64,000 nt of DNA from Myxococcus stipitatus (GCF_038561935.1 NZ_CP102770.1:930001-994000); one strand, 5' to 3'; shown: positions 1-64,000, counted from the stretch's first letter. Numbers and translations: made by a program. Notes: generated by a model from the sequence alone, not told the origin.

Positions 1-1
1 C

Positions 2-250
2 GTGGGCGTCGAGGACGCGGCCTTCACGCTCTTCAAGAAGGAGCTCAACGAGCTTCAGCTCCCGGAGCTGGCGGAGCTCCAGCTCGCGCTGCCGCCGTTC
101 TACCGGTACTGGGACATCCGCCAGTGCAAGAACCCCACGGTGCTGCGGCAGGACCGGGACACGCTGCTGGCGGACCTCGCGGGCTGGAAGCTGGTGAGCG
201 AGGACCGGGCTCGCAACGCGACGTCCCAGCGGCTGGGCTGCCTGGAGTAG
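2..250 (+). CDS. C-terminal part of an unrecognised protein (edge-truncated)
   Basis: An open frame runs from the window edge to a TAG at 248-250. The 82 visible residues are soluble-looking, with a charged, leucine-rich helix first and a PPFYRYWDIRQCKN segment in the middle. The first visible codon is a GTG at base 2, but no upstream sequence exists to test it, so this is most likely the tail of a longer gene. It converges with the Ser/Thr kinase gene, whose stop lies 3 bases away. I do not recognise the family. Confidence 0.55.
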   Translation: MGVEDAAFTLFKKELNELQLPELAELQLALPPFYRYWDIRQCKNPTVLRQDRDTLLADLAGWKLVSEDRARNATSQRLGCLE

Positions 251-253
251 CGC

Positions 254-2071
254 TCAGCGCTTGAGGAACATCTTCTTCAAGCCGTCGAACTTCCGGCTGA
301 GCTGACGCTGCTCCTCGGTGTCGCTGGAGAGCTCGACCTCGGTCCGGGTCTTCTCCAGCATCTTCAGCATCGTGTCGGGGCTGGTCACCCGGTCCTGCGC
401 GATGAGGTCGGGTGTCGCTTCAATCAGCGCGTCGATGCGCTTGAGGAGCTGCCGCTTCTCCGAGGAGTCCCGGCCCTCCGCGCGCTTGGCGGCGGAGACA
501 GTCCGAGCCTGGGACCCGGTCTCCTTCGTGTCCGCGTTGGCCAGGGCGCCGCCCCCCAGCTTCTCGGGGAGGGACGGGCGCTCCTTCGGCGCCGGGGCCG
601 TCTCTGTCGGCTCGTCCGGGGAGGCCTGCTCCGTGGAGGGCGGCTCCTTCGTGTCCACCACGGCCGTGATGGCCTCACCCTTGTCGACAGGCGCGGGAGG
701 CGGAGCGGGGCGCGGGGCGGGAGGTTCGGCCTGGGGCTCGGAGATGGGCGGTGACTCGCGGGTCGCGGTGAGCGGCACGGCGCGCGCGGGCTCTCGGAAG
801 ACCAGGGCCACGGCTCCCGCGAGCATCAGGGCGCCGGCGCCCATGGCGATGGCGATGGGCAGGTGCCTGCGCGGAGGCGGAGGGGTGGGCGCGGAGGTCT
901 GCTCGGGCGCCTTCGCGCTCAGCTCGGGAGGCACCGCCACGGGAGTGGTGGGGCGGCGCGAGGACGCGTCGTCCGACACCCGTGGCTTCTCGTGCATCGG
1001 CGAGAGTGCGCTGGGGTTGGAGCGCGTGGCGCGCAGGGAGCGGCGCAGCTTGTTGAGCTGCTGGCGCAAGGGGTCCGCGGAGTTGGGGCGCGCCTCCGGG
1101 TCCTTGGTGAGCATCTGGAGGATGAAGGCGTCCAGCGCGGGCGGCAGGTCGGGCACGAACTCCGACGGCCTGGGAGGCCGCGCCTCCACGTGCTTCATCA
1201 GCAGGTCCACCGGCGAGGTCCCGGTGAAGGGCAGCCGGCCCGTCACCATCTCGAAGGTGACGACGCCCAGCGCGTAGAGGTCCGTCATGGGACCGACTTC
1301 CTGGCCACGCGCCTGCTCCGGAGCCATGTACTCCGGCGTGCCCACGACCATGTCCGTGCGCGTCTGCGCGGTGCGGCCGGTGGGGCCCTGGCCTCGCTTG
1401 GCCAGACCGAAGTCGAGCACCTTCACGTAGCGCGAGCCGTCCGGCTGTCGCACGAGGAAGATGTTGCTGGGCTTGAGGTCCCGGTGCACGACGCCGGCGC
1501 CGTGGGCGGCGGCCAGCGCGGCGAGCACCTCGTCGAGGATGGGAAGGGCTTCGTCCAGGGGGAGCCGGTTCTTCTCCACGAGCACGGCGTCGAGCGGCTG
1601 GCCCTCCAGGTACTCCATGACGATGTACTGCCGGCCGTCGGGCACTTGGCCGAAGCCGAAGATGTCGATGATGCCGCGGTGGCGGATGGCGTTCACCGCG
1701 CGGGCCTCGGCGAGGAGGCGCTCCACCTGCTCGGTGGAGTGGGCGAGCTCCGGACGGAGCACCTTCACCGCCACGCGCTTGCCGATGAGGGGTTGGATGC
1801 CCTCGTACACCAGCCCCATTCCACCCACGCCGATGCGGGCGCGCAGCTCGTACTCACCGAGCTTCAGGCCGATGAGCGGATCCTTCAGGACCTCTGCTTG
1901 GGCCTCCAGGGTGCTCTGCACGATGACCTTCGGCTCGTCGGCCACCGGCGATGCCGGAACCGGCGGTGGGACATGGAACGCTGCGAGTGCCACGGTGCCG
2001 TCCCTCGGGCACACACCAGTGCTTGCGGGGACGGGAAGACCACAGGTTTCACAGTTCAACTCGGAAGCCAT
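254..2071 (-). CDS. Membrane-anchored Hanks-type Ser/Thr protein kinase
   Basis: The 605-residue protein starts with a short Cys-containing module (C7, C10, C21; CPRDG) resembling a zinc ribbon. A complete eukaryotic-like kinase domain spans about 73-345: glycine loop GVGGMG at 81-86, catalytic Lys103, HRDLKPSN at 196-203, DFG at 220-222 and APE at 250-252. All catalytic residues are present, so an active kinase is expected. A Pro/Ser-rich linker, one membrane segment at about 404-425 and a charged, coiled-coil-like periplasmic tail follow. The topology is cytoplasmic kinase with an external C-terminus, common in myxobacterial Pkn kinases. No PASTA or other known sensor domain is visible outside, so the ligand is unknown. 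No strong ribosome site precedes the ATG. It is the last gene of a run of four minus-strand genes. Confidence 0.93.
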   Translation of the reverse strand: MASELNCETCGLPVPASTGVCPRDGTVALAAFHVPPPVPASPVADEPKVIVQSTLEAQAEVLKDPLIGLKLGEYELRARIGVGGMGLVYEGIQPLIGKRVAVKVLRPELAHSTEQVERLLAEARAVNAIRHRGIIDIFGFGQVPDGRQYIVMEYLEGQPLDAVLVEKNRLPLDEALPILDEVLAALAAAHGAGVVHRDLKPSNIFLVRQPDGSRYVKVLDFGLAKRGQGPTGRTAQTRTDMVVGTPEYMAPEQARGQEVGPMTDLYALGVVTFEMVTGRLPFTGTSPVDLLMKHVEARPPRPSEFVPDLPPALDAFILQMLTKDPEARPNSADPLRQQLNKLRRSLRATRSNPSALSPMHEKPRVSDDASSRRPTTPVAVPPELSAKAPEQTSAPTPPPPRRHLPIAIAMGAGALMLAGAVALVFREPARAVPLTATRESPPISEPQAEPPAPRPAPPPAPVDKGEAITAVVDTKEPPSTEQASPDEPTETAPAPKERPSLPEKLGGGALANADTKETGSQARTVSAAKRAEGRDSSEKRQLLKRIDALIEATPDLIAQDRVTSPDTMLKMLEKTRTEVELSSDTEEQRQLSRKFDGLKKMFLKR

Positions 2072-2219
2072 CTCGCGCCAGGAGGAAGGGTCAGCGTAAC
2101 AAGACGAGGTGATTGACGCGATGTGGTTGGGACCCGAGTGCAGGGTGAGCGTTCAGGCGTTGCTCACCCCACGTGGACTGCTTGTCTCCCAGCGTCGGAC
2201 AGCCGACGGATGAGTCTAC

Positions 2220-3938
2220 CTAGGGGATGGGGGTGCAGGAAAAACTGCGCTCGGAAATGCCGCTGGAGCCGCGCTGCGAGGTGCTCTCGCCGCCCAGACC
2301 CCCCGGGCCCGCGTCGATGATGACGCCGCCGTCCAGGGTCACCTGTGAGTCTGGCGCGCACCAGATGCCCACGGAGGGGCCACCCGCACCACCGCCGCCA
2401 CGACCCCCTTGGCCACCGGGGCCGCCTGGGCCGCCAGGGCCTCCAGATCCACCATGGGTCCCAAGGTCAGCCCCCCCATCCACAAGCTTGGAGGCGAAAA
2501 CGGAGCCCGTGACGCCAGGGCCACCCACTCCTCCGTCACCTCCTGCTCCTCCCCGCCCTCCCGCTCCTCCGATGCCTCCCCCATGTGTGGCAATGCGAGA
2601 GCCCGTCTCCACGGTCACGTGGGATTGGAACAACAGCAATCCAATGGATGCTCCTCCTCCATGCCCTCCCGTTCCTCCTTCTCCTCCGCAGCCTCCCGCA
2701 CCGCCGCCGCCGCCAGCCCCGCCGGCAGAGACATTGACGGCCTCGGAGGGCGCCACGAGGCAAGAGCCCCCACTTCCACCTCCACCCCCGCCCCCACCCG
2801 CTGAGCCCAGCAGGCCGACCTGTCCTTGCATGTCAGGGGTGACCACCCAGGTTGATGAGTCCAGCGCGCCGGTTCCCGCTCCCCCCGCGCCTGACTGGCC
2901 TGTGGCGCCTGTGGTGCCTGTGCCTCCCTCGGCGCCAGCTTGCGATCCGAGTGTGGCAACGCAACTACATGAGCCACTCGAGCAATCAACGATGATTGCA
3001 TCTCCACCTCGCCCGCCGTTTCCTCCCGAAACGCTACCCAAAGGAGGGGTGGGCTGGCCCACGCCGCCATCATTCCCTCCGCGATGGGTCACCCCAGAAG
3101 CCCCTGTGCCTCCGGCGTTGCCGTCACCCAGTGGGCAGATGCGAGTGCCGCCGACTCCTCCGGCGACTGGAATCTCTGGCTGAACGAACGGAGTCGTTTG
3201 GCCTGCTCCGCCTGGAATGCCAGGACTGCCTGTCGAGCCTTCCTTGCCCGGCCCACCGCGCCCCGCCTCGAGGATGGTGTGCCGCAAGCGCACGTTCGAC
3301 GAATCGATGACCCGCATCGCGATGGACGGTTGCCCGTTCTCCACCGCATCCGCCGACCGGACATGCAGGTACTCCAACACCACGCCTGAATCCGTCGGAA
3401 CGCGAACCGTGAACGCGGTGGGGCCACTGCTGTCCACGAGAGCAAGCTGTGTTCCCGCGCGCCTCCATCCCGCATCCGCACCGGCGTAACCACCATGCAG
3501 GGACACGGGCACATCCAGCTCCACGTGCCCCTCGGCATACGTGCCACCGGCGAGGAAGATGCGCGTGGGCGCGCTGCCCCCATCCCACTGCCGCAGCCGT
3601 GTCAGCGCCGCGCTCAACGAGCGCAGCGGCGCCTCCCGCGTCCCCGTGCCGGAGCTGTCATCACCATTCACCGGGTCGACGAAGAACCCCGCGCTGGCCC
3701 GGCCATCGATGCCGTCGCAGTCCGTGTCCTTGAACTCATCATCCGGAAAATCCTCGCCCGAGGACGACGGGACACAGCCCGCGTCCTCCGGCACGGCCAG
3801 CTCACATCGTCCCTGCTCGCGGCAGCGCTTCTGTGCCGCATCGAAGTCGTAGCAACCACCCCCGGCGAGCACCGCTGAGATCGCCACACCGGCCGCGCCG
3901 AGCGTCCAAATCTTCCGCATCTGTTCCCTCGAGCTCAT
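2220..3938 (-). CDS. Gly-rich (PGRS-like) surface lipoprotein with cysteine-bearing loops
   Basis: I chose the ATG at 3938, giving 572 aa, because it overlaps the upstream stop as ATGA, implying translational coupling; a longer in-frame extension exists but runs far into that gene. The N-terminus has a charged start, a hydrophobic stretch and a Cys after LAGGG, a plausible though non-canonical lipobox. Residues near 60-85 contain acidic DxDxDG-like calcium-loop sequence (FKDTDCDGIDG). A DUF1565-like parallel beta-helix start follows (VDPVNGDDSSGTG, then SLSAALTRLRQ). The second half is dominated by GGxGG repeats with interspersed Cys. Likely an exported surface or matrix protein. The family resembles the myxobacterial putative DUF1565 and Gly-rich proteins; function is unknown. 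Confidence 0.85.
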   Translation of the reverse strand: MSSREQMRKIWTLGAAGVAISAVLAGGGCYDFDAAQKRCREQGRCELAVPEDAGCVPSSSGEDFPDDEFKDTDCDGIDGRASAGFFVDPVNGDDSSGTGTREAPLRSLSAALTRLRQWDGGSAPTRIFLAGGTYAEGHVELDVPVSLHGGYAGADAGWRRAGTQLALVDSSGPTAFTVRVPTDSGVVLEYLHVRSADAVENGQPSIAMRVIDSSNVRLRHTILEAGRGGPGKEGSTGSPGIPGGAGQTTPFVQPEIPVAGGVGGTRICPLGDGNAGGTGASGVTHRGGNDGGVGQPTPPLGSVSGGNGGRGGDAIIVDCSSGSCSCVATLGSQAGAEGGTGTTGATGQSGAGGAGTGALDSSTWVVTPDMQGQVGLLGSAGGGGGGGGSGGSCLVAPSEAVNVSAGGAGGGGGAGGCGGEGGTGGHGGGASIGLLLFQSHVTVETGSRIATHGGGIGGAGGRGGAGGDGGVGGPGVTGSVFASKLVDGGADLGTHGGSGGPGGPGGPGGQGGRGGGGAGGPSVGIWCAPDSQVTLDGGVIIDAGPGGLGGESTSQRGSSGISERSFSCTPIP

Positions 3939-4900
3939 GGCCACGTCCCGGACAGGCCCACCAGGGCGCCACCCGAAGTCGCGGCGGCGGTGGGGACAAC
4001 GTTCGCGGGTGGGTCTTCGGGCCACAGGAACATCACCGCGCCAGCGACAAGACCCGCGGCGCCCAACCCGAACGCCACGCGGCTCACGGTCTGCGCCTGC
4101 TTCCCGGAGGACACCAGCGCCTCCGAGTCCTTCACCGGAATATCCGAGCCACCCTTGTCCAGCGTGTCAAAGCGGTCCTTGGCCTTCAGGTAGAAGACAG
4201 TCCCCACTCCCGCCAGCGCCACACCTCCCGCTGCGGGCAGCCACGCCCACTTGCGCAGCGACGACGGCGCCGAGGCCACGTTCTCCACGGGGCGCACCGG
4301 CACGAGCGGGTCCGGGTCCTGCGTCACGGGCCCCTTCCCGGGAGTCACAGGCTCCTTCGGCCGCGTCACTCGCGTCGGCGGGGGCACATCGTCGATGGGA
4401 GGCGGAGGCGGCAGTCCCCGCACCGCGCGCAGCGTTGCGGGCACCACCGTGTCCAACAGCTGCGTCAACGTATCCAGCAGCCGGTCCTCGACCGCGTCCG
4501 CCGCGAACTTCTCGGAGACGAGCGAGCCATCCTTCGCCGCGTACGTGCGCACCCCCGCGCGATAACCCGAGGCCGGCTGGCCCAGCTCCACCACCAGGAT
4601 GACCTCCGCCTTGCTGACCGTCCCCAGCCACTGCAGACACGGCGCCTCCGTGCGCTTGCAGCGCAGCAGCGCGCGGCGACGGGTGGCGGGCAGCTTGCGG
4701 ACGACGTTCTCGATGCGGATGACGCGCAGCCCGCGGGCCTCCAGCTGGTCCGCCACGTGCTCCTGCGCGAACTCGACGACGTGCGCGGGGACTCCCGTTG
4801 CGTCTGGTGGGGCGATCAACACGCTCATCGGCCCCTGCGGCTGGGGAGCAGCGGGCGCCTGGGTGAGCACGGTGAGAACGGCGACAAGGGAGATCAACAC
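3935..4900 (-). CDS. Exported/membrane protein with periplasmic N-domain and two C-terminal membrane helices
   Basis: The GTG at 4900 is preferred over upstream frame extensions because an AGGGGG ribosome site lies about 10 bases before it and a signal-like hydrophobic segment (LISLVAVLTVLT) follows at once. The 321-residue product has an N-terminal alpha/beta domain with two nearby cysteines (RCKRTEAPC), then a Pro-rich linker. Two hydrophobic helices follow (about KWAWLPAAGGVALAGVGTVF and VAFGLGAAGLVAGAVMF) around a charged loop. The N-domain layout resembles the TolB-N or DUF-type nucleotide-free modules common in myxobacteria, but I cannot name it. Its stop overlaps the start of the Gly-rich lipoprotein gene, so the two probably act together. 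Confidence 0.8.
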   Translation of the reverse strand: MLISLVAVLTVLTQAPAAPQPQGPMSVLIAPPDATGVPAHVVEFAQEHVADQLEARGLRVIRIENVVRKLPATRRRALLRCKRTEAPCLQWLGTVSKAEVILVVELGQPASGYRAGVRTYAAKDGSLVSEKFAADAVEDRLLDTLTQLLDTVVPATLRAVRGLPPPPPIDDVPPPTRVTRPKEPVTPGKGPVTQDPDPLVPVRPVENVASAPSSLRKWAWLPAAGGVALAGVGTVFYLKAKDRFDTLDKGGSDIPVKDSEALVSSGKQAQTVSRVAFGLGAAGLVAGAVMFLWPEDPPANVVPTAAATSGGALVGLSGTWP

Positions 4901-5058
4901 GCAAACACTTTCCCCCTGACTAGACCTCCTCGCAAGGCCGGGAATCAGGGGCTTCTCACCTCGGGTCGCGATGCGGTTGCTCCGGGTGCGTGCGGTGGGA
5001 GCTGACCCCACTCGTTGGGTAGGCTCACGGTGTCACGCCGGGCGAACATCCGGCCGGC

Positions 5059-6792
5059 TCAGCGACGAGGGCGCTCCGACGGGGCGGGGCGGATTTGGGT
5101 CTTCTCCGGGCTCCCGGTGTCCCCGTCCTCATCCTCGTCGGCGGGAGCGGGCGGCGGCCTCCGGGGCGGAGCAGCAGTGGGACGCGCGACGGCGGGCGCG
5201 GGCCGGGCCGGAGGCGGCGCCGGGCGGCGAGGCGGGGGAGGACGACCCGCGTCGGTGAGCAGCTCCTCGTCCACCTCCACCTTGGCCTCGGAGGGCATTC
5301 CGTCCGAGCCCCCCGCGAAGGGATTGCGCGTGGGCGGCGGCGTCATGTCGTCATCGCCCGACTCGGGAGGGGGCGGCGGTCGCTGGGTGATGGCGGGCCG
5401 CGCCGCGGCATGGCCGGCGGGAGGTGTCGCCGTCGCGGCGGGCCGGGCCGCGGGCGTCGCGGAGGGCTTGGACATGGACGCCGGGAGGCTCGCGGGCACC
5501 TGCACCTGGGCGGGAGCCGGAGCGGCCTTGGCCGCCTTGGCGTCGCGGGCGTCCTGCTTCAGCTTCTGCTCGAACTGGGCCCACTCCTGCTTGAAGTGCG
5601 CGGGGTCCGGGCGTCCCTCCTCGCGGTGCTTGAGCGAGGGCGCCCAGCGCACGGTGTATGCCTCACCCGCGTGGAAGGTGGGCGGGGGCGGCAGTCCGTA
5701 GGTGGCCGGGTCGAAGAACGAGTCGTCCAGGTCGGTGAAGCCATACGCCTTCGCCTTGGAGACGAAGTTGGGGATGATTCCCGTGGGCGCGTGGTAGCCG
5801 ATGATGTGGTCGTCCTCGTCCTTGGTGACGGGCGTGAAGACGAAGATGTCCTGGGTGCGGTAGTCGCCCTTCTCGTTGAGGGGCAGCACCTCCGAGAGGG
5901 CAATCGTCTTGCGGCTGCCGTCGTGGAGGCGCTCGCAGCAGATGATGAAGTTGATGGCGCTGGCCACCTGGGCGCGGATGGCGACCATGGGCAGCTCGAC
6001 GCCGGACATGAGGCACAGGGACTCGATGCGGCGCAGCGTGTCCGTGGGCGTGTTGGCGTGGGTCGTGGCCAGCGAGCCGCCGTGGCCCGTGTTCATGGCC
6101 TGCATGAGGTGGAAGGCCTCGCCGCCGCGCACCTCGCCGACCACGATGCGGTCGGGGCGCAGACGCAGCGCGGAGTGCAGCAGGTCTCCCATGTCCACGC
6201 CGCCCTTGCCGAACTTGTCGGGCGGGCGGCTCTCGAAGGCGACGACGTGGGTCTGGTTGAGCTGGAGCTCGGCCGAGTCCTCGATGGTGAGGATGCGCTC
6301 CTCGTCGGGGATGAGCGACGAGACGATGTTGAGCAGCGTCGTCTTTCCGGAGCCCGTGCCGCCGGCCACCAGCATGTTGAGCTTGGTGGCGATGCCCGCC
6401 TCGATGAGCCGGGCCATCTGCGGCGTCAGCGAGCCGAACTTCAGCAGGGACTGGACGGTCAGCTTCTCCTTGAAGAACTTGCGGATGGAAATGGTGGTGC
6501 CGCGCCGGGCGATGGGCGGAATCACCACGTGGATACGACTGCCATCCGGAAGCCGGGCGTCCAGGCGGGGGCGCTCGTCGGTGAGCATGCGGCCGACGAA
6601 CTGGGCCATGTTGCGCGCGGCGCCGATGAGCCCTTCCTCGGTGAAGGCCGCGTCCGTCTTCGTCAGACGGCCCTTGCGCTCGATCCACACGTCCGTGGGA
6701 CCGTTGATCATGATCTCCGACACCGACTCGTCGTCCAGATAGGGCAGGACGGGCTTGAGGAAGGCGCGGAGTGACTCGGTGTACATCGTCAT
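5059..6792 (-). CDS. cpaF: CpaF/TadA-type secretion ATPase with long Pro/Ala-rich tail
   Basis: This is a type II/IV secretion ATPase that would power assembly of a Tad/Flp-type pilus or a related export system at the inner membrane. From the ATG at 6792 the product has 577 residues. The N-terminal part carries the GPTDVWIERKGRL segment typical of CpaF. Walker A GGTGSGKTT is at 144-152, the Asp box EDSAELQ at about 171, Walker B LRPDRIVVGEVRG at 211-223 and the His box TGHGGSLATTHAN at 235-247. The last ~200 residues form a low-complexity Pro/Ala/Arg-rich tail ending in Arg-rich sequence, absent from ordinary CpaF. No other tad genes are visible nearby. No Shine-Dalgarno is visible; an 8-bp stem-loop lies just upstream. 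Confidence 0.93.
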   Translation of the reverse strand: MTMYTESLRAFLKPVLPYLDDESVSEIMINGPTDVWIERKGRLTKTDAAFTEEGLIGAARNMAQFVGRMLTDERPRLDARLPDGSRIHVVIPPIARRGTTISIRKFFKEKLTVQSLLKFGSLTPQMARLIEAGIATKLNMLVAGGTGSGKTTLLNIVSSLIPDEERILTIEDSAELQLNQTHVVAFESRPPDKFGKGGVDMGDLLHSALRLRPDRIVVGEVRGGEAFHLMQAMNTGHGGSLATTHANTPTDTLRRIESLCLMSGVELPMVAIRAQVASAINFIICCERLHDGSRKTIALSEVLPLNEKGDYRTQDIFVFTPVTKDEDDHIIGYHAPTGIIPNFVSKAKAYGFTDLDDSFFDPATYGLPPPPTFHAGEAYTVRWAPSLKHREEGRPDPAHFKQEWAQFEQKLKQDARDAKAAKAAPAPAQVQVPASLPASMSKPSATPAARPAATATPPAGHAAARPAITQRPPPPPESGDDDMTPPPTRNPFAGGSDGMPSEAKVEVDEELLTDAGRPPPPRRPAPPPARPAPAVARPTAAPPRRPPPAPADEDEDGDTGSPEKTQIRPAPSERPRR

Positions 6793-6798
6793 GGCGCC

Positions 6799-6821
6799 GC
6801 ACAGGCTAGCGCGGCCTGTGC
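6799..6821 (-). promoter_or_regulatory. Stem-loop in the cpaF leader
   Basis: GCACAGGC and GCCTGTGC form a perfect 8-bp inverted repeat around a 7-base loop. It ends 6 bases before the cpaF ATG, where a ribosome site would normally lie. It could restrain translation or be a dyad operator. No factor is identified. Confidence 0.4.
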
Positions 6822-6954
6822 CTTCCCCCCAAGAACCCGTCCCACCTGAGTGCTTCCCGAGGGCCGCTGCCCCCTGGGCAGGCAGGTGAAAGAGGTGGGC
6901 CACACGCGCGGGGAGTGTTTCAATGCGCCCGATTCCGGGCCGGGGAGAGACGCC

Positions 6955-7632
6955 ATGTTGCAGGACGGGTTGCCGAAGGATTGGAGGCAGGTGCTGGGCG
7001 CCGCGCTGGACTCGCCGTCGTTCCAGGAGCTGGAGCGCTTCGTGGAGGCCGAGCGCAAGTCCGCCACCGTCTTCCCCTCGAAGGAGGACCTGTTCTCCGC
7101 CTTCCGGCTGACGCCCTACGCCGACGTGAAGGTGCTGCTCCTGGGGCAGGACCCGTACCACGGGCCGGGACAGGCCCATGGCCTGGCGTTCTCGGTGCAG
7201 CCCGGGGTGACGCCGCCGCCCTCGCTGGTGAACATCTTCAAGGAGCTGGAGACGGACGTGAAGGAGCCCCGTCCCAAGACGGGCTCGCTGATTCCGTGGG
7301 CGGAGCAGGGCGTGCTGCTGCTCAACGCGGTGCTGACGGTGCGGCAGGCGGAGCCCAACAGCCACGCGGGGCACGGCTGGGAGGACTTCACGGACGCGGT
7401 CATCCGCGCGGTGAGCGCCAAGGAGGACCCCGTGGTGTTCCTCCTGTGGGGCAAGTACGCGCAGAAGAAGAAGAAGCTCATCGATGCGAAGCGCCACGTC
7501 GTCATCGAGGGCACGCACCCGTCACCGCTGTCGGCCAAGAACGGCTTCTTCGGCAGTCGGCCGTTCAGCACGGTGAACCAGGCCCTGGAGTCGAAGGGCC
7601 GCGCGCCCGTGGACTGGCGCCTGTCGCGGTGA
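6955..7632 (+). CDS. ung: Uracil-DNA glycosylase, family 1
   Basis: The enzyme removes uracil from DNA at the start of base-excision repair. The ATG at 6955 is preferred because GGGGAGAGA lies just upstream and because the family's N-terminus begins here. The 225-residue length is typical of bacterial Ung. The water-activating loop GQDPYH is at 64-69, with catalytic Asp66 and HGLAFS after it. The uracil-binding LLLNAVLTV segment and the DNA-intercalation loop HPSPLS are both present, so it should be active. It is divergent from cpaF, and a GC-rich hairpin follows its stop. Confidence 0.97.
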   Translation: MLQDGLPKDWRQVLGAALDSPSFQELERFVEAERKSATVFPSKEDLFSAFRLTPYADVKVLLLGQDPYHGPGQAHGLAFSVQPGVTPPPSLVNIFKELETDVKEPRPKTGSLIPWAEQGVLLLNAVLTVRQAEPNSHAGHGWEDFTDAVIRAVSAKEDPVVFLLWGKYAQKKKKLIDAKRHVVIEGTHPSPLSAKNGFFGSRPFSTVNQALESKGRAPVDWRLSR

Positions 7633-7644
7633 CACGCGGTCGCC

Positions 7645-7668
7645 GGGCCGGCCGCTTCGGACCGGCCC
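7645..7668 (+). terminator. GC-rich hairpin after ung (no U tract)
   Basis: GGGCCGG and CCGGCCC form a 7-bp stem around a 10-base loop, 13 bases after the ung stop. There is no T run, so intrinsic termination is uncertain. It may simply separate ung from the thioesterase gene. Confidence 0.35.
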
Positions 7669-7704
7669 CCGCTCACGGGGCGGCTTGATACGGTGCGGCG
7701 CGAC

Positions 7705-8508
7705 ATGACCGCCGCCTTCCTCGCCGCCACCACGCCCGAACCGCTCGAGCCCCATCGCTACCTCATCCGCTTCACCGCCCCCTGGTACCAGGGGCGCGGG
7801 GCCTACGGGGGCGTCGTCGCGGGCACCGCCCTGCGCGCGCTGGAGCACACGCTGGGGGATGCGTCGCGGCCGGTGCGCTCCTTCACGATGCACTTCTGCT
7901 CGCCCGCGGTGGAGGGGGACGCGCACGTGGTGACGCGCATCGAGCGGGCGGGGAAGCTCGTGACCCACGCCACGGTGCGCGTGGAGAACGAGTCAGGTGT
8001 GGTGGCGCTCGGAAGCGCGACCTTCGGCGCCGCGCGAGGAGGCGCCATCGAGTACCAGGAGATGACGCCTCCGCCCGTGCCGCGTCCGCACGAGGTGCCC
8101 ATGATTCCGGACGACGTGCCCATGCCGGACTTCTGCCGCTTCTTCGAGTACCGCTACTGCCTGGGCTCGGCGCCGTACTCGGGAGCGGACATCGCGGAGA
8201 CGGGCGGCTGGCTGCGCCCGCGCGACCCGACGGTGCTGGACGCGCCGCTGTGTGTGGGGATGATGGATGCGTATCCGCCGTCGGTGCTGTCGCGCGTGGA
8301 GGGCTTCCGCCCGGCCGCCACCGTGGACTTCACCGTCCACTTCTTCCACGCGTTTCCCCAGCCGGGGCTCGCGCCGGATGCCCAGTTCCTGCGCACGGGC
8401 CGCTCGCGTCAGGCGGGGCAGGGGTACGCGGAGGATTCCCAGCAGCTCTGGACGGAGGACGGCGTGCTGCTGGCACAGTGCCGTCAGCTCTTCGCGGTGA
8501 TGGGCTGA
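7705..8508 (+). CDS. TesB-like double hot-dog acyl-CoA thioesterase family protein
   Basis: The 267-residue sequence has two hot-dog halves. The N-half contains FTAPWYQGRGAYGGVVAGTALRA (the usual hot-dog helix, GG and AL spacing) and SFTMHFCSPAV. The C-half contains MMDAYPPSVLSRVEG and FTVHFFHAFP, and the protein ends near RQLFAVMG, as TesB-like and 4HBT_3 proteins do. The expected role is hydrolysis of an acyl-CoA, or binding of one, in the cytoplasm; substrate unknown. The start is uncertain: ATG 7705 or GTG 7693, neither with a good ribosome site. It converges with the response regulator, 4 bases away. Confidence 0.85.
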   Translation: MTAAFLAATTPEPLEPHRYLIRFTAPWYQGRGAYGGVVAGTALRALEHTLGDASRPVRSFTMHFCSPAVEGDAHVVTRIERAGKLVTHATVRVENESGVVALGSATFGAARGGAIEYQEMTPPPVPRPHEVPMIPDDVPMPDFCRFFEYRYCLGSAPYSGADIAETGGWLRPRDPTVLDAPLCVGMMDAYPPSVLSRVEGFRPAATVDFTVHFFHAFPQPGLAPDAQFLRTGRSRQAGQGYAEDSQQLWTEDGVLLAQCRQLFAVMG

Positions 8509-8512
8509 GGTT

Positions 8513-8881
8513 TCAGGCCGCGGCGGTGGCGAGCTGCTTCACCAGCAAGCGAATCAGCTCCACCGGATGGATGGGCTTGGGCAGGAGCTCCGCGCCGTAG
8601 CGGATGGCGACGGAGAGCAGGTCATCGAGCTGCTCATGTCCCGTGAGGAAGATGAAGGGCGCGTGGCACTCCTTCAATTCGCGCATGGCGATGAGCACGT
8701 CGGCGCCATTCATCTGCGGCATGTTGTAGTCGCAGAGGATGGCGGAGACCTTCGACAGGTCGAGCTTGAAGGCGTCATCCGGCGACTGCACCTTCACCAC
8801 CGCGTAGCCCGCGCTGTGCAGGATGTCCGTCACCATCGAGAGCACGAACACGTCGTCGTCAATCACCAGCACCGTCTGCAT
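8513..8881 (-). CDS. Single-domain response regulator (CheY-like receiver)
   Basis: ATG 8881 (122 aa) is chosen over the longer GTG at 8908 because CGGGAG lies 8 bases upstream of it. The product is a bare receiver domain. It shows an acidic pocket (IDDDVF), a phospho-acceptor Asp in LCDYNMPQMNG, the switch Thr in FLTGHE and the conserved Lys in LPKPI. There is no output domain, so it must act by protein contact or in a phosphorelay. No histidine kinase lies next to it; the partner is probably encoded elsewhere. Confidence 0.92.
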   Translation of the reverse strand: MQTVLVIDDDVFVLSMVTDILHSAGYAVVKVQSPDDAFKLDLSKVSAILCDYNMPQMNGADVLIAMRELKECHAPFIFLTGHEQLDDLLSVAIRYGAELLPKPIHPVELIRLLVKQLATAAA

Positions 8882-8959
8882 CGCGAGCGCTCCCGGTTGG
8901 CTGGACACATTCTACGAGTCCGGCCCACCGGGAGAGTAGAGCGTGAAACATCTGTCACA

Positions 8960-10318
8960 TCAGCGCGGCGCGGGGGCCACGGGTCTCGTGGGCCCCTGGG
9001 TGTCCGGTGACGGAATCAAGACGAGGTCTTCCTGAGGCGGAATCAGGTACTCGGCGCCGGTCTCGGTGACGACGGCCATCTCCTCCACGGAGATGACGCG
9101 CAGCGCGTCCGGCCCACCGTCCTTCCACGCGAAGAAGCCATCGAACGCGAACACCTGGCCGGGCCGGACGATGCGGGCGGACTGGCCCTTCGCGGGCTTC
9201 TCCTTCATGCCGCCGGAGAGCGCGGGCCCCACGTCGTGGGCCCAGTAGCCCACGGGGTGGCCCGTGCCGAACATGGACATGGGCTCGGAGCCCGCCTCGC
9301 GCATCCAGTCGCGCTGGGCCTTGTCCACGTCCCATCCGCTGACGCCGGGCTTGAGGGCGGCCAGCGCGACGCGGTTGCCCTTCTTGCCCTTCTCCCATCG
9401 CTCCAGGGCCTCGGGCGGCGGCTGCGTCTGCCCCGGGGCCAGCACGTAGGCGAAGCGCTGGATGTCGGTGACCCACATGCCGCCCACGCGGATGCCGAAG
9501 TCCGTCTGGATGAAGTCCCCGGGCTGAATCACGCGCTCGGTGGCGTGCGTGTGTCCTCGCAGCGGGCCGCTGTTGACGGCGGGGTTCTGGTCCGGCGCCC
9601 ACGCGTCTCCCACGCCCAGCTCCGCCATGCGCTTCCTGAGGAACCGCGCCACGTCCGAGTCCCGCGTCTTGCCCGGCACCACCGTGGCATACGCCTCCAC
9701 CTCCAGCCGCGCGGTGATGGCGGCGGCCTCGCGGAGGATGTCCACCTCCTCGGGCAGCTTCACGGACAGCCACTCGGAGACGACGTCCTCGGAGGACACC
9801 AGCTTCTTGCGCAGCGACGGCGACAGCGCCTTCTCCAGCGCCGTGCGCTGCGAGGAGGACAGCCCGTCCGCCACCGTCACCGCCGCTGACGCGTTGATGG
9901 CGATGCGCGCGGGCTTCGCGGCGGCGAGCCTGGACGCCACCTGCGCGTAGAGGTCCTGGCCTCGCTCCAGCGCGACGACTTCATCCAGGGGCGCGACCTC
10001 GCGCAGCGCGGTGGCCTCGCTCACCGGAGACAGCGCGAGCGAGCGCATCGTGCCGTCCTTCTGACTCAGGAACAGGAAGGCCGCGGTGCCGCCCGCGTTC
10101 TCTCCGCCGACGTGCTGCGCCAGCGGGTCATTGTCGTTCTCCCGGCAGAACACCACCCAGGCCTCCACGTGGGCGCGAGCCATGGCCTGGGGCAGCAGCT
10201 TCTGGATGCGCTCCTTGCGGATGCGGGGCCAGGGGTTGCCGGTGACGACGGGGTCCGCGCTCACCAGGGGAGCGGCGAGGAGCAGGGCGGCGAGGAGGGC
10301 GGGCCGGGCGCGTCTCAT
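8960..10318 (-). CDS. Exported M24 metallopeptidase (Xaa-Pro aminopeptidase-like)
   Basis: The 452-residue protein has a signal peptide (RPALLAALLLAAPLVSA) and then the two-domain layout of creatinase/prolidase-type peptidases. Pita-bread-fold metal ligands are recognisable: Asp in IQTDFGI, Asp in VTDIQRFAY, His in GTGHPVGYW and Glu in SVEEMAVVTE. The position usually held by Glu in an IEPG-like motif reads FAFDGFF here, an Asp. It is expected to remove N-terminal residues from peptides in the periplasm, but the ligand change may alter activity. No strong ribosome site precedes the ATG. The neighbouring TPR gene is divergent. Confidence 0.88.
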   Translation of the reverse strand: MRRARPALLAALLLAAPLVSADPVVTGNPWPRIRKERIQKLLPQAMARAHVEAWVVFCRENDNDPLAQHVGGENAGGTAAFLFLSQKDGTMRSLALSPVSEATALREVAPLDEVVALERGQDLYAQVASRLAAAKPARIAINASAAVTVADGLSSSQRTALEKALSPSLRKKLVSSEDVVSEWLSVKLPEEVDILREAAAITARLEVEAYATVVPGKTRDSDVARFLRKRMAELGVGDAWAPDQNPAVNSGPLRGHTHATERVIQPGDFIQTDFGIRVGGMWVTDIQRFAYVLAPGQTQPPPEALERWEKGKKGNRVALAALKPGVSGWDVDKAQRDWMREAGSEPMSMFGTGHPVGYWAHDVGPALSGGMKEKPAKGQSARIVRPGQVFAFDGFFAWKDGGPDALRVISVEEMAVVTETGAEYLIPPQEDLVLIPSPDTQGPTRPVAPAPR

Positions 10319-10485
10319 GCGTCGGAGGTCCTTTCGAGGGGGGACTCCATCATCCCCGAGCCCCCGGCCGTCGAGGACCGCCCCCGTGTGAAGTCCTGTC
10401 GAGCCCTCGTGAAGAAGCCCCCGCCTGGGCCCGACGGCCGGGTGGACGCAAGCGTCGGCCCCGTGGCTCGTTTAAGGTGATGACC

Positions 10486-11205
10486 ATGGCCAAGAGCACC
10501 ACCCGGAAGCCCGCCACGAAGGTGAAGGTGAAGAAGACCGCCGCCCGCTCCGCCGCCCCCAGGAAGAGCCAGGCGAAGCCCACCCGCGCCGAGCCGCCGA
10601 TTCCCGTCCTGGAGGCCGAGCCCGTCTTCGACGACGAGCCCGTGGACACGGCGCCCAAGGCGCTCCCCGCGGGGGAGGAGGGGACGGGCCGGGTGCTTCC
10701 GTTCGAAATCGACCCCAAGCGCATGGAGGAAGGACTGCGCAAGCTCCAGGGCGAGGTGGTGCACTGGGCCAACAAGGGCCGCTACACCCGCGTGCGCTTC
10801 AAGTTCAGGGGCAAGCAGCTGCTGCCCGACCTTCCGCTCGCGGCGGTGGTGGCGGCGGAGGGCCTCACGTTCTACTGGGGCGGCATCCTGCGCGTGCTCA
10901 TCGCCAACGTGGTGGGCGGCAGCGTCTTCCAGGTGGAGCTGGTGAACGACGCGGAGAAGCGCGTCCAGGCCGGCAAGGAGGCCCTGCTGTCGGGCGACGT
11001 GGACCAGGCCCTGGAGCTGTTCCGCGAGGCCGTCTCCATGGACCGCGACCTGGCCTCCGCGCACCTCAACGTGGGCGTGGCCCTCAAGCTCAAGGGCGAC
11101 CGCGCGGGCGCGCTCGCTGCCTTCGAGAAGGCTCGGGCCAAGGACGCCAACGGCCCCATCGGCGCCGAGGCCGAGCGCCTGGCCGCCCCCCTGCGACCCA
11201 CCTGA
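10486..11205 (+). CDS. TPR-repeat protein with basic N-terminal tail
   Basis: ATG 10486 (239 aa) is preferred because TTTAAGG lies 8 bases upstream; an ATG at 10480 is also possible. The first ~40 residues are Lys/Arg/Ala-rich and resemble histone-like tails (KPATKVKVKKTAARSAAPRK). A middle domain (RVRFKFRGKQLLPDLPLAAV) looks like an unnamed alpha/beta module. The C-terminus holds at least two TPR-like units, about residues 165-230 (AGKEALLSGDVDQALELFRE and HLNVGVALKLKGDRAGALAAF). Likely cytoplasmic protein- or nucleic acid-binding; the tail hints at DNA or RNA, but that is inference. Confidence 0.75.
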   Translation: MAKSTTRKPATKVKVKKTAARSAAPRKSQAKPTRAEPPIPVLEAEPVFDDEPVDTAPKALPAGEEGTGRVLPFEIDPKRMEEGLRKLQGEVVHWANKGRYTRVRFKFRGKQLLPDLPLAAVVAAEGLTFYWGGILRVLIANVVGGSVFQVELVNDAEKRVQAGKEALLSGDVDQALELFREAVSMDRDLASAHLNVGVALKLKGDRAGALAAFEKARAKDANGPIGAEAERLAAPLRPT

Positions 11206-11216
11206 AACCGCCCCCC

Positions 11217-11247
11217 GTCCGGGCTCGTCGGACCCCGTTTTTTCGGG
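11217..11247 (+). terminator. Terminator-like hairpins after the TPR gene
   Basis: GTCCG and CGGAC pair around a 7-base loop. CCCG-TTTTTT-CGGG follows directly and gives a T6 run. This is a plausible intrinsic terminator for the TPR gene. Confidence 0.5.
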
Positions 11248-11289
11248 CCCGGAAACGGGCTGAAAACAGGGTGTTCGAGCGTTCAGTAT

Positions 11290-11323
11290 GGGGCGCTTCT
11301 TCGCGCCCCACCGAATTGTTTTT
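11290..11323 (+). terminator. Terminator-like hairpin before gyrA
   Basis: GGGGCGC and GCGCCCC form a perfect 7-bp stem around TTCTTC. A TTTTT run lies about 10 bases downstream. It may insulate gyrA from upstream transcription. Confidence 0.5.
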
Positions 11324-11366
11324 GAGTCACTTCGACCTTGGGGCCTTTTCCCGGGCGTTTCCCTTG

Positions 11367-11395
11367 TTGACGTAGGGAAATCCGGGGGTTACGAA
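11367..11395 (+). promoter_or_regulatory. Probable housekeeping promoter for gyrA
   Basis: TTGACG at 11367-11372 and TACGAA at 11390-11395 are separated by 17 bases, a sigma-70-type layout about 60 bases before the gyrA ATG. The -10 match is only moderate. Confidence 0.5.
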
Positions 11396-11453
11396 CGCTC
11401 CCTCACTGGATGGCGGTCCTTCACGGGGCTCCTCCACGACACCTTCAGAGCTC

Positions 11454-14228
<2,775 letters not shown>

Positions 14229-14253
14229 CGTCGTCCTGAGTGGCTGAAGTTCC

Positions 14254-14289
14254 AGCCCCTCTTCCCTGTCTCGGGGAGAGGGGCTTCTT
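14254..14289 (+). terminator. Intrinsic terminator-like hairpin after gyrA
   Basis: AGCCCCTC at 14254-14261 and GAGGGGCT at 14278-14285 form a perfect 8-bp stem, extended inward by TTCCC/GGGGA, and are followed by TCTTC. It lies 26 bases after the gyrA stop. Confidence 0.6.
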
Positions 14290-14463
14290 CATGTCCGAGG
14301 TGTGTGACTGCTGGCGGCACGCCGCACAACCGGCTTCGCACCTCGAGAGGGATTGTGCAGGACGGTGCACAGACCTGCACACGCTCCCCGTGCTCGCGCG
14401 ATGCATCCGCTGGAAACTCCGCGCCCCCGGGAGCAGGTCTCGTGCTTGCAGTTCCGCGCGCGC

Positions 14464-15126
14464 ATGAAAGCAATCAGGGCCGGGCTCTCACGGATGTTGC
14501 CGTTGGTGTTCTCGCTGTTGTCCTTCACCCCGGGCTTCGCGCTCGCGAACAGCGAGGTCCCTGTTCCCGAGGGGGCACTCCCGGTCGAGCCGCGAAACGC
14601 CTCGTCCCAGGCGCCGGAGCCATCATCCAGGTCAGCGGTGCTCTCGGTGCTTCACACGAGCGCGCGCATCCTCGTGGAGCTCGGCGCCATGTCGGCGACC
14701 TCCCTCGCCGTGGGGGCCCCTGGGGCCTATATCGGGGGCGTGGCGTGTTCGGACCACTCGGCGTTCATCCCTTGCCTCGATGAGGCGCTGGCGGGCTTCT
14801 TCACGGGCGCCACGGTGGGTGCGCCCATCGGCATCATGTGGGGTGCGCGTCTCTTGGGGGGAAAGGGGACGTGGGGTGGAACGCTCCTCGGCTCGGGGAT
14901 TGGCGCCGGGACTGGAGCGGTGACAGCGCTGCTCCTGGTGAACAAGGGCGATGAGGCCGTCATCCCCATTGCAGCCTTCGCGGGGTCCTTCCTGGGTTCC
15001 TTCGTGGGGTACGAGGTGTCTCACTCCATCAACAGCAAGCCGCCAGACCCGGCGGACACCCACGTGCAACCGTTGGTGTCGGTGACCCAAGGCGGAATGA
15101 TGATGGGGCTCGGAGGCCGCTTCTAG
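14464..15126 (+). CDS. Exported small membrane/outer-membrane protein, glycine-zipper-like
   Basis: From ATG 14464 the 220-residue product begins with a basic start and a hydrophobic signal peptide ending FALA, so cleavage before NSEV is expected. The mature part holds three Gly/Ala-rich hydrophobic segments (AMSATSLAVGAPGAYIGG, GAPIGIMWGARLLGGKGTWGG and AAFAGSFLGSFVGYE) and ends in QGGMMMGLGGRF, with a terminal Phe as outer-membrane proteins have. Two cysteines (GGVACSDHSAFIPC) could form a disulfide. I do not recognise the family; an outer-membrane or envelope role is inferred. Confidence 0.65.
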   Translation: MKAIRAGLSRMLPLVFSLLSFTPGFALANSEVPVPEGALPVEPRNASSQAPEPSSRSAVLSVLHTSARILVELGAMSATSLAVGAPGAYIGGVACSDHSAFIPCLDEALAGFFTGATVGAPIGIMWGARLLGGKGTWGGTLLGSGIGAGTGAVTALLLVNKGDEAVIPIAAFAGSFLGSFVGYEVSHSINSKPPDPADTHVQPLVSVTQGGMMMGLGGRF

Positions 15127-15150
15127 GCTCCGCGCGGACCGGGCGCGACG

Positions 15151-15987
15151 TCACCGCAGCGAGGCGGGGAGCTTCGACAGGTCGAGCGTCGGCACACCGA
15201 CCTGTGTCACCGCCTGCGCCCCGAACCAGTTCGCCAGCTCCGCGCAGCGCCCCAGCGGCCATGCGCGCAGCAGGCCCAGCGTGAAGCCCGCGAGGAAGCA
15301 GTCTCCCGCGCCCGTGGGGTCCACCTCCTCCACGGGCCACGCGGGCACCTGAAGCGTCTCCCGCGCGGTGAGCACGGAGCAGCCCGAGCGGCCCCGCGTG
15401 ACGACCAGGCACGTCTTCGCGCGGACGGCGGCCACGTCCAGGGACTCGGCTTCGTCCTCGCTCGCCTTGAGCACGGACAGGTGGCGCAGGAGCGGAGCGA
15501 AGGGCGTGTCCTCCAGCGGCCGGTTCCTCACGAGTCCGTGTGCATCCACCGTCCGCAGCAGGCACTGCGCATCCGCGAGCACCTGCCCGGAGTGCTGCGA
15601 CATCCGGATGAGCGTCTCGGGCAGCACCTCCGCCATCACCCCGCACGCGAGCGCCACGCGGGCATCGAAGATGATGTCCTCGGGTCGGATGGCCGCGGAG
15701 CGAGCCCCCACGCGCAGCACGCGCTCCACGGAGGTGAACTCCGCGATGAAGCGCGTGGTGCGGGTCCCCGGGATGATGAGCGGGGGATACCGGACGCGGT
15801 CCGCGTAGGCGAAGTCCTCGCCCGCGACGGACACGACGGCGTGGTCCACCCCCGTCGCGTCGAACACGGAGGAGATGTACGCCGCCGAGCCCCCGAGCGT
15901 GTGCACCACCCCGCCCGATGCGCGGGACAGCTCGTCATGGCAGTAGTTGCCCACCACCAGCGCATCGCACGAGGACCGGGCCGGCAC
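15151..15987 (-). CDS. PfkB-family carbohydrate/nucleoside kinase
   Basis: A ribokinase-like kinase, 278 residues from the GTG at 15987. This start is chosen because it falls 7 bases after the stop of the upstream gene, with AGTAGG before it. The N-terminal VGNYCHDE and GGSAAYISSVFDATG segments bind the sugar-like substrate. The C-terminal DPTGAGDCFLAGF carries the catalytic base Asp and the anion hole. The substrate is not evident; the split N-terminus is typical of myxobacterial PfkB proteins with unassigned substrates. It is probably co-transcribed with the NTF2-like exported protein just upstream. Confidence 0.9.
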   Translation of the reverse strand: MPARSSCDALVVGNYCHDELSRASGGVVHTLGGSAAYISSVFDATGVDHAVVSVAGEDFAYADRVRYPPLIIPGTRTTRFIAEFTSVERVLRVGARSAAIRPEDIIFDARVALACGVMAEVLPETLIRMSQHSGQVLADAQCLLRTVDAHGLVRNRPLEDTPFAPLLRHLSVLKASEDEAESLDVAAVRAKTCLVVTRGRSGCSVLTARETLQVPAWPVEEVDPTGAGDCFLAGFTLGLLRAWPLGRCAELANWFGAQAVTQVGVPTLDLSKLPASLR

Positions 15988-15994
15988 GACGGAC

Positions 15995-16630
15995 CTACTT
16001 CCGGGTGAACGCGGTGGGCACCGGTGCTCCCGCCGCCTTCTCATCCGTCCACGAGATATGCAGCACCCACCAGCGCTGGCCGTCGAATGAGAGCTGGATG
16101 TTGTTGACGCCTCGCACGAGCGGGGCGGCCTCGGGCGAGGTGCGAATCTCGTAGGCGCTCAGCACGTTGACCAGGTCGCCGTAACCGGAGACCTGCCGGT
16201 GCGTCTCACGCTCGAAGAAGCCGTGCGCCTTGAAGTACTCCTCGCCCCACGTCACGTAGTCCTCTGGCGTGACGGGCGCGACGCCCGGGCGACCATCGGG
16301 CCTGGGGCGCTGGACGGAGGCCATCTGCGCGCCGGGATAGAAGAGCGAGCGGAAGCGCTGCCAGTCGCGAGCCTTGCCCGCGGGGCCGCTGATGACGTCG
16401 TAGAGCGCGGTCACCACGTCCTCGACGGACGTCACGTCCGTGGGGCGCCCGGGGGGCACCTGCTTGAGCGCGGCCTGGGTCCTCTCGGCCGCGAGCTTCA
16501 TGGGCGAGGGAGGCGCGGGTGGGGTGGGCGCACTCTTGGCGGTCGGCGCGGGGGGAGCCGCGGTCTGTGCGAACGCGGAGGAGGTGACGAGCAGGGCGGT
16601 GACGGGGACGGCGATGAGGAGTCTGGGCAT
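15995..16630 (-). CDS. Exported NTF2/SnoaL-like protein
   Basis: GGAGGG lies 8 bases before the ATG. The 211-residue product has a signal peptide ending AFA-QTA, a Pro/Ala linker, and a cone-shaped SnoaL/NTF2-like domain from about residue 65. Its features are VEDVVTALYDVISGPAGKARDW, FRSLFYPGAQMA, a conserved HGFFERETHRQVSGYGDL strand and RWWVLHISW near the end. Such domains bind small hydrophobic ligands or act as periplasmic adaptors. No catalytic residues can be assigned. It shares a transcript with the PfkB kinase, so a common pathway is possible but unproved. Confidence 0.8.
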   Translation of the reverse strand: MPRLLIAVPVTALLVTSSAFAQTAAPPAPTAKSAPTPPAPPSPMKLAAERTQAALKQVPPGRPTDVTSVEDVVTALYDVISGPAGKARDWQRFRSLFYPGAQMASVQRPRPDGRPGVAPVTPEDYVTWGEEYFKAHGFFERETHRQVSGYGDLVNVLSAYEIRTSPEAAPLVRGVNNIQLSFDGQRWWVLHISWTDEKAAGAPVPTAFTRK

Positions 16631-16771
16631 GAGCTGGCCCTCCAGGACGTCGAGGAAGCACCGGGCGGCAGGTTACCCCGGTCGCCTCGGAGCCGCCTGA
16701 GGGGGGCCGACGGGCTCACGAGAAATGTCTACGGGTGGAACCCCACGGGCCCGTCCATTAGGGTGCCCGCC

Positions 16772-17755
16772 ATGATTCGCCAACTCCTACTGACCTTGCT
16801 GTTGACCCTGTCCACCACGGCGACGGCGGCGGAGACGCTCACCGTCTACTCCGGCCGCAACGAGAAGCTGGTGGGCCCGCTGCTCAAGAAGTTCACCGAG
16901 AAGACCGGCATCGAGGTGAAGGTGCGCTACGGCGAGACGCCGCAGCTGGCCGCCACGCTGCTGGAGGAGGGCGACAAGACGCCCGCCGATGTCTTCTTCG
17001 CGCAGGACGCGGGAGCGCTGGGCGCCCTGTCGAACGCGGGCCGCCTCCAGGCGCTGCCCAAGGAGACGCTGGACAAGGTGGACGCGCGCTTCCGCTCGCC
17101 GACGGGCCTGTGGGTGGGCACCAGCGGCCGGGCGCGCGTGGTGGCGTACAACACGAAGAAGGTGAAGGCCTCCGACCTGCCCAAGAGCATCCTCGAGTTC
17201 ACCGATGCGAAGTGGAAGGGCCGCCTGGGCTGGGCGCCCACCAACGCGTCGTTCCAGGCGTTCGTCACCGCGCTGCGCCTGCTCAAGGGCGAGGAGGCCG
17301 CGTCGAAGTGGCTCAAGGGCATCCAGGCCAACGGCGTGCGCGTCTACAAGAACAACGCGGCCATCATCGAGGCGCTGGGCCGCGGTGAAATCGACGCGGG
17401 CTTCGTCAACCACTACTACCTATACGCCGCGAAGAAGAGCAACGCGGCGCTCCCCGTGGACAACTACTTCGTCGCGGCCGGGGACCCGGGCGCGCTGGTG
17501 AACGTGGCGGGGGTCGCCATCCTCCAGGGCGCGAAGAAGGCGGACGCGGCGCGCAAGTTCGCCGCGTTCCTGCTGGAGCCGCAGGCGCAGGAGTACTTCT
17601 CCCAGGAGACGTACGAGTACCCGCTGGTGGCGGGCGTGAAGACGGCCGCGTCGCTGCCCGCGCTGTCGAAGGTGGGCTCGCCGGACCTGGACCTGTCGAA
17701 GCTCGACGACCTGCGCGGCACCGTGAAGCTGCTCCAGGACACGGGCGTCCTCTGA
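16772..17755 (+). CDS. fbpA: Iron(III) ABC transporter, periplasmic substrate-binding protein
   Basis: A ferric-ion binding protein feeding the permease and ATPase downstream. The 327 residues begin with a signal peptide ending TTATAAET. The body follows FbpA/FutA: LTVYSGRNEKLVGPLLKKFTEK at the start, DVFFAQDAGALGAL, then VNHYYLYAAKKSN with the adjacent tyrosines that ligate Fe(III) in this family. The lineage is clear from sequence; specificity for iron is inferred from those tyrosines. No Fur-box match was found upstream. It starts an operon with fbpB 7 bases downstream. Confidence 0.93.
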   Translation: MIRQLLLTLLLTLSTTATAAETLTVYSGRNEKLVGPLLKKFTEKTGIEVKVRYGETPQLAATLLEEGDKTPADVFFAQDAGALGALSNAGRLQALPKETLDKVDARFRSPTGLWVGTSGRARVVAYNTKKVKASDLPKSILEFTDAKWKGRLGWAPTNASFQAFVTALRLLKGEEAASKWLKGIQANGVRVYKNNAAIIEALGRGEIDAGFVNHYYLYAAKKSNAALPVDNYFVAAGDPGALVNVAGVAILQGAKKADAARKFAAFLLEPQAQEYFSQETYEYPLVAGVKTAASLPALSKVGSPDLDLSKLDDLRGTVKLLQDTGVL

Positions 17756-17762
17756 GGTTGAA

Positions 17763-19328
17763 GTGACGCGACGTCCTCCCGTGGGGTTGTGGGTGTCAGG
17801 GTGGGTGGTGGCCGCGCTCGCGGTGCTGCCGGCGGTGTACCTGGTGGTTCGCGCGGCGGAGGCCGACGCGAGCACCTGGGGCCTGCTGCTGCGCGACCGC
17901 ACGTGGGGACTGTTGTGGCGCACGCTGGGACTCGCGGCGGCGGTGACGGTGCTCGCCGCCGCGGTGTCCCTGCCGTTGGCGTGGCTCACCACGCGCAGCG
18001 ATTTGCCGGGGCGGCGCGTGTGGACGGTGCTGTTGTGCGTGCCGCTCGCGGTGCCCACCTTCGTCAGCGGCTACGTGCTGCTCGCGGCCTTCGGCACGGG
18101 CGGTGTGCTCGAGGAGGCGCTGACGCGCTGGGGGCTGCCGGTGCCGCCGGTGTATGGCTTTCCCGGCGCGCTGCTGGCGCTGACGGTGTCCACGTATCCG
18201 TACTTCTTCCTCGCGCTGCGAGCCGGGTTGCTCTCGCAGGACCCCGCGTGGCTGGAGGGGGCGCGCAGCCTGGGCCTGAGTCCCGCGCGCGCCTTCTGGA
18301 AGGTGACGGCGCCGCTCCTGCGTCCGGCGTTCGTCTCGGGTGCGCTGCTCGTGGGCTTGTATGTGTTGTCGGACTTCGGCGCGGTGGCGCTGCTCCAGTA
18401 CGACGCGTTCTCGCGCGCCATCTACGTCCAGTACGAAGGGGCGTATGACCGCGCCTACGCCGCGCTCCTGGGGCTGGCGCTGGTGGCGGTGACGGTGGTG
18501 GTGCTGGTGTTCGAGGTGTGGCTGCGTGGACGCGCGGGCTACCACCGCAGCTCCAAGGGCGCGGCGCGCGCGGTCTCGCCCGTGGTGCTGGGCCGCTGGC
18601 GCGTGCCGGCGCTCCTGCTCTGTGGCGCGGTGGTGCTGGCGGGCGTGGTGCTCCCGGTGGGCGTGCTCCTCTACTGGGGCGCGCGCGGGTTGGCGGAGGA
18701 GGGCGGCTCGCTGCTGGAGCCGGCGCTGGGCTCGGTGCTCGCGTCGGTGTTGGGCGCGGTGACGTCGGTGGTGGGCGCGCTGCCGCTGGCCTTCCTCGCG
18801 GTGCGCTACCCGAGCCGCCTCACGCTGGTGATGGAGCGAGCGTCCTACGCGGGCTACGCGCTGCCGCCCATCGTCCTGGCGCTGTCGCTGGTGTTCCTGG
18901 GCGTGCAGGTGGTGCCCTTCTTCTACGGCACGCTGGTCATGCTGGTGTTGGCGTACGTGGTGCGCTTCCTGCCGCAGGCGGTGGGGACGGTGCGCGCGTC
19001 GCTGCTCCAGCTCAACCCGCACCTGGGCGAGGCCGCAGCGTCCCTGGGGCAGGCCCCTTCCTCGGTGTTCCGCCGGGTGACGCTGCCGCTCCTGCGTCCC
19101 GGCCTGCTGGCGGGCGCGGCGCTGGTGTTCCTCACGGCGATGAAGGAATTGCCGGCCACGCTGCTGCTCGCGCCCATCGGCTTCGAGACCCTGGCGACCC
19201 GCGTCTGGAGCGCCACCGCCGAGGGCCGCTTCGCCGAGGCCGCGCTGCCCGCGCTCGTGTTGATGGCGGTCTCCACGTTGGGCGTGGGCCTGCTCGTGTC
19301 TCAGGAGGAGGACGCGCCTCGGGGGTGA
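17763..19328 (+). CDS. fbpB: Iron(III) ABC transporter, two-domain permease
   Basis: The GTG at 17763, with GAGG before it, gives 521 residues and about twelve membrane segments. Two copies of the binding-protein-dependent permease module are visible, each with the EAA-type loop that contacts the ATPase: EGARSLGLSPARAFWKVTAPLLRP in the first half and EAAASLGQAPSSVFRRVTLPLLRP in the second. This fused, twice-repeated form is characteristic of FbpB/SfuB ferric-iron permeases. It follows fbpA closely and should be co-transcribed. Confidence 0.94.
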   Translation: MTRRPPVGLWVSGWVVAALAVLPAVYLVVRAAEADASTWGLLLRDRTWGLLWRTLGLAAAVTVLAAAVSLPLAWLTTRSDLPGRRVWTVLLCVPLAVPTFVSGYVLLAAFGTGGVLEEALTRWGLPVPPVYGFPGALLALTVSTYPYFFLALRAGLLSQDPAWLEGARSLGLSPARAFWKVTAPLLRPAFVSGALLVGLYVLSDFGAVALLQYDAFSRAIYVQYEGAYDRAYAALLGLALVAVTVVVLVFEVWLRGRAGYHRSSKGAARAVSPVVLGRWRVPALLLCGAVVLAGVVLPVGVLLYWGARGLAEEGGSLLEPALGSVLASVLGAVTSVVGALPLAFLAVRYPSRLTLVMERASYAGYALPPIVLALSLVFLGVQVVPFFYGTLVMLVLAYVVRFLPQAVGTVRASLLQLNPHLGEAAASLGQAPSSVFRRVTLPLLRPGLLAGAALVFLTAMKELPATLLLAPIGFETLATRVWSATAEGRFAEAALPALVLMAVSTLGVGLLVSQEEDAPRG

Positions 19329-19408
19329 TGCGAGGTCCGAAAGCCGCGAGTGTCGAAGCGCCTTCCGCGTGCTCGCGACCCTTCGAGTGGGTTATCACGG
19401 AGGGCTTC

Positions 19409-20158
19409 ATGTCCCTCCCCGACTTCGTTCTTCCTCCGCTCGCTCCGGACGCACTCTCCCTCACGGCCCAGGCCCTGGGAGAGCTCCCCGTCGGTCCGTC
19501 GTACTCGCCGGCCTGGCTCCAGTCGGTCCTCGACGAGAAGAAGCCCACCACCTTCGATGGCCTGGTGAAGGTGCTCGGCGGCTCGAGCAGCTCCACGCTG
19601 GCGCTCGTGGCCTCGCTCTACAAGGATGCGCCGCGCGGGAGCACCACGGTGGAGGGCCCCCTCACCATCACCGAGCCCACGGGGCTCGTGGGGGACCTGC
19701 ACGTGAAGGGGGACCTGACCCTCCAGGCGTCGCTCGTGGTGGTGGGCAACCTCACGGTGGACGACGTGCTGACGGATGGGGCCGAGACGAAGCTCGTGGT
19801 GATGGGCGAGGTGCGCTGCCGCGCGCTGAACACCTCGGGCTGGATGACCCTCGTCGGGGGGCTGGCGGTGGAGCATGCACTCCATGGCCGCTACAACGAC
19901 GACTCGCTGGAGGTGCTGGGCGCGCTCACCGCGGGCATCATCGTGAGCAACGACCACCTCATCTACGGCAAGCCGAAGACGGCGGCGCACAAGCCCACGG
20001 AGAGCGGGCCGTGGGGCCCGGAGGTCTTCGACGCCCGGTGGGCCGCGCACAAGGCGGAGCTGTCGAGGGTCCTCGCGGATGGAATCGTCTCCATCGTCGA
20101 TGAGGACCCGGTGGTGGACGTCGCGAAGCTGATGGCCGCTCGGCCGCCCTGGAAGTAG
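19409..20158 (+). CDS. Bactofilin-like beta-helix (polymer-forming) protein
   Basis: ATG 19409 is set by GGAGGG four bases upstream. The 249-residue product has a ~75-residue helical N-region. A right-handed beta-helix core at about 83-165 then shows regular short strands: TTVEGPLTITEPTGLVGDL, HVKGDLTLQASLVVVGNLTV, TKLVVMGEVRCRALNTSG. This periodicity is that of bactofilin and related polymer-forming proteins. No signal peptide is seen, so it is probably cytoplasmic. Oddly, it sits between the permease and ATPase genes of an iron importer, on the same strand with short gaps. Whether it assembles with the importer is not shown. Confidence 0.6.
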   Translation: MSLPDFVLPPLAPDALSLTAQALGELPVGPSYSPAWLQSVLDEKKPTTFDGLVKVLGGSSSSTLALVASLYKDAPRGSTTVEGPLTITEPTGLVGDLHVKGDLTLQASLVVVGNLTVDDVLTDGAETKLVVMGEVRCRALNTSGWMTLVGGLAVEHALHGRYNDDSLEVLGALTAGIIVSNDHLIYGKPKTAAHKPTESGPWGPEVFDARWAAHKAELSRVLADGIVSIVDEDPVVDVAKLMAARPPWK

Positions 20159-20193
20159 CGGCGGAACGCGGTAGGGTGCGTGGCGCTTTCGCC

Positions 20194-21249
20194 ATGCCCC
20201 TGCTCTCGCTCGACGCCTTGTCCCTTCGCTATGCCCCCGGTGGCTCCGCCGCCGTGGATGGTCTGTCGTTGTCCGTGGAGCCCGGTGAGGTCGTGGCCCT
20301 CCTGGGCCCCTCGGGGTGTGGGAAGACGACGACGCTGCGGCTGGTGGCGGGCTTCGAGCGCCCCGCCGCGGGCACCATCACCCTCGACGGCCGGGTGCTC
20401 GTGGGGCCTGGGACCTTCGTCGCCCCGGAGCAGCGCAGCGTGGGCATGGTGTTCCAGGACTACGCCCTCTTCCCGCACCTGTCCGTGCTCGACAACGTGA
20501 TGTTCGGCCTGTCGAGCCTCTCGCGTCGCGACGCCGAGGAGAAGGCGCGCGCCATGCTGACGCTGTTCGGCCTGGGCGACTTCGCCGCGCGCATGCCGCA
20601 TGCCCTCTCGGGAGGACAGCAGCAGCGTGTCGCGCTGGCGCGGGCGCTGGCGCCGGGGCCTCGGGTGCTGCTCCTGGACGAGCCCTTCTCCAGCCTCGAC
20701 AGCGCGCTGCGCGCCTCCACGCGCATCGAGGTGCGGCGGGTGCTCAAGTCGCTCGGCGCCACGGTGTTGCTCGTCACGCATGACCAGGCGGAGGCGATGG
20801 CCTTCGCGGACCGCATGGCGGTGATGCGGGCGGGCAAGGTGGAGCAGGTGGGGGCGCCGGAGTCCGTCTACTCCTCGCCTCGCACGGCCTTCGTGGCGTA
20901 CTTCCTGGGCGGCACGAACCTCCTGCCGGGCGTGGGCTTTGGCGGAGGCGCGCGCACGATGCTCGGCAACCTGCCGGTGGCCGGGAGCGCGAAGGGCAAG
21001 GTGCTCCTCTCGCTGCGTCCGGAGGCGCTGAGGCTGGTGCCCGACACGGACGCCGTGGCGGTGGGCGGCGCGCTGCGCGCGGAGGTGCTGTCGCGCGAGT
21101 TCCAGGGCGCCTTCGCCGAGTTCACCGTGGCCTGCGGGGGCCTGGAGCTGGTGGTGCGCGGCGCGGCGGAGCTGCCGCTGCGGCCGGGAGACAGGGCGCG
21201 GCTGGAGGTGGTGGGACGCGCGGGCGTGCTGGAAGACACTCCCGACTAG
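20194..21249 (+). CDS. fbpC: Iron(III) ABC transporter, ATP-binding protein
   Basis: ATG 20194 gives 351 residues; a GTG at 20176 is an alternative. The nucleotide-binding domain is complete: Walker A GPSGCGKTT, Q-loop VFQDYALFPHLSV, signature LSGGQQQRVALARAL, Walker B VLLLDEPFSSLD and switch His in VTHDQAEA. The C-terminal TOBE-type region (SLRPEALRL, then a regulatory beta-domain) is that of FbpC/PotA-type ATPases. It energises the import of iron bound by fbpA through fbpB. Confidence 0.93.
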   Translation: MPLLSLDALSLRYAPGGSAAVDGLSLSVEPGEVVALLGPSGCGKTTTLRLVAGFERPAAGTITLDGRVLVGPGTFVAPEQRSVGMVFQDYALFPHLSVLDNVMFGLSSLSRRDAEEKARAMLTLFGLGDFAARMPHALSGGQQQRVALARALAPGPRVLLLDEPFSSLDSALRASTRIEVRRVLKSLGATVLLVTHDQAEAMAFADRMAVMRAGKVEQVGAPESVYSSPRTAFVAYFLGGTNLLPGVGFGGGARTMLGNLPVAGSAKGKVLLSLRPEALRLVPDTDAVAVGGALRAEVLSREFQGAFAEFTVACGGLELVVRGAAELPLRPGDRARLEVVGRAGVLEDTPD

Positions 21250-21338
21250 GCCGCCTGTCCTCCGGGCGTGCGAACGGCGTACGCTATGGGTGGCTGCCGA
21301 AGCGCAATCACCGGGGCTGCTCACGCGTAGAGGTGGGT

Positions 21339-21644
21339 ATGAACATCGCAGGTCTTCGTGGCATGGGCACCCGCTTCATCCGGTACGTGAGAGACCCTCG
21401 CGTCCCGCTCTGGCGCAAGCTGGCCGGAGTGCTGGCGGTGGTCTACTTCCTGTCGCCCGTGGACGCGGTGCCGGACTTCATCCCGGTGCTCGGGTGGCTG
21501 GATGACCTGGGCATGCTGTCGGCGGCGGCGTTCTTCATGGTGCGCGAGGTGCAGCGCCACCGGCCGGACGAGCCCTTGGATGGCCTTCCGCGGGACGCCG
21601 AGGGACGCGAGCGCATCCCCGAGGCCGTTCGCAAGCACGTCTGA
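21339..21644 (+). CDS. DUF1232 (YkvA-type) small membrane protein
   Basis: ATG 21339 follows an AGAGG site. The 101-residue product carries the DUF1232 core: YVRDPRVPLWRKLAGVLAVVYFLSPVDAVPDFIPVLGWLDDLGML, with the signature SPVDAVPDFIP turn, then a charged C-terminus. One to two hydrophobic helices suggest membrane association. The biochemical role of this family is not known. Confidence 0.85.
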   Translation: MNIAGLRGMGTRFIRYVRDPRVPLWRKLAGVLAVVYFLSPVDAVPDFIPVLGWLDDLGMLSAAAFFMVREVQRHRPDEPLDGLPRDAEGRERIPEAVRKHV

Positions 21645-21704
21645 TGCCGTGTTCCCGCGGGTTCTCGTGGTGCGCGTGGCGAGGACGCGGAATCATGCGC
21701 GTGC

Positions 21705-22535
21705 ATGAGCACGTCGCAGGGAAGCAAGGTGGTCCTCGTCACGGGCGCATCGTCGGGGATTGGCGAGGCGTGTGCGGAGCTGTTGGCGGTGCGCGAGCAC
21801 ATCGTCTACGGCACCAGCCGCCAGCCTCGGGTGAAGCCGTCCGTGGGCTACCGGATGCTGGAGCTGGACGTGACGCGCGACGAGTCCGTGCGCGCCGCGG
21901 TGCGCACGGTGCTGGAGCGTGAGGGCCGCATCGACGTCGTGGTGAACAACGCGGGCCACGCGTTGGCGGGCGCGGTGGAGGACACCTCCGACGAGGAGGC
22001 CTGGCGGCAGCTCGACACCAACGTGCTGGGCGTGCTGCGCGTCTGCAGGGCGGTGCTGCCCTCGATGCGGGAGCGGCGCGCGGGCCGCATCATCAACATC
22101 GGCTCGCTGGGAGGCGTGGTGGGGCTGCCCTTCCAGGGCTTCTACAGCGCCAGCAAGTTCGCGCTGGAGGGGCTGACGGAGAGCCTGCGCCAGGAGGTGG
22201 AGGCGTTCGGCATCCAGGCCACGCTCGTGCAGCCCGGGGACGTGCGCACGGGCCTGACGCAGAGCCGGGTGCGAGCGGCGGCTTCGGGCGAGTCCTCCGC
22301 GTACCGCGAGTCCTTCGAGACGGTGCTGTCCATCATCGAGAAGGAGGAGCGCGAAGGGGTGGCCGCCGGGGTCGTCGCGCGCAAGGTGGCGGAGGTGATG
22401 GAGGAGGAGGACCCCCGCGTGCGCTACTCGGTGGGCAAGTGGATGCAGCGGGTGGCGGTGGTGGCGAAGCCGCTCCTGCCCTCGCAGACCTTCGAGGGCA
22501 TCCTGATGTCCATGTTTGGATTGAAGCGGCGCTGA
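21705..22535 (+). CDS. Short-chain dehydrogenase/reductase (SDR)
   Basis: A classical SDR of 276 residues. It has the NAD(P)-binding TGASSGIGEA, NNAG in VVVNNAGHALAG, the catalytic Ser in NIGSLGG and YSASK at the Tyr/Lys pair. It ends with a substrate-loop region rich in Glu. Position after the TGASSGIG strand (TSRQP) favours NADPH. Substrate unknown. It ends with VGKWMQRVAVVAKPLLPSQTFE, seen in fatty-acid- or steroid-type SDRs; this last is weak inference. Confidence 0.93.
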   Translation: MSTSQGSKVVLVTGASSGIGEACAELLAVREHIVYGTSRQPRVKPSVGYRMLELDVTRDESVRAAVRTVLEREGRIDVVVNNAGHALAGAVEDTSDEEAWRQLDTNVLGVLRVCRAVLPSMRERRAGRIINIGSLGGVVGLPFQGFYSASKFALEGLTESLRQEVEAFGIQATLVQPGDVRTGLTQSRVRAAASGESSAYRESFETVLSIIEKEEREGVAAGVVARKVAEVMEEEDPRVRYSVGKWMQRVAVVAKPLLPSQTFEGILMSMFGLKRR

Positions 22536-22599
22536 GCGCGTGTCTGGGATTGTCAACCCCTGACAGGGGATGTGGTTCAAGGTGCAAGTATTCCCGGGG

Positions 22600-22621
22600 C
22601 CGACTGGGGTCGGATGGTTTT
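22600..22621 (+). terminator. Weak terminator-like hairpin after the SDR gene
   Basis: CCGAC and GTCGG pair around TGGG, followed by ATGGTTTT. It lies between the SDR and the M36 protease gene. Confidence 0.35.
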
Positions 22622-22678
22622 CCAGGTCTGTCTTGTGTGACTTTCTGGAATTCCTGGTCAGAACCTGGGGGTTTGCGC

Positions 22679-25600
22679 ATGACGAGTGTGTCCCGTCTCC
22701 TCGCCAGTCTGGTCCTCGCGGCCATGGCAGTCCCAATGCCTGCTCAGTCCCGAGAGCGCTTGCCGACGGTGGATGCCTTCTCCTCCGCGCCTGGGTCGGC
22801 GGCGGGTCGTCAGGCGCGGCCCTCGGTGCCAGGGTTGACCATTGCACATGAGCAGGAGCGCTTGGGGGTACCGAGCTTCGCCTGGGTGGAAAGACAGTCA
22901 GGGGTGGCACCGCTCCAGACGGGGGTGAAGTCTCCCGAGCAGGCCGCGCGGGACGTGCTGGAGCGGTACGCGCCCGTGTACCGGCTGGAGCGCCTGGATG
23001 CGGCGCACATGCCCGTGTCGGGCAGGCATCGACTTCGAGAGGGCGGAGGCATCATCACCTTCGGACAGCAGGTGGATGGCGTCGAGGTGTTCGGCCAGTC
23101 GATGAAGGTGCTGCTGGATGCGAAGCAGCTGCCCGTGGCGGTGTCGGGACACCTGAGCCCGGTGGCGTCGAGCGCGAGGTACGCGAAGGGCGCCGTGTTC
23201 CGGCTGGAGCCCAGGGAGGCCATCGCGGTGGCGTATCGAGACCTGGAGGGCCATGTGCTGCCCATCCAGGGACTCGTGGACACAGGGCGGGCGCAGGGGC
23301 GCTACCGCTCCTTCGAGCTGTCCCCGGGACCGCGCGCGGTGACGCTGGCCCGGCCCGCGAGGACGAAGCCCATCTACTACGCGATGCCGGACGCGCTGGT
23401 GCCGGCGTACTACGTGGAGCTGGGCACGGTGCCCATGGGGGGCGAGCCGAGTGGCCTGTATGCCTATGCCATCGCGGCGGATGACGGGCGCATGTTGTAC
23501 CGGCACTCGTTGGTACAGGACTCGGGGGCCTTCACCTACAAGGTCTGGGCGGACGCCGAGGCGCCCTACCTTCCGTGGGATGGGCCGCAGGGCCTCACGG
23601 CGACGCCGCACCCCACGGGACTGCCGGATGGATATCAGGCGCCCCTTGTCGCGCCGAACAGGGTGATGCTGCGCAACGCGCCGTTCAGCCGGAATGACCC
23701 GTGGTTGCCACCGGACGCCACGCGGACCCAAGGCAACAACGTGGAGGCCTTCGCGGACCTCGTGGAGCCGGACGGCTCCAGCGAAGGCGACCTGCACGCG
23801 AAGGTCACGGCGGCGGGGACCTTCGACCACGGCTACGACCCTCGCTACTCACCCGGCGTGACGGATGAGCAGGTGATGGCGGGCATCACGCATGCCTTCT
23901 ACGTCACCAACTTCCTGCATGACTGGTACTACGACTCGGGCTTCGACGAAGCGGCGGGGAACGCCCAGGACGCGAACTTCGGACGCGGGGGACAGGAGGG
24001 GGACTCCATGACCGTGGAGACGCAGAACCCCTTCGAGACGCGGAACAACGCCTGGATGGAGACGCCCGCGGATGGCGCACGGCCTCGGATGTCGATGCTC
24101 CTCTTTGACTACAACGGTGAGAACGCGCTCACGGTGACGACGGCCTCGGGGACCCAGGAGTCATTTCCGTTGGGCTACGCGGACTTCGGCCCGCAGTCGT
24201 TCGACCTCACGCGGGTGGCGGTGCTGGGCGTGGATGGCGTGACGGGACCCGACGGCACTCCGAACGATGGGTGTGAGCCGCTGGTGAACGGCGCGGAGGT
24301 CCAAGGAAAGGTCGTGCTGCTGGATGCTTCGAGAACGTGTGACAGGGCGTTCAGGGCGCTTCATGCCCAGCAGGCGGGAGCCGCGGGGGTGCTCGTGTTG
24401 ACGCCCTGGAGAAGGAACGGAACGGAAGGCACTCCCGGACGCCTCTCCACCCTCACCATTCCCCTGGTGTCCGTGAACGTCGACGCGGCCGGGCGGCTTC
24501 GCGCGGCGCTGTCAGAGGGAGAGACGACGGTGCGGCTCTTTCGAGGAGGAGCCACGCGGGATACCGCGCTCGACACGGGAGTCCTGACCCATGAGTGGAT
24601 GCACTACCTGAGCAACCGGCTCATCGGTGATGGCAACGGGCTCAACAACAACCAGGGGCGGGGCATGGGCGAGGGCTGGTCCGACTTCGGCGCGATGCTG
24701 CTGCTGGCGCGCGAAGAGGACGCCCAGGTTCCCTCGAACCAGGACTTCTCCGGGGCCTACACCGTGGCCAGCTACGTGCTCGGCGGAGTGGCGCAGAGCT
24801 ACTACTGGGGATGGCGTCGCTATCCGTACTCGACGAACCTGAGTAAGAACCCGCTGACCTTCCGCCACATCCAGCATGGAGTCCCCTGGCCGGAGGGCAT
24901 CCCCGTCAATCCCCAGGCCCTCGACTTTCGGTTCAACTCGGAGGCCCATTCCTCCGGCGAGGTCTGGGCGAGCCTGCTGTGGGAGTGCTTCGTGGCGCTC
25001 GTCCGGGACTCGGAGCGCCTGAGCTTCGAGCAGGCCCGGACGCGGATGAAGGACTACCTGGTGGCCTCGCTCAAGCTGACACCCCATGCGCCGACCTTCC
25101 TGGAGGCCCGGGACGCGTTGCTGGCGGTGGCCCGCGTGAGGGACTCACGGGACTTCGAGCTCTTCGCGCAGGCGTTCGCGAAGCGGGGCGCGGGCCTGCG
25201 CGCGGTGGCTCCGCATCGCGACTCCCTCGACCACGTCGGGGTGGTGGAGAGCTTCGACTCGGGCAAGGACTTGTCCTTCGTCCGTGCCGAGCTGCTTCCG
25301 GGGGCGCGGAGCTGTGACGAGGATGGCGCGTTGGACCCGGGGGAGCAGGCCCTGGTTCGCGTCACGCTGCGCAACAGCGGGACGGCGAGGCTCCAGCGGT
25401 CTTCCTTGCAGGTCGCGAGCGAGCCCGAGGGGCTCGTGTTTCCCTCGGGAACGCAGTGGTCGATTCCTCCCTCGGAGCCGTTCCAGCAGGTGAGCGTGGA
25501 TGTGCCCGTGAGCCTGACGGGAGGGACGTCGCCGCGACGCTTCTTCTTGAAGATGGCCTTCCGGGACGAAGACCAGACGCTGCCGGGGGCACAGACGGCT

Positions 25601-26635
25601 TCATTGCCTTTGTGGGTCAGTCAGGACGAGTCACCCGCCGCGAGCAGGACGGAGACGGTGGAGACAGACAGCCTCCCCTGGAGCTTCGAGGAGTCCCCGC
25701 CGGGCTTGGGGCGTCCGTGGCGTCGTGAGCTTCGCTTGGAGGAAGGGAATCATCTCTTCCATGTCCCCAACCAGGGAGATGCACCGGGCCTGCGGATGCT
25801 CGTGTCGCCGCCGCTCCAGGTGGCCACGGACCAGCCGTTTCGTTTCACGTTCCGGCATCGCCACGACATCGAAGTGTTCGAGGGCGAGACCACGCCCCTC
25901 ATGTACATGGATGGCGCGGTGCTCGAGCTGAGCACGGATGACGGGCGGACCTGGACGGACATCGGCGCGTGGGCCACTCCGACGTACAACGCCGTCATCG
26001 AAGATGCGTGGGGGTATGAGAACCCGCTCGCGCATCGTCCCGTGTATGGCGGGAAGAACAGCGCGTACCCCGGCTTCGACACCGTGAGCGTGGACCTGGG
26101 GATGCGGTACGCGGGCCAGACGGTGCGCGTGCGCTTCGCCTACGGCTCGGATTGGCTGGATGTCTTCTTCATCACGCCGAACGGCTGGGACGTCGACGAC
26201 CTCCAGTTCGAGGGCATTGTGAATACGCCCTTCACGAAGGTGGTCGACGACGCGGGGCGGTGTCTGAACCACGCGCCCACGGCGGAGGCGAAGGCGCGCG
26301 AGTCCGTGCCCGAAGGCCACTCCGTGAGCCTGAGGGGCGAGGGCCACGACGAGGACGGAGACCCGCTGACCTACGCGTGGACGCAGACCGCGGGGCCACC
26401 GGTGACGTTGAGCGATGCGACGGCCGCGAGCCCCCGCTTCACCGCGCCGCGAGTGAGCAAGGACACGACGCTCACCTTCCAGTTGGTGGTGAGCGATGGC
26501 AAGGCGTCGAGTGCACCCGCGACCGTCTCGGTACGGGTGCGGAACCTGGGGCCGGACGGCTGCGCGGACGGGGGACCGTGGATGTGGCTCGTCGCGGCGC
26601 TGGGACTCGCATTCCAGCGCCGGCGGCCCGTGTGA
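22679..26635 (+). CDS. Exported M36 (fungalysin-type) metalloprotease with PA domain and MYXO-CTERM-like tail
   Basis: The ATG at 22679 begins a signal peptide (RLLASLVLAAMAVPMPAQS); 1318 residues. Domains in order: an FTP-type propeptide with a long prodomain to about 330; an M36 catalytic domain whose early half contains an inserted PA domain (about 520-620: NGAEVQGKVVLLDAS, AGAAGVLVLTP); zinc site HEWMH at 638-642 with a probable third ligand Glu665 in MGEGWSD; later a CARDB-like module, a beta-sandwich, and a PKD-like domain (PLTYAWTQTAGPPVTLSD). It ends in GCADGG, a hydrophobic helix and RRRPV: the tripartite MYXO-CTERM layout, predicting processing by a myxosortase and surface anchoring. 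Likely a secreted predatory or scavenging protease. Confidence 0.9.
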   Translation: MTSVSRLLASLVLAAMAVPMPAQSRERLPTVDAFSSAPGSAAGRQARPSVPGLTIAHEQERLGVPSFAWVERQSGVAPLQTGVKSPEQAARDVLERYAPVYRLERLDAAHMPVSGRHRLREGGGIITFGQQVDGVEVFGQSMKVLLDAKQLPVAVSGHLSPVASSARYAKGAVFRLEPREAIAVAYRDLEGHVLPIQGLVDTGRAQGRYRSFELSPGPRAVTLARPARTKPIYYAMPDALVPAYYVELGTVPMGGEPSGLYAYAIAADDGRMLYRHSLVQDSGAFTYKVWADAEAPYLPWDGPQGLTATPHPTGLPDGYQAPLVAPNRVMLRNAPFSRNDPWLPPDATRTQGNNVEAFADLVEPDGSSEGDLHAKVTAAGTFDHGYDPRYSPGVTDEQVMAGITHAFYVTNFLHDWYYDSGFDEAAGNAQDANFGRGGQEGDSMTVETQNPFETRNNAWMETPADGARPRMSMLLFDYNGENALTVTTASGTQESFPLGYADFGPQSFDLTRVAVLGVDGVTGPDGTPNDGCEPLVNGAEVQGKVVLLDASRTCDRAFRALHAQQAGAAGVLVLTPWRRNGTEGTPGRLSTLTIPLVSVNVDAAGRLRAALSEGETTVRLFRGGATRDTALDTGVLTHEWMHYLSNRLIGDGNGLNNNQGRGMGEGWSDFGAMLLLAREEDAQVPSNQDFSGAYTVASYVLGGVAQSYYWGWRRYPYSTNLSKNPLTFRHIQHGVPWPEGIPVNPQALDFRFNSEAHSSGEVWASLLWECFVALVRDSERLSFEQARTRMKDYLVASLKLTPHAPTFLEARDALLAVARVRDSRDFELFAQAFAKRGAGLRAVAPHRDSLDHVGVVESFDSGKDLSFVRAELLPGARSCDEDGALDPGEQALVRVTLRNSGTARLQRSSLQVASEPEGLVFPSGTQWSIPPSEPFQQVSVDVPVSLTGGTSPRRFFLKMAFRDEDQTLPGAQTASLPLWVSQDESPAASRTETVETDSLPWSFEESPPGLGRPWRRELRLEEGNHLFHVPNQGDAPGLRMLVSPPLQVATDQPFRFTFRHRHDIEVFEGETTPLMYMDGAVLELSTDDGRTWTDIGAWATPTYNAVIEDAWGYENPLAHRPVYGGKNSAYPGFDTVSVDLGMRYAGQTVRVRFAYGSDWLDVFFITPNGWDVDDLQFEGIVNTPFTKVVDDAGRCLNHAPTAEAKARESVPEGHSVSLRGEGHDEDGDPLTYAWTQTAGPPVTLSDATAASPRFTAPRVSKDTTLTFQLVVSDGKASSAPATVSVRVRNLGPDGCADGGPWMWLVAALGLAFQRRRPV

Positions 26636-27763
26636 CTAGAACCGCCCGGCCATGGCCAGACCCGCGCCATTGCGTCCCATGATGGCGGGGGTCAACACGG
26701 CCTGGGGCAGGGCGGGGCCGTCGAAGTCGCGCGTGAGATAGGTCACCAACGCCAGCCCGCCCACGGCGCCGAGCCCCGCGCTGAAGAGGATGGCGTCCTC
26801 GTCGTTCTGGGTGAACATGAACATGGTGCTGGCCCCCAGCAGGCCCCCGAGGACGCCGCCCGCGTCGATGAGCAGGATGCGTCCGCGAGACACCGGCAGG
26901 TCCTGCGCCAGGAACGAGAGGCCGAGGATGCCGGCGGAGCTCGCCGCCATCCCGGCGATGAACATCTTCTCGGTGTCGACATCGTTGTACGAGCTGAGGA
27001 ACAGCGCCGTCACGATGCCGGTCCACAGCCCGCCCGAGTTGACCATGGAGACCTGTCCCGAGGTCGGCTGGACGGTGGACGCGACCAGGGCTCCCACGCC
27101 CGTGAACGCCAGGCCCCCAATCATCGCGGTGGCCAGCGCGCGCTCCTCGTTCATGTCGAACCCGTAGATGGACGAGATGCCGAACCAGAGGCCCCACACG
27201 GTGCCTGAGTTGACGGCCGCGGCCTGTCCGGAGGTGATGCCGCCCTGCGCGAGCAGCGCCGAGCTCGTCGCTCCCAGGCCCGCCGCCAACATGGCCGACG
27301 TGGCGTAGCCCTGACTCGAGCACTCCGCGATGGCGCACAGCAGGATGCCCTGGGTCGCCCCGTGCAGCGTCTGCACCACCATCAACGAGGCGGTGGCGCC
27401 GCCCGAGCGTCGCTCTCCATTCACGGGGTTCACGGGCGCGGCGGCGGCGCGCGCGAGCTTCGCGCCGGGCACGAGTCGCGCCTTCGCGAGCCGACCGAGC
27501 TCGGTGGCGTGCGGGTGCTGAGGACACATCTCGAGGACCTGGTCGAAGGCCCGTGCGGCCTCGCGGTCCTTGCCTCGGGTGAACGCGTCGAAGCCCCGGG
27601 TGTAGAGCGCTTCCGCCTCCTCGGGACACGGGTCCGGCGTGGGCATCAGCGGAGGCGCGGACAGCGTGTCGACCGCGGCGGGTGCAGGCGAAGCGGGAGG
27701 AGGTGTTTCCTCTCCGACCTGGCCGACGGTGAGCGCAACGAGCAGGAGGGTGGCGAGCGTCAT
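26636..27763 (-). CDS. Membrane protein with TPR-like N-terminus and four internal hydrophobic repeats
   Basis: The 375-residue product has a signal peptide (TLATLLLVALTVGQVG) and a helical, TPR-like segment (EEAEALYTRGFDAFTRGKDREAARAFDQV). From about residue 115 it contains four repeats of roughly 55 residues. Three have the landmarks SGQ...VNSG, SGQ...VNSGG and SRGR...IDAGG, each followed by a hydrophobic pair of helices and an acidic NEE/DVD/NDED loop; the first copy is more diverged. It ends MAGRF. Outer-membrane or envelope location is inferred. The stop codon touches that of the convergent M36 protease gene. Family not recognised. Confidence 0.75.
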   Translation of the reverse strand: MTLATLLLVALTVGQVGEETPPPASPAPAAVDTLSAPPLMPTPDPCPEEAEALYTRGFDAFTRGKDREAARAFDQVLEMCPQHPHATELGRLAKARLVPGAKLARAAAAPVNPVNGERRSGGATASLMVVQTLHGATQGILLCAIAECSSQGYATSAMLAAGLGATSSALLAQGGITSGQAAAVNSGTVWGLWFGISSIYGFDMNEERALATAMIGGLAFTGVGALVASTVQPTSGQVSMVNSGGLWTGIVTALFLSSYNDVDTEKMFIAGMAASSAGILGLSFLAQDLPVSRGRILLIDAGGVLGGLLGASTMFMFTQNDEDAILFSAGLGAVGGLALVTYLTRDFDGPALPQAVLTPAIMGRNGAGLAMAGRF

Positions 27764-27782
27764 GGGGCCTCGCCACTCTATG

Positions 27783-27821
27783 CGACGACCCCGGCGCGTC
27801 CCATGGGGGCCGGGGTCGTCG
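27783..27821 (-). terminator. Long perfect inverted repeat between the VIT/vWA gene and the repeat protein gene
   Basis: CGACGACCCCGGC at 27783-27795 and GCCGGGGTCGTCG at 27809-27821 form a perfect 13-bp stem with a 13-base loop. It lies just after the VIT/vWA stop. No U tract follows on the minus strand, so it is a terminator candidate or mRNA-stability hairpin rather than a proven terminator. Confidence 0.5.
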
Positions 27822-27827
27822 GGTGGG

Positions 27828-30407
27828 TCAGCGGGACGCCAGGGCGTCGACGTGTTGTCTCAACTCGGTGTCATTTCCCAACCGGCCGGAGAGGCTCGCC
27901 CAGGGCTTCGCGGCCTGCTCGATACGTCCTCGGGTGCGAGGCCCCGCCGCGACGAGCCACGCCACGCCCAGCGCCAGCTCCGCGACCTCCGGGGCGCTGG
28001 AGAGCTGGCTGGCGAGCGTCAGCAGCGCCTCCACGGCCTTCTTCACCTGCGCGCCGTGCAGCGCGTGGCTGCTGGTGATGCCCTCGCGCAGCAGCTCCAG
28101 CAGGGCGAGCGCGGTGGCTCGGGCCTGACGCACGGGCTCTGCCCCCGTGCCCGACCCGGCCCACAGGCCATTGGCGAGCTGCTGTCCCAGGAGCGCCTCC
28201 GCGCCGGAGTGCGCCTGCTCCCGTCGCTTTCGAGGCGTGAACTCCTCCTCCTCCGTGCCGGAGTCCATGGGGAGATAGTCCATGATGCCGGGGGCGCTCT
28301 TGGCGGACTCGGCCTCGCTGGAGCCTCCTTCGCTGAAGAGGCGATTGAGGATGCCGCCCTTCTTCTGCTTCTCCGGAGCGGCGGCCATGTCGCGCCGGGA
28401 CCTGCTGGGGGCGGCGGCCGAGGCTGGCGCGGGCGCTGCGGGCCTCGGCGGAGCGCCGGCGACGACGATGGGGCTGGGGGACGCGGGCACCATGATGCCG
28501 GGAGGCATCTGGGCCGGAGGCCCTCCGACGTATCCACCGGCGCCACGTGCACCGGGTCGAGCGACGACGCCGCTGCTCGCGGCTTCTTCCTTGGCCTTGG
28601 AGCCGAACATGGCCCAGCCCGCGGGCGCATTCACCGGGACGACGCGCGTCTCGGGCTGGCCGGAGGCGCGGCGGTCACCCGTGCGCTGCTCCACGACGAC
28701 GAACGACGTGTAGCGCGTGACAATCTGGTGGGCGACGGCGAGCTCGACGATGCGCTTCTTCATGGACTCGGCGCGGCGGCCGGTGAGGCCCGCGTCCTGC
28801 CAGCCCTTGATGCGCTCGGCGGCCCACAACTTCTCCACCGCGGGGCGGTCCGACTCGCTGGGGAAGTGCACGTTGACGCTGAGGACGAAGGGCTCGCGGC
28901 CGGAGCGTCCTCGCAGCGTCACCTTGCCGAATCCCGGCGTGGGGTAGCGGCCCATGAGTGTCCAGGGGATGCCGTCGACCAGGGCGGGCAGCTCGGCCGG
29001 GGCCAGCTCCACGCCTTCGATGCCCTCGAAGGTGGCCTGCAGCTCGGTGACACGCGGGGCGAGCGCGCGGGAGAACTGGGCCACCACCTTCTCGTCGATT
29101 CGCTCGCCGGGGTGGATGAACTCCACGTCGCCGCCCGTCTGTCGGGCCAGGTCCCGCAGCAGCGCGTCGCTGACGTTGGTGCCGATGCCGAACGAGTACA
29201 CGCGCGCCGTCTTCCGCCCGGCGAGCACCGCGCGGAGAATCTGGTCCTCGTTGCCGACCTGTCCGTCGGTGAGCAGCACGAGCACGCCGTCGGGCGCGGT
29301 GCGCGCGGCGAACTCCATGGGGCCGAGCAGCTCCGTGCCACCGGTGGCGGCGAGCGCGCTCACCCACCGGTCCGCGTCCTCCAGCATGCGCTGGGTGAAG
29401 GGCACGGGCTGGGGCTGGAAGGAGGTGTAGCTGCTCTCGAAGGCGATGATGTTGAAGCGGTCGCCTTCACGCAGGTGGCGCAGGCACAGCCGGAGCGCGG
29501 CCTTCGCCTGGGGCAGGCTCTCGCCGTCCATGGAGCCGGAGACGTCGACCAGGAAGATGACCTCCTGCTTGGGCGGCGCGGACGCGTGGGACAGGAGGTC
29601 GGGCACCACGGTGAGCGCGAAAGTGCCGGGTTTGTCGCCCTGTCGGTGGGTGACGAGCGGCGTGAAGACGGCGCTCGTGTCCGGGCTGCGCAGGGAGAGG
29701 ACGAGGTCCCGGTCCAGGGACACCTCTCCGCGCGAGAAGCTCACGCGGGTGCGGGTGGGGCTCTCCTTCGTGAGGGCGATGGCGTGCGAGGGGCTCTCGA
29801 CGACGACCTCGCGGCCCAGGTCGATGAGCAGGTCCATCCTCAGGCCGTAGTTCACCTGGCCGATGGGAGGCGAGATGCGGTCCGCGTCGGGGACGCTGGC
29901 GGTGGGCTCGGCGGTGCCGTGGCCGGTGCGGTCTCCCGAGGTGGCGCCGGGGATGTAGCGAGGCGCGACCAGGGTGGGGAGCATCCACCGCACGCTGCCT
30001 TCCTCGGCGGTGACGGCCTGGAGGAACTCGACTTCGATGACGGTCTCCTCGGAGGGGAGGAGGTTGCCCACCTGGGCGGTGAAGACGTTGGAGCGCTCCT
30101 GGTCCAGCAGGGCGGCGCCATGGCCCGCGGCGAGCGCGTCGTCGTAGGTCTGGAAGGCCTCCTCACGCTCCTGGACGATGCCTTCGACGCGGCGGCCCGC
30201 GCACGTCATGGTGAACGCGGAGAGGGTGGCGTCGGAGGGGAGCGGGAAGGTGTAGATGGCCTCGACGGGGGAGGTCTCGTTGTTGCGGTAGCGCTGGCGC
30301 ACGCGCACGCGCGCATGTCCGCCGAGCAGCTCGCCGGTGACTTCGACACCTTGGAGGGGAATCTGGAGGCCGCTGTTGGTCATCAGCCCTGCAGGCACCT
30401 TCGTCAT
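27828..30407 (-). CDS. VIT and von Willebrand factor A domain protein
   Basis: The 859-residue protein starts with a VIT domain (about 1-130; VRVRQRYRNNETSPVEAIYTF and FPLPSDATLSAFTMTCAGR). A vWA domain follows with an intact metal site DVSGSMD at 288-294 and LLTDGQVGNEDQI. Then come a beta-rich segment, a low-complexity Ala/Pro stretch and a helical C-terminal domain. No signal peptide or membrane segment is obvious, so a cytoplasmic, metal-dependent adhesion or scaffold role is inferred from related proteins. AAGGAGAAG precedes the ATG. The start overlaps the MerR stop as ATGA, so both are translated together and the regulator probably controls it. Confidence 0.92.
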   Translation of the reverse strand: MTKVPAGLMTNSGLQIPLQGVEVTGELLGGHARVRVRQRYRNNETSPVEAIYTFPLPSDATLSAFTMTCAGRRVEGIVQEREEAFQTYDDALAAGHGAALLDQERSNVFTAQVGNLLPSEETVIEVEFLQAVTAEEGSVRWMLPTLVAPRYIPGATSGDRTGHGTAEPTASVPDADRISPPIGQVNYGLRMDLLIDLGREVVVESPSHAIALTKESPTRTRVSFSRGEVSLDRDLVLSLRSPDTSAVFTPLVTHRQGDKPGTFALTVVPDLLSHASAPPKQEVIFLVDVSGSMDGESLPQAKAALRLCLRHLREGDRFNIIAFESSYTSFQPQPVPFTQRMLEDADRWVSALAATGGTELLGPMEFAARTAPDGVLVLLTDGQVGNEDQILRAVLAGRKTARVYSFGIGTNVSDALLRDLARQTGGDVEFIHPGERIDEKVVAQFSRALAPRVTELQATFEGIEGVELAPAELPALVDGIPWTLMGRYPTPGFGKVTLRGRSGREPFVLSVNVHFPSESDRPAVEKLWAAERIKGWQDAGLTGRRAESMKKRIVELAVAHQIVTRYTSFVVVEQRTGDRRASGQPETRVVPVNAPAGWAMFGSKAKEEAASSGVVARPGARGAGGYVGGPPAQMPPGIMVPASPSPIVVAGAPPRPAAPAPASAAAPSRSRRDMAAAPEKQKKGGILNRLFSEGGSSEAESAKSAPGIMDYLPMDSGTEEEEFTPRKRREQAHSGAEALLGQQLANGLWAGSGTGAEPVRQARATALALLELLREGITSSHALHGAQVKKAVEALLTLASQLSSAPEVAELALGVAWLVAAGPRTRGRIEQAAKPWASLSGRLGNDTELRQHVDALASR

Positions 30408-30907
30408 GGCTTCTCCTTGTCCTGGAACTCTTCGATGAGGGCGCGTACGCGTTCCGCGAGCGCGCGAACCTTGGCATCCGCCGTGTCCGACACATGCAGC
30501 TCCAGACCGGGCATGAGCTCCCAGCGCTGGTAGTGGTTCATCTCCGTGGGACGTCTGCCGGGGGCTGGCGGTGCCACGGAGTGGCTCCCGGTGACGGGGG
30601 GCGGGACGGGAGGCGCGAGGGGCGGGGCCGGGGTGGGGTCCGACTCCGCGAGCTTGCGCAGCTCGTCGAGCGACAGCCGTTGCAGCTCCGCCTGGATGGC
30701 ATCCAGGGGGAGGAAGCGGGCCTGGAGGACGCGGATGGCCTTGAGGCGGATGAAGTGCTCTTCGCCGTAGACGGTGTCAGGGCCCCGGAAGTTCGGGGCG
30801 GAGAGCAGGCCGCGCTGGACGTAGTAGCGCACCGTGCGAGGCGAGACGCCCGCCTCCTCGGCGAGCTCCGCCAGCTTCCACTCTGTCCTTGGCTTCCGAA
30901 GGCTCAT
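30404..30907 (-). CDS. MerR-family transcriptional regulator
   Basis: The ATG at 30907 gives 167 residues. A MerR winged-helix DNA-binding domain occupies the first ~70 (KLAELAEEAGVSPRTVRYYVQRGLLSAPNFRG, then YGEEHFIRLKAIRVLQ). A Pro-rich linker and a short C-terminal helical part follow (SDTADAKVRALAERVRALIEEFQ), with no recognisable metal- or drug-binding Cys motif. Its start abuts a 42-bp dyad at 30914-30955 that contains a putative promoter, so autoregulation is likely. The stop overlaps the VIT/vWA start. Confidence 0.92.
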   Translation of the reverse strand: MSLRKPRTEWKLAELAEEAGVSPRTVRYYVQRGLLSAPNFRGPDTVYGEEHFIRLKAIRVLQARFLPLDAIQAELQRLSLDELRKLAESDPTPAPPLAPPVPPPVTGSHSVAPPAPGRRPTEMNHYQRWELMPGLELHVSDTADAKVRALAERVRALIEEFQDKEKP

Positions 30908-30913
30908 GGTCCT

Positions 30914-30955
30914 GACAGTAAGACTCGACATGTTTAGTGTCAAGTCGTCACTGTC
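30914..30955 (-). promoter_or_regulatory. 42-bp dyad operator/promoter of the MerR-VIT operon
   Basis: Outer arms GACAGT (30914-30919) and ACTGTC (30950-30955) are exact complements. Inner arms GACTCGACA and TGTCAAGTC match at 8 of 9 positions with a one-base offset. On the minus strand TTGACA lies inside the dyad, and TACTGT follows after 17 bases, so the operator overlaps a sigma-70-type promoter just before the MerR ATG. Confidence 0.6.
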
Positions 30956-31063
30956 TGGTTGTTGCTTAAGAGGGGATGGAACAGTTGTGGTGTCGAGATA
31001 GGGGGAAGGCAGGCGAGTCGTGGGGAGGTTGCGTGGGGAGGGGCGGGGTGGAACAGAAGGGGG

Positions 31064-31552
31064 ATGAACGGAGTGTCGGAAGGGTTGGACCTGTCGTCGA
31101 TTCGGCTGATTGGGACCGCGGTGACGCCGGCGGTGATGGTGTCGGCGTGCGGAATCGTGGCGACGGGGTTGGACAATCAGATTGCGCGGATGACGACGCG
31201 GATGCGGGAGATGTTGAAGGAGGGGCGGCAGTTGCCGGAGGGGCACTCGCGGCGGGAGATCCTGTGCCAGGAGGTGGAGATCCTGGACCGGCGACACGCG
31301 ATTCTCGCCAGGGCCATCACGCTGGCCTACACGGCGCTGTTGTCATTCGTGGTGACGTCGCTGCTGTATCTGACGAAGCGGCAGCTCGACATCCCGGAGT
31401 CCTTGCCGGTGGTGTCGTTCGCGGTCGGCGTGTGTCTGCTGGGCGCGGTGGCGCTGCTCGCCCTGGCCTCGCTGAGGCTGAGCCGGTTGGCCATCAAGCT
31501 GGAGCGCGACGAGCTCTTCGGGAGCTCCGGCCGACCGCCGTCGGCGAGCTAA
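31064..31552 (+). CDS. DUF2721 membrane protein
   Basis: ATG 31064 directly follows an AAGGGGG site. The 162-residue protein has three hydrophobic helices: one near the N-terminus (SIRLIGTAVTPAVMVSACGIVATGL), then LAYTALLSFVVTSLLYL and VSFAVGVCLLGAVALLALASL. A basic cytoplasmic loop (RMTTRMREMLKEGRQLPEGHSRREIL) lies between. This layout is the DUF2721 family, of unknown function. The stop overlaps the convergent downstream gene by 3 bases. Confidence 0.8.
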   Translation: MNGVSEGLDLSSIRLIGTAVTPAVMVSACGIVATGLDNQIARMTTRMREMLKEGRQLPEGHSRREILCQEVEILDRRHAILARAITLAYTALLSFVVTSLLYLTKRQLDIPESLPVVSFAVGVCLLGAVALLALASLRLSRLAIKLERDELFGSSGRPPSAS

Positions 31553-32004
31553 GGCCTGTGCGGGTAACGGGCGAGGACTCGCCCGTCCGCGGAGACCGCG
31601 TAGAGCTCGAACCAGTCGAACTCGAGGCTGGCGCCGGGGTTCCACCCGCAGCGCTCAGGGCGGCGATCAACGCGAACGAAGTACATGCCAGCCTCTTGGC
31701 CGACGACGACATCCAGGGACCTGGCGGAGAACTCGCACGCGTTCGCCGCGCCCTTGGGGAACCCTGCAAGCACCTGTTGAAGGACAGCATGCGCGGCCAG
31801 GACCGCGGTGCCATCCAGGGTCGCGAGTGGCTTCAGGTCCTTGGGCCAGGGAATGGACTCGGCGCTCGGTGGGCTGGGGCGAGGTCCCGCATCAGGAGTG
31901 GGGCCCGCATCAGGGCTCACCGCGACGGGCTTGGCCTTCGGGGGCAGGGTGCTCGCATCCGCCATGAGCGAGACGAGCAAGGCGAGCTGGAGAGGTTTCA
32001 GCAT
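31549..32004 (-). CDS. Small exported hypothetical protein
   Basis: ATG 32004 (151 aa) is favoured because AGGAG lies 8 bases upstream; ATG 32010, inside the upstream stop, is the alternative. It has a signal-like start (LKPLQLALLVSLMADAS), a Pro/Asp-rich linker and a compact beta-rich domain with two Cys (ACEFSARSL and ERCGWNPGAS). It overlaps or closely follows the JAMM-like lipoprotein gene, so the two are co-expressed. Family unknown. Confidence 0.6.
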   Translation of the reverse strand: MLKPLQLALLVSLMADASTLPPKAKPVAVSPDAGPTPDAGPRPSPPSAESIPWPKDLKPLATLDGTAVLAAHAVLQQVLAGFPKGAANACEFSARSLDVVVGQEAGMYFVRVDRRPERCGWNPGASLEFDWFELYAVSADGRVLARYPHRP

Positions 32005-32009
32005 GAGCA

Positions 32010-32849
32010 TCACTCCTGCGGGGCATCATCCCTGACGTCCAGCTCGGGAACACATCGCGGAGGAGGCAGTGTCGCCGAGAGGTTGGTGGGCCTTTGCGGT
32101 TCGCATGTTGCCTCGAAGCGCCATTGTTTGCTGGCTTCACTCCAACGGTACACCTGTCCCGCCGGGTTCCACTTGTAGATGCGAGGAGCCGCCGCTCGGC
32201 CCGTCGCGAGCCAGGCCCAGGCGGGCATGAGCTGGCCTCGGGAGTCACGAGCAGGTGCTCCATTGGGAGCTACCGCGAATTCAACCATCGTCCAATGTCC
32301 CTCGGTGGTCTTCATCGCGGGGAAGACCTTCAGGTCTGAGCTGCCCATGCTGGTGCCACAGGGATGATTGTGGGCGAAGCCGAAGAGGGGGAGGTTTCGA
32401 CCGAAGTCCTTGTCTTCGACTCCGCCGAAGGGGGGTGTGCAGGCGCTGCGTTCACCTTGGAGGTTGCGGATGGGCCAGGACACTCGCCAGTCTTCGGGCG
32501 TGCGGTACACCGCGAGGCAGTATTCCGCGGCATCTCCACGGGGGCGCCCTGTGCTCGGGTCGCACGCGTCACTCGCGCCTGGCAAGGACATCAAGGTCTT
32601 GAGCGCGGGAATCAGGAGGTCGTCCGGAGCGGCGGCCTCGTCGGAGTACACGACAGGAACATCCTCATGCTCCCAAGGACCCGGGGCGATGCGCAGGAGT
32701 TCATGGCCCTCCAGTGAGGAGAGTTCACTGCCCAGGAAGTAGCGGCGTGAAGGGGCGCATGCCAACGAGAGTGCGAGCACGAGCGCCGCGCCACGGTGGA
32801 GTGGATGCGACCTTCTGGGCACATGACTCCATCGGCTGGGCGGCGTCAT
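32010..32849 (-). CDS. Exported lipoprotein-like protein with a JAMM-like HxHP motif
   Basis: The 279-residue product has a basic N-terminus, a hydrophobic stretch and a Cys (LSLACAPS) that may be lipidated. In the middle is FAHNHPCGTSMGSSDLKVF, which resembles the zinc site of RadC/JAB-type proteins (HxHPx6-7Sx2D). Here the Ser-to-Asp gap is one residue shorter, so activity is doubtful. The start is uncertain: ATG 32849 lacks a ribosome site, while a GTG at 32822 has GGAG just before it. Probably a periplasmic hydrolase-like protein. Confidence 0.6.
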   Translation of the reverse strand: MTPPSRWSHVPRRSHPLHRGAALVLALSLACAPSRRYFLGSELSSLEGHELLRIAPGPWEHEDVPVVYSDEAAAPDDLLIPALKTLMSLPGASDACDPSTGRPRGDAAEYCLAVYRTPEDWRVSWPIRNLQGERSACTPPFGGVEDKDFGRNLPLFGFAHNHPCGTSMGSSDLKVFPAMKTTEGHWTMVEFAVAPNGAPARDSRGQLMPAWAWLATGRAAAPRIYKWNPAGQVYRWSEASKQWRFEATCEPQRPTNLSATLPPPRCVPELDVRDDAPQE

Positions 32850-32884
32850 CGAATGGCTCGGTCAGGTAGCGTTGCCTGATGAGC

Positions 32885-33727
32885 CTATGTCAGTCGACCC
32901 GCGGGTGGGCCCTCCTCGTCGCCGTGTCCGTTGGAGTGATGCTCGTCCTCGGGTGCGCCGAAGCCGCTGCGTGAGGCCGCGGCGCCCACGGCGCGCAGGA
33001 TGTCGAGGGGGATGGGGAGGATGGTGTGATTGCCTCCCGTGGTGATCTCCACGAGCGTCTGCAGGTAGCGCAGTTGCAGCGTGGCCGGGTTGCGGCTGAG
33101 CACATCCGCCGCCATCGAGAGCTTCTCCGCGGCCTGGTGCTCACCCTCGGCGGCGATGATCTTCGCCCGCCGCTCGCGCTCGGCTTCGGCCTGTCTCGCG
33201 ATGGCCCGCTGCATCTCGAGCGGCAGGTCGATGTGCTTCACCTCGACGTTGGAGACCTTGATGCCCCAGGGGCCGGTATGCGCATCGAGCACGCGCTGGA
33301 TGTCGCGATTGACGCGCTCCCGCTCGCTGAGCAACTGGTCCAGCTCCACCTGCCCCAGAATCGCGCGCAGCGTCGTCTGCGCGAGCTGGCTCGTGGCGTA
33401 CAGGTAGTCCTCCACCTGGAGCACGGCCTTGTCGGCCTGGATGACGCGGAAGTACACGACGGCGCTGACCTTCACGCTCACGTTGTCGCGAGTGATGACG
33501 TCTTGCGGCGGCACATCCCGAGCCACCGTGCGCAGGTCGATGATGACCATGCGCTCCACGAAGGGAATCAGCCACCGGAAGCCCGCGCGCTTGAGTCCCA
33601 CGTAGCGCCCGAGCCGGAACACCACGCCGTTCTGGTACTCGTTGACGATGCGCACGCCGGAGAGGAACAACAGCAGGAGGATGCCCAGCGGGATGAGGAA
33701 CCCGAGCAGTCCGAACAGGTCGGTCAT
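32885..33727 (-). CDS. Slipin (SPFH/band 7) membrane protein
   Basis: 280 residues. One membrane helix leads ([22 protein letters not shown]), then the slipin signature [27 protein letters not shown]. An SPFH domain of about 30-200 follows ([30 protein letters not shown], then [24 protein letters not shown]). A charged helix that mediates oligomerisation and an acidic His-rich tail close the protein. Slipins form membrane microdomain scaffolds with NfeD partners. Its ATG overlaps the NfeD stop as ATGA, the classical NfeD-slipin pairing. Confidence 0.95.
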
Positions 33728-35076
33728 GTCTTCACCTCGTCGACGAACAGCGTGAGTCCTTCCACGCGACGCACCACCACGTGGGCACCGCGCCGGATGT
33801 TCGAGGGAGACGTCGCGCGCCAGCGCTCGCCATGGACGAACACCTCGCCGCTCTCGGGCGTGACGGGCGCGAGGGTCGTCCCCTCCTCACCCACGAGTCC
33901 CGCGTCTCCACCGCGCTGAGGCAACCGCCGGGTCTGCGCGCTCCGCCAGGCGACATACGCCGCCGCCCCCGCGACCACCACCGTGGTGGGAATCAGCCAG
34001 GCCCAGCTCACGCGGAAGGAGCGGTCCACGAACCAGTTCGGGTTGAGCTCATCCACGAGGAACAAGCCTCCCAACCCCAGGAGCACCACCCCCGCGAGTC
34101 CCAGCAGCCCGCTGGTGACGAACAGCTCCGCCGCGATGAACATCGCGCCCAGCAGCAACAACACCAGCGCACCCGTGCGCACGGGCAACACGGACGAGGC
34201 GATGAGCGCGAGCACCAGCGCCACCGCGCCCATGATTCCGGGAGCAATGCCGCCCGGATGCGACAGCTCGATGACCAGGCCCAGCGCGGCCATGAGGAAC
34301 AGCAGGTAGACCAGGGCTGGATGCGCGAGCGCATGAACCAGGCGCTGCGAGAGACCCGGCGCCAGCTCCACGAGCCGTGCATCGCGCGTCGACAGCCGCA
34401 CGCTGTCTCCCCCCGCGACCTCCACGGAGCGCCCATCCGCCCAGGTGAGGAACTCCGCCTCGCTGGGAGCCAGGTGGTCCACCACGCGCGACGCGAGCGC
34501 CGCTTCCGCGCTGGCGGCGGTGCTGTCCCTCACGGCGGACGCGGCCCACGCGGCGTTGCGTCCGCGTTGGTGGGCGATGCTCTCCGCGAAGGCGACCGCA
34601 TCGTTCTCCACCTTGCGCGCGAACTGGGAGCCGCCCACGGTCTCCGGGTCCGCCCCCGTGCCGATGACCGGATGGGCCGCGCCCAGGTCGGTGCCCGGTG
34701 CCATCGCGGCCAGGTTCGAGGCCAACGTGATGAACACCCCCGCGCTGCCCGCGCGTGCGCCCGAAGGCCCCACCCAGACGAGCACCGGCACCGTCGAACC
34801 GAGGAACGCACGGACGATGGTGCGCGTGGCCTCCAGCGACCCTCCGGGAGTATCCAGCCGGATGAGCAGCGCGGAGTAACCCCCTTGCTCCGCGCGCCGC
34901 ACGCAGTCGGCCAGGTAGGCACCCGAGCCCGTATCCACCACTCCCTCCAGCTCGCACCGGGCCACGGAGGGCTCGCCCGAAGCAGCGCGAGTGGGAGCCG
35001 TCGCCGCGAGCAGGCCCAGGACGAGCAGCGGCAGGAGCATCCGTGCTGCCCACTTCCCGCTGTGGCGCGAGTCCAC
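33724..35076 (-). CDS. nfeD: NfeD-family membrane protein with ClpP-like serine protease domain
   Basis: GTG 35076 (450 aa) is chosen because AGGGGG lies 7 bases upstream. A GTG at 35082 overlaps the upstream TGA as GTGA, and ATG 35040 is a third option. A signal peptide leads to a ClpP/SppA-like domain ([43 protein letters not shown] with the nucleophile Ser in the AGSAG turn, TDLGAAHPV). About four membrane helices and a C-terminal OB-fold domain follow ([21 protein letters not shown]). Full-length NfeD cleaves or guards the tail of its slipin partner, encoded immediately downstream. Confidence 0.92.
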
Positions 35077-35078
35077 GT

Positions 35079-36383
35079 TCACACCCCCTGAATCGCCGTG
35101 AGAGGAGAGGGGACGATGTCGCGCGAGGCGATGGGCCGAGCGCTGCTCAAGGTGTCGAGCAGGTGCAGGTGGTCCAGCAGCAAGCGAGGCATGAGGAAGT
35201 GCTGACGCACGTGCTCCCGTCCGCGCGCCCCCAGGAGCCGAGCCTCGTCGGGTTGGCGCAGCAGGTGGAGCATCGCCTCGGCGCACTCCTCCACGGAGTC
35301 CACGAGGATTCCACCCGAGTCCCCGCGAAGCTGGAGAGGAATGCCGCCCACGCGTCCACCGACGACGGGCGTGCCCTTCCAGAGCGCCTCGGACACGACG
35401 AGTCCGAAGCCCTCGCGCAGTGACTTCTGCACGACGACGTCCGAGTTGGCCTGGAGCGCGTTGACCTCGATGTTTCCCACGCCGACCAGGTTGGTGAGCA
35501 CGTGGATGAGGCTGTCGTGGACGGTGGCCGCGCGCACCTCCTCGTAGCAGTCCCAGCCCTCCGGGTCATCCATCGCGAGCGAGCCGACCAACGCGAGCTG
35601 CAGGTCCGGCACATGCGGGCGCACGCGCTGATAGGCGCGGACGACGCCCATCGGGTCCTTCCACCGGTCGAACCGGCTGACCTGGGTGACGAGGGGGCGG
35701 TGGGTGCGGATGCCAATCCACTCGAGCACGTCGCGAGCGAGCGGCTGGGGCAGCGGGTGGTTCTTGGGGCTGAGCGGGTCGATGGCGGGCGCGTAGACGC
35801 GCACATGCTCGATGGGCAGCGCGGGAGGGATGAACTCCGGGAGGGTGAAGATGGCGGCGTCGTAGTCGAGCAGGTAGGGCGCCAGCAGCTCCCAGTAGGA
35901 GGGGTTGGGGCGCGAGGTGTCGATGTGACAGCGCCATATCCAGCGAGCGTCGCGATTGCCGCTGAGCGTGGCGAGCGCGAGCGGCTGTGGGTCATGGACG
36001 AAGATGAAGTCGTAGTCCTCCGAGTCGGCGATGAGTCGGCGGGCGTTGAGCTGCGAGTTGGCTAGGTAGATGGCCTTCTCGGACTCGGTCAGCGAGCCGG
36101 AGGCGCCCTGGAGGCCGTTGTGGATGCGCTTGGTGACCTGGAAGAACGTGTCATCACCGTGGATGAGCTTCCAGTCGGCGACGATGCCCAGGTCGTTGTA
36201 GAGCGGCACCAGCGAGCGGAGGATTTCGGAGACGCCGCCGCCGTAGGGCGTGGCGCTCAGGTGCAGGCAGCGCGCGCCGCGCAGGCGCTCGGCGCAGCGG
36301 GAGAGTGCATCGAGCTGCTCGTCAGGCGCGACGCCACGGTAGGTGGCGAGTGAACGCTTGCCGATGTCCACGACATCCAGCAT
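35079..36383 (-). CDS. treT: Trehalose glycosyltransferring synthase, TreT-like (GT4)
   Basis: A GT4 enzyme expected to join a nucleotide-sugar glucose to glucose to make trehalose. The 434-residue sequence matches archaeal TreT closely from memory: LHLSATPYGGGVSEILRSLVPL, TFFQVTKRIHNGLQG, the DFIFVHDPQP strand, RWIWRCHIDTSRPN, IDPLSPKNHPL, VTQVSRFDRWKDPMGV, LVGSLAMDDPEGWD and the donor-site KSLREGFGLVVSEALWKGTPVVGG. A ribosome site GGGAG lies nine bases before the ATG. The stop overlaps the NfeD start region, so it heads the operon. It converges on osmoprotection with a membrane-quality pair; the link is inferred from coupling only. Confidence 0.9.
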   Translation of the reverse strand: MLDVVDIGKRSLATYRGVAPDEQLDALSRCAERLRGARCLHLSATPYGGGVSEILRSLVPLYNDLGIVADWKLIHGDDTFFQVTKRIHNGLQGASGSLTESEKAIYLANSQLNARRLIADSEDYDFIFVHDPQPLALATLSGNRDARWIWRCHIDTSRPNPSYWELLAPYLLDYDAAIFTLPEFIPPALPIEHVRVYAPAIDPLSPKNHPLPQPLARDVLEWIGIRTHRPLVTQVSRFDRWKDPMGVVRAYQRVRPHVPDLQLALVGSLAMDDPEGWDCYEEVRAATVHDSLIHVLTNLVGVGNIEVNALQANSDVVVQKSLREGFGLVVSEALWKGTPVVGGRVGGIPLQLRGDSGGILVDSVEECAEAMLHLLRQPDEARLLGARGREHVRQHFLMPRLLLDHLHLLDTLSSARPIASRDIVPSPLTAIQGV

Positions 36384-36581
36384 GGCTTCAGGCTCCCAGC
36401 ATGTGAGGGCGCTTCCGCGGCAACGGTGCGCACGCGTGTCCCGGGCTTCCCGAGGGGGCTCTTGCGTGTCCGGTATCCGGCATCGGAAGGAGGCGCCTGC
36501 ACGTCGGGATGCTCGTCGGGTGGTGAGCAGGCGAGGCGAGGCGCAGATTGCTCCGGTGCCAAACCTCGAAGGGGAGGACTC

Positions 36582-36794
36582 ATGCGCCGTCTCATCCTCG
36601 TGGCCCTGTGCCTGGCCGCCGTGCCGTTGGCGTGCAAGACGCCGACTCCGCCGCAGGCGGAGAACCAGATGCCCATCGGAGGGCCGGATGAGGTGAGGGA
36701 GACCGGGCAGACCGTCCCCGACGACCCGCCCGGCCCCGCCACGCCCGTGCCTGCCGTTCCCGACGCGGGAGTGGACGCGGGCACGGAGGGCTAG
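36582..36794 (+). CDS. Small Pro-rich lipoprotein
   Basis: A very strong GGGGAGG site lies four bases before the ATG. The 70-residue product has a basic start, a hydrophobic stretch (LILVALCLAAVPLAC) with a Cys as likely lipid anchor, and a Pro/Asp/Gly-rich remainder with no fold apparent. It is divergent from treT across about 200 bases and lies just upstream of the amidohydrolase gene. Function unknown. Confidence 0.7.
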   Translation: MRRLILVALCLAAVPLACKTPTPPQAENQMPIGGPDEVRETGQTVPDDPPGPATPVPAVPDAGVDAGTEG

Positions 36795-36869
36795 CGGCGG
36801 GGGAGGACAGTCCGGGTGACACCGGCCCGCGGCTCGCGCACAGTTCGCGCGAGCACGCGGAGGAGCCTC

Positions 36870-38459
36870 GTGGAGACCACGGTCTATCTGGCGGAGCGCA
36901 TCTGGACGTTGGACGCGGAGCGCCCCTGGGCTCGAGCCCTGGCGGTCCAGTCGGGTCGCGTGGTGGCGGTGGGCACGCGCGAAGAGGTCCGGGCCTCGGT
37001 GAAGGGCGCCCGGGAGGTGGACCTGGGGCCCGCCACGGTGGTGCCGGGACTCGTGGATGCACACGCGCACCTGCACGGCCTGGGGCGCGCGTTGACCACG
37101 GTGCGGCTGGAGAAGGCGCCCTCGGTGGAGGCCGTGCTGCTCCGCCTCACACGGGCTCCTGCCTCCAGCTTCCAGGGCGATTGGCTGCTGGGGCGAGGGT
37201 GGGACCAGAACGAGTGGCCCGGCGGCGCCTTCCCGGGGCGAGCGGAGCTGGATGCGCGCTTCCCCTCGACGCCGGTGTTCCTCACTCGCGTCGACCACCA
37301 CGCGGCCTGGGTGAATGGTGAAGCCCTGCGGCGCGCGGGAATCGCGAGGGACACGCGAGACCCCGAAGGAGGCCGCATCCTCCGGGATGCGCGAGGTGAG
37401 CCCACGGGCGTGCTCGTGGACAATGCGATGGACGTGGTGGAGGCGGCGATGCCTCCGCCCACGAGAGCCCAGCTCGAGACGCGACTGCGCGCGGCGCTGG
37501 AGCGCTGTGCCCGTGTGGGGCTGACCGGAGTCCACGACGCGGGCATGGACCTGGACGCGTTCCGAGTGCTCCAGACCTGGGACGCGGAGGGCACATTGCC
37601 GCTGCGCATCTACGCGATGGCGGCGGGCCAGGGCGAGGAGCGGCACGCCTATCTGGAGCAGGGACCCTGGTCGGGGCGGATGCTGACGATGCGCGCGGTG
37701 AAGTTCCTGGCGGACGGTGCGCTGGGAAGCCGAGGCGCGGCGCTACACGAAGACTACTGCGATGAGCCAGGACAGCGCGGACTGCTGTTGATGTCGCCCG
37801 AGGAACTCCATGCGAGGGCCCGCGCCTTCATGTCCAGGGGCTTCCAGGTCTGCATCCATGCCATTGGAGACCGTGCCAATACGTTGGTGCTGGACGTATT
37901 GCTGAGCGGCGCGGAGGAGACGGGCACGAGGGCGTTGAGGCACCGCGTGGAGCATGCGCAGATACTGCGGCCCGAGGACATCCTCCGGTTGGGCGCGGCG
38001 GGACTGGTGGCGAGCGTGCAGCCCACGCATGCGACCAGTGACATGCCCTGGGCGGAGGCTCGGCTGGGCCGCGAGCGACTGAAGGGCGCCTATGCGTGGC
38101 GGGCCTTGAAGCACGCGGGAGCGAACCTCGCGCTGGGCAGCGACTTCCCCATCGAGAATCCGGATGTCCTGGCGGGCCTGTACGCGGCGCGCACGCGGCA
38201 AGATGTCTTGGGCAGGCCGGCCGGGGGATGGTTTCCCGAGGAGGCGCTGTCGGGGCGAGAGGCGCTGGAGGGCTTCACGCGAGGGCCCGCGTGGGCGTCC
38301 TTCGATGAGGCGCGGCGCGGCCGGTTGGCGCCGGGCCAGGACGCGGACTTCGTGGCGCTGTCCGTGGACCCGGTGGAGGGCCCCGCGAAGGCGCTCGTCG
38401 ACGCGCGCATCCTGGCCACGGTGGTGGCGGGCGTGGAGGTGTTCCGCGCCGTGCCATGA
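36870..38459 (+). CDS. YtcJ-like amidohydrolase
   Basis: GTG 36870 is set by GGAGGAG four bases upstream; 529 residues. The N-terminal beta-sandwich starts TVYLAERIWTLD, and the metal-binding barrel carries PGLVDAHAHLHGLG. Other landmarks are WDQNEWPGGAFPGRAELD, FLTRVDHHAAWVN, KFLADGALGSRGA, CIHAIGDRAN, RVEHAQILRPEDI, GSDFPIENPD and the C-terminal GQDADFVALSVDP. All are typical of the YtcJ/AepA amidohydrolase-3 group. These zinc enzymes hydrolyse amides or deaminate heterocycles; the substrate cannot be read from sequence. Confidence 0.93.
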   Translation: METTVYLAERIWTLDAERPWARALAVQSGRVVAVGTREEVRASVKGAREVDLGPATVVPGLVDAHAHLHGLGRALTTVRLEKAPSVEAVLLRLTRAPASSFQGDWLLGRGWDQNEWPGGAFPGRAELDARFPSTPVFLTRVDHHAAWVNGEALRRAGIARDTRDPEGGRILRDARGEPTGVLVDNAMDVVEAAMPPPTRAQLETRLRAALERCARVGLTGVHDAGMDLDAFRVLQTWDAEGTLPLRIYAMAAGQGEERHAYLEQGPWSGRMLTMRAVKFLADGALGSRGAALHEDYCDEPGQRGLLLMSPEELHARARAFMSRGFQVCIHAIGDRANTLVLDVLLSGAEETGTRALRHRVEHAQILRPEDILRLGAAGLVASVQPTHATSDMPWAEARLGRERLKGAYAWRALKHAGANLALGSDFPIENPDVLAGLYAARTRQDVLGRPAGGWFPEEALSGREALEGFTRGPAWASFDEARRGRLAPGQDADFVALSVDPVEGPAKALVDARILATVVAGVEVFRAVP

Positions 38460-38477
38460 GCTTCAGGTGCCGAGGCT

Positions 38478-39383
38478 TCAGACGCTGAAGATCTGCGAGC
38501 GAGCCGCCTCGGCGATGGCGACGACGGCGGGGTGGCGCAGACGCCGCTCGACGGTGATGGCGTAGAAGCACGTCTCGATTTCATCGGTGCGACCGATGAC
38601 GGAGCAGTTGTAGTCGCGCTCCACCTGCGACTCGATGACGGAGGGAAGGGCGAAGACGCCGTGACCGCTCTGCCCGAAGGCCTGGAGCAGCGCGCTGTCG
38701 TCGAAGTCTCCGGCGATGAGGGGGCGCAGGCTCTGTCGCTCGAACCAGAGGTCCAGCGAGCGGCGCACGGAGGACTCATCCGAGGGGAGCAGCATGGGGG
38801 CGCCGTCGAGGGAGCGCGGGAAGTCCTTCTTGAGATGGCTCAGCTGCTTGGCGGCGAAGAACGACACGCCGCACTTGCCCAGCAAGTGGTTGAAGGAGCG
38901 GACGCTGACCGGCTCGGAGCTGGGCGCATCGGCGAGCACCACGTCCAGCTCATGCAGCGCGAGCGAGGCCAGCAGCTGCGGGAGCGGCCCTTCGCGGCAG
39001 ATGATGCGCAGCGACGGTCCCGCCTCGAGCGCGGGCTTGAGCAACTGCTCCGCCACCAGCTTGGGGATGACGTCGAGGATGCCCACGTTGAGCCGGAGCT
39101 GCTGGCCCGAGGGGTGGCCCGCGACCACGTTCTTCAGCTCGTTGCCCAGGCGGAAGATTTCGTCCGCGTAGCGCATGACGGTGCGGCCCACGTCCGTGAG
39201 GACCAGCTTGCGGCCCTGCCGCTCGAAGAGCTTGTGGCCCAGCGACTCCTCCAGCAGCTTCAGCTGGCTGCTGATGGTCGGCTGAGCCAGGTGCAGCTCC
39301 TCGCCTGCCTTGGCGATGCTGCCCGCACGCGCAACCGTCCAGAAATACAGGAGATGGTGGTAGTTGAGCCAGCTCATGACCAT
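38478..39383 (-). CDS. NhaR-like LysR-family regulator
   Basis: 301 residues (or 299 from ATG 39377). An N-terminal winged helix (WLNYHHLLYFWTVARAGSIAKAGEELHLAQPTISSQLKLLEE) precedes the effector domain. Closest by memory to E. coli NhaR, with matching GECGVSFW/GKCGVSFF, GEFDDAALMKAFG/GDFDDSALLQAFG and a terminal AERRLRHPAV segment. NhaR senses sodium and activates nhaA, but no antiporter gene lies here. Instead the gene is divergent from an RpoH-like sigma factor gene, which is a candidate target. Confidence 0.9.
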   Translation of the reverse strand: MVMSWLNYHHLLYFWTVARAGSIAKAGEELHLAQPTISSQLKLLEESLGHKLFERQGRKLVLTDVGRTVMRYADEIFRLGNELKNVVAGHPSGQQLRLNVGILDVIPKLVAEQLLKPALEAGPSLRIICREGPLPQLLASLALHELDVVLADAPSSEPVSVRSFNHLLGKCGVSFFAAKQLSHLKKDFPRSLDGAPMLLPSDESSVRRSLDLWFERQSLRPLIAGDFDDSALLQAFGQSGHGVFALPSVIESQVERDYNCSVIGRTDEIETCFYAITVERRLRHPAVVAIAEAARSQIFSV

Positions 39384-39397
39384 AGAGATAACCTATG
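39381..39397 (-). promoter_or_regulatory. LysR-type inverted repeat over the regulator start
   Basis: CATAG-N7-CTATG is a perfect 5-bp inverted repeat that overlaps the ATG of the NhaR-like gene. Its size fits a LysR half-site pair. Binding here would block the regulator's own expression while leaving the divergent sigma gene free; that is inference. Confidence 0.4.
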
Positions 39398-39497
39398 GGT
39401 TGCGTTCAAACTACCTCATTTTTTTAAGAATGCCGGTGCCTTATCTCTTTGGGGGTCCGCGGGCGAGTGTGTTGCCGCGGTGAATCGGAGGAGGTCC

Positions 39498-40292
39498 ATG
39501 GAAGCCGTCACGGAGAACATGTCCTGCGAGTCCCCTGAGCTTGAGATTCCCGGCGCGGTGGTTGAGGCGCGAGTGCGGGAGCACCTCGATTTGGTGGAAC
39601 GGCTGGCGTGGAAATACCGGTGGACGGGCTTGCCCCAGGACGAGCTGGTCGCGGAAGGCAACGTCGGCTTGATGGAGGCGGCCGGCCGGTTCGAGGACCG
39701 GGGGATTCCGTTCGGGGTGTACGCCAGCCAGTGGATCCGGGCGCGCATCCGGGCGTACGTCGGGCGCAACTGGAGCATGGCGGGTGGGCGTGCGCCCTGG
39801 GTGGTGTTCCAGCTGCGGCGGGAGCGGGCGCGGCTGGAGGCCCGGTGGGGGGAGGGTCACCCGGAGGTGGTGCGCCGACTGGCGGACGCGCTCGGCAAGA
39901 AGGAGGAGGACGTGGCCAAGGCGTCGGAGTCGCTGGCTCGGGACCTGTCGCTGGACGCGCCGGTGACGCAGGACGGGGAGGTGACGCGGCTGGAGGTGCT
40001 GGAGGGGAACGAGGCCTCGCAGGAGGACGTGGTCGACCAGGCGCAGTGGGCGGCGAGGCTGCGGGCGAGCGTGGAGGCGGCGTGGCCGGAACTGGACGCT
40101 CGGGAGCGGGCGCTGGTGGAGGAGCGGATGCTGGTGGAGGAGGGGGCGAGCGCGGAGCTCCTGGCGCGCCGCTTCGGGGTGACGGCGGTGCGCATCCGGC
40201 AGATCGAACAGGGCCTGAGGGCGAAGCTGAAGCGCAGGCTCACCGCGAGTCTGACGCCCTGGGACGCGGAGGCGATGCCGCGGGCGGCGTAA
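39498..40292 (+). CDS. RpoH-like alternative sigma factor
   Basis: GGAGGAGG lies four bases before ATG 39498. The 264-residue product has region 2 (HLDLVERLAWKYRWTGLPQDELVAEGNVGLMEAAGRFEDRGIPFGVYASQWIRARIRAYV, where the core-binding and -10-recognition helices lie) and a region 3-like segment. Region 4 ends RRFGVTAVRIRQIEQGLRAKLKRRL. Size and layout match the RpoH group rather than ECF or primary sigma; no N-terminal region 1.1 is present. It is expected to direct core RNA polymerase to a stress set. The gene is divergent from the NhaR-like regulator. Confidence 0.88.
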   Translation: MEAVTENMSCESPELEIPGAVVEARVREHLDLVERLAWKYRWTGLPQDELVAEGNVGLMEAAGRFEDRGIPFGVYASQWIRARIRAYVGRNWSMAGGRAPWVVFQLRRERARLEARWGEGHPEVVRRLADALGKKEEDVAKASESLARDLSLDAPVTQDGEVTRLEVLEGNEASQEDVVDQAQWAARLRASVEAAWPELDARERALVEERMLVEEGASAELLARRFGVTAVRIRQIEQGLRAKLKRRLTASLTPWDAEAMPRAA

Positions 40293-40322
40293 GGCGGAGA
40301 ACGGGGGCCGGCAAATGGGTGC

Positions 40323-40352
40323 TTGACGGCCCCGGGACGGGCTCGATATGAG
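40323..40352 (+). promoter_or_regulatory. Promoter of tRNA-Phe
   Basis: TTGACG at 40323-40328 and TATGAG at 40347-40352 are 18 bases apart, about 28 bases before the tRNA 5' end, as expected for a housekeeping promoter. Confidence 0.6.
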
Positions 40353-40379
40353 GGCGCGGCTTCTCGCGGCAACCCGTAC

Positions 40380-40452
40380 GCCCAGGTAGCTCAGTCGGTA
40401 GAGCAGGGGACTGAAAATCCCCGTGTCGGTGGTTCGATTCCGCCCCTGGGCA
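40380..40452 (+). tRNA. tRNA-Phe (anticodon GAA)
   Basis: A full cloverleaf of 73 bases. The acceptor stem GCCCAGG pairs with CCTGGGC, the D stem GCTC pairs with GAGC, and the anticodon arm GGGGA-CTGAAAA-TCCCC reads GAA. The T arm is GGTGG-TTCGATT-CCGCC, and the discriminator is A. CCA is not encoded. No integrase or duplicated 3' end is seen nearby, so it does not mark an integrated element here. Confidence 0.98.
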
Positions 40453-40473
40453 CATCGCAGTTGAAGAGATCTC

Positions 40474-40512
40474 AGGGCCCTCGAGGAACTCCTCGAGGGC
40501 CCTTTCTCTTTT
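40474..40512 (+). terminator. Strong intrinsic terminator after tRNA-Phe
   Basis: AGGGCCCTCGAGG at 40474-40486 and CCTCGAGGGCCCT at 40491-40503 form a perfect 13-bp stem around AACT, followed by a T-rich tract TTTCTCTTTT. Confidence 0.9.
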
Positions 40513-40556
40513 CCGGGCCCGGGTTCGGTGGCCGACAGCACCTCGGTTCTCGCGCT

Positions 40557-40585
40557 GGGAACTTTTCGATGCGGCCGATGTGTCC
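40557..40585 (+). promoter_or_regulatory. ECF-type promoter 1 (sigma/anti-sigma genes)
   Basis: GGGAACTT at 40557-40564, a 15-base spacer, and GTGTCC at 40580-40585. This matches the generic ECF pattern (GGAAC and GTC) and is identical to the elements at 41889 and 43664. Transcription should begin near 40592, almost at the GTG at 40595. Confidence 0.85.
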
Positions 40586-40594
40586 CCGGTGGGC

Positions 40595-41113
40595 GTGAGT
40601 CCCCGGTCCTTCATCGAACGTGCCCTGGAGCACCTGCCTGCCCTGCGGCGGGTGGGCCGTCGGCTGACGGGCAGCTCGGCCGAGGCGGATGACCTGGTCC
40701 AGGAGACGGTCGCGCGCGCCCTGGAGCGGCGGGGCGAGGTGAGGGAGCCGGAGCGGCTCAAGGGCTGGCTGCTCGCCGTGCAGCGCACCGTGTACCTCAA
40801 CTCCCGTCGCGGGCTGCGGCCTCGGCTGGAGGTGCTGGAGGGCGGGTTGGGGAAGGACGTCGCGGAGCCTTGCGCGGACCTGGAGGCGGAGCTGCACGCG
40901 CGCTCGCTCAGTGAGGGCATGCGCAAGGCGCTGGACTCGCTGGCCCCGGACTGGCGCGACGCGCTGTGGCTGAGGGAAGTCGAGGAGCTGAGCTACGAGG
41001 AGATTGCCCAGGTGCAGGGCTGCCCCGTGGGGACGGTGCGCTCGCGTCTGGCGAGGGCTCGACTGGCGATGCTCGAGGTCCTCGAGAAGGAGAAGGCACA
41101 TGGAAGCCTGTAG
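40595..41113 (+). CDS. ECF-family RNA polymerase sigma factor
   Basis: GTG 40595 (172 aa) is chosen because the -10 element of its own promoter occupies 40580-40585, which excludes the earlier GTG at 40580. With a start point near 40592, the message is probably leaderless or nearly so. Region 2 (RRLTGSSAEADDLVQETVARALERRGEVREPERLKGWLLAVQRTVYLN) and region 4 (LDSLAPDWRDALWLREVEELSYEEIAQVQGCPVGTVRSRLARARLAML) are both complete. It ends inside the anti-sigma gene with a 14-base overlap. It should recognise the GGGAACTT-N15-GTGTCC element found three times here, including its own promoter. Confidence 0.93.
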   Translation: MSPRSFIERALEHLPALRRVGRRLTGSSAEADDLVQETVARALERRGEVREPERLKGWLLAVQRTVYLNSRRGLRPRLEVLEGGLGKDVAEPCADLEAELHARSLSEGMRKALDSLAPDWRDALWLREVEELSYEEIAQVQGCPVGTVRSRLARARLAMLEVLEKEKAHGSL

Positions 41114-41870
41114 CCTGGAGTGGCAGGAGCGGCTCTCCGCGGCGTTCGACGGGGAGAATCCGGCGCATGAGCAGCGGGCCCTGGAGCAGCACCTCGAGCG
41201 ATGCGCGGGCTGTGCCCGGGAGCTGGCTCGCTATGACTCGCTGCGCGTCGCGCTGAGGGCGCAGGCCGACCTGGACGTGGGCGTGTCTGCCGGGCTGAAG
41301 GCGCGGGTCGACCGGCTGGCCTCGCGTCCTCGCTGGGCCTTCGCTCGAGGCACGTGGGCGGCGGGAGGCGCCATCGCGGCGCTGCTCACCGTGGGCGTGT
41401 TCGGGGCCTCGCGGCTGGGCGTCGCGGGAGGGCTGACCGACGCGCTCGCGATGGACCTGGAGCGGCACCACCTCAAGGCGTTCTCGCGCGCGGCGCCGTG
41501 TGAGTTCGAGTCCTCGAATCCGGAGGACGTCAAGGCGTGGGTGGAGCGGGAGGTCGGCTACGAGGTGGACGTGCCGTCGGTGCCGGGCGCGGAGCTCCTG
41601 GGCGCTCGCCGCTGCCAGCTGCACGGCGAGGTCTCCGCTTCGCTGCTGTACAGGCATGGGGACAAGGCGATGACCCTCTTCCTGCCGGAGCCCGGGTCGC
41701 CCGTGGCGAAGGCCGCCGCGCGCTTCGCGGGAGACGGGACTCGCTGCACGCAGGGGCCGGTGGGCGAGCGCATCTGCGTGGCTCCTCGGGGAAGCGGGCA
41801 CGCGGCCCTGGCTGTTTCGGAGGCGGAGTCACCGGTGCTCCTCGAGGCCCTGGCTCGCTTGTCTCCTTGA
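41100..41870 (+). CDS. Zinc-type membrane anti-sigma factor (putative redox sensor)
   Basis: The ATG at 41100 lies inside the sigma gene, so translation is coupled. The 256 residues begin with a zinc anti-sigma domain: His23, then HLERCAGC (His31, Cys35, Cys38), the HxxxCxxC motif that binds the sigma factor. One membrane helix follows at about 84-103. A periplasmic domain of about 145 residues contains Cys134, Cys172, Cys216 and Cys226; its core (PGAELLGARRCQLHGEVSASLLYRHGDKAMTLFL) resembles the sensor half of other anti-sigma factors. The four outer cysteines could report envelope thiol state, which is inference. Confidence 0.9.
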   Translation: MEACSLEWQERLSAAFDGENPAHEQRALEQHLERCAGCARELARYDSLRVALRAQADLDVGVSAGLKARVDRLASRPRWAFARGTWAAGGAIAALLTVGVFGASRLGVAGGLTDALAMDLERHHLKAFSRAAPCEFESSNPEDVKAWVEREVGYEVDVPSVPGAELLGARRCQLHGEVSASLLYRHGDKAMTLFLPEPGSPVAKAAARFAGDGTRCTQGPVGERICVAPRGSGHAALAVSEAESPVLLEALARLSP

Positions 41871-41888
41871 ACCTTTCGTCGAGTGGCC

Positions 41889-41917
41889 GGGAACTTTCGA
41901 GGGTTCCCGCCGTGTCC
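41889..41917 (+). promoter_or_regulatory. ECF-type promoter 2 (CcdA-thioredoxin gene)
   Basis: GGGAACTT, 15 bases, GTGTCC, identical in both blocks and spacing to promoter 1. It lies about 60 bases upstream of the CcdA-thioredoxin ATG at 41976 and just after the anti-sigma stop. Confidence 0.85.
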
Positions 41918-41975
41918 TCGCGCGCATGAGTGATTGTCTTCAGCGGTTGTTCCGCCACGGTGTGGGAGGTTCGCG

Positions 41976-43175
41976 ATGAGCCTGGGCCTTCCCGGCATCT
42001 TCCTCGCGGGGCTGCTGACGTTCCTGTCCCCCTGCATCCTTCCGCTGGTCCCCTTCTACCTGTCGTTCCTCGCGGGCGTGTCCCTGTCGCAGCTGCGCGA
42101 GACGGGCGGTACCGCGCGGCGTCCCTGGGGCGTGGCGCTGGCGTTCTCGCTGGGGCTCGCGACGGTGTTCATCGCGCTGGGGATGGCGGCCACCGCCGTG
42201 GGTGGGGCGCTCTCGGAGCGTCGCAGCTGGCTGCTGCGCTTCGGAGGTGTCGCGCTGCTCCTGCTTGGACTCAAGCAGCTGGGGCTCATCAAGCTGCCTT
42301 GGGTGGACCGGGAGTCGCGGCCGTGGCTGGACCGCGTGCGCAAGGGAGGCAGTGTCGCGGGAGCCTTCTTGTTCGGCGGCGCCTTCGCGCTGGGCTGGAC
42401 GCCGTGCATCGGCCCCGTGCTCGGGGCGGTGCTCACGTACACCGCCGCCTCCACCTCCGAGCCGCTGATGGGCGCGCTCTACCTGGGCACCTATGCCGCG
42501 GGCCTGTCCGTGCCGCTGGTGCTCACGGCCGCCATCGCGCCGCTGGCGCTGAAGTGGATGGAGCGCGCGAAGCGTCACCTGCGCAAGTTCGAGATGGCCA
42601 CGGGCGTGCTGCTCGTCGGCGTGGGGGTGTTGCTCTTCACCGACTCGCTGCAGAAGCTGGTGCCCTCGGTGCAGGCCGTGGAGGTCGCCGCGCCCGTGCA
42701 GTCGTCCACCCCCGCGGGGGATGTGACGGCGGAGGCCGCGACGTGTGGCGCGGAGTCGGAGGGCGCGTGTGCGCTCCCGGAGCAGGGCTTTGTTCCGTCG
42801 AGCGATGCCCCTTCCGTGCTCGCGGGCGTCAAGCGCCCGACGATGGTGGAGTTCGTGAGCCAGAGCTGCCCCGTGTGTCAGCGGATGGAGCCCGTGGTGG
42901 CCATGGCCGCGCAGGTGTGCTCGCACGAGGGCGTTGACGTCCTGCGTCTGGATGTCGGCACCGCCGAGGGACGGCAGGCCGCGAACCGCCATGGTGTCCG
43001 AGGTGTGCCCACGTTCCTCTTCCTGGACGGCGCTGGCCAGGAGGTCGCGCGCCGAGTGGGCGAGCAGCCTCTGGCCTCGCTCCGAGAGGGGCTGGAGACC
43101 ATTGCCGGCGTGCGTTGTGCCGGGCTCCTCCCGTCGGGGGCTCCGACGGCGCCCCAGGGGAGCGCCGGCACCTGA
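41976..43175 (+). CDS. CcdA/DsbD-type membrane protein fused to a thioredoxin domain
   Basis: ATG 41976 follows GGGAGG; 399 residues. The N-terminal half is a CcdA-like six-helix transporter of reducing equivalents with its two reactive cysteines (Cys20 in LSPCILPLVP, Cys144 in GWTPCIGPVLG). The C-terminal half, after a Cys-containing linker, is a thioredoxin fold with CPVC at 298-301, LRLDVGTAEG and the cis-Pro strand VRGVPTFLFLDG. It would carry electrons across the inner membrane to periplasmic thiol partners. It is one of the ECF-controlled genes. Confidence 0.93.
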   Translation: MSLGLPGIFLAGLLTFLSPCILPLVPFYLSFLAGVSLSQLRETGGTARRPWGVALAFSLGLATVFIALGMAATAVGGALSERRSWLLRFGGVALLLLGLKQLGLIKLPWVDRESRPWLDRVRKGGSVAGAFLFGGAFALGWTPCIGPVLGAVLTYTAASTSEPLMGALYLGTYAAGLSVPLVLTAAIAPLALKWMERAKRHLRKFEMATGVLLVGVGVLLFTDSLQKLVPSVQAVEVAAPVQSSTPAGDVTAEAATCGAESEGACALPEQGFVPSSDAPSVLAGVKRPTMVEFVSQSCPVCQRMEPVVAMAAQVCSHEGVDVLRLDVGTAEGRQAANRHGVRGVPTFLFLDGAGQEVARRVGEQPLASLREGLETIAGVRCAGLLPSGAPTAPQGSAGT

Positions 43176-43244
43176 CGGCCGGTGTCCAGGGGGTGAATCC
43201 TTTCGCCCCCCTCGTGACTCTCACCTCGCTGAATCATCACCTGC

Positions 43245-43265
43245 TGGAGGCTTTCGAGCCTCCGG
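43245..43265 (+). terminator. Short perfect hairpin before the rhodanese gene
   Basis: GGAGGC and GCCTCC form a perfect 6-bp stem around TTTCGA, about 20 bases upstream of the rhodanese ATG. No T tract follows. It could attenuate read-through from the CcdA-thioredoxin gene. Confidence 0.3.
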
Positions 43266-43284
43266 CGCGGGTTGGAGTCACGCC

Positions 43285-43629
43285 ATGAAGCTTGTTTTCG
43301 TTGCTGTCGCAGTGCTCGCGGGTGTGCTGGGAGTCGCATGTACGCGCGAGCGGCCGGAAGTCCGTGCCGAGGCCCACAAGTGGGTGGAGTCCGGCGCCCT
43401 GCTGGTGGACGTTCGCACGCCGGAGGAGTTCGCGGACGGCCACCTGCCCGGTGCGTTGAACATCCCCGTGGACCAGCTCTCGGAGCGGCTGGGGGAGCTC
43501 GGCTCACCCGAGAAGCCCGTGGTCGTCTATTGCCGCAGCGGCAAGCGCAGCACCCGCGCGGAGACGATGCTGAAGGAGCGAGGCTTCCAGCAGGTCCTCA
43601 ACCTCGGGCCCATGTCGGCCTGGGAGTGA
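43285..43629 (+). CDS. Lipoprotein rhodanese (sulfurtransferase)
   Basis: The 114-residue protein has a signal peptide with a Cys19 lipid site (GVLGVACT) and one rhodanese domain (LLVDVRTPEEFADGHLPGALNIP). The active-site loop YCRSGKRS carries catalytic Cys83. A rhodanese carries persulfide sulfur, here exposed to the periplasm. GGAG precedes the ATG. It lies between two ECF-controlled genes and is probably read from the CcdA promoter. Confidence 0.92.
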   Translation: MKLVFVAVAVLAGVLGVACTRERPEVRAEAHKWVESGALLVDVRTPEEFADGHLPGALNIPVDQLSERLGELGSPEKPVVVYCRSGKRSTRAETMLKERGFQQVLNLGPMSAWE

Positions 43630-43663
43630 TGGCGCGGTGCGCCGCCGGCCGTGAGTCCCGCAC

Positions 43664-43692
43664 GGGAACTTCGCGCGGCGGGCCTGGTGTCC
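43664..43692 (+). promoter_or_regulatory. ECF-type promoter 3 (SoxB-like gene)
   Basis: GGGAACTT at 43664-43671, 15 bases, GTGTCC at 43687-43692; the third exact copy of the element. It starts 38 bases upstream of the SoxB-like gene. Confidence 0.85.
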
Positions 43693-43729
43693 TGCGAGGG
43701 CGCTCTTCCTCCTTTCAAGGTGCTTCACG

Positions 43730-45328
43730 ATGAATCGTCTCCTCCGCGCGCCCGCGATGTGTCTGGCCCTGTGGGCCCTGGCCTCGGGCTGTGCGACCTC
43801 GCGGGCCGGTGTCGACACGACGGCCTCCGCGCGTCAGCAGCTCACCGTGCTCTATGTCGCGGACCTGCATGCCCAGCTCCGCGCTCATCCCGAACTCTTC
43901 TGGCGGGATGGCCAGGAGCGCATCGAGGAGGCGGGAGGCTTCGCGCGCGTGGCCGCCGCCATCCATCGGATTCGCGCCGAGCGCGGCGGCGAGGTGCTGG
44001 TGCTCGACGCGGGGGACACGATTCAAGGCTCGGGCGCGGCCGCGCTCACCGAGGGCCGAGCGCTCATCGCGCCGCTCAACGCGCTGGGCCTGGATGGCGC
44101 GGTGCCGGGCAACTGGGAGGTGGTGTATGGCCCCACGGTGTTGCGGGAGCGTGCGCGGGAGATGAAGCATCCGTTGTTCGCCGCGAACGTGCGGGATGCG
44201 CACAGCGGTGAGCGCCTCTTTCCGCCGTACCTGCTGAAGCAGGTGGGCGGAGTGAAGGTGACGGTGGTGGGCTTCACCGACCCGGACGTCCCGCGCCGTC
44301 AGCCGCCGGGGTACAGCCAGGGTCTGCGCTACGACGGTCCCGAGGAGCTGCCGTCGCTCGTGCGAGAGGTCCGTGAGCGCGAGGGCGCGCAGGTGGTCCT
44401 GTTGATGTCGCACGTGGGACTGGCCAAGGCGGTGGGGCTCGCGGCGCGAGTCCCAGGGGTGGATGTCCACCTGTCCTCGGACACGCACGAGCGCACCTAT
44501 GAGCCCGTGGTGGAGAACGGGAGCTGGGTGGTGGAGCCGGGAGCGTTCGGTTCGTTCCTCGGGCGATTGGATGTGTGGGTGGAGGGCGGCCGGGTGGTGG
44601 ACCGCCGTTGGGAGCTCATCGAGCTCACCGCCTCGCGCTTCCCCGAGGACCCCCAGGTGGCACGCCTGGTGGACGAGGCGCTGGCTCCGCACGAGGAGGC
44701 GCTGTCGTCTCCCGTGGGCCATACCGACGTCACGCTCGCGCGCTACGCAGTGGTGGAGAACCCGCTCGACAACGTGCTGGCGGATGCGATTCGCGTCGCC
44801 GGCGGCACGGAAATCGGGTTGTCGAACGGCTTCCGCTTCGGCACGCCGTTGATGCCGGGGCCGGTTCGCGAGGCGGACTTGTGGAACATGTTCCCCATCG
44901 TGAACAAGCTGAAGACGGGGAAGGTGAGCGGGCGTCAGCTTCGGGCGTTCTGGGAGCAGGAGCTGGAGAACGTCTTCGCGAAGGACCCGGAGAAGCGCTT
45001 TGGTGGGTGGTTGCCTCGGCCTTCGGGGATGACGCTGCGGTTCAAGGCGGATGCACCCAAGGGACAGCGCCTCCTCGCGCTCGAGGTGGGGGGCGTTCCG
45101 GTGGAGGCAGAGCGGCTCTACACGGTGACGGCGTGTGAGCGTGAAGGGGATGCTCCGGACATGGTGTGCCGCATCCCGGGCATCCAGGAGCCGCGTGTCC
45201 TCGAAGTGGATGCACACGAGGCGGTGCGTCGCTTCCTCGCTGGCAAGCCTCGACTCCAGGCGGAGCTGGAAGGTCGCGCGGTGGGCGAGGACCTTCCCGC
45301 GGTGCTGCGAACCCAGCAGGTCCAGTGA
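43730..45328 (+). CDS. SoxB-like metallophosphoesterase (5'-nucleotidase family lipoprotein)
   Basis: A strong start precedes 532 residues. There is a signal peptide with a Cys (LASGCATS) as lipid site. A calcineurin-like domain follows with metal ligands in VADLHAQL (Asp45, His47), GDTIQGS at 95-101 and GNWE at 127-130, where most 5'-nucleotidases have GNHE; SoxB has a Trp-containing variant here. MSHVGLAKAVG and SSDTHERTYEPV follow, then a C-terminal nucleotidase-type domain. In Sox systems SoxB hydrolyses sulfate from a thiol-bound thiosulfonate. No SoxYZ is visible, so the substrate is inferred. Confidence 0.8.
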   Translation: MNRLLRAPAMCLALWALASGCATSRAGVDTTASARQQLTVLYVADLHAQLRAHPELFWRDGQERIEEAGGFARVAAAIHRIRAERGGEVLVLDAGDTIQGSGAAALTEGRALIAPLNALGLDGAVPGNWEVVYGPTVLRERAREMKHPLFAANVRDAHSGERLFPPYLLKQVGGVKVTVVGFTDPDVPRRQPPGYSQGLRYDGPEELPSLVREVREREGAQVVLLMSHVGLAKAVGLAARVPGVDVHLSSDTHERTYEPVVENGSWVVEPGAFGSFLGRLDVWVEGGRVVDRRWELIELTASRFPEDPQVARLVDEALAPHEEALSSPVGHTDVTLARYAVVENPLDNVLADAIRVAGGTEIGLSNGFRFGTPLMPGPVREADLWNMFPIVNKLKTGKVSGRQLRAFWEQELENVFAKDPEKRFGGWLPRPSGMTLRFKADAPKGQRLLALEVGGVPVEAERLYTVTACEREGDAPDMVCRIPGIQEPRVLEVDAHEAVRRFLAGKPRLQAELEGRAVGEDLPAVLRTQQVQ

Positions 45329-45375
45329 CGCATCTTTTCTCTCAACCGAGTCCTGTACTCAGAAAGGCACTCAAC

Positions 45376-46086
45376 ATGCTCTTCCGACAACTCTTCGACT
45401 CAGAGTCCTCGACGTACACCTATCTGCTCGCGGATGAGCGGACGCGGGAGGCGCTGCTCATCGACCCGGTCATCGAGCAGGTGGACCGCGACATCAAGCT
45501 GATTGGCGAGCTGGGGCTCACGCTGCGCTTCGTGCTGGAGACCCACGTCCACGCCGACCATGTGACGGCGGCGGGCGTGCTGCGGCAGCGCATGGGAGCA
45601 CGGGTCGTCGCGAGTCGCCTGGGGGCGCCGTGTGTCGACCGGCAGGTGTCACACGGTGACGTGGTCGAGATGGGGGAGGTTCGTCTCGAGGTGCTCGAGA
45701 CACCGGGCCACACCGACGACAGCGTGAGCTACCGGATGGCAGACCGGGTCTTTACGGGCGACACGCTGCTGGTGCGCTCGGCCGGGCGGACGGACTTCCA
45801 GAATGGGAGCGCGAGCGCGCTGCATGACTCCATCACACGAGTGCTCTTCGCGCTGCCTGGAGAGACCCTGGTGTACCCCGGACATGACTACAAGGGGCAC
45901 TCGGTGAGCAGCATCGACGAGGAGAAGCGCCACAACGCGCGCGCGGCGGGACGGAGTCGCGAGGACTTCATCCAGTTGATGAACGGCCTCCAGCTGCCGC
46001 CGCCCAAGAAGCTCGCCGTGTCCGTGCCCGCGAACCTCGCCTGTGGGGTGGTCGAGCCGGCGCGGATGCCCTCCGTGAAGGCGTGA
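45376..46086 (+). CDS. ETHE1-like persulfide dioxygenase
   Basis: AAAGG precedes ATG 45376; 236 residues. A metallo-beta-lactamase fold with ligands HVHADH at 57-62, LETPGHTDDSVSY, VFTGDTLLV and YPGHDYKGH, plus the persulfide-dioxygenase segment GRTDFQNGSASALHDSI. This places it with ETHE1-type enzymes, which oxidise glutathione persulfide to sulfite with a single iron. It fits the sulfur theme of the cluster. A strong hairpin follows its stop. Confidence 0.93.
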   Translation: MLFRQLFDSESSTYTYLLADERTREALLIDPVIEQVDRDIKLIGELGLTLRFVLETHVHADHVTAAGVLRQRMGARVVASRLGAPCVDRQVSHGDVVEMGEVRLEVLETPGHTDDSVSYRMADRVFTGDTLLVRSAGRTDFQNGSASALHDSITRVLFALPGETLVYPGHDYKGHSVSSIDEEKRHNARAAGRSREDFIQLMNGLQLPPPKKLAVSVPANLACGVVEPARMPSVKA

Positions 46087-46098
46087 AACGACATCGAG

Positions 46099-46135
46099 CC
46101 GGAAGGGCACTGGGCCTCGGGCCCGTGCCTTCTGG
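46099..46135 (+). terminator. Strong hairpin between the ETHE1-like and YeiH genes
   Basis: CCGGAAGGGCACTGGGCC pairs with GGGCCCGTGCCTTCTGG around a 2-base turn, apart from one internal mismatch. No T run follows. It may reduce read-through into the exporter gene. Confidence 0.45.
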
Positions 46136-46153
46136 ACAGGAACGACAAACACG

Positions 46154-47248
46154 ATGACTGCTCCACTAGCGACACCCGACACGACGGTCTCCGCGCCTGG
46201 CAGTGGCGCGGCGGCGGGCCCGGTGACACCTGCTGCTTCACCCTCGACGGGAGAGGTCTGGAGGAGGCGCCTGCCGGGGTTGGTGTTGGCGGCGGGCCTG
46301 GCGGTGGGGAGCTACTGGCTCGCCACGCTGCCGGGGCTGAAGGTGGTGGGGCCTCTGACGGTGGCGTTGTTGGTGGGCATCGCGCTGCGCTCGACGATGG
46401 CGGCGGGGATTCCCTCGGTGTTGGTGGAGGGGCAGCGCTACTCGGCGCGCACGGTGTTGCGGTTGGGCATCGTGCTGATGGGGGCGCGGCTGGACTTCGC
46501 GCTCGTGGCGAAGGTGGGGCCGAGGGTGTTGGTGTTGGCGATGGCGGTCATCGTCGGAGGCATCCTGGGCATCCGGTGGGTGACGCAGCGCTTCGGTGTG
46601 CCGGAGAAGCTGGGGACGTTGCTGGCGGTGGGGACGTCCATCTGTGGCGCGAGCGCGGTGGTGGCGGCGAGCTCCGTCACGCGAGCGGAGGAGGAGGACA
46701 CCACGCTGGCGGTGGGGCTGTGCGGGATTCTGGGGACGATGGGCGTGCTGTTCTACGTCTTCGTGGGGCCGCTGTTGGGGTTGACCACGGCGCAGCTCGC
46801 GATTCTCTCGGGAGCCACGTTGCACGAGGTGGCGCAGGTGATGGCGGCGGCGTTCACCTGGGGGACCACGGCGGGGGATTTGGGGACGCTGGTGAAGCTG
46901 ACGCGGGTGGTGTTGTTGGCGCCGGCGCTGGTGGTGCTGGGGTTGGTGTCCGGCTCGGGAGGGAAGGTGCGCTACTCGTGGAAGGAGCCGCCGATTCCGT
47001 GGTTCGTGCTGGGGTTTCTGGCGGTGGGAGTGCTCGGCTCGGTGGGAGTGGTGCCGGCGGCGGGGAAGGCCGCGCTCTCCACGGCGAGCGTCTTCCTCAT
47101 GGTGATGGCCATGGGGGCGATGGGGCTGGGGACACACGTCAGCATGCTGCGCCGTGCGGGCATGCGAGTGGTCTACGCGGGCCTCGTGGGCTTCGCCGCC
47201 TTGGCGCTGTCGGCCTGGGGCCTCATCCACCTGCTGTCGATTCAGTAG
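46154..47248 (+). CDS. YeiH-family putative sulfate exporter
   Basis: 364 residues, with about ten membrane helices after a Pro/Ser/Ala-rich N-terminus. Landmarks of the family are present: LRLGIVLMGARLDFALVAKVG, the TSICGASAVVAAS loop, GATLHEVAQVMAAAF and the C-terminal GTHVSMLRRAGMRVVYAGLVGF. The family is annotated as a putative sulfate exporter; transport is inferred from that. A ribosome site is weak. As the end of this sulfur cluster it could export the sulfite or sulfate made by the preceding enzymes. It converges with the McrC-like gene, overlapping by 26 bases. Confidence 0.8.
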   Translation: MTAPLATPDTTVSAPGSGAAAGPVTPAASPSTGEVWRRRLPGLVLAAGLAVGSYWLATLPGLKVVGPLTVALLVGIALRSTMAAGIPSVLVEGQRYSARTVLRLGIVLMGARLDFALVAKVGPRVLVLAMAVIVGGILGIRWVTQRFGVPEKLGTLLAVGTSICGASAVVAASSVTRAEEEDTTLAVGLCGILGTMGVLFYVFVGPLLGLTTAQLAILSGATLHEVAQVMAAAFTWGTTAGDLGTLVKLTRVVLLAPALVVLGLVSGSGGKVRYSWKEPPIPWFVLGFLAVGVLGSVGVVPAAGKAALSTASVFLMVMAMGAMGLGTHVSMLRRAGMRVVYAGLVGFAALALSAWGLIHLLSIQ

Positions 47249-48839
47249 TGAAGAGTGTGTGACGGAGCCACTCGATGAGCTCGGTGGGCGGCGACTGCCC
47301 GGGCGTCAGGCAGAAGACGCCCACGTGGTGCTCGTCGCGGAAGGACTTCTCGAACCAGGGCGCTGTCTGAGGGAGTCGCGTGGGAACGAGCAGCACCGCG
47401 CCCGCGCAACGTCCTTGTTCACCCATGTCTCGCCAGCGGAGTGAGTCGCGGTAGATGTGCGCGGACTCGAAGGCGTCGGCGATGCCTCGGGTGTCGGTGC
47501 GGTACTTTGCATCGAGACACAGCCAGCGCGCCTGGCCCACGTCAGGTTGCCACGTCACGACGAGGTCCGGACGCCTCGTCTTCGAGATGCTCCAGTGAGA
47601 ACTCCGCTTTCGCTCTCGCGTGAGGAACCCCGGGAACGAGAGGTTGAAGTGGAGGGTCAGGGTTCCGTGGCCCGGCCATCGCGCGGTGTAGCTGGCACCG
47701 TGAGGTGACTCGTCGAAGAGTCGAAGTGTGTCGGTGTTGTCTTCGCTCCACTGGGCGTCAGGGAGGAGCTCCGCCAGCAATCGCCGCAGCGCGAGGAATG
47801 TCCAGAGCTCGTAGAGCTCGTACGACGGCCGCACGGGGGCGGAGAGGTGAGCGTCGTCGGTGGGAAGCTGGAACCGAGGGGAGAGGAAGAGCTGGCCGAA
47901 GGCGTGGACCCGCGCATAGAGCGGGTCATCGACGAAGGTGAGGATCGCCGAGTCCGACGCGTACTCGGGCGTCATCGCGCCCAGCGGTGTTTCGAGCAGG
48001 AGCGCTTCGAGGTCATGGGCTCCTTGAACCAGCTGCCGCACGCGGCCCTTGCACCAATCCTCCAGGTCCGGGTCCAGTGACTGCGTCTTCTGGAGTCCTC
48101 GCTCGACACACTCCACGGTGTCTCGGAGCTTGAGCACCACCTGTCGTGTCAGCCACGCGACGTGGCGATTGGCTGCGTGGTCCAGGGCGCCCTGCCAGGC
48201 GCGACTGGGGACTCGTGGGACAGGGCCCGTGCCGAAGCTCTCCGCGTAGCCGCGGACACCTTGGTAGGTGTTCGGATGGCTCGCCAGCCAACGCAAGGTT
48301 CCTCGGTCTGCTTGTTTGACCGAGTGGATGGGGACCTCGGTCCAGAGCTCGACGGACTGCTCCTTGGGGGCACGGAGCACGGATGTCAGCGCGGCCTCGA
48401 ATGCAGGCACCAGGTCGCCGAGTACCGAGGCCACTCCCGCGATGTCGCAGCCCTGGTGTCCCACGCGTCCGTGCCGGCCTCCTTCCTGGCCAACCGTGGT
48501 GCCGGGCATCCAGGCGTCCAGGTCGCGCAGCAGATGAGCCCAGGCTTCGCTCTGGAGCTTGTTCTTGTGAGGGAGCACCTCTACGGAGAGGTGTTGCTCT
48601 CCCTGAGGGCCCTGGATGCGCAGCGATTGCGTCCCGACCCAGTAGCTCGTGCGAAGGGTGAAGCTGGTGGAGGCGGAGTCCCACTCCAGCTCCAGCTCAC
48701 CGAGCCAGCCGCGACACTCCACCTGCGCCGCTTCGCTCAGTTGAAGGGCGAGCTTGTAGGTCCGGTCCTCCTCCAGGACGACGACACCGTCCTGGATGAT
48801 TCCTTCGAGGTGACGACCTTTGGCATCCCGGAAGTGCAT
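47223..48839 (-). CDS. McrC-like nuclease (DUF2357 plus PD-(D/E)XK domain)
   Basis: The 538-residue protein has a DUF2357-type N-terminal beta domain and helical middle. A C-terminal restriction-endonuclease fold shows RRPDLVVTW (Asp about 423) and LCLDAKYR (Asp and Lys about 443-445), the PD-(D/E)XK catalytic set. Such proteins pair with McrB-like AAA+ proteins, as the gene just upstream does (one base between stop and start). Expected role: the nuclease of an McrBC-type restriction system directed at phage or modified DNA. Confidence 0.85.
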   Translation of the reverse strand: MHFRDAKGRHLEGIIQDGVVVLEEDRTYKLALQLSEAAQVECRGWLGELELEWDSASTSFTLRTSYWVGTQSLRIQGPQGEQHLSVEVLPHKNKLQSEAWAHLLRDLDAWMPGTTVGQEGGRHGRVGHQGCDIAGVASVLGDLVPAFEAALTSVLRAPKEQSVELWTEVPIHSVKQADRGTLRWLASHPNTYQGVRGYAESFGTGPVPRVPSRAWQGALDHAANRHVAWLTRQVVLKLRDTVECVERGLQKTQSLDPDLEDWCKGRVRQLVQGAHDLEALLLETPLGAMTPEYASDSAILTFVDDPLYARVHAFGQLFLSPRFQLPTDDAHLSAPVRPSYELYELWTFLALRRLLAELLPDAQWSEDNTDTLRLFDESPHGASYTARWPGHGTLTLHFNLSFPGFLTRERKRSSHWSISKTRRPDLVVTWQPDVGQARWLCLDAKYRTDTRGIADAFESAHIYRDSLRWRDMGEQGRCAGAVLLVPTRLPQTAPWFEKSFRDEHHVGVFCLTPGQSPPTELIEWLRHTLFTTESTAGG

Positions 48840-48840
48840 G

Positions 48841-51126
48841 TCACGACCAGAACCGGATGACGCCCGTGCGTGGGTTGTTGGCCTCCATCTGGCTCAGCTT
48901 CTCGCCACACCGCTTGAGGGACTCGGCCTCGCAGAGCTTCTTGAGGACCGTGAAAGCGGTGCGCAGCTCGGGGCTCGATTCGCCTCGGAGGCGAGGGAGG
49001 ACCTTGGAGAAGATTCCCTGGTCCAGCAGGCGGATTCGCTCCTCGGGGAGCGCCTCGGTGCCGGCGGCCTCCACGAAGGCGAGCAGCTCGCCCGCGGTGC
49101 GGTAGCCGAAGTGTCGACGAATGGGCCTCAGCGCCTGGTGGAGCGACTCGATGGTGCGCTCCAGCTCCGGCTGGCGTTCGGCCTGTCGGGCCTCGAAGAA
49201 GGCGCGGAGGTTGACGTCCCAGAACTCCAGGGTGAAGGCGCGGTCCAGCACCTTGTCGCTGAAGGGGAAGGTCGTCTCATCCATGTTCACCGTGCCCGCG
49301 ATGAACAGGTTTCGCGGCCAGGGGAGGCGATGCGGCACGCCATTGACGGGCGCGTCCTGGCCATGCAGTGCGATGGGAAGCCCGGACTCCATCGATGAGA
49401 GGAAGGGGGCGAAGTACTGCTCGACCCGCGCGAGGTTCATTTCATCGAGCAGCAGGAAGTAGGGCTTGGATGGGTTCTGCGCGGCGCTGAGCAACAGGCG
49501 GAGTGTGGGCTCCACCTGGAACGTCGGCGTCTCATGCAGGGCGTTGTAATAGCCGAGCAGTCCAGTGGGGTCCTTCCAGTCGGGAGAGACGGCCACGACC
49601 TCCAGATGCTTCTCCACATCCAAGTCCAATGCGGCGCAGTAGACGCGCGCGTAGTGCCGGATGAGCGCGGTCTTTCCCGTCCCCGAGAGTCCCGCGAGGA
49701 TGACGAAGCGCTTCTGAGGGGTACAGTGCCACGCGTGGTGGAGCGCGGTCAGTTGCGAGCTGTCGAGCACGAAGCTTCGTGTCTCGGCGTCCTCTTGGAA
49801 CCTCTGGCGCAGCGTACTCAGTCCAGGCCACGGGCGAGCAAGGGGCGCGTCGGAGGCGGATGCACCCTCTTCGGCGTGTCCTGCTTCGAGCTCTTCGAAC
49901 AAGGTGTCGGAGAGCGCGACCTCGGGGGGGCGAGTGGGGAGCTTCTGAGGCAACCGGGCCTCCCACGCCGCTCCATACTCACTGAGCCGGTACCTCCCAT
50001 CTTTCTCGCGGTCGAACAGGTCGAGGGCCCTGAGCCATGCCAGGTTCGAGGAGGGGGCCATCTCGCCTGTCCAGGCGGGGTAGAGCTCTTGATGGTAGCT
50101 GATGAGCTGTCCCCGGGTTCGCGGCTCGGCCTTCACGAAGCGCAAGATGGACGCGAGCGGGAAGACTCGTTCGAGCATCCGGTGAACCAGGACATCGGGC
50201 ACATCGCGCTCGAGGAGCTCATGGCCATCCTGGGTGGGGCGAAGGAGCTTGTCACGCTCCTCAACCAGCCCGAGTCCCGTGACTCGTGAGACGAGGCTTC
50301 GTCTCGACGACAGCGACAGGGCCTTGAACTCCTCCATGTCGCCAAGGTCTTCCACGAGGTCGCTGCGCGAGATGCCAGGGAGCGTGGCTTGAACCACATC
50401 GCGATAGGCTTCGATGAGGCGCTTGGGCGCGGCGTTGGCCTTGACCTGCTTTCCGTAGGGCCAGAGTGCGATGGGGTTGCCACGCTCGACAGGGACTGGG
50501 TTCGGCTGCGCCACGTCAAGTTGCCCTGACTTGATGGCTTCGTATCGTTCGTGGAGCCACCAGCAAAACACCGACCGGCGTACATGGTCGACCAGGTCTT
50601 GCTCGGGACCAAGTGCCTTTCGCAACCTGTCTCGAATGAGAATGTGATTGTGAGCGGTCCCTTTGGGCAACAGCAGGTCCGTGATGTTCTGCTGTGCTTG
50701 GTAGTTGAAGACGCAGTGGAAGTCGGAGGGGAGAAGCGCTGCGAAAAGGCGCCACAGGCGTGCTTGGGGGCGACGAGGCCCGTGTCGCGGCGAGACGAGG
50801 CCGAGGATGCGTTCCCCTTCCTCGGACATGACCACCGCGCGCTCGACGACTTCCGTAGGCCAGAGGGCATGCCGGAGGGTAACTATGGCGTCGACGACCT
50901 CTGGGTCGGTAAACGCCCCGCTGACCTTGACCGAGCCGCCCGGCCCCAAGGGCGTGATGGCATTCGCTGACCAGAGAAGCTCCTGGTTCTCTGGCCGGGC
51001 GAGTTCTGCGTCAGAGAGGCCACGAATCAGCATCAGCAAGTTGCAGTAGTTCTTCTGCCACTGCTCCCACCCTGGAAAAGGCTGGGCCTTCTCCCAGAGT
51101 TCCTGCACCTGCGCATCGGTCAGCAA
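48841..51126 (-). CDS. McrB-like AAA+ ATPase with a novel N-terminus
   Basis: A TTG start at 51126 is supported by AGGTGCC; 761 residues. The first ~220 residues are an unfamiliar domain (WEKAQPFPGWEQWQKNYCNLL, FAALLPSDFHCVFNYQAQQN). Two winged-helix-like segments follow, to about 420. The AAA+ domain carries Walker A GLSGTGKTAL at about 476-485, DEMNLAR at 559-565 and GTVNMDETT at about 611-619, the McrB signature. In McrBC this motor moves on DNA and activates the McrC nuclease; the N-terminus usually recognises the target. Sequence here is visibly less GC-biased than its surroundings, consistent with acquisition. Confidence 0.9.
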   Translation of the reverse strand: MLTDAQVQELWEKAQPFPGWEQWQKNYCNLLMLIRGLSDAELARPENQELLWSANAITPLGPGGSVKVSGAFTDPEVVDAIVTLRHALWPTEVVERAVVMSEEGERILGLVSPRHGPRRPQARLWRLFAALLPSDFHCVFNYQAQQNITDLLLPKGTAHNHILIRDRLRKALGPEQDLVDHVRRSVFCWWLHERYEAIKSGQLDVAQPNPVPVERGNPIALWPYGKQVKANAAPKRLIEAYRDVVQATLPGISRSDLVEDLGDMEEFKALSLSSRRSLVSRVTGLGLVEERDKLLRPTQDGHELLERDVPDVLVHRMLERVFPLASILRFVKAEPRTRGQLISYHQELYPAWTGEMAPSSNLAWLRALDLFDREKDGRYRLSEYGAAWEARLPQKLPTRPPEVALSDTLFEELEAGHAEEGASASDAPLARPWPGLSTLRQRFQEDAETRSFVLDSSQLTALHHAWHCTPQKRFVILAGLSGTGKTALIRHYARVYCAALDLDVEKHLEVVAVSPDWKDPTGLLGYYNALHETPTFQVEPTLRLLLSAAQNPSKPYFLLLDEMNLARVEQYFAPFLSSMESGLPIALHGQDAPVNGVPHRLPWPRNLFIAGTVNMDETTFPFSDKVLDRAFTLEFWDVNLRAFFEARQAERQPELERTIESLHQALRPIRRHFGYRTAGELLAFVEAAGTEALPEERIRLLDQGIFSKVLPRLRGESSPELRTAFTVLKKLCEAESLKRCGEKLSQMEANNPRTGVIRFWS

Positions 51127-51205
51127 GGCACCTGCTCCCTACCTATCTGCGGTTGCTGTTCTCGGATGGAAACGATGCCATGTCCCTTCGGACAGCGGCA
51201 ACCAC

Positions 51206-54200
51206 TCACGTCGTCGGGACTCCGAGTGTCCAGCGATTGCTGGTGTCATCCCAGTGTGCCACGCCATCATGGCGCCAGAGGTCCTGAGGTGCTTCGCGCG
51301 TCAGGACGAAGGCCGTCTCGCCAGGTCTGCGGTCCGCGACGCGAGTGTCGAGTCGAGGCCCATCACTGCCTGTGGATACGAGGAACAGGTGACCATCCTG
51401 TCGCCCCGTCTTGGGTGTCGTGGACAAGCCGAAGTGGTCCATGACCTGTGACTCCGTGAGCCGTGCACCTCGCGGTGGTGCGAGGCTCTCGGGTGTCAGC
51501 ACCTCGACCAGCTGGGCGATGGGCATGACGCCTTCGTTCACGTCCTTCGTGGCGTGGTCGGGATTATCGGACCGCAATCGCCACTGACCATCGGCACGGA
51601 CCAGCCGCTTCACTTGATAGGCATATCCCGCCGCGTCTGGCACCTGGATGAGCGCCACCTTGCCTTCGAGGTCCCTCGGCGAGAGGTCGCGGGCGTAGCG
51701 CATCACCAGCCAGTCTCCATCATGAATGGGGCGGTCTCCTCCATTCATCGAATCGCCTGACGCGCGCACCGCGAACAGTCCTTCACCTCTCGCTTGAATC
51801 GGCAGGCGCACCCACTCCGCTTCAGGGGCCTGCTCCAGCGCGAGTGCATGACTCGCGGCCCCTGCCGCGGCTCGCAGCGTCGGGAAGGAGATGCAGCCCA
51901 TGGGGCGTTTGAAGGCGAGCACCTCGGCTCGTACTGGCTCGACGCTCCAGCCATCCGCTCGCGGGGTGAAGCGCACACGGAAGGCCGTGCCTGGCTTCCC
52001 CGCGAAGTCGTCGAACCATCCTCTCAAGAGCTTCGAGAGCTGGTTCTTCTCCGCTCCAGCTGGCTTCGCGACGTTGACGGCGATCTTCACGAAGTGGAAC
52101 TGCCACGACTCACCGTTGGGGAGCCGAACCTGGGTGACACCCTGCGGGAGGTCGGGCCGCTGCTTCCGGTCCGGAAGCTTGAGGATTGGCGCGTGTTGGT
52201 TGGTGATGACCTGGGCCTCGAAGGGCATCCCGGGCCCTTGCGACTGGCTGAGCTGCCGTCGGCGGTACTGCGCCAGGCGGTACTCGACCAGCTCTCGGGT
52301 CATCTCCTCGAACGCTTCCCGAGCGTCCTCGGTCAGCACGAAGCGCGGGGCGAACCTGTCTCCCTCCACTCGGAACCACTTCCCGTCCTGCGTCCATTCG
52401 TGGACTGGGAGCGAGTTGTCGAGTGCTTCGACCCCTTCGATGTCCCGAAGCAGCTCGGGATTGCGCCGCAGGATGGACAGGCTCCGCTGCGTCAGCTCGG
52501 ACAAGGACAGTCCTCGCTCCAGTGCATCCGCTTCGAGCAATGCCTCCAGCATCACCATCTTGATGCACTTGCTCATGGGCGTGAGCTCGAGATTCCGGAA
52601 CCACGCCGGGTCCTGCTTCAGGGCTCGGGACTGCGCGTCCGTGAGGTCCTTCTCCGCCTCCACGAACTGGAACCAGCCAGAGTGCTCGTCATGCCTGCTC
52701 AGTGACGCGGGCGCGTAGCCCAGCCGGTACAGCTCCCCGATGGTAGGGCGCTGACCCCGGCTGTCTCGCAGCTCGCGGTAGATGCGCGCGACCTCTGTCT
52801 CACCTGTCGCCAGGAAGTGGCGCAGCAGCTCCTTCGCTTCGACCTCCACCTGCACGGAACAACCCGGAGGCAGCTCGGGCTGCTTGCCATGCACCAGGAA
52901 GTCTCGGAGTGACATCGCCCCTCGGCCGAGCGCCAACAGCGTGCGCACCCGGTCGAGGAACAAGCGATGGTTGCCCACGAAGTCGATGACCGTGACGCGG
53001 GTCTTCCCCTCGAACTTGCGCAGTCCTCGGCCGAGCTGCTGAAGGAAGACGACGGGAGACTCCGTGGGGCGCAGCATCACCACGCGGTCGATGCTCGGCA
53101 CATCCACGCCCTCGTTGAAGAGGTCCACCGAGCACACCGCGTCCAGCGTTCCCGCCGCCAGCTCTCGCAGCGCCTGCGCTCGGTCCGCCGAGCCCGGCCC
53201 CGAATAGACCGCCGCGACCCTCACGCCCTTCTCCTTCAGCCACCGCTGGACATAGTTCGCATGGGAGACCGAGACACAGAACACGAGCGTCCTGCTCGCC
53301 GCGTGCTCCTCCCAAGCCCGCCACAGTGTCCGCATCCGCGCGTCCGTCTGGACCGCTTGCGCCAGGGCCTCCGGCTCGAAGCTCCGGCTGCGCCAGGGGA
53401 TGTTCTCGTAGGGCACGTCATCCTTGAGCCCCAGGTACGCGAACGGTGTCAGCAAACCCGCTTCGATGCCTTCCCCCAGGTCCGCCCGATAGGCGAGGTG
53501 GTCATCGAACAGCCCCAGGATGTCTCCATCATCCGCGCGCTCGGGCGTCGCCGTCAGCCCCAGCAGGAACGTCGGCTCCAGCCGCGAGAGAATCACCCGA
53601 TAGCTCGCCGCCGCGGCGTGATGCACCTCATCCACGATGACGTAGTCGAAGCGCGCTGCTCCCCGCAGGGCTTCCAGTCCATCGCGATTCGACAGCTTCT
53701 GCACCGAGGCGAACACCACATCGCCTTCGAGCGAGGACTTCGCGCCCACGTACCAACCAAAGCGCAGCCGAGGAAACTGACGACGAAAGGTCTCCGCGGC
53801 CTGGACCAGCAGCTCCTCGCGGTGGGCCAAGAAGAGGACGCGTGGCGGGACCTCCTGCTCGGCATGGAAGGCCGCCACGTCCATGGCGGCCAGCAGCGTC
53901 TTCCCCAGCCCCGTCGCCAGTACCACCAACGCACGCCGACGACCTTCCTCCCGACTTCGCGCGAGAGCGCGCAAGGCCTCGCGCTGAAGCACGTGTGGCT
54001 CGCGAGGCGGAACCACCGGCTCCACTTCGACGGGCGCGAGCGTCCGCTGCGTGAGGCTCGCGCGACGTGCATAGGCCTCCACCCAGTCCGCCTCCAGCGG
54101 CGTGGCCCGTTCCCACCACGCCTCGAAGGCTTCGACCACTTCACCCCAGGCCCGAGGGTCCCGGCCCTGCTCGACGCGCAGGTTCCACTCAATGCCTGTC

Positions 54201-54988
54201 TTCAGCGCGGAGCGGGAGATGTTGCTCGAACCCACGTATGCCACCGCGAGCCCATCCCCCACGAACCGCCAGGATTTGGGATGGAACGAGGACACGCGCT
54301 CCTTCTCCACCTCCACGATGCGGGCCTCGAAGTGTCCTCGGCTTCCGCCTTGGAGCACGCTGTCCTCGTCCATCCAATCCAGCAGGCGTCGCAGCGCCTC
54401 CGCCTGGGTGATGGTCAGGTAGTCACCCGTGAGGATTCGCACCCGCGCGCCTCGCAAGAGGGCTGCGTCCACGGATTGCCGCAACACTTCCAATCCACTG
54501 TCCTGCACGAACGCCGCGAGCACCGCGATATCCGTCGCGCGCGAGAACAGCGGCTCGAGGTGCGAGAGGAACGGGTCTCCCAATCCCCCCGTGGCGAGCG
54601 GCTTCGCCTGTGGCGTGGCCAGGTAGTTCCCCTGGTGGGGGATGACATGCCGGACGCCACCGCGCGCGTCCGCGACGTCCCCCTGGAAGCGGGGAATGAC
54701 ATGCACATGCAGGTGGAACACCGTCTGCCCGGCCGCCGCGCCCACGTTGATGCCCAGGTTGTACCCATCCGGGCGCAGCTCCGTGTCCAGGCCCTGCTTC
54801 ACCTCCTCCACCAGCTCGAAGAGGGCGCGCTGTTCCTCGGCCGTGGCGTCGAACCAGGTGGCGACCGGGCGGCGCGGAACCACCAGGGTGTGCCCCGGGC
54901 TCACCGGGAAGCCGTCTCGGATGGCGAAGGCCAGCGTGTTCGAGGCGACCCACCGGGATTCAGGAATCAGCAGGAAAGGGGAGGACAC
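51206..54988 (-). CDS. HIT-PLD nuclease-SF2 helicase-S24 peptidase fusion protein
   Basis: A 1260-residue protein from a GTG at 54988. Domains in order: HIT (HLHVHVIP, triad at 92-96); a phospholipase-D-type nuclease module at about 130-275 with HPK at 236-238 and GSSNIS at 253-258; an SF2 helicase from about 330, with ATGLGKT at 358-364, DEVHH at 453-457, GLTATPER and QLGRGLRKFEGKTRV. A ~300-residue region follows, then an S24/LexA-like peptidase domain: Ser1080 in RASGDSMNGG and Lys1127 in YQVKRLV, the self-cleavage dyad of LexA and UmuD. Helicase plus PLD fits nucleic-acid defence; HIT and S24 suggest nucleotide sensing and regulated self-cleavage. This is inference. Confidence 0.88.
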   Translation of the reverse strand: MSSPFLLIPESRWVASNTLAFAIRDGFPVSPGHTLVVPRRPVATWFDATAEEQRALFELVEEVKQGLDTELRPDGYNLGINVGAAAGQTVFHLHVHVIPRFQGDVADARGGVRHVIPHQGNYLATPQAKPLATGGLGDPFLSHLEPLFSRATDIAVLAAFVQDSGLEVLRQSVDAALLRGARVRILTGDYLTITQAEALRRLLDWMDEDSVLQGGSRGHFEARIVEVEKERVSSFHPKSWRFVGDGLAVAYVGSSNISRSALKTGIEWNLRVEQGRDPRAWGEVVEAFEAWWERATPLEADWVEAYARRASLTQRTLAPVEVEPVVPPREPHVLQREALRALARSREEGRRRALVVLATGLGKTLLAAMDVAAFHAEQEVPPRVLFLAHREELLVQAAETFRRQFPRLRFGWYVGAKSSLEGDVVFASVQKLSNRDGLEALRGAARFDYVIVDEVHHAAAASYRVILSRLEPTFLLGLTATPERADDGDILGLFDDHLAYRADLGEGIEAGLLTPFAYLGLKDDVPYENIPWRSRSFEPEALAQAVQTDARMRTLWRAWEEHAASRTLVFCVSVSHANYVQRWLKEKGVRVAAVYSGPGSADRAQALRELAAGTLDAVCSVDLFNEGVDVPSIDRVVMLRPTESPVVFLQQLGRGLRKFEGKTRVTVIDFVGNHRLFLDRVRTLLALGRGAMSLRDFLVHGKQPELPPGCSVQVEVEAKELLRHFLATGETEVARIYRELRDSRGQRPTIGELYRLGYAPASLSRHDEHSGWFQFVEAEKDLTDAQSRALKQDPAWFRNLELTPMSKCIKMVMLEALLEADALERGLSLSELTQRSLSILRRNPELLRDIEGVEALDNSLPVHEWTQDGKWFRVEGDRFAPRFVLTEDAREAFEEMTRELVEYRLAQYRRRQLSQSQGPGMPFEAQVITNQHAPILKLPDRKQRPDLPQGVTQVRLPNGESWQFHFVKIAVNVAKPAGAEKNQLSKLLRGWFDDFAGKPGTAFRVRFTPRADGWSVEPVRAEVLAFKRPMGCISFPTLRAAAGAASHALALEQAPEAEWVRLPIQARGEGLFAVRASGDSMNGGDRPIHDGDWLVMRYARDLSPRDLEGKVALIQVPDAAGYAYQVKRLVRADGQWRLRSDNPDHATKDVNEGVMPIAQLVEVLTPESLAPPRGARLTESQVMDHFGLSTTPKTGRQDGHLFLVSTGSDGPRLDTRVADRRPGETAFVLTREAPQDLWRHDGVAHWDDTSNRWTLGVPTT

Positions 54989-55128
54989 CGCGACACCCTA
55001 GCCCAGCCCCCTCGCCCCTCGGACACACCCGCCGTGTGGAGAGGGGGCGAGCGGACGTCTTCTCACGAAGCCGGGTGCATCGAGTGCCCGGGGCGGGGTA
55101 GACAGGGGGCTCGGAGGGTTGAAACGAG

Positions 55129-55671
55129 ATGGACGCGAACGCAGTGGCGGAGCTGGAGAAGGCGGGCGTGAAGGTCGATGCCCCGGACCGGCTGTTTGTC
55201 GCCGTGGAGTGGGATGAGAACCAGCGCGTGATTCCCGTGGGCGCTCGCGCCCAGGTTCGCGCCGGCGAGCAGCTCGCGCACGTCCACCTCCAGCCCATCT
55301 CCAAGCTGTGGACCGGCGACACGAAGCCCCCCAGCTTCGCCAAGACCCCCCCCCTCGAGTACCACCCGTTCTTCATCCTCATCGAGGCCACCGCCGCCGG
55401 CTACTGCCGCGCCGTGCGCAACACGGAGACGGACCAGGAGTTCGAGCGGCTCTACCGCCACCTGGTCCGCCGCCCCGACGGCACCGACCGCAACCCCCTC
55501 TTCTCCTATCTCCAGGGCGCCGTCCGCCTCTACATGTCCCTGCGAGACGTCAGCCAGGCGGAGTTCGAGGCCGTCGTCCTCCGCCTCCACCAGTCCGCCA
55601 GGCACCACCAGACCCACGTCGGAAGCATCAACTACTTCCAGGACGTGCTGCGCGGCGTGCTCGGCGCTTGA
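55129..55671 (+). CDS. Conserved-looking hypothetical protein
   Basis: ATG 55129 lies 11 bases after GGAGGG. The 180-residue product has an N-terminal beta-rich half (DAPDRLFVAVEWDENQRVIPVG, LAHVHLQPISKLWTGD) and a helical C-terminal half (DVSQAEFEAVVLRLHQSARHHQTHVGSINYF). It is soluble, with no signal peptide. It is divergent from the fusion-helicase gene across a GC-rich inverted repeat (55006-55013 and 55041-55048). I do not recognise the family. Confidence 0.7.
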   Translation: MDANAVAELEKAGVKVDAPDRLFVAVEWDENQRVIPVGARAQVRAGEQLAHVHLQPISKLWTGDTKPPSFAKTPPLEYHPFFILIEATAAGYCRAVRNTETDQEFERLYRHLVRRPDGTDRNPLFSYLQGAVRLYMSLRDVSQAEFEAVVLRLHQSARHHQTHVGSINYFQDVLRGVLGA

Positions 55672-55762
55672 GGCCCGGCCCACCCTCACGGGTGGGCTCC
55701 CAAGTGGAATATCGTGCTCGGCCGCCCGTTCCCGGGCGCCTTCCTCCACGACAGGAGCACGG

Positions 55763-57172
55763 ATGTTCCGTCAGTCCCTCCTCTGGACGTCGTGCCTGAC
55801 GCTGCTGGCGGCCCCCGCCGCCATCGCCCAGGCACCCGCCAGGGCGGCCTCCCAACCCGCCGCCACCACCACCCAGAAGCTCGGCGCCAACGTCGAGAGC
55901 CGCACCTTCAAGAACGGTCTCAAGGTCATCGTCTGGCCTGACCACGACATCCCGAACGTCACCCTCAACAACTGGTTCCGCGTCGGGAGCCGCAACGAAT
56001 ACCCAGGCATCACCGGCCTGTCTCACTTCTTCGAACACATGATGTTCAACGGCGCCAAGAAGTACGGCCCCGGTGAGTTCGACCGCGTCATGGAGGCCAA
56101 CGGCGGCTCCAACAACGCGTTCACCTCCGAAGACGTCACCGTCTACCAGGACTGGTTCCCGCGCACCGCGCTCGACGTCATCTTCCAGCTCGAAGCCGAC
56201 CGCCTCCAATTCCTCTCGTTCGACCCCAAGGTCGTCGAGTCCGAGCGCGGCGTCGTCTACTCGGAGCGCCGCTCCAGCGTGGACAACAACAACATGGTCG
56301 CGCTCATGGAGCAGGTCCAGGCGACCGCCTTCGTGGCCCACCCCTACCAGTTCCCCGTCATCGGCTGGCCGTCGGACATCGAGTCGTGGCGCATGGAGGA
56401 CCTCCAGCGCTACTTCAAGACGTACTACGCCCCGAACAACGGCACCCTCGTCTTCACCGGCGCCGTCACCCCGGCGGAGATCTTCGCCCTCGTCGAGAAG
56501 TACCTGGAGCCCATCCCCGCGCAGCCTCCGCCCGAGCCCGTCCGCACGAAGGAGCCGGAGCAGCAGGGGGAGCGGCGCCTCGTCCTCAAGAAGCTCGCGC
56601 AGTCCCCGCTCCTCCAGCTCGCCTACCAGGGCATGGCCGCCAAGGACGCCGACGTCGAGGCCCTCACCCTCCTGCTCAACATCCTGGGCGACGGTGACTC
56701 CTCGCGGCTCCACCGCCGCCTCGTCGAGGAGGAGCGCGCCGCCATCAACGTGGCCACCTACTTCAGCCCCGGCTTCGACCCGTCCCTCGTCTGGGTGACC
56801 GCGGACCTGGCCCCCAACGGCAACCTCGCCCGCGTCGAGTCCCTCATCACCGAGGAGCTCGCCCGCGTCGTGAAGAGCGGCGTCACCGAGGCCGAGCTGA
56901 CCAAGGCGCGCAACATCACCCTGGCCAACTTCTGGCGCTCCCTGGAGACCATCAACACCCGCGCCTACGCGCTGGGCGCCGCGGAGACCTTCCGGGGCGA
57001 CTACCGCCAGCTCTTCGACGCCCCCGCCCGCTACGAGCGCGTCACCCGCGAGGACCTCCGCAAGGTCGCCGCGCGCATCTTCGCCACCCAGCGCCGCACC
57101 GTCGGCTGGCTCGTCCCCACCGAGGAAGCCGCCGCCGCCACCCCCGCCGACCGCAAGGACGCCACGCGATGA
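55763..57172 (+). CDS. Exported M16 zinc peptidase, catalytic subunit
   Basis: AGGAG precedes the ATG; 469 residues with a signal peptide ending AIAQAP. The inverted zinc motif HFFEH, in [20 protein letters not shown], is intact, with the Glu-containing stretch [23 protein letters not shown] downstream. The second half is the companion M16 domain. It should be the catalytic half of a two-subunit periplasmic oligopeptidase. The stop overlaps the next gene as ATGA, so the pair is made in a fixed ratio. Confidence 0.95.
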
Positions 57173-58632
57173 TTGCCCCCCTCTCCTGGAAGACAGTCGT
57201 CGCCACGGTCCTGCTCTCCTCGGGCCCGGCCCTGGCCCAGGGCGTCGCGAAGCCGACCCCGCCGGCCACCGCCGCTCCCGCCGCGCAAGGCGTCACCCTC
57301 CCCAAGCCCACCACGCTCACGCTCCCGAACGGCGCGCGCCTGCTCCTGGTGGAGCGCCGGGACGTGCCGCTCATCTCCTTCAGCGCGTGGGTGCGCGGCG
57401 GAGCGCTCGCGGACCCCGCGGGCAAGGAAGGCCTGGCGGCGCTCACCGCGGAGCTGCTCCAGCGCGGCGCCGGCTCGCGGGACGCGCGCCAGTTCGCCGA
57501 GGCCGTGGACGGCGTGGGCGCCACGCTGAAGACACACGCGGACCTGGAGCACCTGGCCATCACCGGCCAGTTCATGTCCCGCGACAGCGCGCTGATGGTG
57601 GAGCTGCTGTCGGACCTGCTCACCCGCCCGCGCTTCGCCCAGGACGAGCTGAAGAAGACGCGCGAGCGCATGGCCTCGGAAATCATCGCCGCGAAGGACG
57701 GAGACCCGCGCGCGCTCATCAACACCTACTTCGAGGCGTTCCAGTTCTCCGGCCATCCCTACGGCACCCCCGTGGGGGGCACCGAGGCCTCCCTGCCCAC
57801 GCTGAGCCGCAAGGACGTGCTCGCCTACGCGAAGAACCAGCTGGGCGGAGACCGGCTCATCCTCTCCGTCGTCGGTGACTTCGACACGAAGGAGCTCGCC
57901 GAGAAGCTGAGCGCCGCGCTGGGCGGCTGGGCCAAGGCCGCGAGCCCCGCTCCGCAGGCGCCCGTCACCACCGTCACCAAGGGCCGCCGCGTCCTGCTGG
58001 TGGACAAGCCCGACGCCACCCAGACGTACTTCTCCGTGGGCAACACGGGCATCTCCCGGAGCGACGCGGACCGCGTCACGGTGGACCTGGTGGGCACGGT
58101 GCTGGGCGGACGCTTCACCTCGCTGCTCAACACGGAGCTGCGCGTGAAGTCGGGCCTCACCTACGGCGCTCGCGCGGCCTTCTCGCAGAGCACGCACCCC
58201 GGCGCGTTCGCGATGTACTCCTTCACCCAGACGGAGACGACCGAGAAGGCCCTCGACATGGCCTTGGATGTCTATTCGCGCTACCGCAAGTCTGGAATGG
58301 ATGACGCGATGCTGGCGTCGGCCAAGGCCTACGTGCTGGGCCAGTTCCCGCCCGAGCTCGAGACGGGCGGGCAGGTGGCCGACAAGCTGTCGGAGCTGGC
58401 CTTCTATGGCCTGGACTCCAGCGACGTGGATGGCTTCGCCGCCGCGGTGACGCGGGCCACCCGCGTGGACGTGTCCACCGTCATCGGGCGCACGCTGCCC
58501 GCGTCGGAGGACCTCACGTTCGTCCTCATCGGAAAGGCCGCGACGATTCGCGAGCTGGCGCGCAAGTACGGCCCCGTCACGGAGATGAAGATCTCCGACA
58601 AGCGCTTCTCCCCGGCGCCCGCCCCGCGCTGA
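57169..58632 (+). CDS. Exported M16 peptidase-like subunit without zinc site
   Basis: Start overlaps the upstream stop as ATGA; 487 residues with a signal peptide ending ALAQG. The M16 fold is clear ([41 protein letters not shown]), but the zinc motif position reads [13 protein letters not shown], with no His/Glu/His. The R/Y segment ([15 protein letters not shown]), used to bind substrate in the partner, is present. It therefore supplies the non-catalytic half of a heterodimeric M16B peptidase, as seen in other bacterial pairs. Confidence 0.94.
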
Positions 58633-58640
58633 CGCCGCAC

Positions 58641-58687
58641 CGCCATCCGGGCCCGCCGCCGAGCATCACCCGCGGGTCCGGATGGCG
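58641..58687 (+). terminator. Inverted repeat after the M16 pair
   Basis: CGCCATCCGGGCCCG and CGGGTCCGGATGGCG pair at 14 of 15 positions around a 17-base loop, nine bases after the M16 stop. No T run follows, so it is a possible rho-independent or stabilising hairpin. Confidence 0.45.
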
Positions 58688-58720
58688 CATCACCCCCTTC
58701 GCGCCGAGGCCGAGGCCGCG

Positions 58721-58748
58721 CAACACCTGTCACGGGTGGATTGCGCAA
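58721..58748 (+). promoter_or_regulatory. Operator-like repeat, copy 1
   Basis: Begins CAACACCTGTCACG and ends GGATTGCGCAA; 28 bases, 22 of them identical to copy 2, including the palindrome TTGCGCAA. It starts 62 bases (about six helical turns) before copy 2, so both face the same side of DNA. Its target is the lipoprotein gene at 58883. Confidence 0.6.
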
Positions 58749-58782
58749 CGCCAGGCGTCTGTGAATCGGTTTCGGGGCGCTC

Positions 58783-58810
58783 CAACACTTGCCACGTCAG
58801 GTTTGCGCAA
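58783..58810 (+). promoter_or_regulatory. Operator-like repeat, copy 2
   Basis: Begins CAACACTTGCCACG and ends GGTTTGCGCAA, in the same orientation as copy 1. It lies about 72 bases upstream of the GTG at 58883. The protein that binds is not known. Confidence 0.6.
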
Positions 58811-58882
58811 ATCCGCACGTGTCGGGGTTTGTCCAAAGCTCCCCGGAAATCCCTTGGGGGCTCGAGTGGATAGGGGGAATGT

Positions 58883-60514
58883 GTGCGCCTGTCTCGTATC
58901 TCTTTCGCTTCAAAGCTGATGTGTGTCGCGTGGTTGGTGGGGTGTGGCGCTGGCCCCGGCGAGTCCGGAGGGCCTCCGGCCGTGGGGGTCGAATCCCCCG
59001 GGGACGGGACGTGGATGGGGGCTCCCGTCGCGGAGGGCTGCGCGCCCGATGGAGGCCCCTCCCCGGACGCGGGGCCGCCTCCCGATGGCGGGCCCGGACC
59101 CGATGACAGCGTCCTCGTGACGAACACCACGCGCTTCCACACGGCGGTGGGAATCGCCGAGCGCCCCGGGGACCTGGCGACGAATCCCCCTGAGATTCTC
59201 GTGTTCGACGGCGCCCGGTTCCTGGCCATCCAGGGCACGCCGTCCCCCGAGGGCCTGCGCTTCAAGGGCGTGCCCCAGGGGCCGTACTACCTGAACGCGG
59301 GCGGACGCTATGTCGTCACCGACGCGAGGCAGGTGGAGGTGGGCTCCAACCGCCTGGGCCGGCCGGACGCGGTCTATGCCGAGGTCGGTGGCATCCAGTC
59401 CCTGAACCTCAACCTGTCGAACCTGGAGCCGTGGAGGCGGGGGTCCATCCTGGAGCTCGCCTCGGCCCAGGTGGACATGAGCGGCGACGTGTACGTTCCC
59501 GCGGAGGCGCTGCCCGAAGGTGCCATCTCCCTCAACTTCGACGGGGCCTCCTACTCCTCCTACACCGGGAGCCGGTTCCCCCTCTTCGAGTCGGCGTACC
59601 GGGACCGGCTGTATGTCAATCAGCTCAGCCCGTCCTCCGCGGGGACGCTGCCGGATGGACGGCCGCTGACGTACACGGCCCTGACGCGCTCGGTGGAGGT
59701 GGGGACGTTCGACTTCCTGCCGGATGGGGCCTCGCCGATGCCTGTCACGGCGCGGCTGCAGCCCGCCCCCGTGCGTGAGTTCCCCCTCGAGTGGCGCCTG
59801 CCCCAGTTCACCCCCTTCGCCACCCAGGCGCACCCGCGCGCCGAGCATTCCGCCAACACGTTCAGCCTCCTGCCGGCGGCCCATGGCGTGTCGGAGGGCT
59901 GGATTGGCTACTCCGGGACGCTGCTCACGCTGCGCCCGCCCGCGGCGCCCATGGCCAACGTCACGACCCGGCTGCGGTTCGGCAATCCCTTTCCGTCGAA
60001 CTGGGGCGTCGTGGCCATCGCGAGCGCCAGCTATCGCGTGATGGAGCCGGTGCCGGATGGCTCGGGACGTCTCCTCAGGCTCTCCGCGTCGAACGTCGTG
60101 CACGACACCCTGGACAACGTCATCGCGGGCCCCGTGGTCCCGCGCGTGTCGCCGCCCCGCTCGCTCACCATCGACGGGGTGCCGGCGAGCACGCCGCGCG
60201 TGGTGGGGACCGCCAGCCCCGTCATTGCCTGGGAGCCGCCCGCGCTCGGCACGCCCTCCGCCTATCGGGTGCGTCTGAACCGGTATGACCGCGAGGCGGG
60301 CCTCGTGCTGAATGTGCGGTTCGTCGACGTGCCCGGCTCCATCACCCAGGTGCGGCTGCCTCCCGACATGTTGCTGCCCGGGAGCATCTACTACCTGAAC
60401 GTGACGGCCATCGAAGCACCTGGGTTCGACGTGAAGCGGCGTCCCTTCAGGACGAACGAGACACTGCCCCATCACAGCTCCGACGCCATCAGCTCCCTGT
60501 TCACCACGCCCTGA
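58883..60514 (+). CDS. Surface/outer-membrane lipoprotein, paralog 1
   Basis: GTG 58883 follows GGGGGA; 543 residues. A signal peptide with lipid Cys (AWLVGC) leads to an Asp/Gly/Pro-rich stretch (GAPVAEGCAPDGG, PDAGPPPDGG). A carboxypeptidase-regulatory-like beta domain follows (FKGVPQGPYYLNAGGRYVVTDARQVEVG), then several beta-sandwich segments ending in IAGPVVPRVSPPRSLTIDGV, VAWEPPALGTPSAYRVRL and SSLFTTP. The tandem paralog downstream shares this whole plan. Probably a surface-exposed lipoprotein; the fold family is not recognised. Confidence 0.8.
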   Translation: MRLSRISFASKLMCVAWLVGCGAGPGESGGPPAVGVESPGDGTWMGAPVAEGCAPDGGPSPDAGPPPDGGPGPDDSVLVTNTTRFHTAVGIAERPGDLATNPPEILVFDGARFLAIQGTPSPEGLRFKGVPQGPYYLNAGGRYVVTDARQVEVGSNRLGRPDAVYAEVGGIQSLNLNLSNLEPWRRGSILELASAQVDMSGDVYVPAEALPEGAISLNFDGASYSSYTGSRFPLFESAYRDRLYVNQLSPSSAGTLPDGRPLTYTALTRSVEVGTFDFLPDGASPMPVTARLQPAPVREFPLEWRLPQFTPFATQAHPRAEHSANTFSLLPAAHGVSEGWIGYSGTLLTLRPPAAPMANVTTRLRFGNPFPSNWGVVAIASASYRVMEPVPDGSGRLLRLSASNVVHDTLDNVIAGPVVPRVSPPRSLTIDGVPASTPRVVGTASPVIAWEPPALGTPSAYRVRLNRYDREAGLVLNVRFVDVPGSITQVRLPPDMLLPGSIYYLNVTAIEAPGFDVKRRPFRTNETLPHHSSDAISSLFTTP

Positions 60515-60586
60515 CGTCGGGTGGCCGTGGGTGTGTGAAGTCTTTCGTTGTGACCATTGAAAAGTCTCTCATCGAGTGGAGATGTC

Positions 60587-62236
60587 ATGCATTTGCCGAG
60601 GAAGTCTTGGGTCTTGGGGGCAGCGTGTGCCTCGTGGCTGGTGGGGTGCGGCGCCAGCCCGGGTGATTCGAATGAGTTCCAGGATGGGGTGACGCCGGTG
60701 GTGACGGACCCCAGCGTTCCTGGAGATGGGACGTGGATGGGGGAGCCCGTCACGGAGGGCTGCGCGCCCGACGCGGGTGTTCCCTCGGATGGTGGGACGC
60801 CGACGGACGCGGGCACGCCGAGCGACGTGGTCTTCGTGAAGCGCCTCACGCGCTTCCACACGTCGGTGGGCATCGCCGAGCGCGCCGAGGACCTGTCGGC
60901 GAACCCGCCCGAAATCATGGTGCATGACGGGGCCCGCTTCCGGGTCATCCAGGGCTCCGCCGCGCCCGGGGGCTGGCGGTTCTCGGGCGTGCCCGAGGGC
61001 AGCTACTACCTGAGCTCCGGCACCCGCTACGTCGTCACCGATGCGCGCGAGGTGGACATCGGCACCAACCACATCGGCCGGCCGGATGTCGTCAATGTCG
61101 AGACGGGCAATGGCGGCTCGATGCCGCTCCAGCTCAACCTGCTGAACCTGGCGCCGTGGCAGGTGGGGACGCGGCTGCACCTGAATTCCACGCAGGTGGA
61201 GTTCCAGGGCGAGGTGTCCCTCTTCGAGGATGTTCCGCTGGGGTCGACCTCCCTCAACACCAGCGCGGCGGACTTCTCCTCCAGCGTGGCGATGACGCTC
61301 CCGGTGCTGGAGGGGGACAAGGGGGACCGCTTCTACGTCAACCAGGTCAGCCCGTTCCCCGCGGGGCGCACGCCGGACGGCAGGGCGCTGACGTACTACG
61401 CCGTGGACCGCTCGCTGGAGGTGGCGCCCCTCGACTTCGTCCCGGATGGCTTCTCGCCGCTGCCCGTCACCGGGCGGCTCATGCCGGCGAAGGTGCGGGA
61501 GTTCCCCATCGAGTGGCGCCTGCCCACCTATGCGCAGTGGACCTCGGAGGTCCACCCGAACGCCCAACCCTCTTCGGCCAGCTTCTACGTCTCGCCGACC
61601 CCGTACGGCGTGGATGAGAGCTGGCTGGGGTATGCCGGTGAGCTGCTCTCCCTGCGCATCCCCTCGGGCTCCCTCTTCGACTACACGGGCCGGCTGAAGT
61701 TCGGCAACCCGTACCCGGCGAGCTGGGGCGTCCTGAGCAACATGTCCTTCACCTACCGGGTCACCGAGACGGTGCCGGACGGCTCGGGCCGCTCCGTGTC
61801 GCTGTCCGCGACGAACGGCGGCTTCGACACGCTCGACAGCGTCATCGCGGGTCCGGTGGTGCCGCGGGTGTCTCCGCCTCGGGTGCTCACCATCGACGGG
61901 CTGAAGGCCAGCACGCCGCGCGAGGTGGGGACGGCCAGCCCCGTGGTCGCGTGGGAGCCTCCCGCGCTGGGCGCGCCCGACTCCTACCGGCTGGGCCTCT
62001 TCCGCTACGACACCAGCCTGGGGCTGACGATGCCCGCGGGGTACATCTACATGCCGGGCTCCGTGAACCAGGTGCGGCTGCCTCCCGACATGCTGCAGCC
62101 GGACAGCATCTACTTCCTGCGGCTGACGGCCGTCTCCGCGCCGCGGTACGACCCCAAGCGCAGCCCGTTCAAGTCGCTGGACCGGATGCCGCACTACAAC
62201 GCGGACGCCATCAGCTCGCTGTTCACCACGCCGTGA
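60587..62236 (+). CDS. Surface/outer-membrane lipoprotein, paralog 2
   Basis: ATG 60587 is supported by GGAG five bases upstream and gives 549 residues; a longer TTG start is less likely. It is collinear with the gene before it: lipid Cys in WLVGCGASPGD, shared GDGTWMG and TEGCAPD, HTSVGIAERAEDLSANPPEI against HTAVGIAERPGDLATNPPEI, SPPRVLTIDGLKAS, and the same ending DAISSLFTTP. It lies 72 bases after the first copy and was therefore made by tandem duplication. No copy of the 28-bp repeat lies before it, so it relies on read-through or a separate promoter. Confidence 0.8.
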   Translation: MHLPRKSWVLGAACASWLVGCGASPGDSNEFQDGVTPVVTDPSVPGDGTWMGEPVTEGCAPDAGVPSDGGTPTDAGTPSDVVFVKRLTRFHTSVGIAERAEDLSANPPEIMVHDGARFRVIQGSAAPGGWRFSGVPEGSYYLSSGTRYVVTDAREVDIGTNHIGRPDVVNVETGNGGSMPLQLNLLNLAPWQVGTRLHLNSTQVEFQGEVSLFEDVPLGSTSLNTSAADFSSSVAMTLPVLEGDKGDRFYVNQVSPFPAGRTPDGRALTYYAVDRSLEVAPLDFVPDGFSPLPVTGRLMPAKVREFPIEWRLPTYAQWTSEVHPNAQPSSASFYVSPTPYGVDESWLGYAGELLSLRIPSGSLFDYTGRLKFGNPYPASWGVLSNMSFTYRVTETVPDGSGRSVSLSATNGGFDTLDSVIAGPVVPRVSPPRVLTIDGLKASTPREVGTASPVVAWEPPALGAPDSYRLGLFRYDTSLGLTMPAGYIYMPGSVNQVRLPPDMLQPDSIYFLRLTAVSAPRYDPKRSPFKSLDRMPHYNADAISSLFTTP

Positions 62237-62264
62237 GGCGCGGCGGCTGAGCACACGTGTCTGG

Positions 62265-62294
62265 GGCCTCGGCGCGCTGGCTGGCGCCGGGGCC
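62265..62294. terminator. Bidirectional terminator-like hairpin between convergent genes
   Basis: GGCCTCGGCGC at 62265-62275 and GCGCCGGGGCC at 62284-62294 form an 11-bp stem (one G-T pair) around an 8-base loop, between the paralog 2 stop and the DUF1615 stop. Confidence 0.6.
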
Positions 62295-63551
62295 TCAGTG
62301 CGTGTTCGTGACGACGGGGGGCCTGGCCGGCTCCCGGGTCAGCTCCCGGTAGCGCGCCTGGCACTTCTGGAAGCGCGCGTCGACGGAGCGCGCGAACCAG
62401 GCCGTGGTGCGCTCCCCCTTCAGCTTGGGGCTCTGGAGCGTCACCTGGGGGAGCTGGGCGTAGGCGGGGGCCTCTCCGGTCTGGTTCGCGTAGACGCGCT
62501 TCACCGCCCGGAAGGTCTCCGTGGACTCGAAGTCCTCGCGCTTCTCCTTCTTCACGTCGCGGCGGACCTGGTTCTCGCTGAGCTCCGGCGCGTGCTGGCG
62601 CCGGAAGGAGAGCAGCGCCGTCAGGGACTTGCTGTCCTCGCTCCGGGGCACGCCGTTCTTGTCATAGAGTTGCAGGTCGCCATCCAGCGTCAGGGGGACC
62701 TGGGTGAGCTGGCTCACCTGGGCCTGGAGCGCCGCGTTGCGCGAGGCGTAGAGGCCCGCGTTGTAGTCGGCGAAGCGGAAGAGGGGCTGGGGATAGGCGG
62801 CCTCGTAGCCCATGAGGCGCGCGGTGCCGAAGCGCACGCCGCCTTCGCGTGTGTACATGGACTCGCGCACCTTCACCGGGTCCGCGTCCTCGCCTTCCTT
62901 CTCCACCGCGTAGCGGACGCTCACCTGCATGGAGCCCGCGGTGGTGACGGGGTTGAGGTCCTCCAGCCGGCGCGAGGAGAACAGGGAGCTCGCCAGGTTC
63001 ATGGTGGCGAACGTCGTGGGGTACTCGGCCTCGTAGTACGCGAGCATGTCGCGGAAGAGCCGGTCCAAATCCCGCTCGGTGTGCACGGCGCGGAGCCGGG
63101 CGTCGAAGGTGCGCTTCTGTCCGGGCGCCTTGCCCTTCAGCACCGAGGACAGGGCCTTGCGTCCCAGGGGCCCCAGCGTGTCCGCGTGCTCCTCCAGGCG
63201 CTTGCGCACCATGCGCGACAGGTTCGGCACGGCCGGGTCCGCCTGGAAGCCGGACTCCTGCTCGATGACCGCGAGCACCGAGCACACCGTCATGGGCGAG
63301 GGGAACACCTCCTCCGCTTCCAGCGCGGTGAGCACGTCGCGCGCCCAGCCCTCACGCTCCTTCACGTGGGGCGGGATGAGCTTCGCGACTTGCTGCTGCG
63401 TGAGTCGGGGCGGAGGCGGCACGGAGGGCGTGGGCGTGCTCACCCCTCGCGGGGTGCAGGTGGTGAGCAGTCCCAGCAGGGCCCAGAGGACGCGCCCACG
63501 GCCGCGCCACCTCGGGTGGGTTCCGCCTGCCGCCGGGCCTGGGCCATCCAT
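62295..63551 (-). CDS. DUF1615 family exported lipoprotein
   Basis: AAAGGAAAG precedes ATG 63551; 418 residues. A basic start and hydrophobic segment (RVLWALLGLLTTC) end in a likely lipid Cys. The mature protein is all-helical with MTVCSVLAVIEQESGFQADPAVP, which resembles the ExxSG catalytic stretch of lytic transglycosylases. NLASSLFSSRRLEDLNPVTTAGSMQVSVRYA and RFADYNAGLYASRNAALQAQVS follow, again like muramidase-type landmarks. The DUF1615 label is from memory. A cell-wall cleaving role is inferred, not established. Confidence 0.75.
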   Translation of the reverse strand: MDGPGPAAGGTHPRWRGRGRVLWALLGLLTTCTPRGVSTPTPSVPPPPRLTQQQVAKLIPPHVKEREGWARDVLTALEAEEVFPSPMTVCSVLAVIEQESGFQADPAVPNLSRMVRKRLEEHADTLGPLGRKALSSVLKGKAPGQKRTFDARLRAVHTERDLDRLFRDMLAYYEAEYPTTFATMNLASSLFSSRRLEDLNPVTTAGSMQVSVRYAVEKEGEDADPVKVRESMYTREGGVRFGTARLMGYEAAYPQPLFRFADYNAGLYASRNAALQAQVSQLTQVPLTLDGDLQLYDKNGVPRSEDSKSLTALLSFRRQHAPELSENQVRRDVKKEKREDFESTETFRAVKRVYANQTGEAPAYAQLPQVTLQSPKLKGERTTAWFARSVDARFQKCQARYRELTREPARPPVVTNTH

Positions 63552-63687
63552 CCGCTTTCCTTTCGAGCTCGACGCGAAGTCCCACGCACGTCCTTAGGGC
63601 TCTCGACGGCTGGCCCGAAAGGGCATTCAGCGCGTGACGGGGAGCGTTATCCCACCTTGCCGCGGGAGTCGGAAGGGGTGGAGGTGC

Positions 63688-63987
63688 TCACTTGGGCCAC
63701 GCCGTCATCGCGCGCGCCACGGCCTTGACGTGGGAGCGCACCAGCTCGCGCGAGGCGAGCAGCTCCAGGGCGTTGTCGGGCGTGTAGCCCAGGCAGAGCA
63801 CGACGTCGTCCTCGGGCGCCGCGCGCATCTCCAGCTTCATGTAGTCGAGCATTCGCGGCACGGGCTCACCCTCCGTGTCGCGGGTGAAGCGGCCGAAGAT
63901 CGCCGCCTTCGGGTCCCTGCGAGGCGCGGTCTCCTTCAGCGCGAACAGGCGCCGCACCGCCGCGAGCACGTCCGGCTGTTCCAGCAT
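63688..63987 (-). CDS. Unrecognised protein, possibly edge-truncated
   Basis: 99 residues from an ATG at 63987 that has GGAG only three bases before it, a poor spacing. The frame stays open to the window edge, so the true start may lie outside. The visible part is helical with a beta segment (DDVVLCLGYTPDNALELLASREL). I do not recognise it. Confidence 0.5.
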   Translation of the reverse strand: MLEQPDVLAAVRRLFALKETAPRRDPKAAIFGRFTRDTEGEPVPRMLDYMKLEMRAAPEDDVVLCLGYTPDNALELLASRELVRSHVKAVARAMTAWPK

Positions 63988-64000
63988 CTGCTCCGGCCGC

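Follow-up and report, generated by a model that had tools for sequence, protein, structure and literature searches.

A LexA-type self-cutting domain normally serves bacteria to sense DNA damage, and in LexA, lambda CI and UmuD it switches transcription or a polymerase. What keeps restriction enzymes from attacking host DNA that is damaged or re-synthesised has been worked out chiefly in Type I systems, whose motor is degraded by ClpXP. In the alleviation of EcoKI this external protease destroys HsdR: the host is protected post-translationally after DNA damage or repair, and the process is not an SOS function (PMC11109961). The closest described system for the present locus is SauUSI of Staphylococcus aureus, a Type IV restriction enzyme: its C-terminal SRA domain reads 5-methylcytosine and activates a translocating ATPase, and its dimeric PLD nuclease shreds DNA (PMC7913695).

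We compare these systems with a gene of Myxococcus stipitatus. Our best reading of this gene is a restriction enzyme of the SauUSI family that contains a switch of the LexA type, and no description of such a fusion was found in the open-access literature.

The gene and its nuclease-motor core

The window, that is, the whole stretch of 64,000 nucleotides that was analysed, contains the gene at 51206..54988 on the minus strand. It is a single open reading frame that runs from a GTG start at 54988 to a stop at 51206 and encodes 1260 amino acids (about 141 kDa), while the plus-strand reading of 51206-54988 is interrupted by stops. The chain is a fusion of HIT, PLD, SF2, coupler, B3-like, S24 and SRA-like parts, all of whose coordinates below refer to the minus strand. 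A previous reading of the same DNA, made from the sequence alone, had picked out a set of motifs, and all of them recompute to the same residues: HLHVHVIP starts at 92, HPK at 236, GSSN at 253, ATGLGKT at 358, DEVHH at 453, RASGDSMNGG at 1075, giving Ser1080, and QVKR at 1125, giving Lys1127. This sequence-only reading missed the identity with SauUSI, the Ala-Gly site and two domains, one B3-like and one SRA-like.

Above the Pfam cut-offs are HIT (1.2e-25, residues 11-102), ResIII (1.6e-33, residues 333-484), Helicase_C (1.3e-13, residues 557-657) and Peptidase_S24 (7e-11, residues 1041-1152). The PLDc_2 match (1e-4, residues 170-292) is weak and below the cut-off; the alignment with SauUSI spans the same HxK...GSSN residues. 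Indeed, the top match in the PDB is SauUSI (7clg), with an E-value of 8e-77 over residues 113-821, and PADLOC labels the protein a Type IV methyl-directed REase (5.8e-99). The aligned pairs include FHPK/GSSN with FHAK/GSSN, the Walker A motifs, DEVHH with DEAHR, and TATPER. We have little doubt that the protein is a SauUSI-type enzyme.

Its core consists of a PLD nuclease domain at residues ~146-310 (54059..54553), with HPK at 236 and GSSN at 253 facing the FHAK...GSSN of SauUSI; an SF2 motor at residues ~326-690 (52919..54013), recognised by Pfam and by the same alignment, with Walker A at 358-364 and DEVHH at 453-457; and a coupler at residues ~691-905 (52274..52918), which is helical in the model described below and whose N-terminal part is aligned to SauUSI up to residue 821. 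The two enzymes thus share a nuclease, a motor and a coupler in the same order, aligned catalytic motifs, and a C-terminal reader of SRA fold. In contrast, SauUSI is without HIT, B3-like and S24 domains, and the SRA domain here is compact and carries no Pfam DUF3427 signature. Within the same phylum, ordinary SauUSI-like paralogues carry a DUF3427 reader and lack both HIT and S24.

The HIT domain occupies residues 1-110 (54659..54988; Pfam 1.2e-25). The fold is present with its HxHxH triad, here HLHVHV at 92, and the triad is kept in most relatives; the domain probably handles a nucleotide or an adenylated by-product. Among 20 loci of HIT-less SauUSI-like paralogues, a neighbouring HIT or Nudix gene is not routine: there is a HIT gene in one locus (L111) and a possible Nudix motif in another (L104). 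The former, at L111:8128-8532, is a stand-alone gene whose product is 54% identical to the fused HIT, two genes away from the HIT-less SauUSI-like gene.

The C-terminal half and its predicted cleavage site

An AlphaFold model of residues 691-1260, built with 32 relatives, has a mean pLDDT of 85. Residues ~919-1025 (51914..52234), which have no Pfam match, form a B3-like DNA-binding domain: several independent plant B3 structures are found by VIA alignment at Z values of 7.0-6.4 (TEM1 7.0, ARF5 6.6, VAL1 6.5), which are modest and scored within the larger model, so that the domain is assigned at the level of the fold only.

The chain ends with a compact SRA-like domain at residues ~1171-1260 (51209..51478; pLDDT 88). 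When the last 100 residues are modelled alone, SRA domains take up almost all of the best 40 VIA rows, with Z values of 6.2-3.9; they include ScoMcrA, SUVH6, UHRF1, MspJI and PvuRts1I, and the TRD of SauUSI (803-945) at 5.8. The sequence itself has no match to DUF3427, and a comparison of profiles is weak, with a probability of 16-25%. Since this comparison is too weak, we do not claim DUF3427 for the C-terminus on sequence grounds, and the assignment leans on the fold and on a distant fusion, L153. DUF3427 is present in relatives L153, L052 and L053; in L153, HIT, PLD and motor are followed by S24 at 1118-1243 and then directly by a full DUF3427 at 1252-1391 (1.2e-17). Together with the models, this order places the S24 domain between the B3-like domain and a modified-base reader. 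With no detectable DUF3427 signature, the compact SRA domain may no longer read modified bases. Many relatives, such as L043, L046, L047, L049 and L051, continue past the SRA-like domain with about 130 additional amino acids (RVVGRA..GGLRIDGG..ERTVSL..) or about 300; this extension has no Pfam match and is absent from the window protein.

We now come to the S24 domain, of the LexA/CI/UmuD autoprotease type, at residues ~1030-1167 (51488..51901). In addition to Pfam and a LexA profile, it is identified by its structural neighbours, LexA and lambda CI, at VIA Z values of 14.0-12.4, and structures of CI, LexA and UmuD determined with RecA filaments are among its best matches. The match starts at residue 73-75 of LexA, which means that the cleavage region is included. 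By sequence profile, Ser1080 (51749..51751) and Lys1127 (51608..51610) align with the two catalytic residues, Ser and Lys, of LexA from M. tuberculosis. The motif RAAAG, at residues 1039-1043 (51860..51874), contains the scissile bond predicted from conservation and LexA spacing, Ala1042-Gly1043: Gly1043 is 37 residues from Ser1080, a distance equal to that in the LexA of the same genome. The domain thus resembles LexA, lambda CI and UmuD in its fold (Z about 11-14), its Ser-Lys dyad, and an Ala-Gly or Cys-Gly dipeptide 33-41 residues before the Ser. It differs by its location inside a restriction enzyme, and from LexA by a Ser-Lys spacing of 47-48, which is longer than the 37 of LexA.

All 33 aligned relatives share AAAG, Ser and Lys, while the linker on either side of the site is variable. 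A broader census draws in part on a contig scan of 84,980 species that is biased, its search patterns having included AAAG or the Ser motif. Of the 53 fusions in this sample whose site can be read, 51 have [RKQ]AAAG and two, both distant, have RVACG. This pair came from a profile search of 195 genomes in which the motif was not required; Cys-Gly is the bond cut in UmuD. The Ser is kept in 53/53, and the Lys wherever it is covered (one alignment column off in the two RVACG rows). The presence of the catalytic pair in relatives was a check proposed with the sequence-only reading, which comes through it unharmed. The kinase-fused copy in L038 has lost Gly, Ser and Lys together, as expected if these residues serve one reaction. 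From these sequence patterns, we consider it probable that the S24 domain cuts its own chain.

The protein of L038 (5828-9130, minus strand) is a fusion of PNP_UDP_1, protein kinase, B3-like, degenerate S24 and SRA-like domains, in which the C-terminal module seen here is joined to another effector (PNP-like plus kinase).

Neighbourhood, distribution and history

Directly downstream of the gene, on the same strand, lie an McrB-like AAA+ gene of 761 amino acids (48841..51126; PDC-M26A, 1.6e-37) and an McrC-like gene of 538 amino acids with DUF2357 and PDDEXK_7 by Pfam (47223..48839). As these are the only recognisable defence neighbours, the "defence island" of the sequence-only reading is overstated, and a three-gene defence cluster is a better description of the window. 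Orthologues in the same spot (L041, L042, L044) have no McrBC, or have McrC with other genes replacing McrB, so the fusion is independent of the pair, which is associated but not required. The association is not random, however, since the pair also comes directly after the fusion in the distant L079 and L083; it is adjacent in three unrelated lineages. Other relatives adjoin Hma-, Zac- and type I restriction-like genes. An obligate partner gene is ruled out, since none recurs across 34 loci.

The CoCoNuTs also come to mind: McrB/McrC-like genes are adjacent, and CoCoNuT type III-C also pairs a PLD nuclease with a helicase (PMC11090510). Their helicase, however, is SF1 UPF1-like, whereas the motor here is SF2 (ResIII/Helicase_C), and McrBC is here a facultative neighbour, absent beside many orthologues. 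On both counts, we reject a CoCoNuT or another described McrBC-associated system.

Some observations concern the surroundings. Positions 47223-55671 of the window are a variable spot with conserved flanks, w38 on one side and w34 or w29 on the other, in which the fusion of relatives is accompanied by McrBC or by other genes, or stands by itself. At 58883-62236 the window holds a pair of paralogous ORFs side by side, of 543 and 559 amino acids, with lipoprotein-like N-termini, which are kept in neighbouring genomes. In a Polyangiaceae MAG, a DUF4062-AAA-NWD1-like protein (L069:8760-11573) comes right after the fusion gene and is a possible conflict-system neighbour.

A strong relative is found in 60 of the 147 genomes of the class, about 23 of them near full length, and most of the 41 loci of the contig scan (84,980 species) have the full-length architecture, a recurrence beyond chance. 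In the wider scan, Polyangium, Sorangium, Nannocystis and Enhygromyxa also turn up, as do MAGs labelled Planctomycetota, Holophagales and Pseudomonadota, labels that may be wrong. The architecture recurs across the Myxococcota; a few MAGs that bear the labels of other phyla have it too.

In a tree of the PLD-motor core, the HIT-type proteins group in a single clade (100/99), and so do the S24 proteins, with 36 members (100/99). L153, which has S24, and three relatives without it fall outside the S24 clade (93/80): S24 was thus either gained once and then lost, or gained twice. The HIT-PLD-SF2-B3-DUF3427 proteins without S24 (L052, and L053, in which no HIT is detected) are a sister lineage in the motor tree, with the same N-terminal fusion and a B3-like region; they differ in the absence of S24 and in their full DUF3427 reader. 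Viral spread of the C-terminal module was considered and rejected: viral contigs have no relatives of it, and the plasmid matches are UmuD only. Two copies are damaged, one by a 493-aa ORF between two gene halves, with the break near the S24 domain (L055, genome G047), the other by a split over three frames (L054, genome G015), so that the system is lost in some strains.

A proposed internal switch and its direction

The proposed mechanism borrows from SauUSI. The C-terminal readers, SRA-like and probably also B3-like, would allow the SF2 motor to act on modified DNA of foreign origin, which the PLD nuclease would shred. On damaged host DNA with RecA filaments, Ser1080 and Lys1127 would cut their own chain at Ala1042-Gly1043, leaving a HIT-PLD-motor-B3 fragment of about 117 kDa and an S24-SRA fragment of about 24 kDa. 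The SRA reader being severed from the nuclease-motor, restriction would be off and the chromosome spared: an intramolecular restriction alleviation. In Myxococcus such a trigger is available, since RecA1 of M. xanthus promotes the self-cleavage of LexA (PMC9705874). Control by an SOS box was considered and ruled out, none being found near the gene. The whole reading, namely a single-chain, ATP-driven, modification-dependent restriction enzyme that resembles SauUSI and carries a LexA-type switch whose cut is stimulated by RecA and most likely turns the enzyme off, has in our estimate a probability of about 0.4.

The direction of the switch is where we part from the sequence-only reading. Its nuclease-motor defence protein with an intact and, by sequence, probably self-cleaving S24 domain stands; its claim that the enzyme is kept off until cleavage is not supported in that form. 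Worked out as an on-switch, this idea would have the motor-nuclease held in check by the S24-SRA tail until a RecA-triggered cut, during phage-induced DNA damage, frees an active HIT-PLD-SF2-B3 nuclease that destroys the phage DNA or the cell. UmuD and phage repressors provide precedents of S24 cleavage that releases an activity, and some relatives do lie near other defence genes, for example of Hma- and Zac-type. Moreover, the B3-like domain would remain on the nuclease fragment, where it could still target DNA, and this weakens the off reading. However, a nuclease set free without restraint at each SOS event would be costly, and the cut would part the motor-nuclease from a reader that in SauUSI activates the ATPase and does not inhibit it (PMC7913695), so that severing it is likelier to mean a loss of function. 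Given cleavage, we lean towards off, by analogy with SauUSI, and consider the release of an active nuclease unlikely.

There is also the possibility that the S24 domain folds and dimerises without cutting in cells, as a dimerisation or RecA-docking part in which AAAG is structural. The S24 domains of LexA and CI do dimerise, and AlphaFold, in one static model, draws LRAAAGAAS as a helix rather than an extended cleavage loop. This would leave unexplained why Ser, Lys and the P1-P1' residues are conserved jointly, why Ala changes to Cys in two distant members only, and why all are lost together in the kinase-fused copy; we hold it, too, to be doubtful. Least probable, in our view, is a cut triggered by target binding, by a nucleotide at the HIT domain or by a phage product, as a limit to one round of restriction or as an alarm. 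S24 cleavage is intrinsic and RecA merely stimulates it, and a nucleotide-binding HIT domain sits on the same chain. The LexA-like IrvR is a reported RecA-independent case (PMC7101444). Against such a trigger speak the RecA-filament structures of CI, LexA and UmuD, which are among the nearest to this domain.

Returning to the off-switch with RecA as its trigger, its parallel with EcoKI (PMC11109961) lies in protecting the host after translation, with the difference that the protease would be intramolecular. We tentatively propose that this conserved family provides the first known restriction enzyme with its own SOS-type self-destruct, in which RecA filaments would lead directly to loss of restriction with no protease partner and no transcription. 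If this is true, restriction alleviation would take place within the enzyme, without a ClpXP-like external protease; a Type IV enzyme that carries its own LexA-type switch would solve the problem of self-restriction by itself, and SOS signalling and DNA immunity would be connected at the level of proteins.
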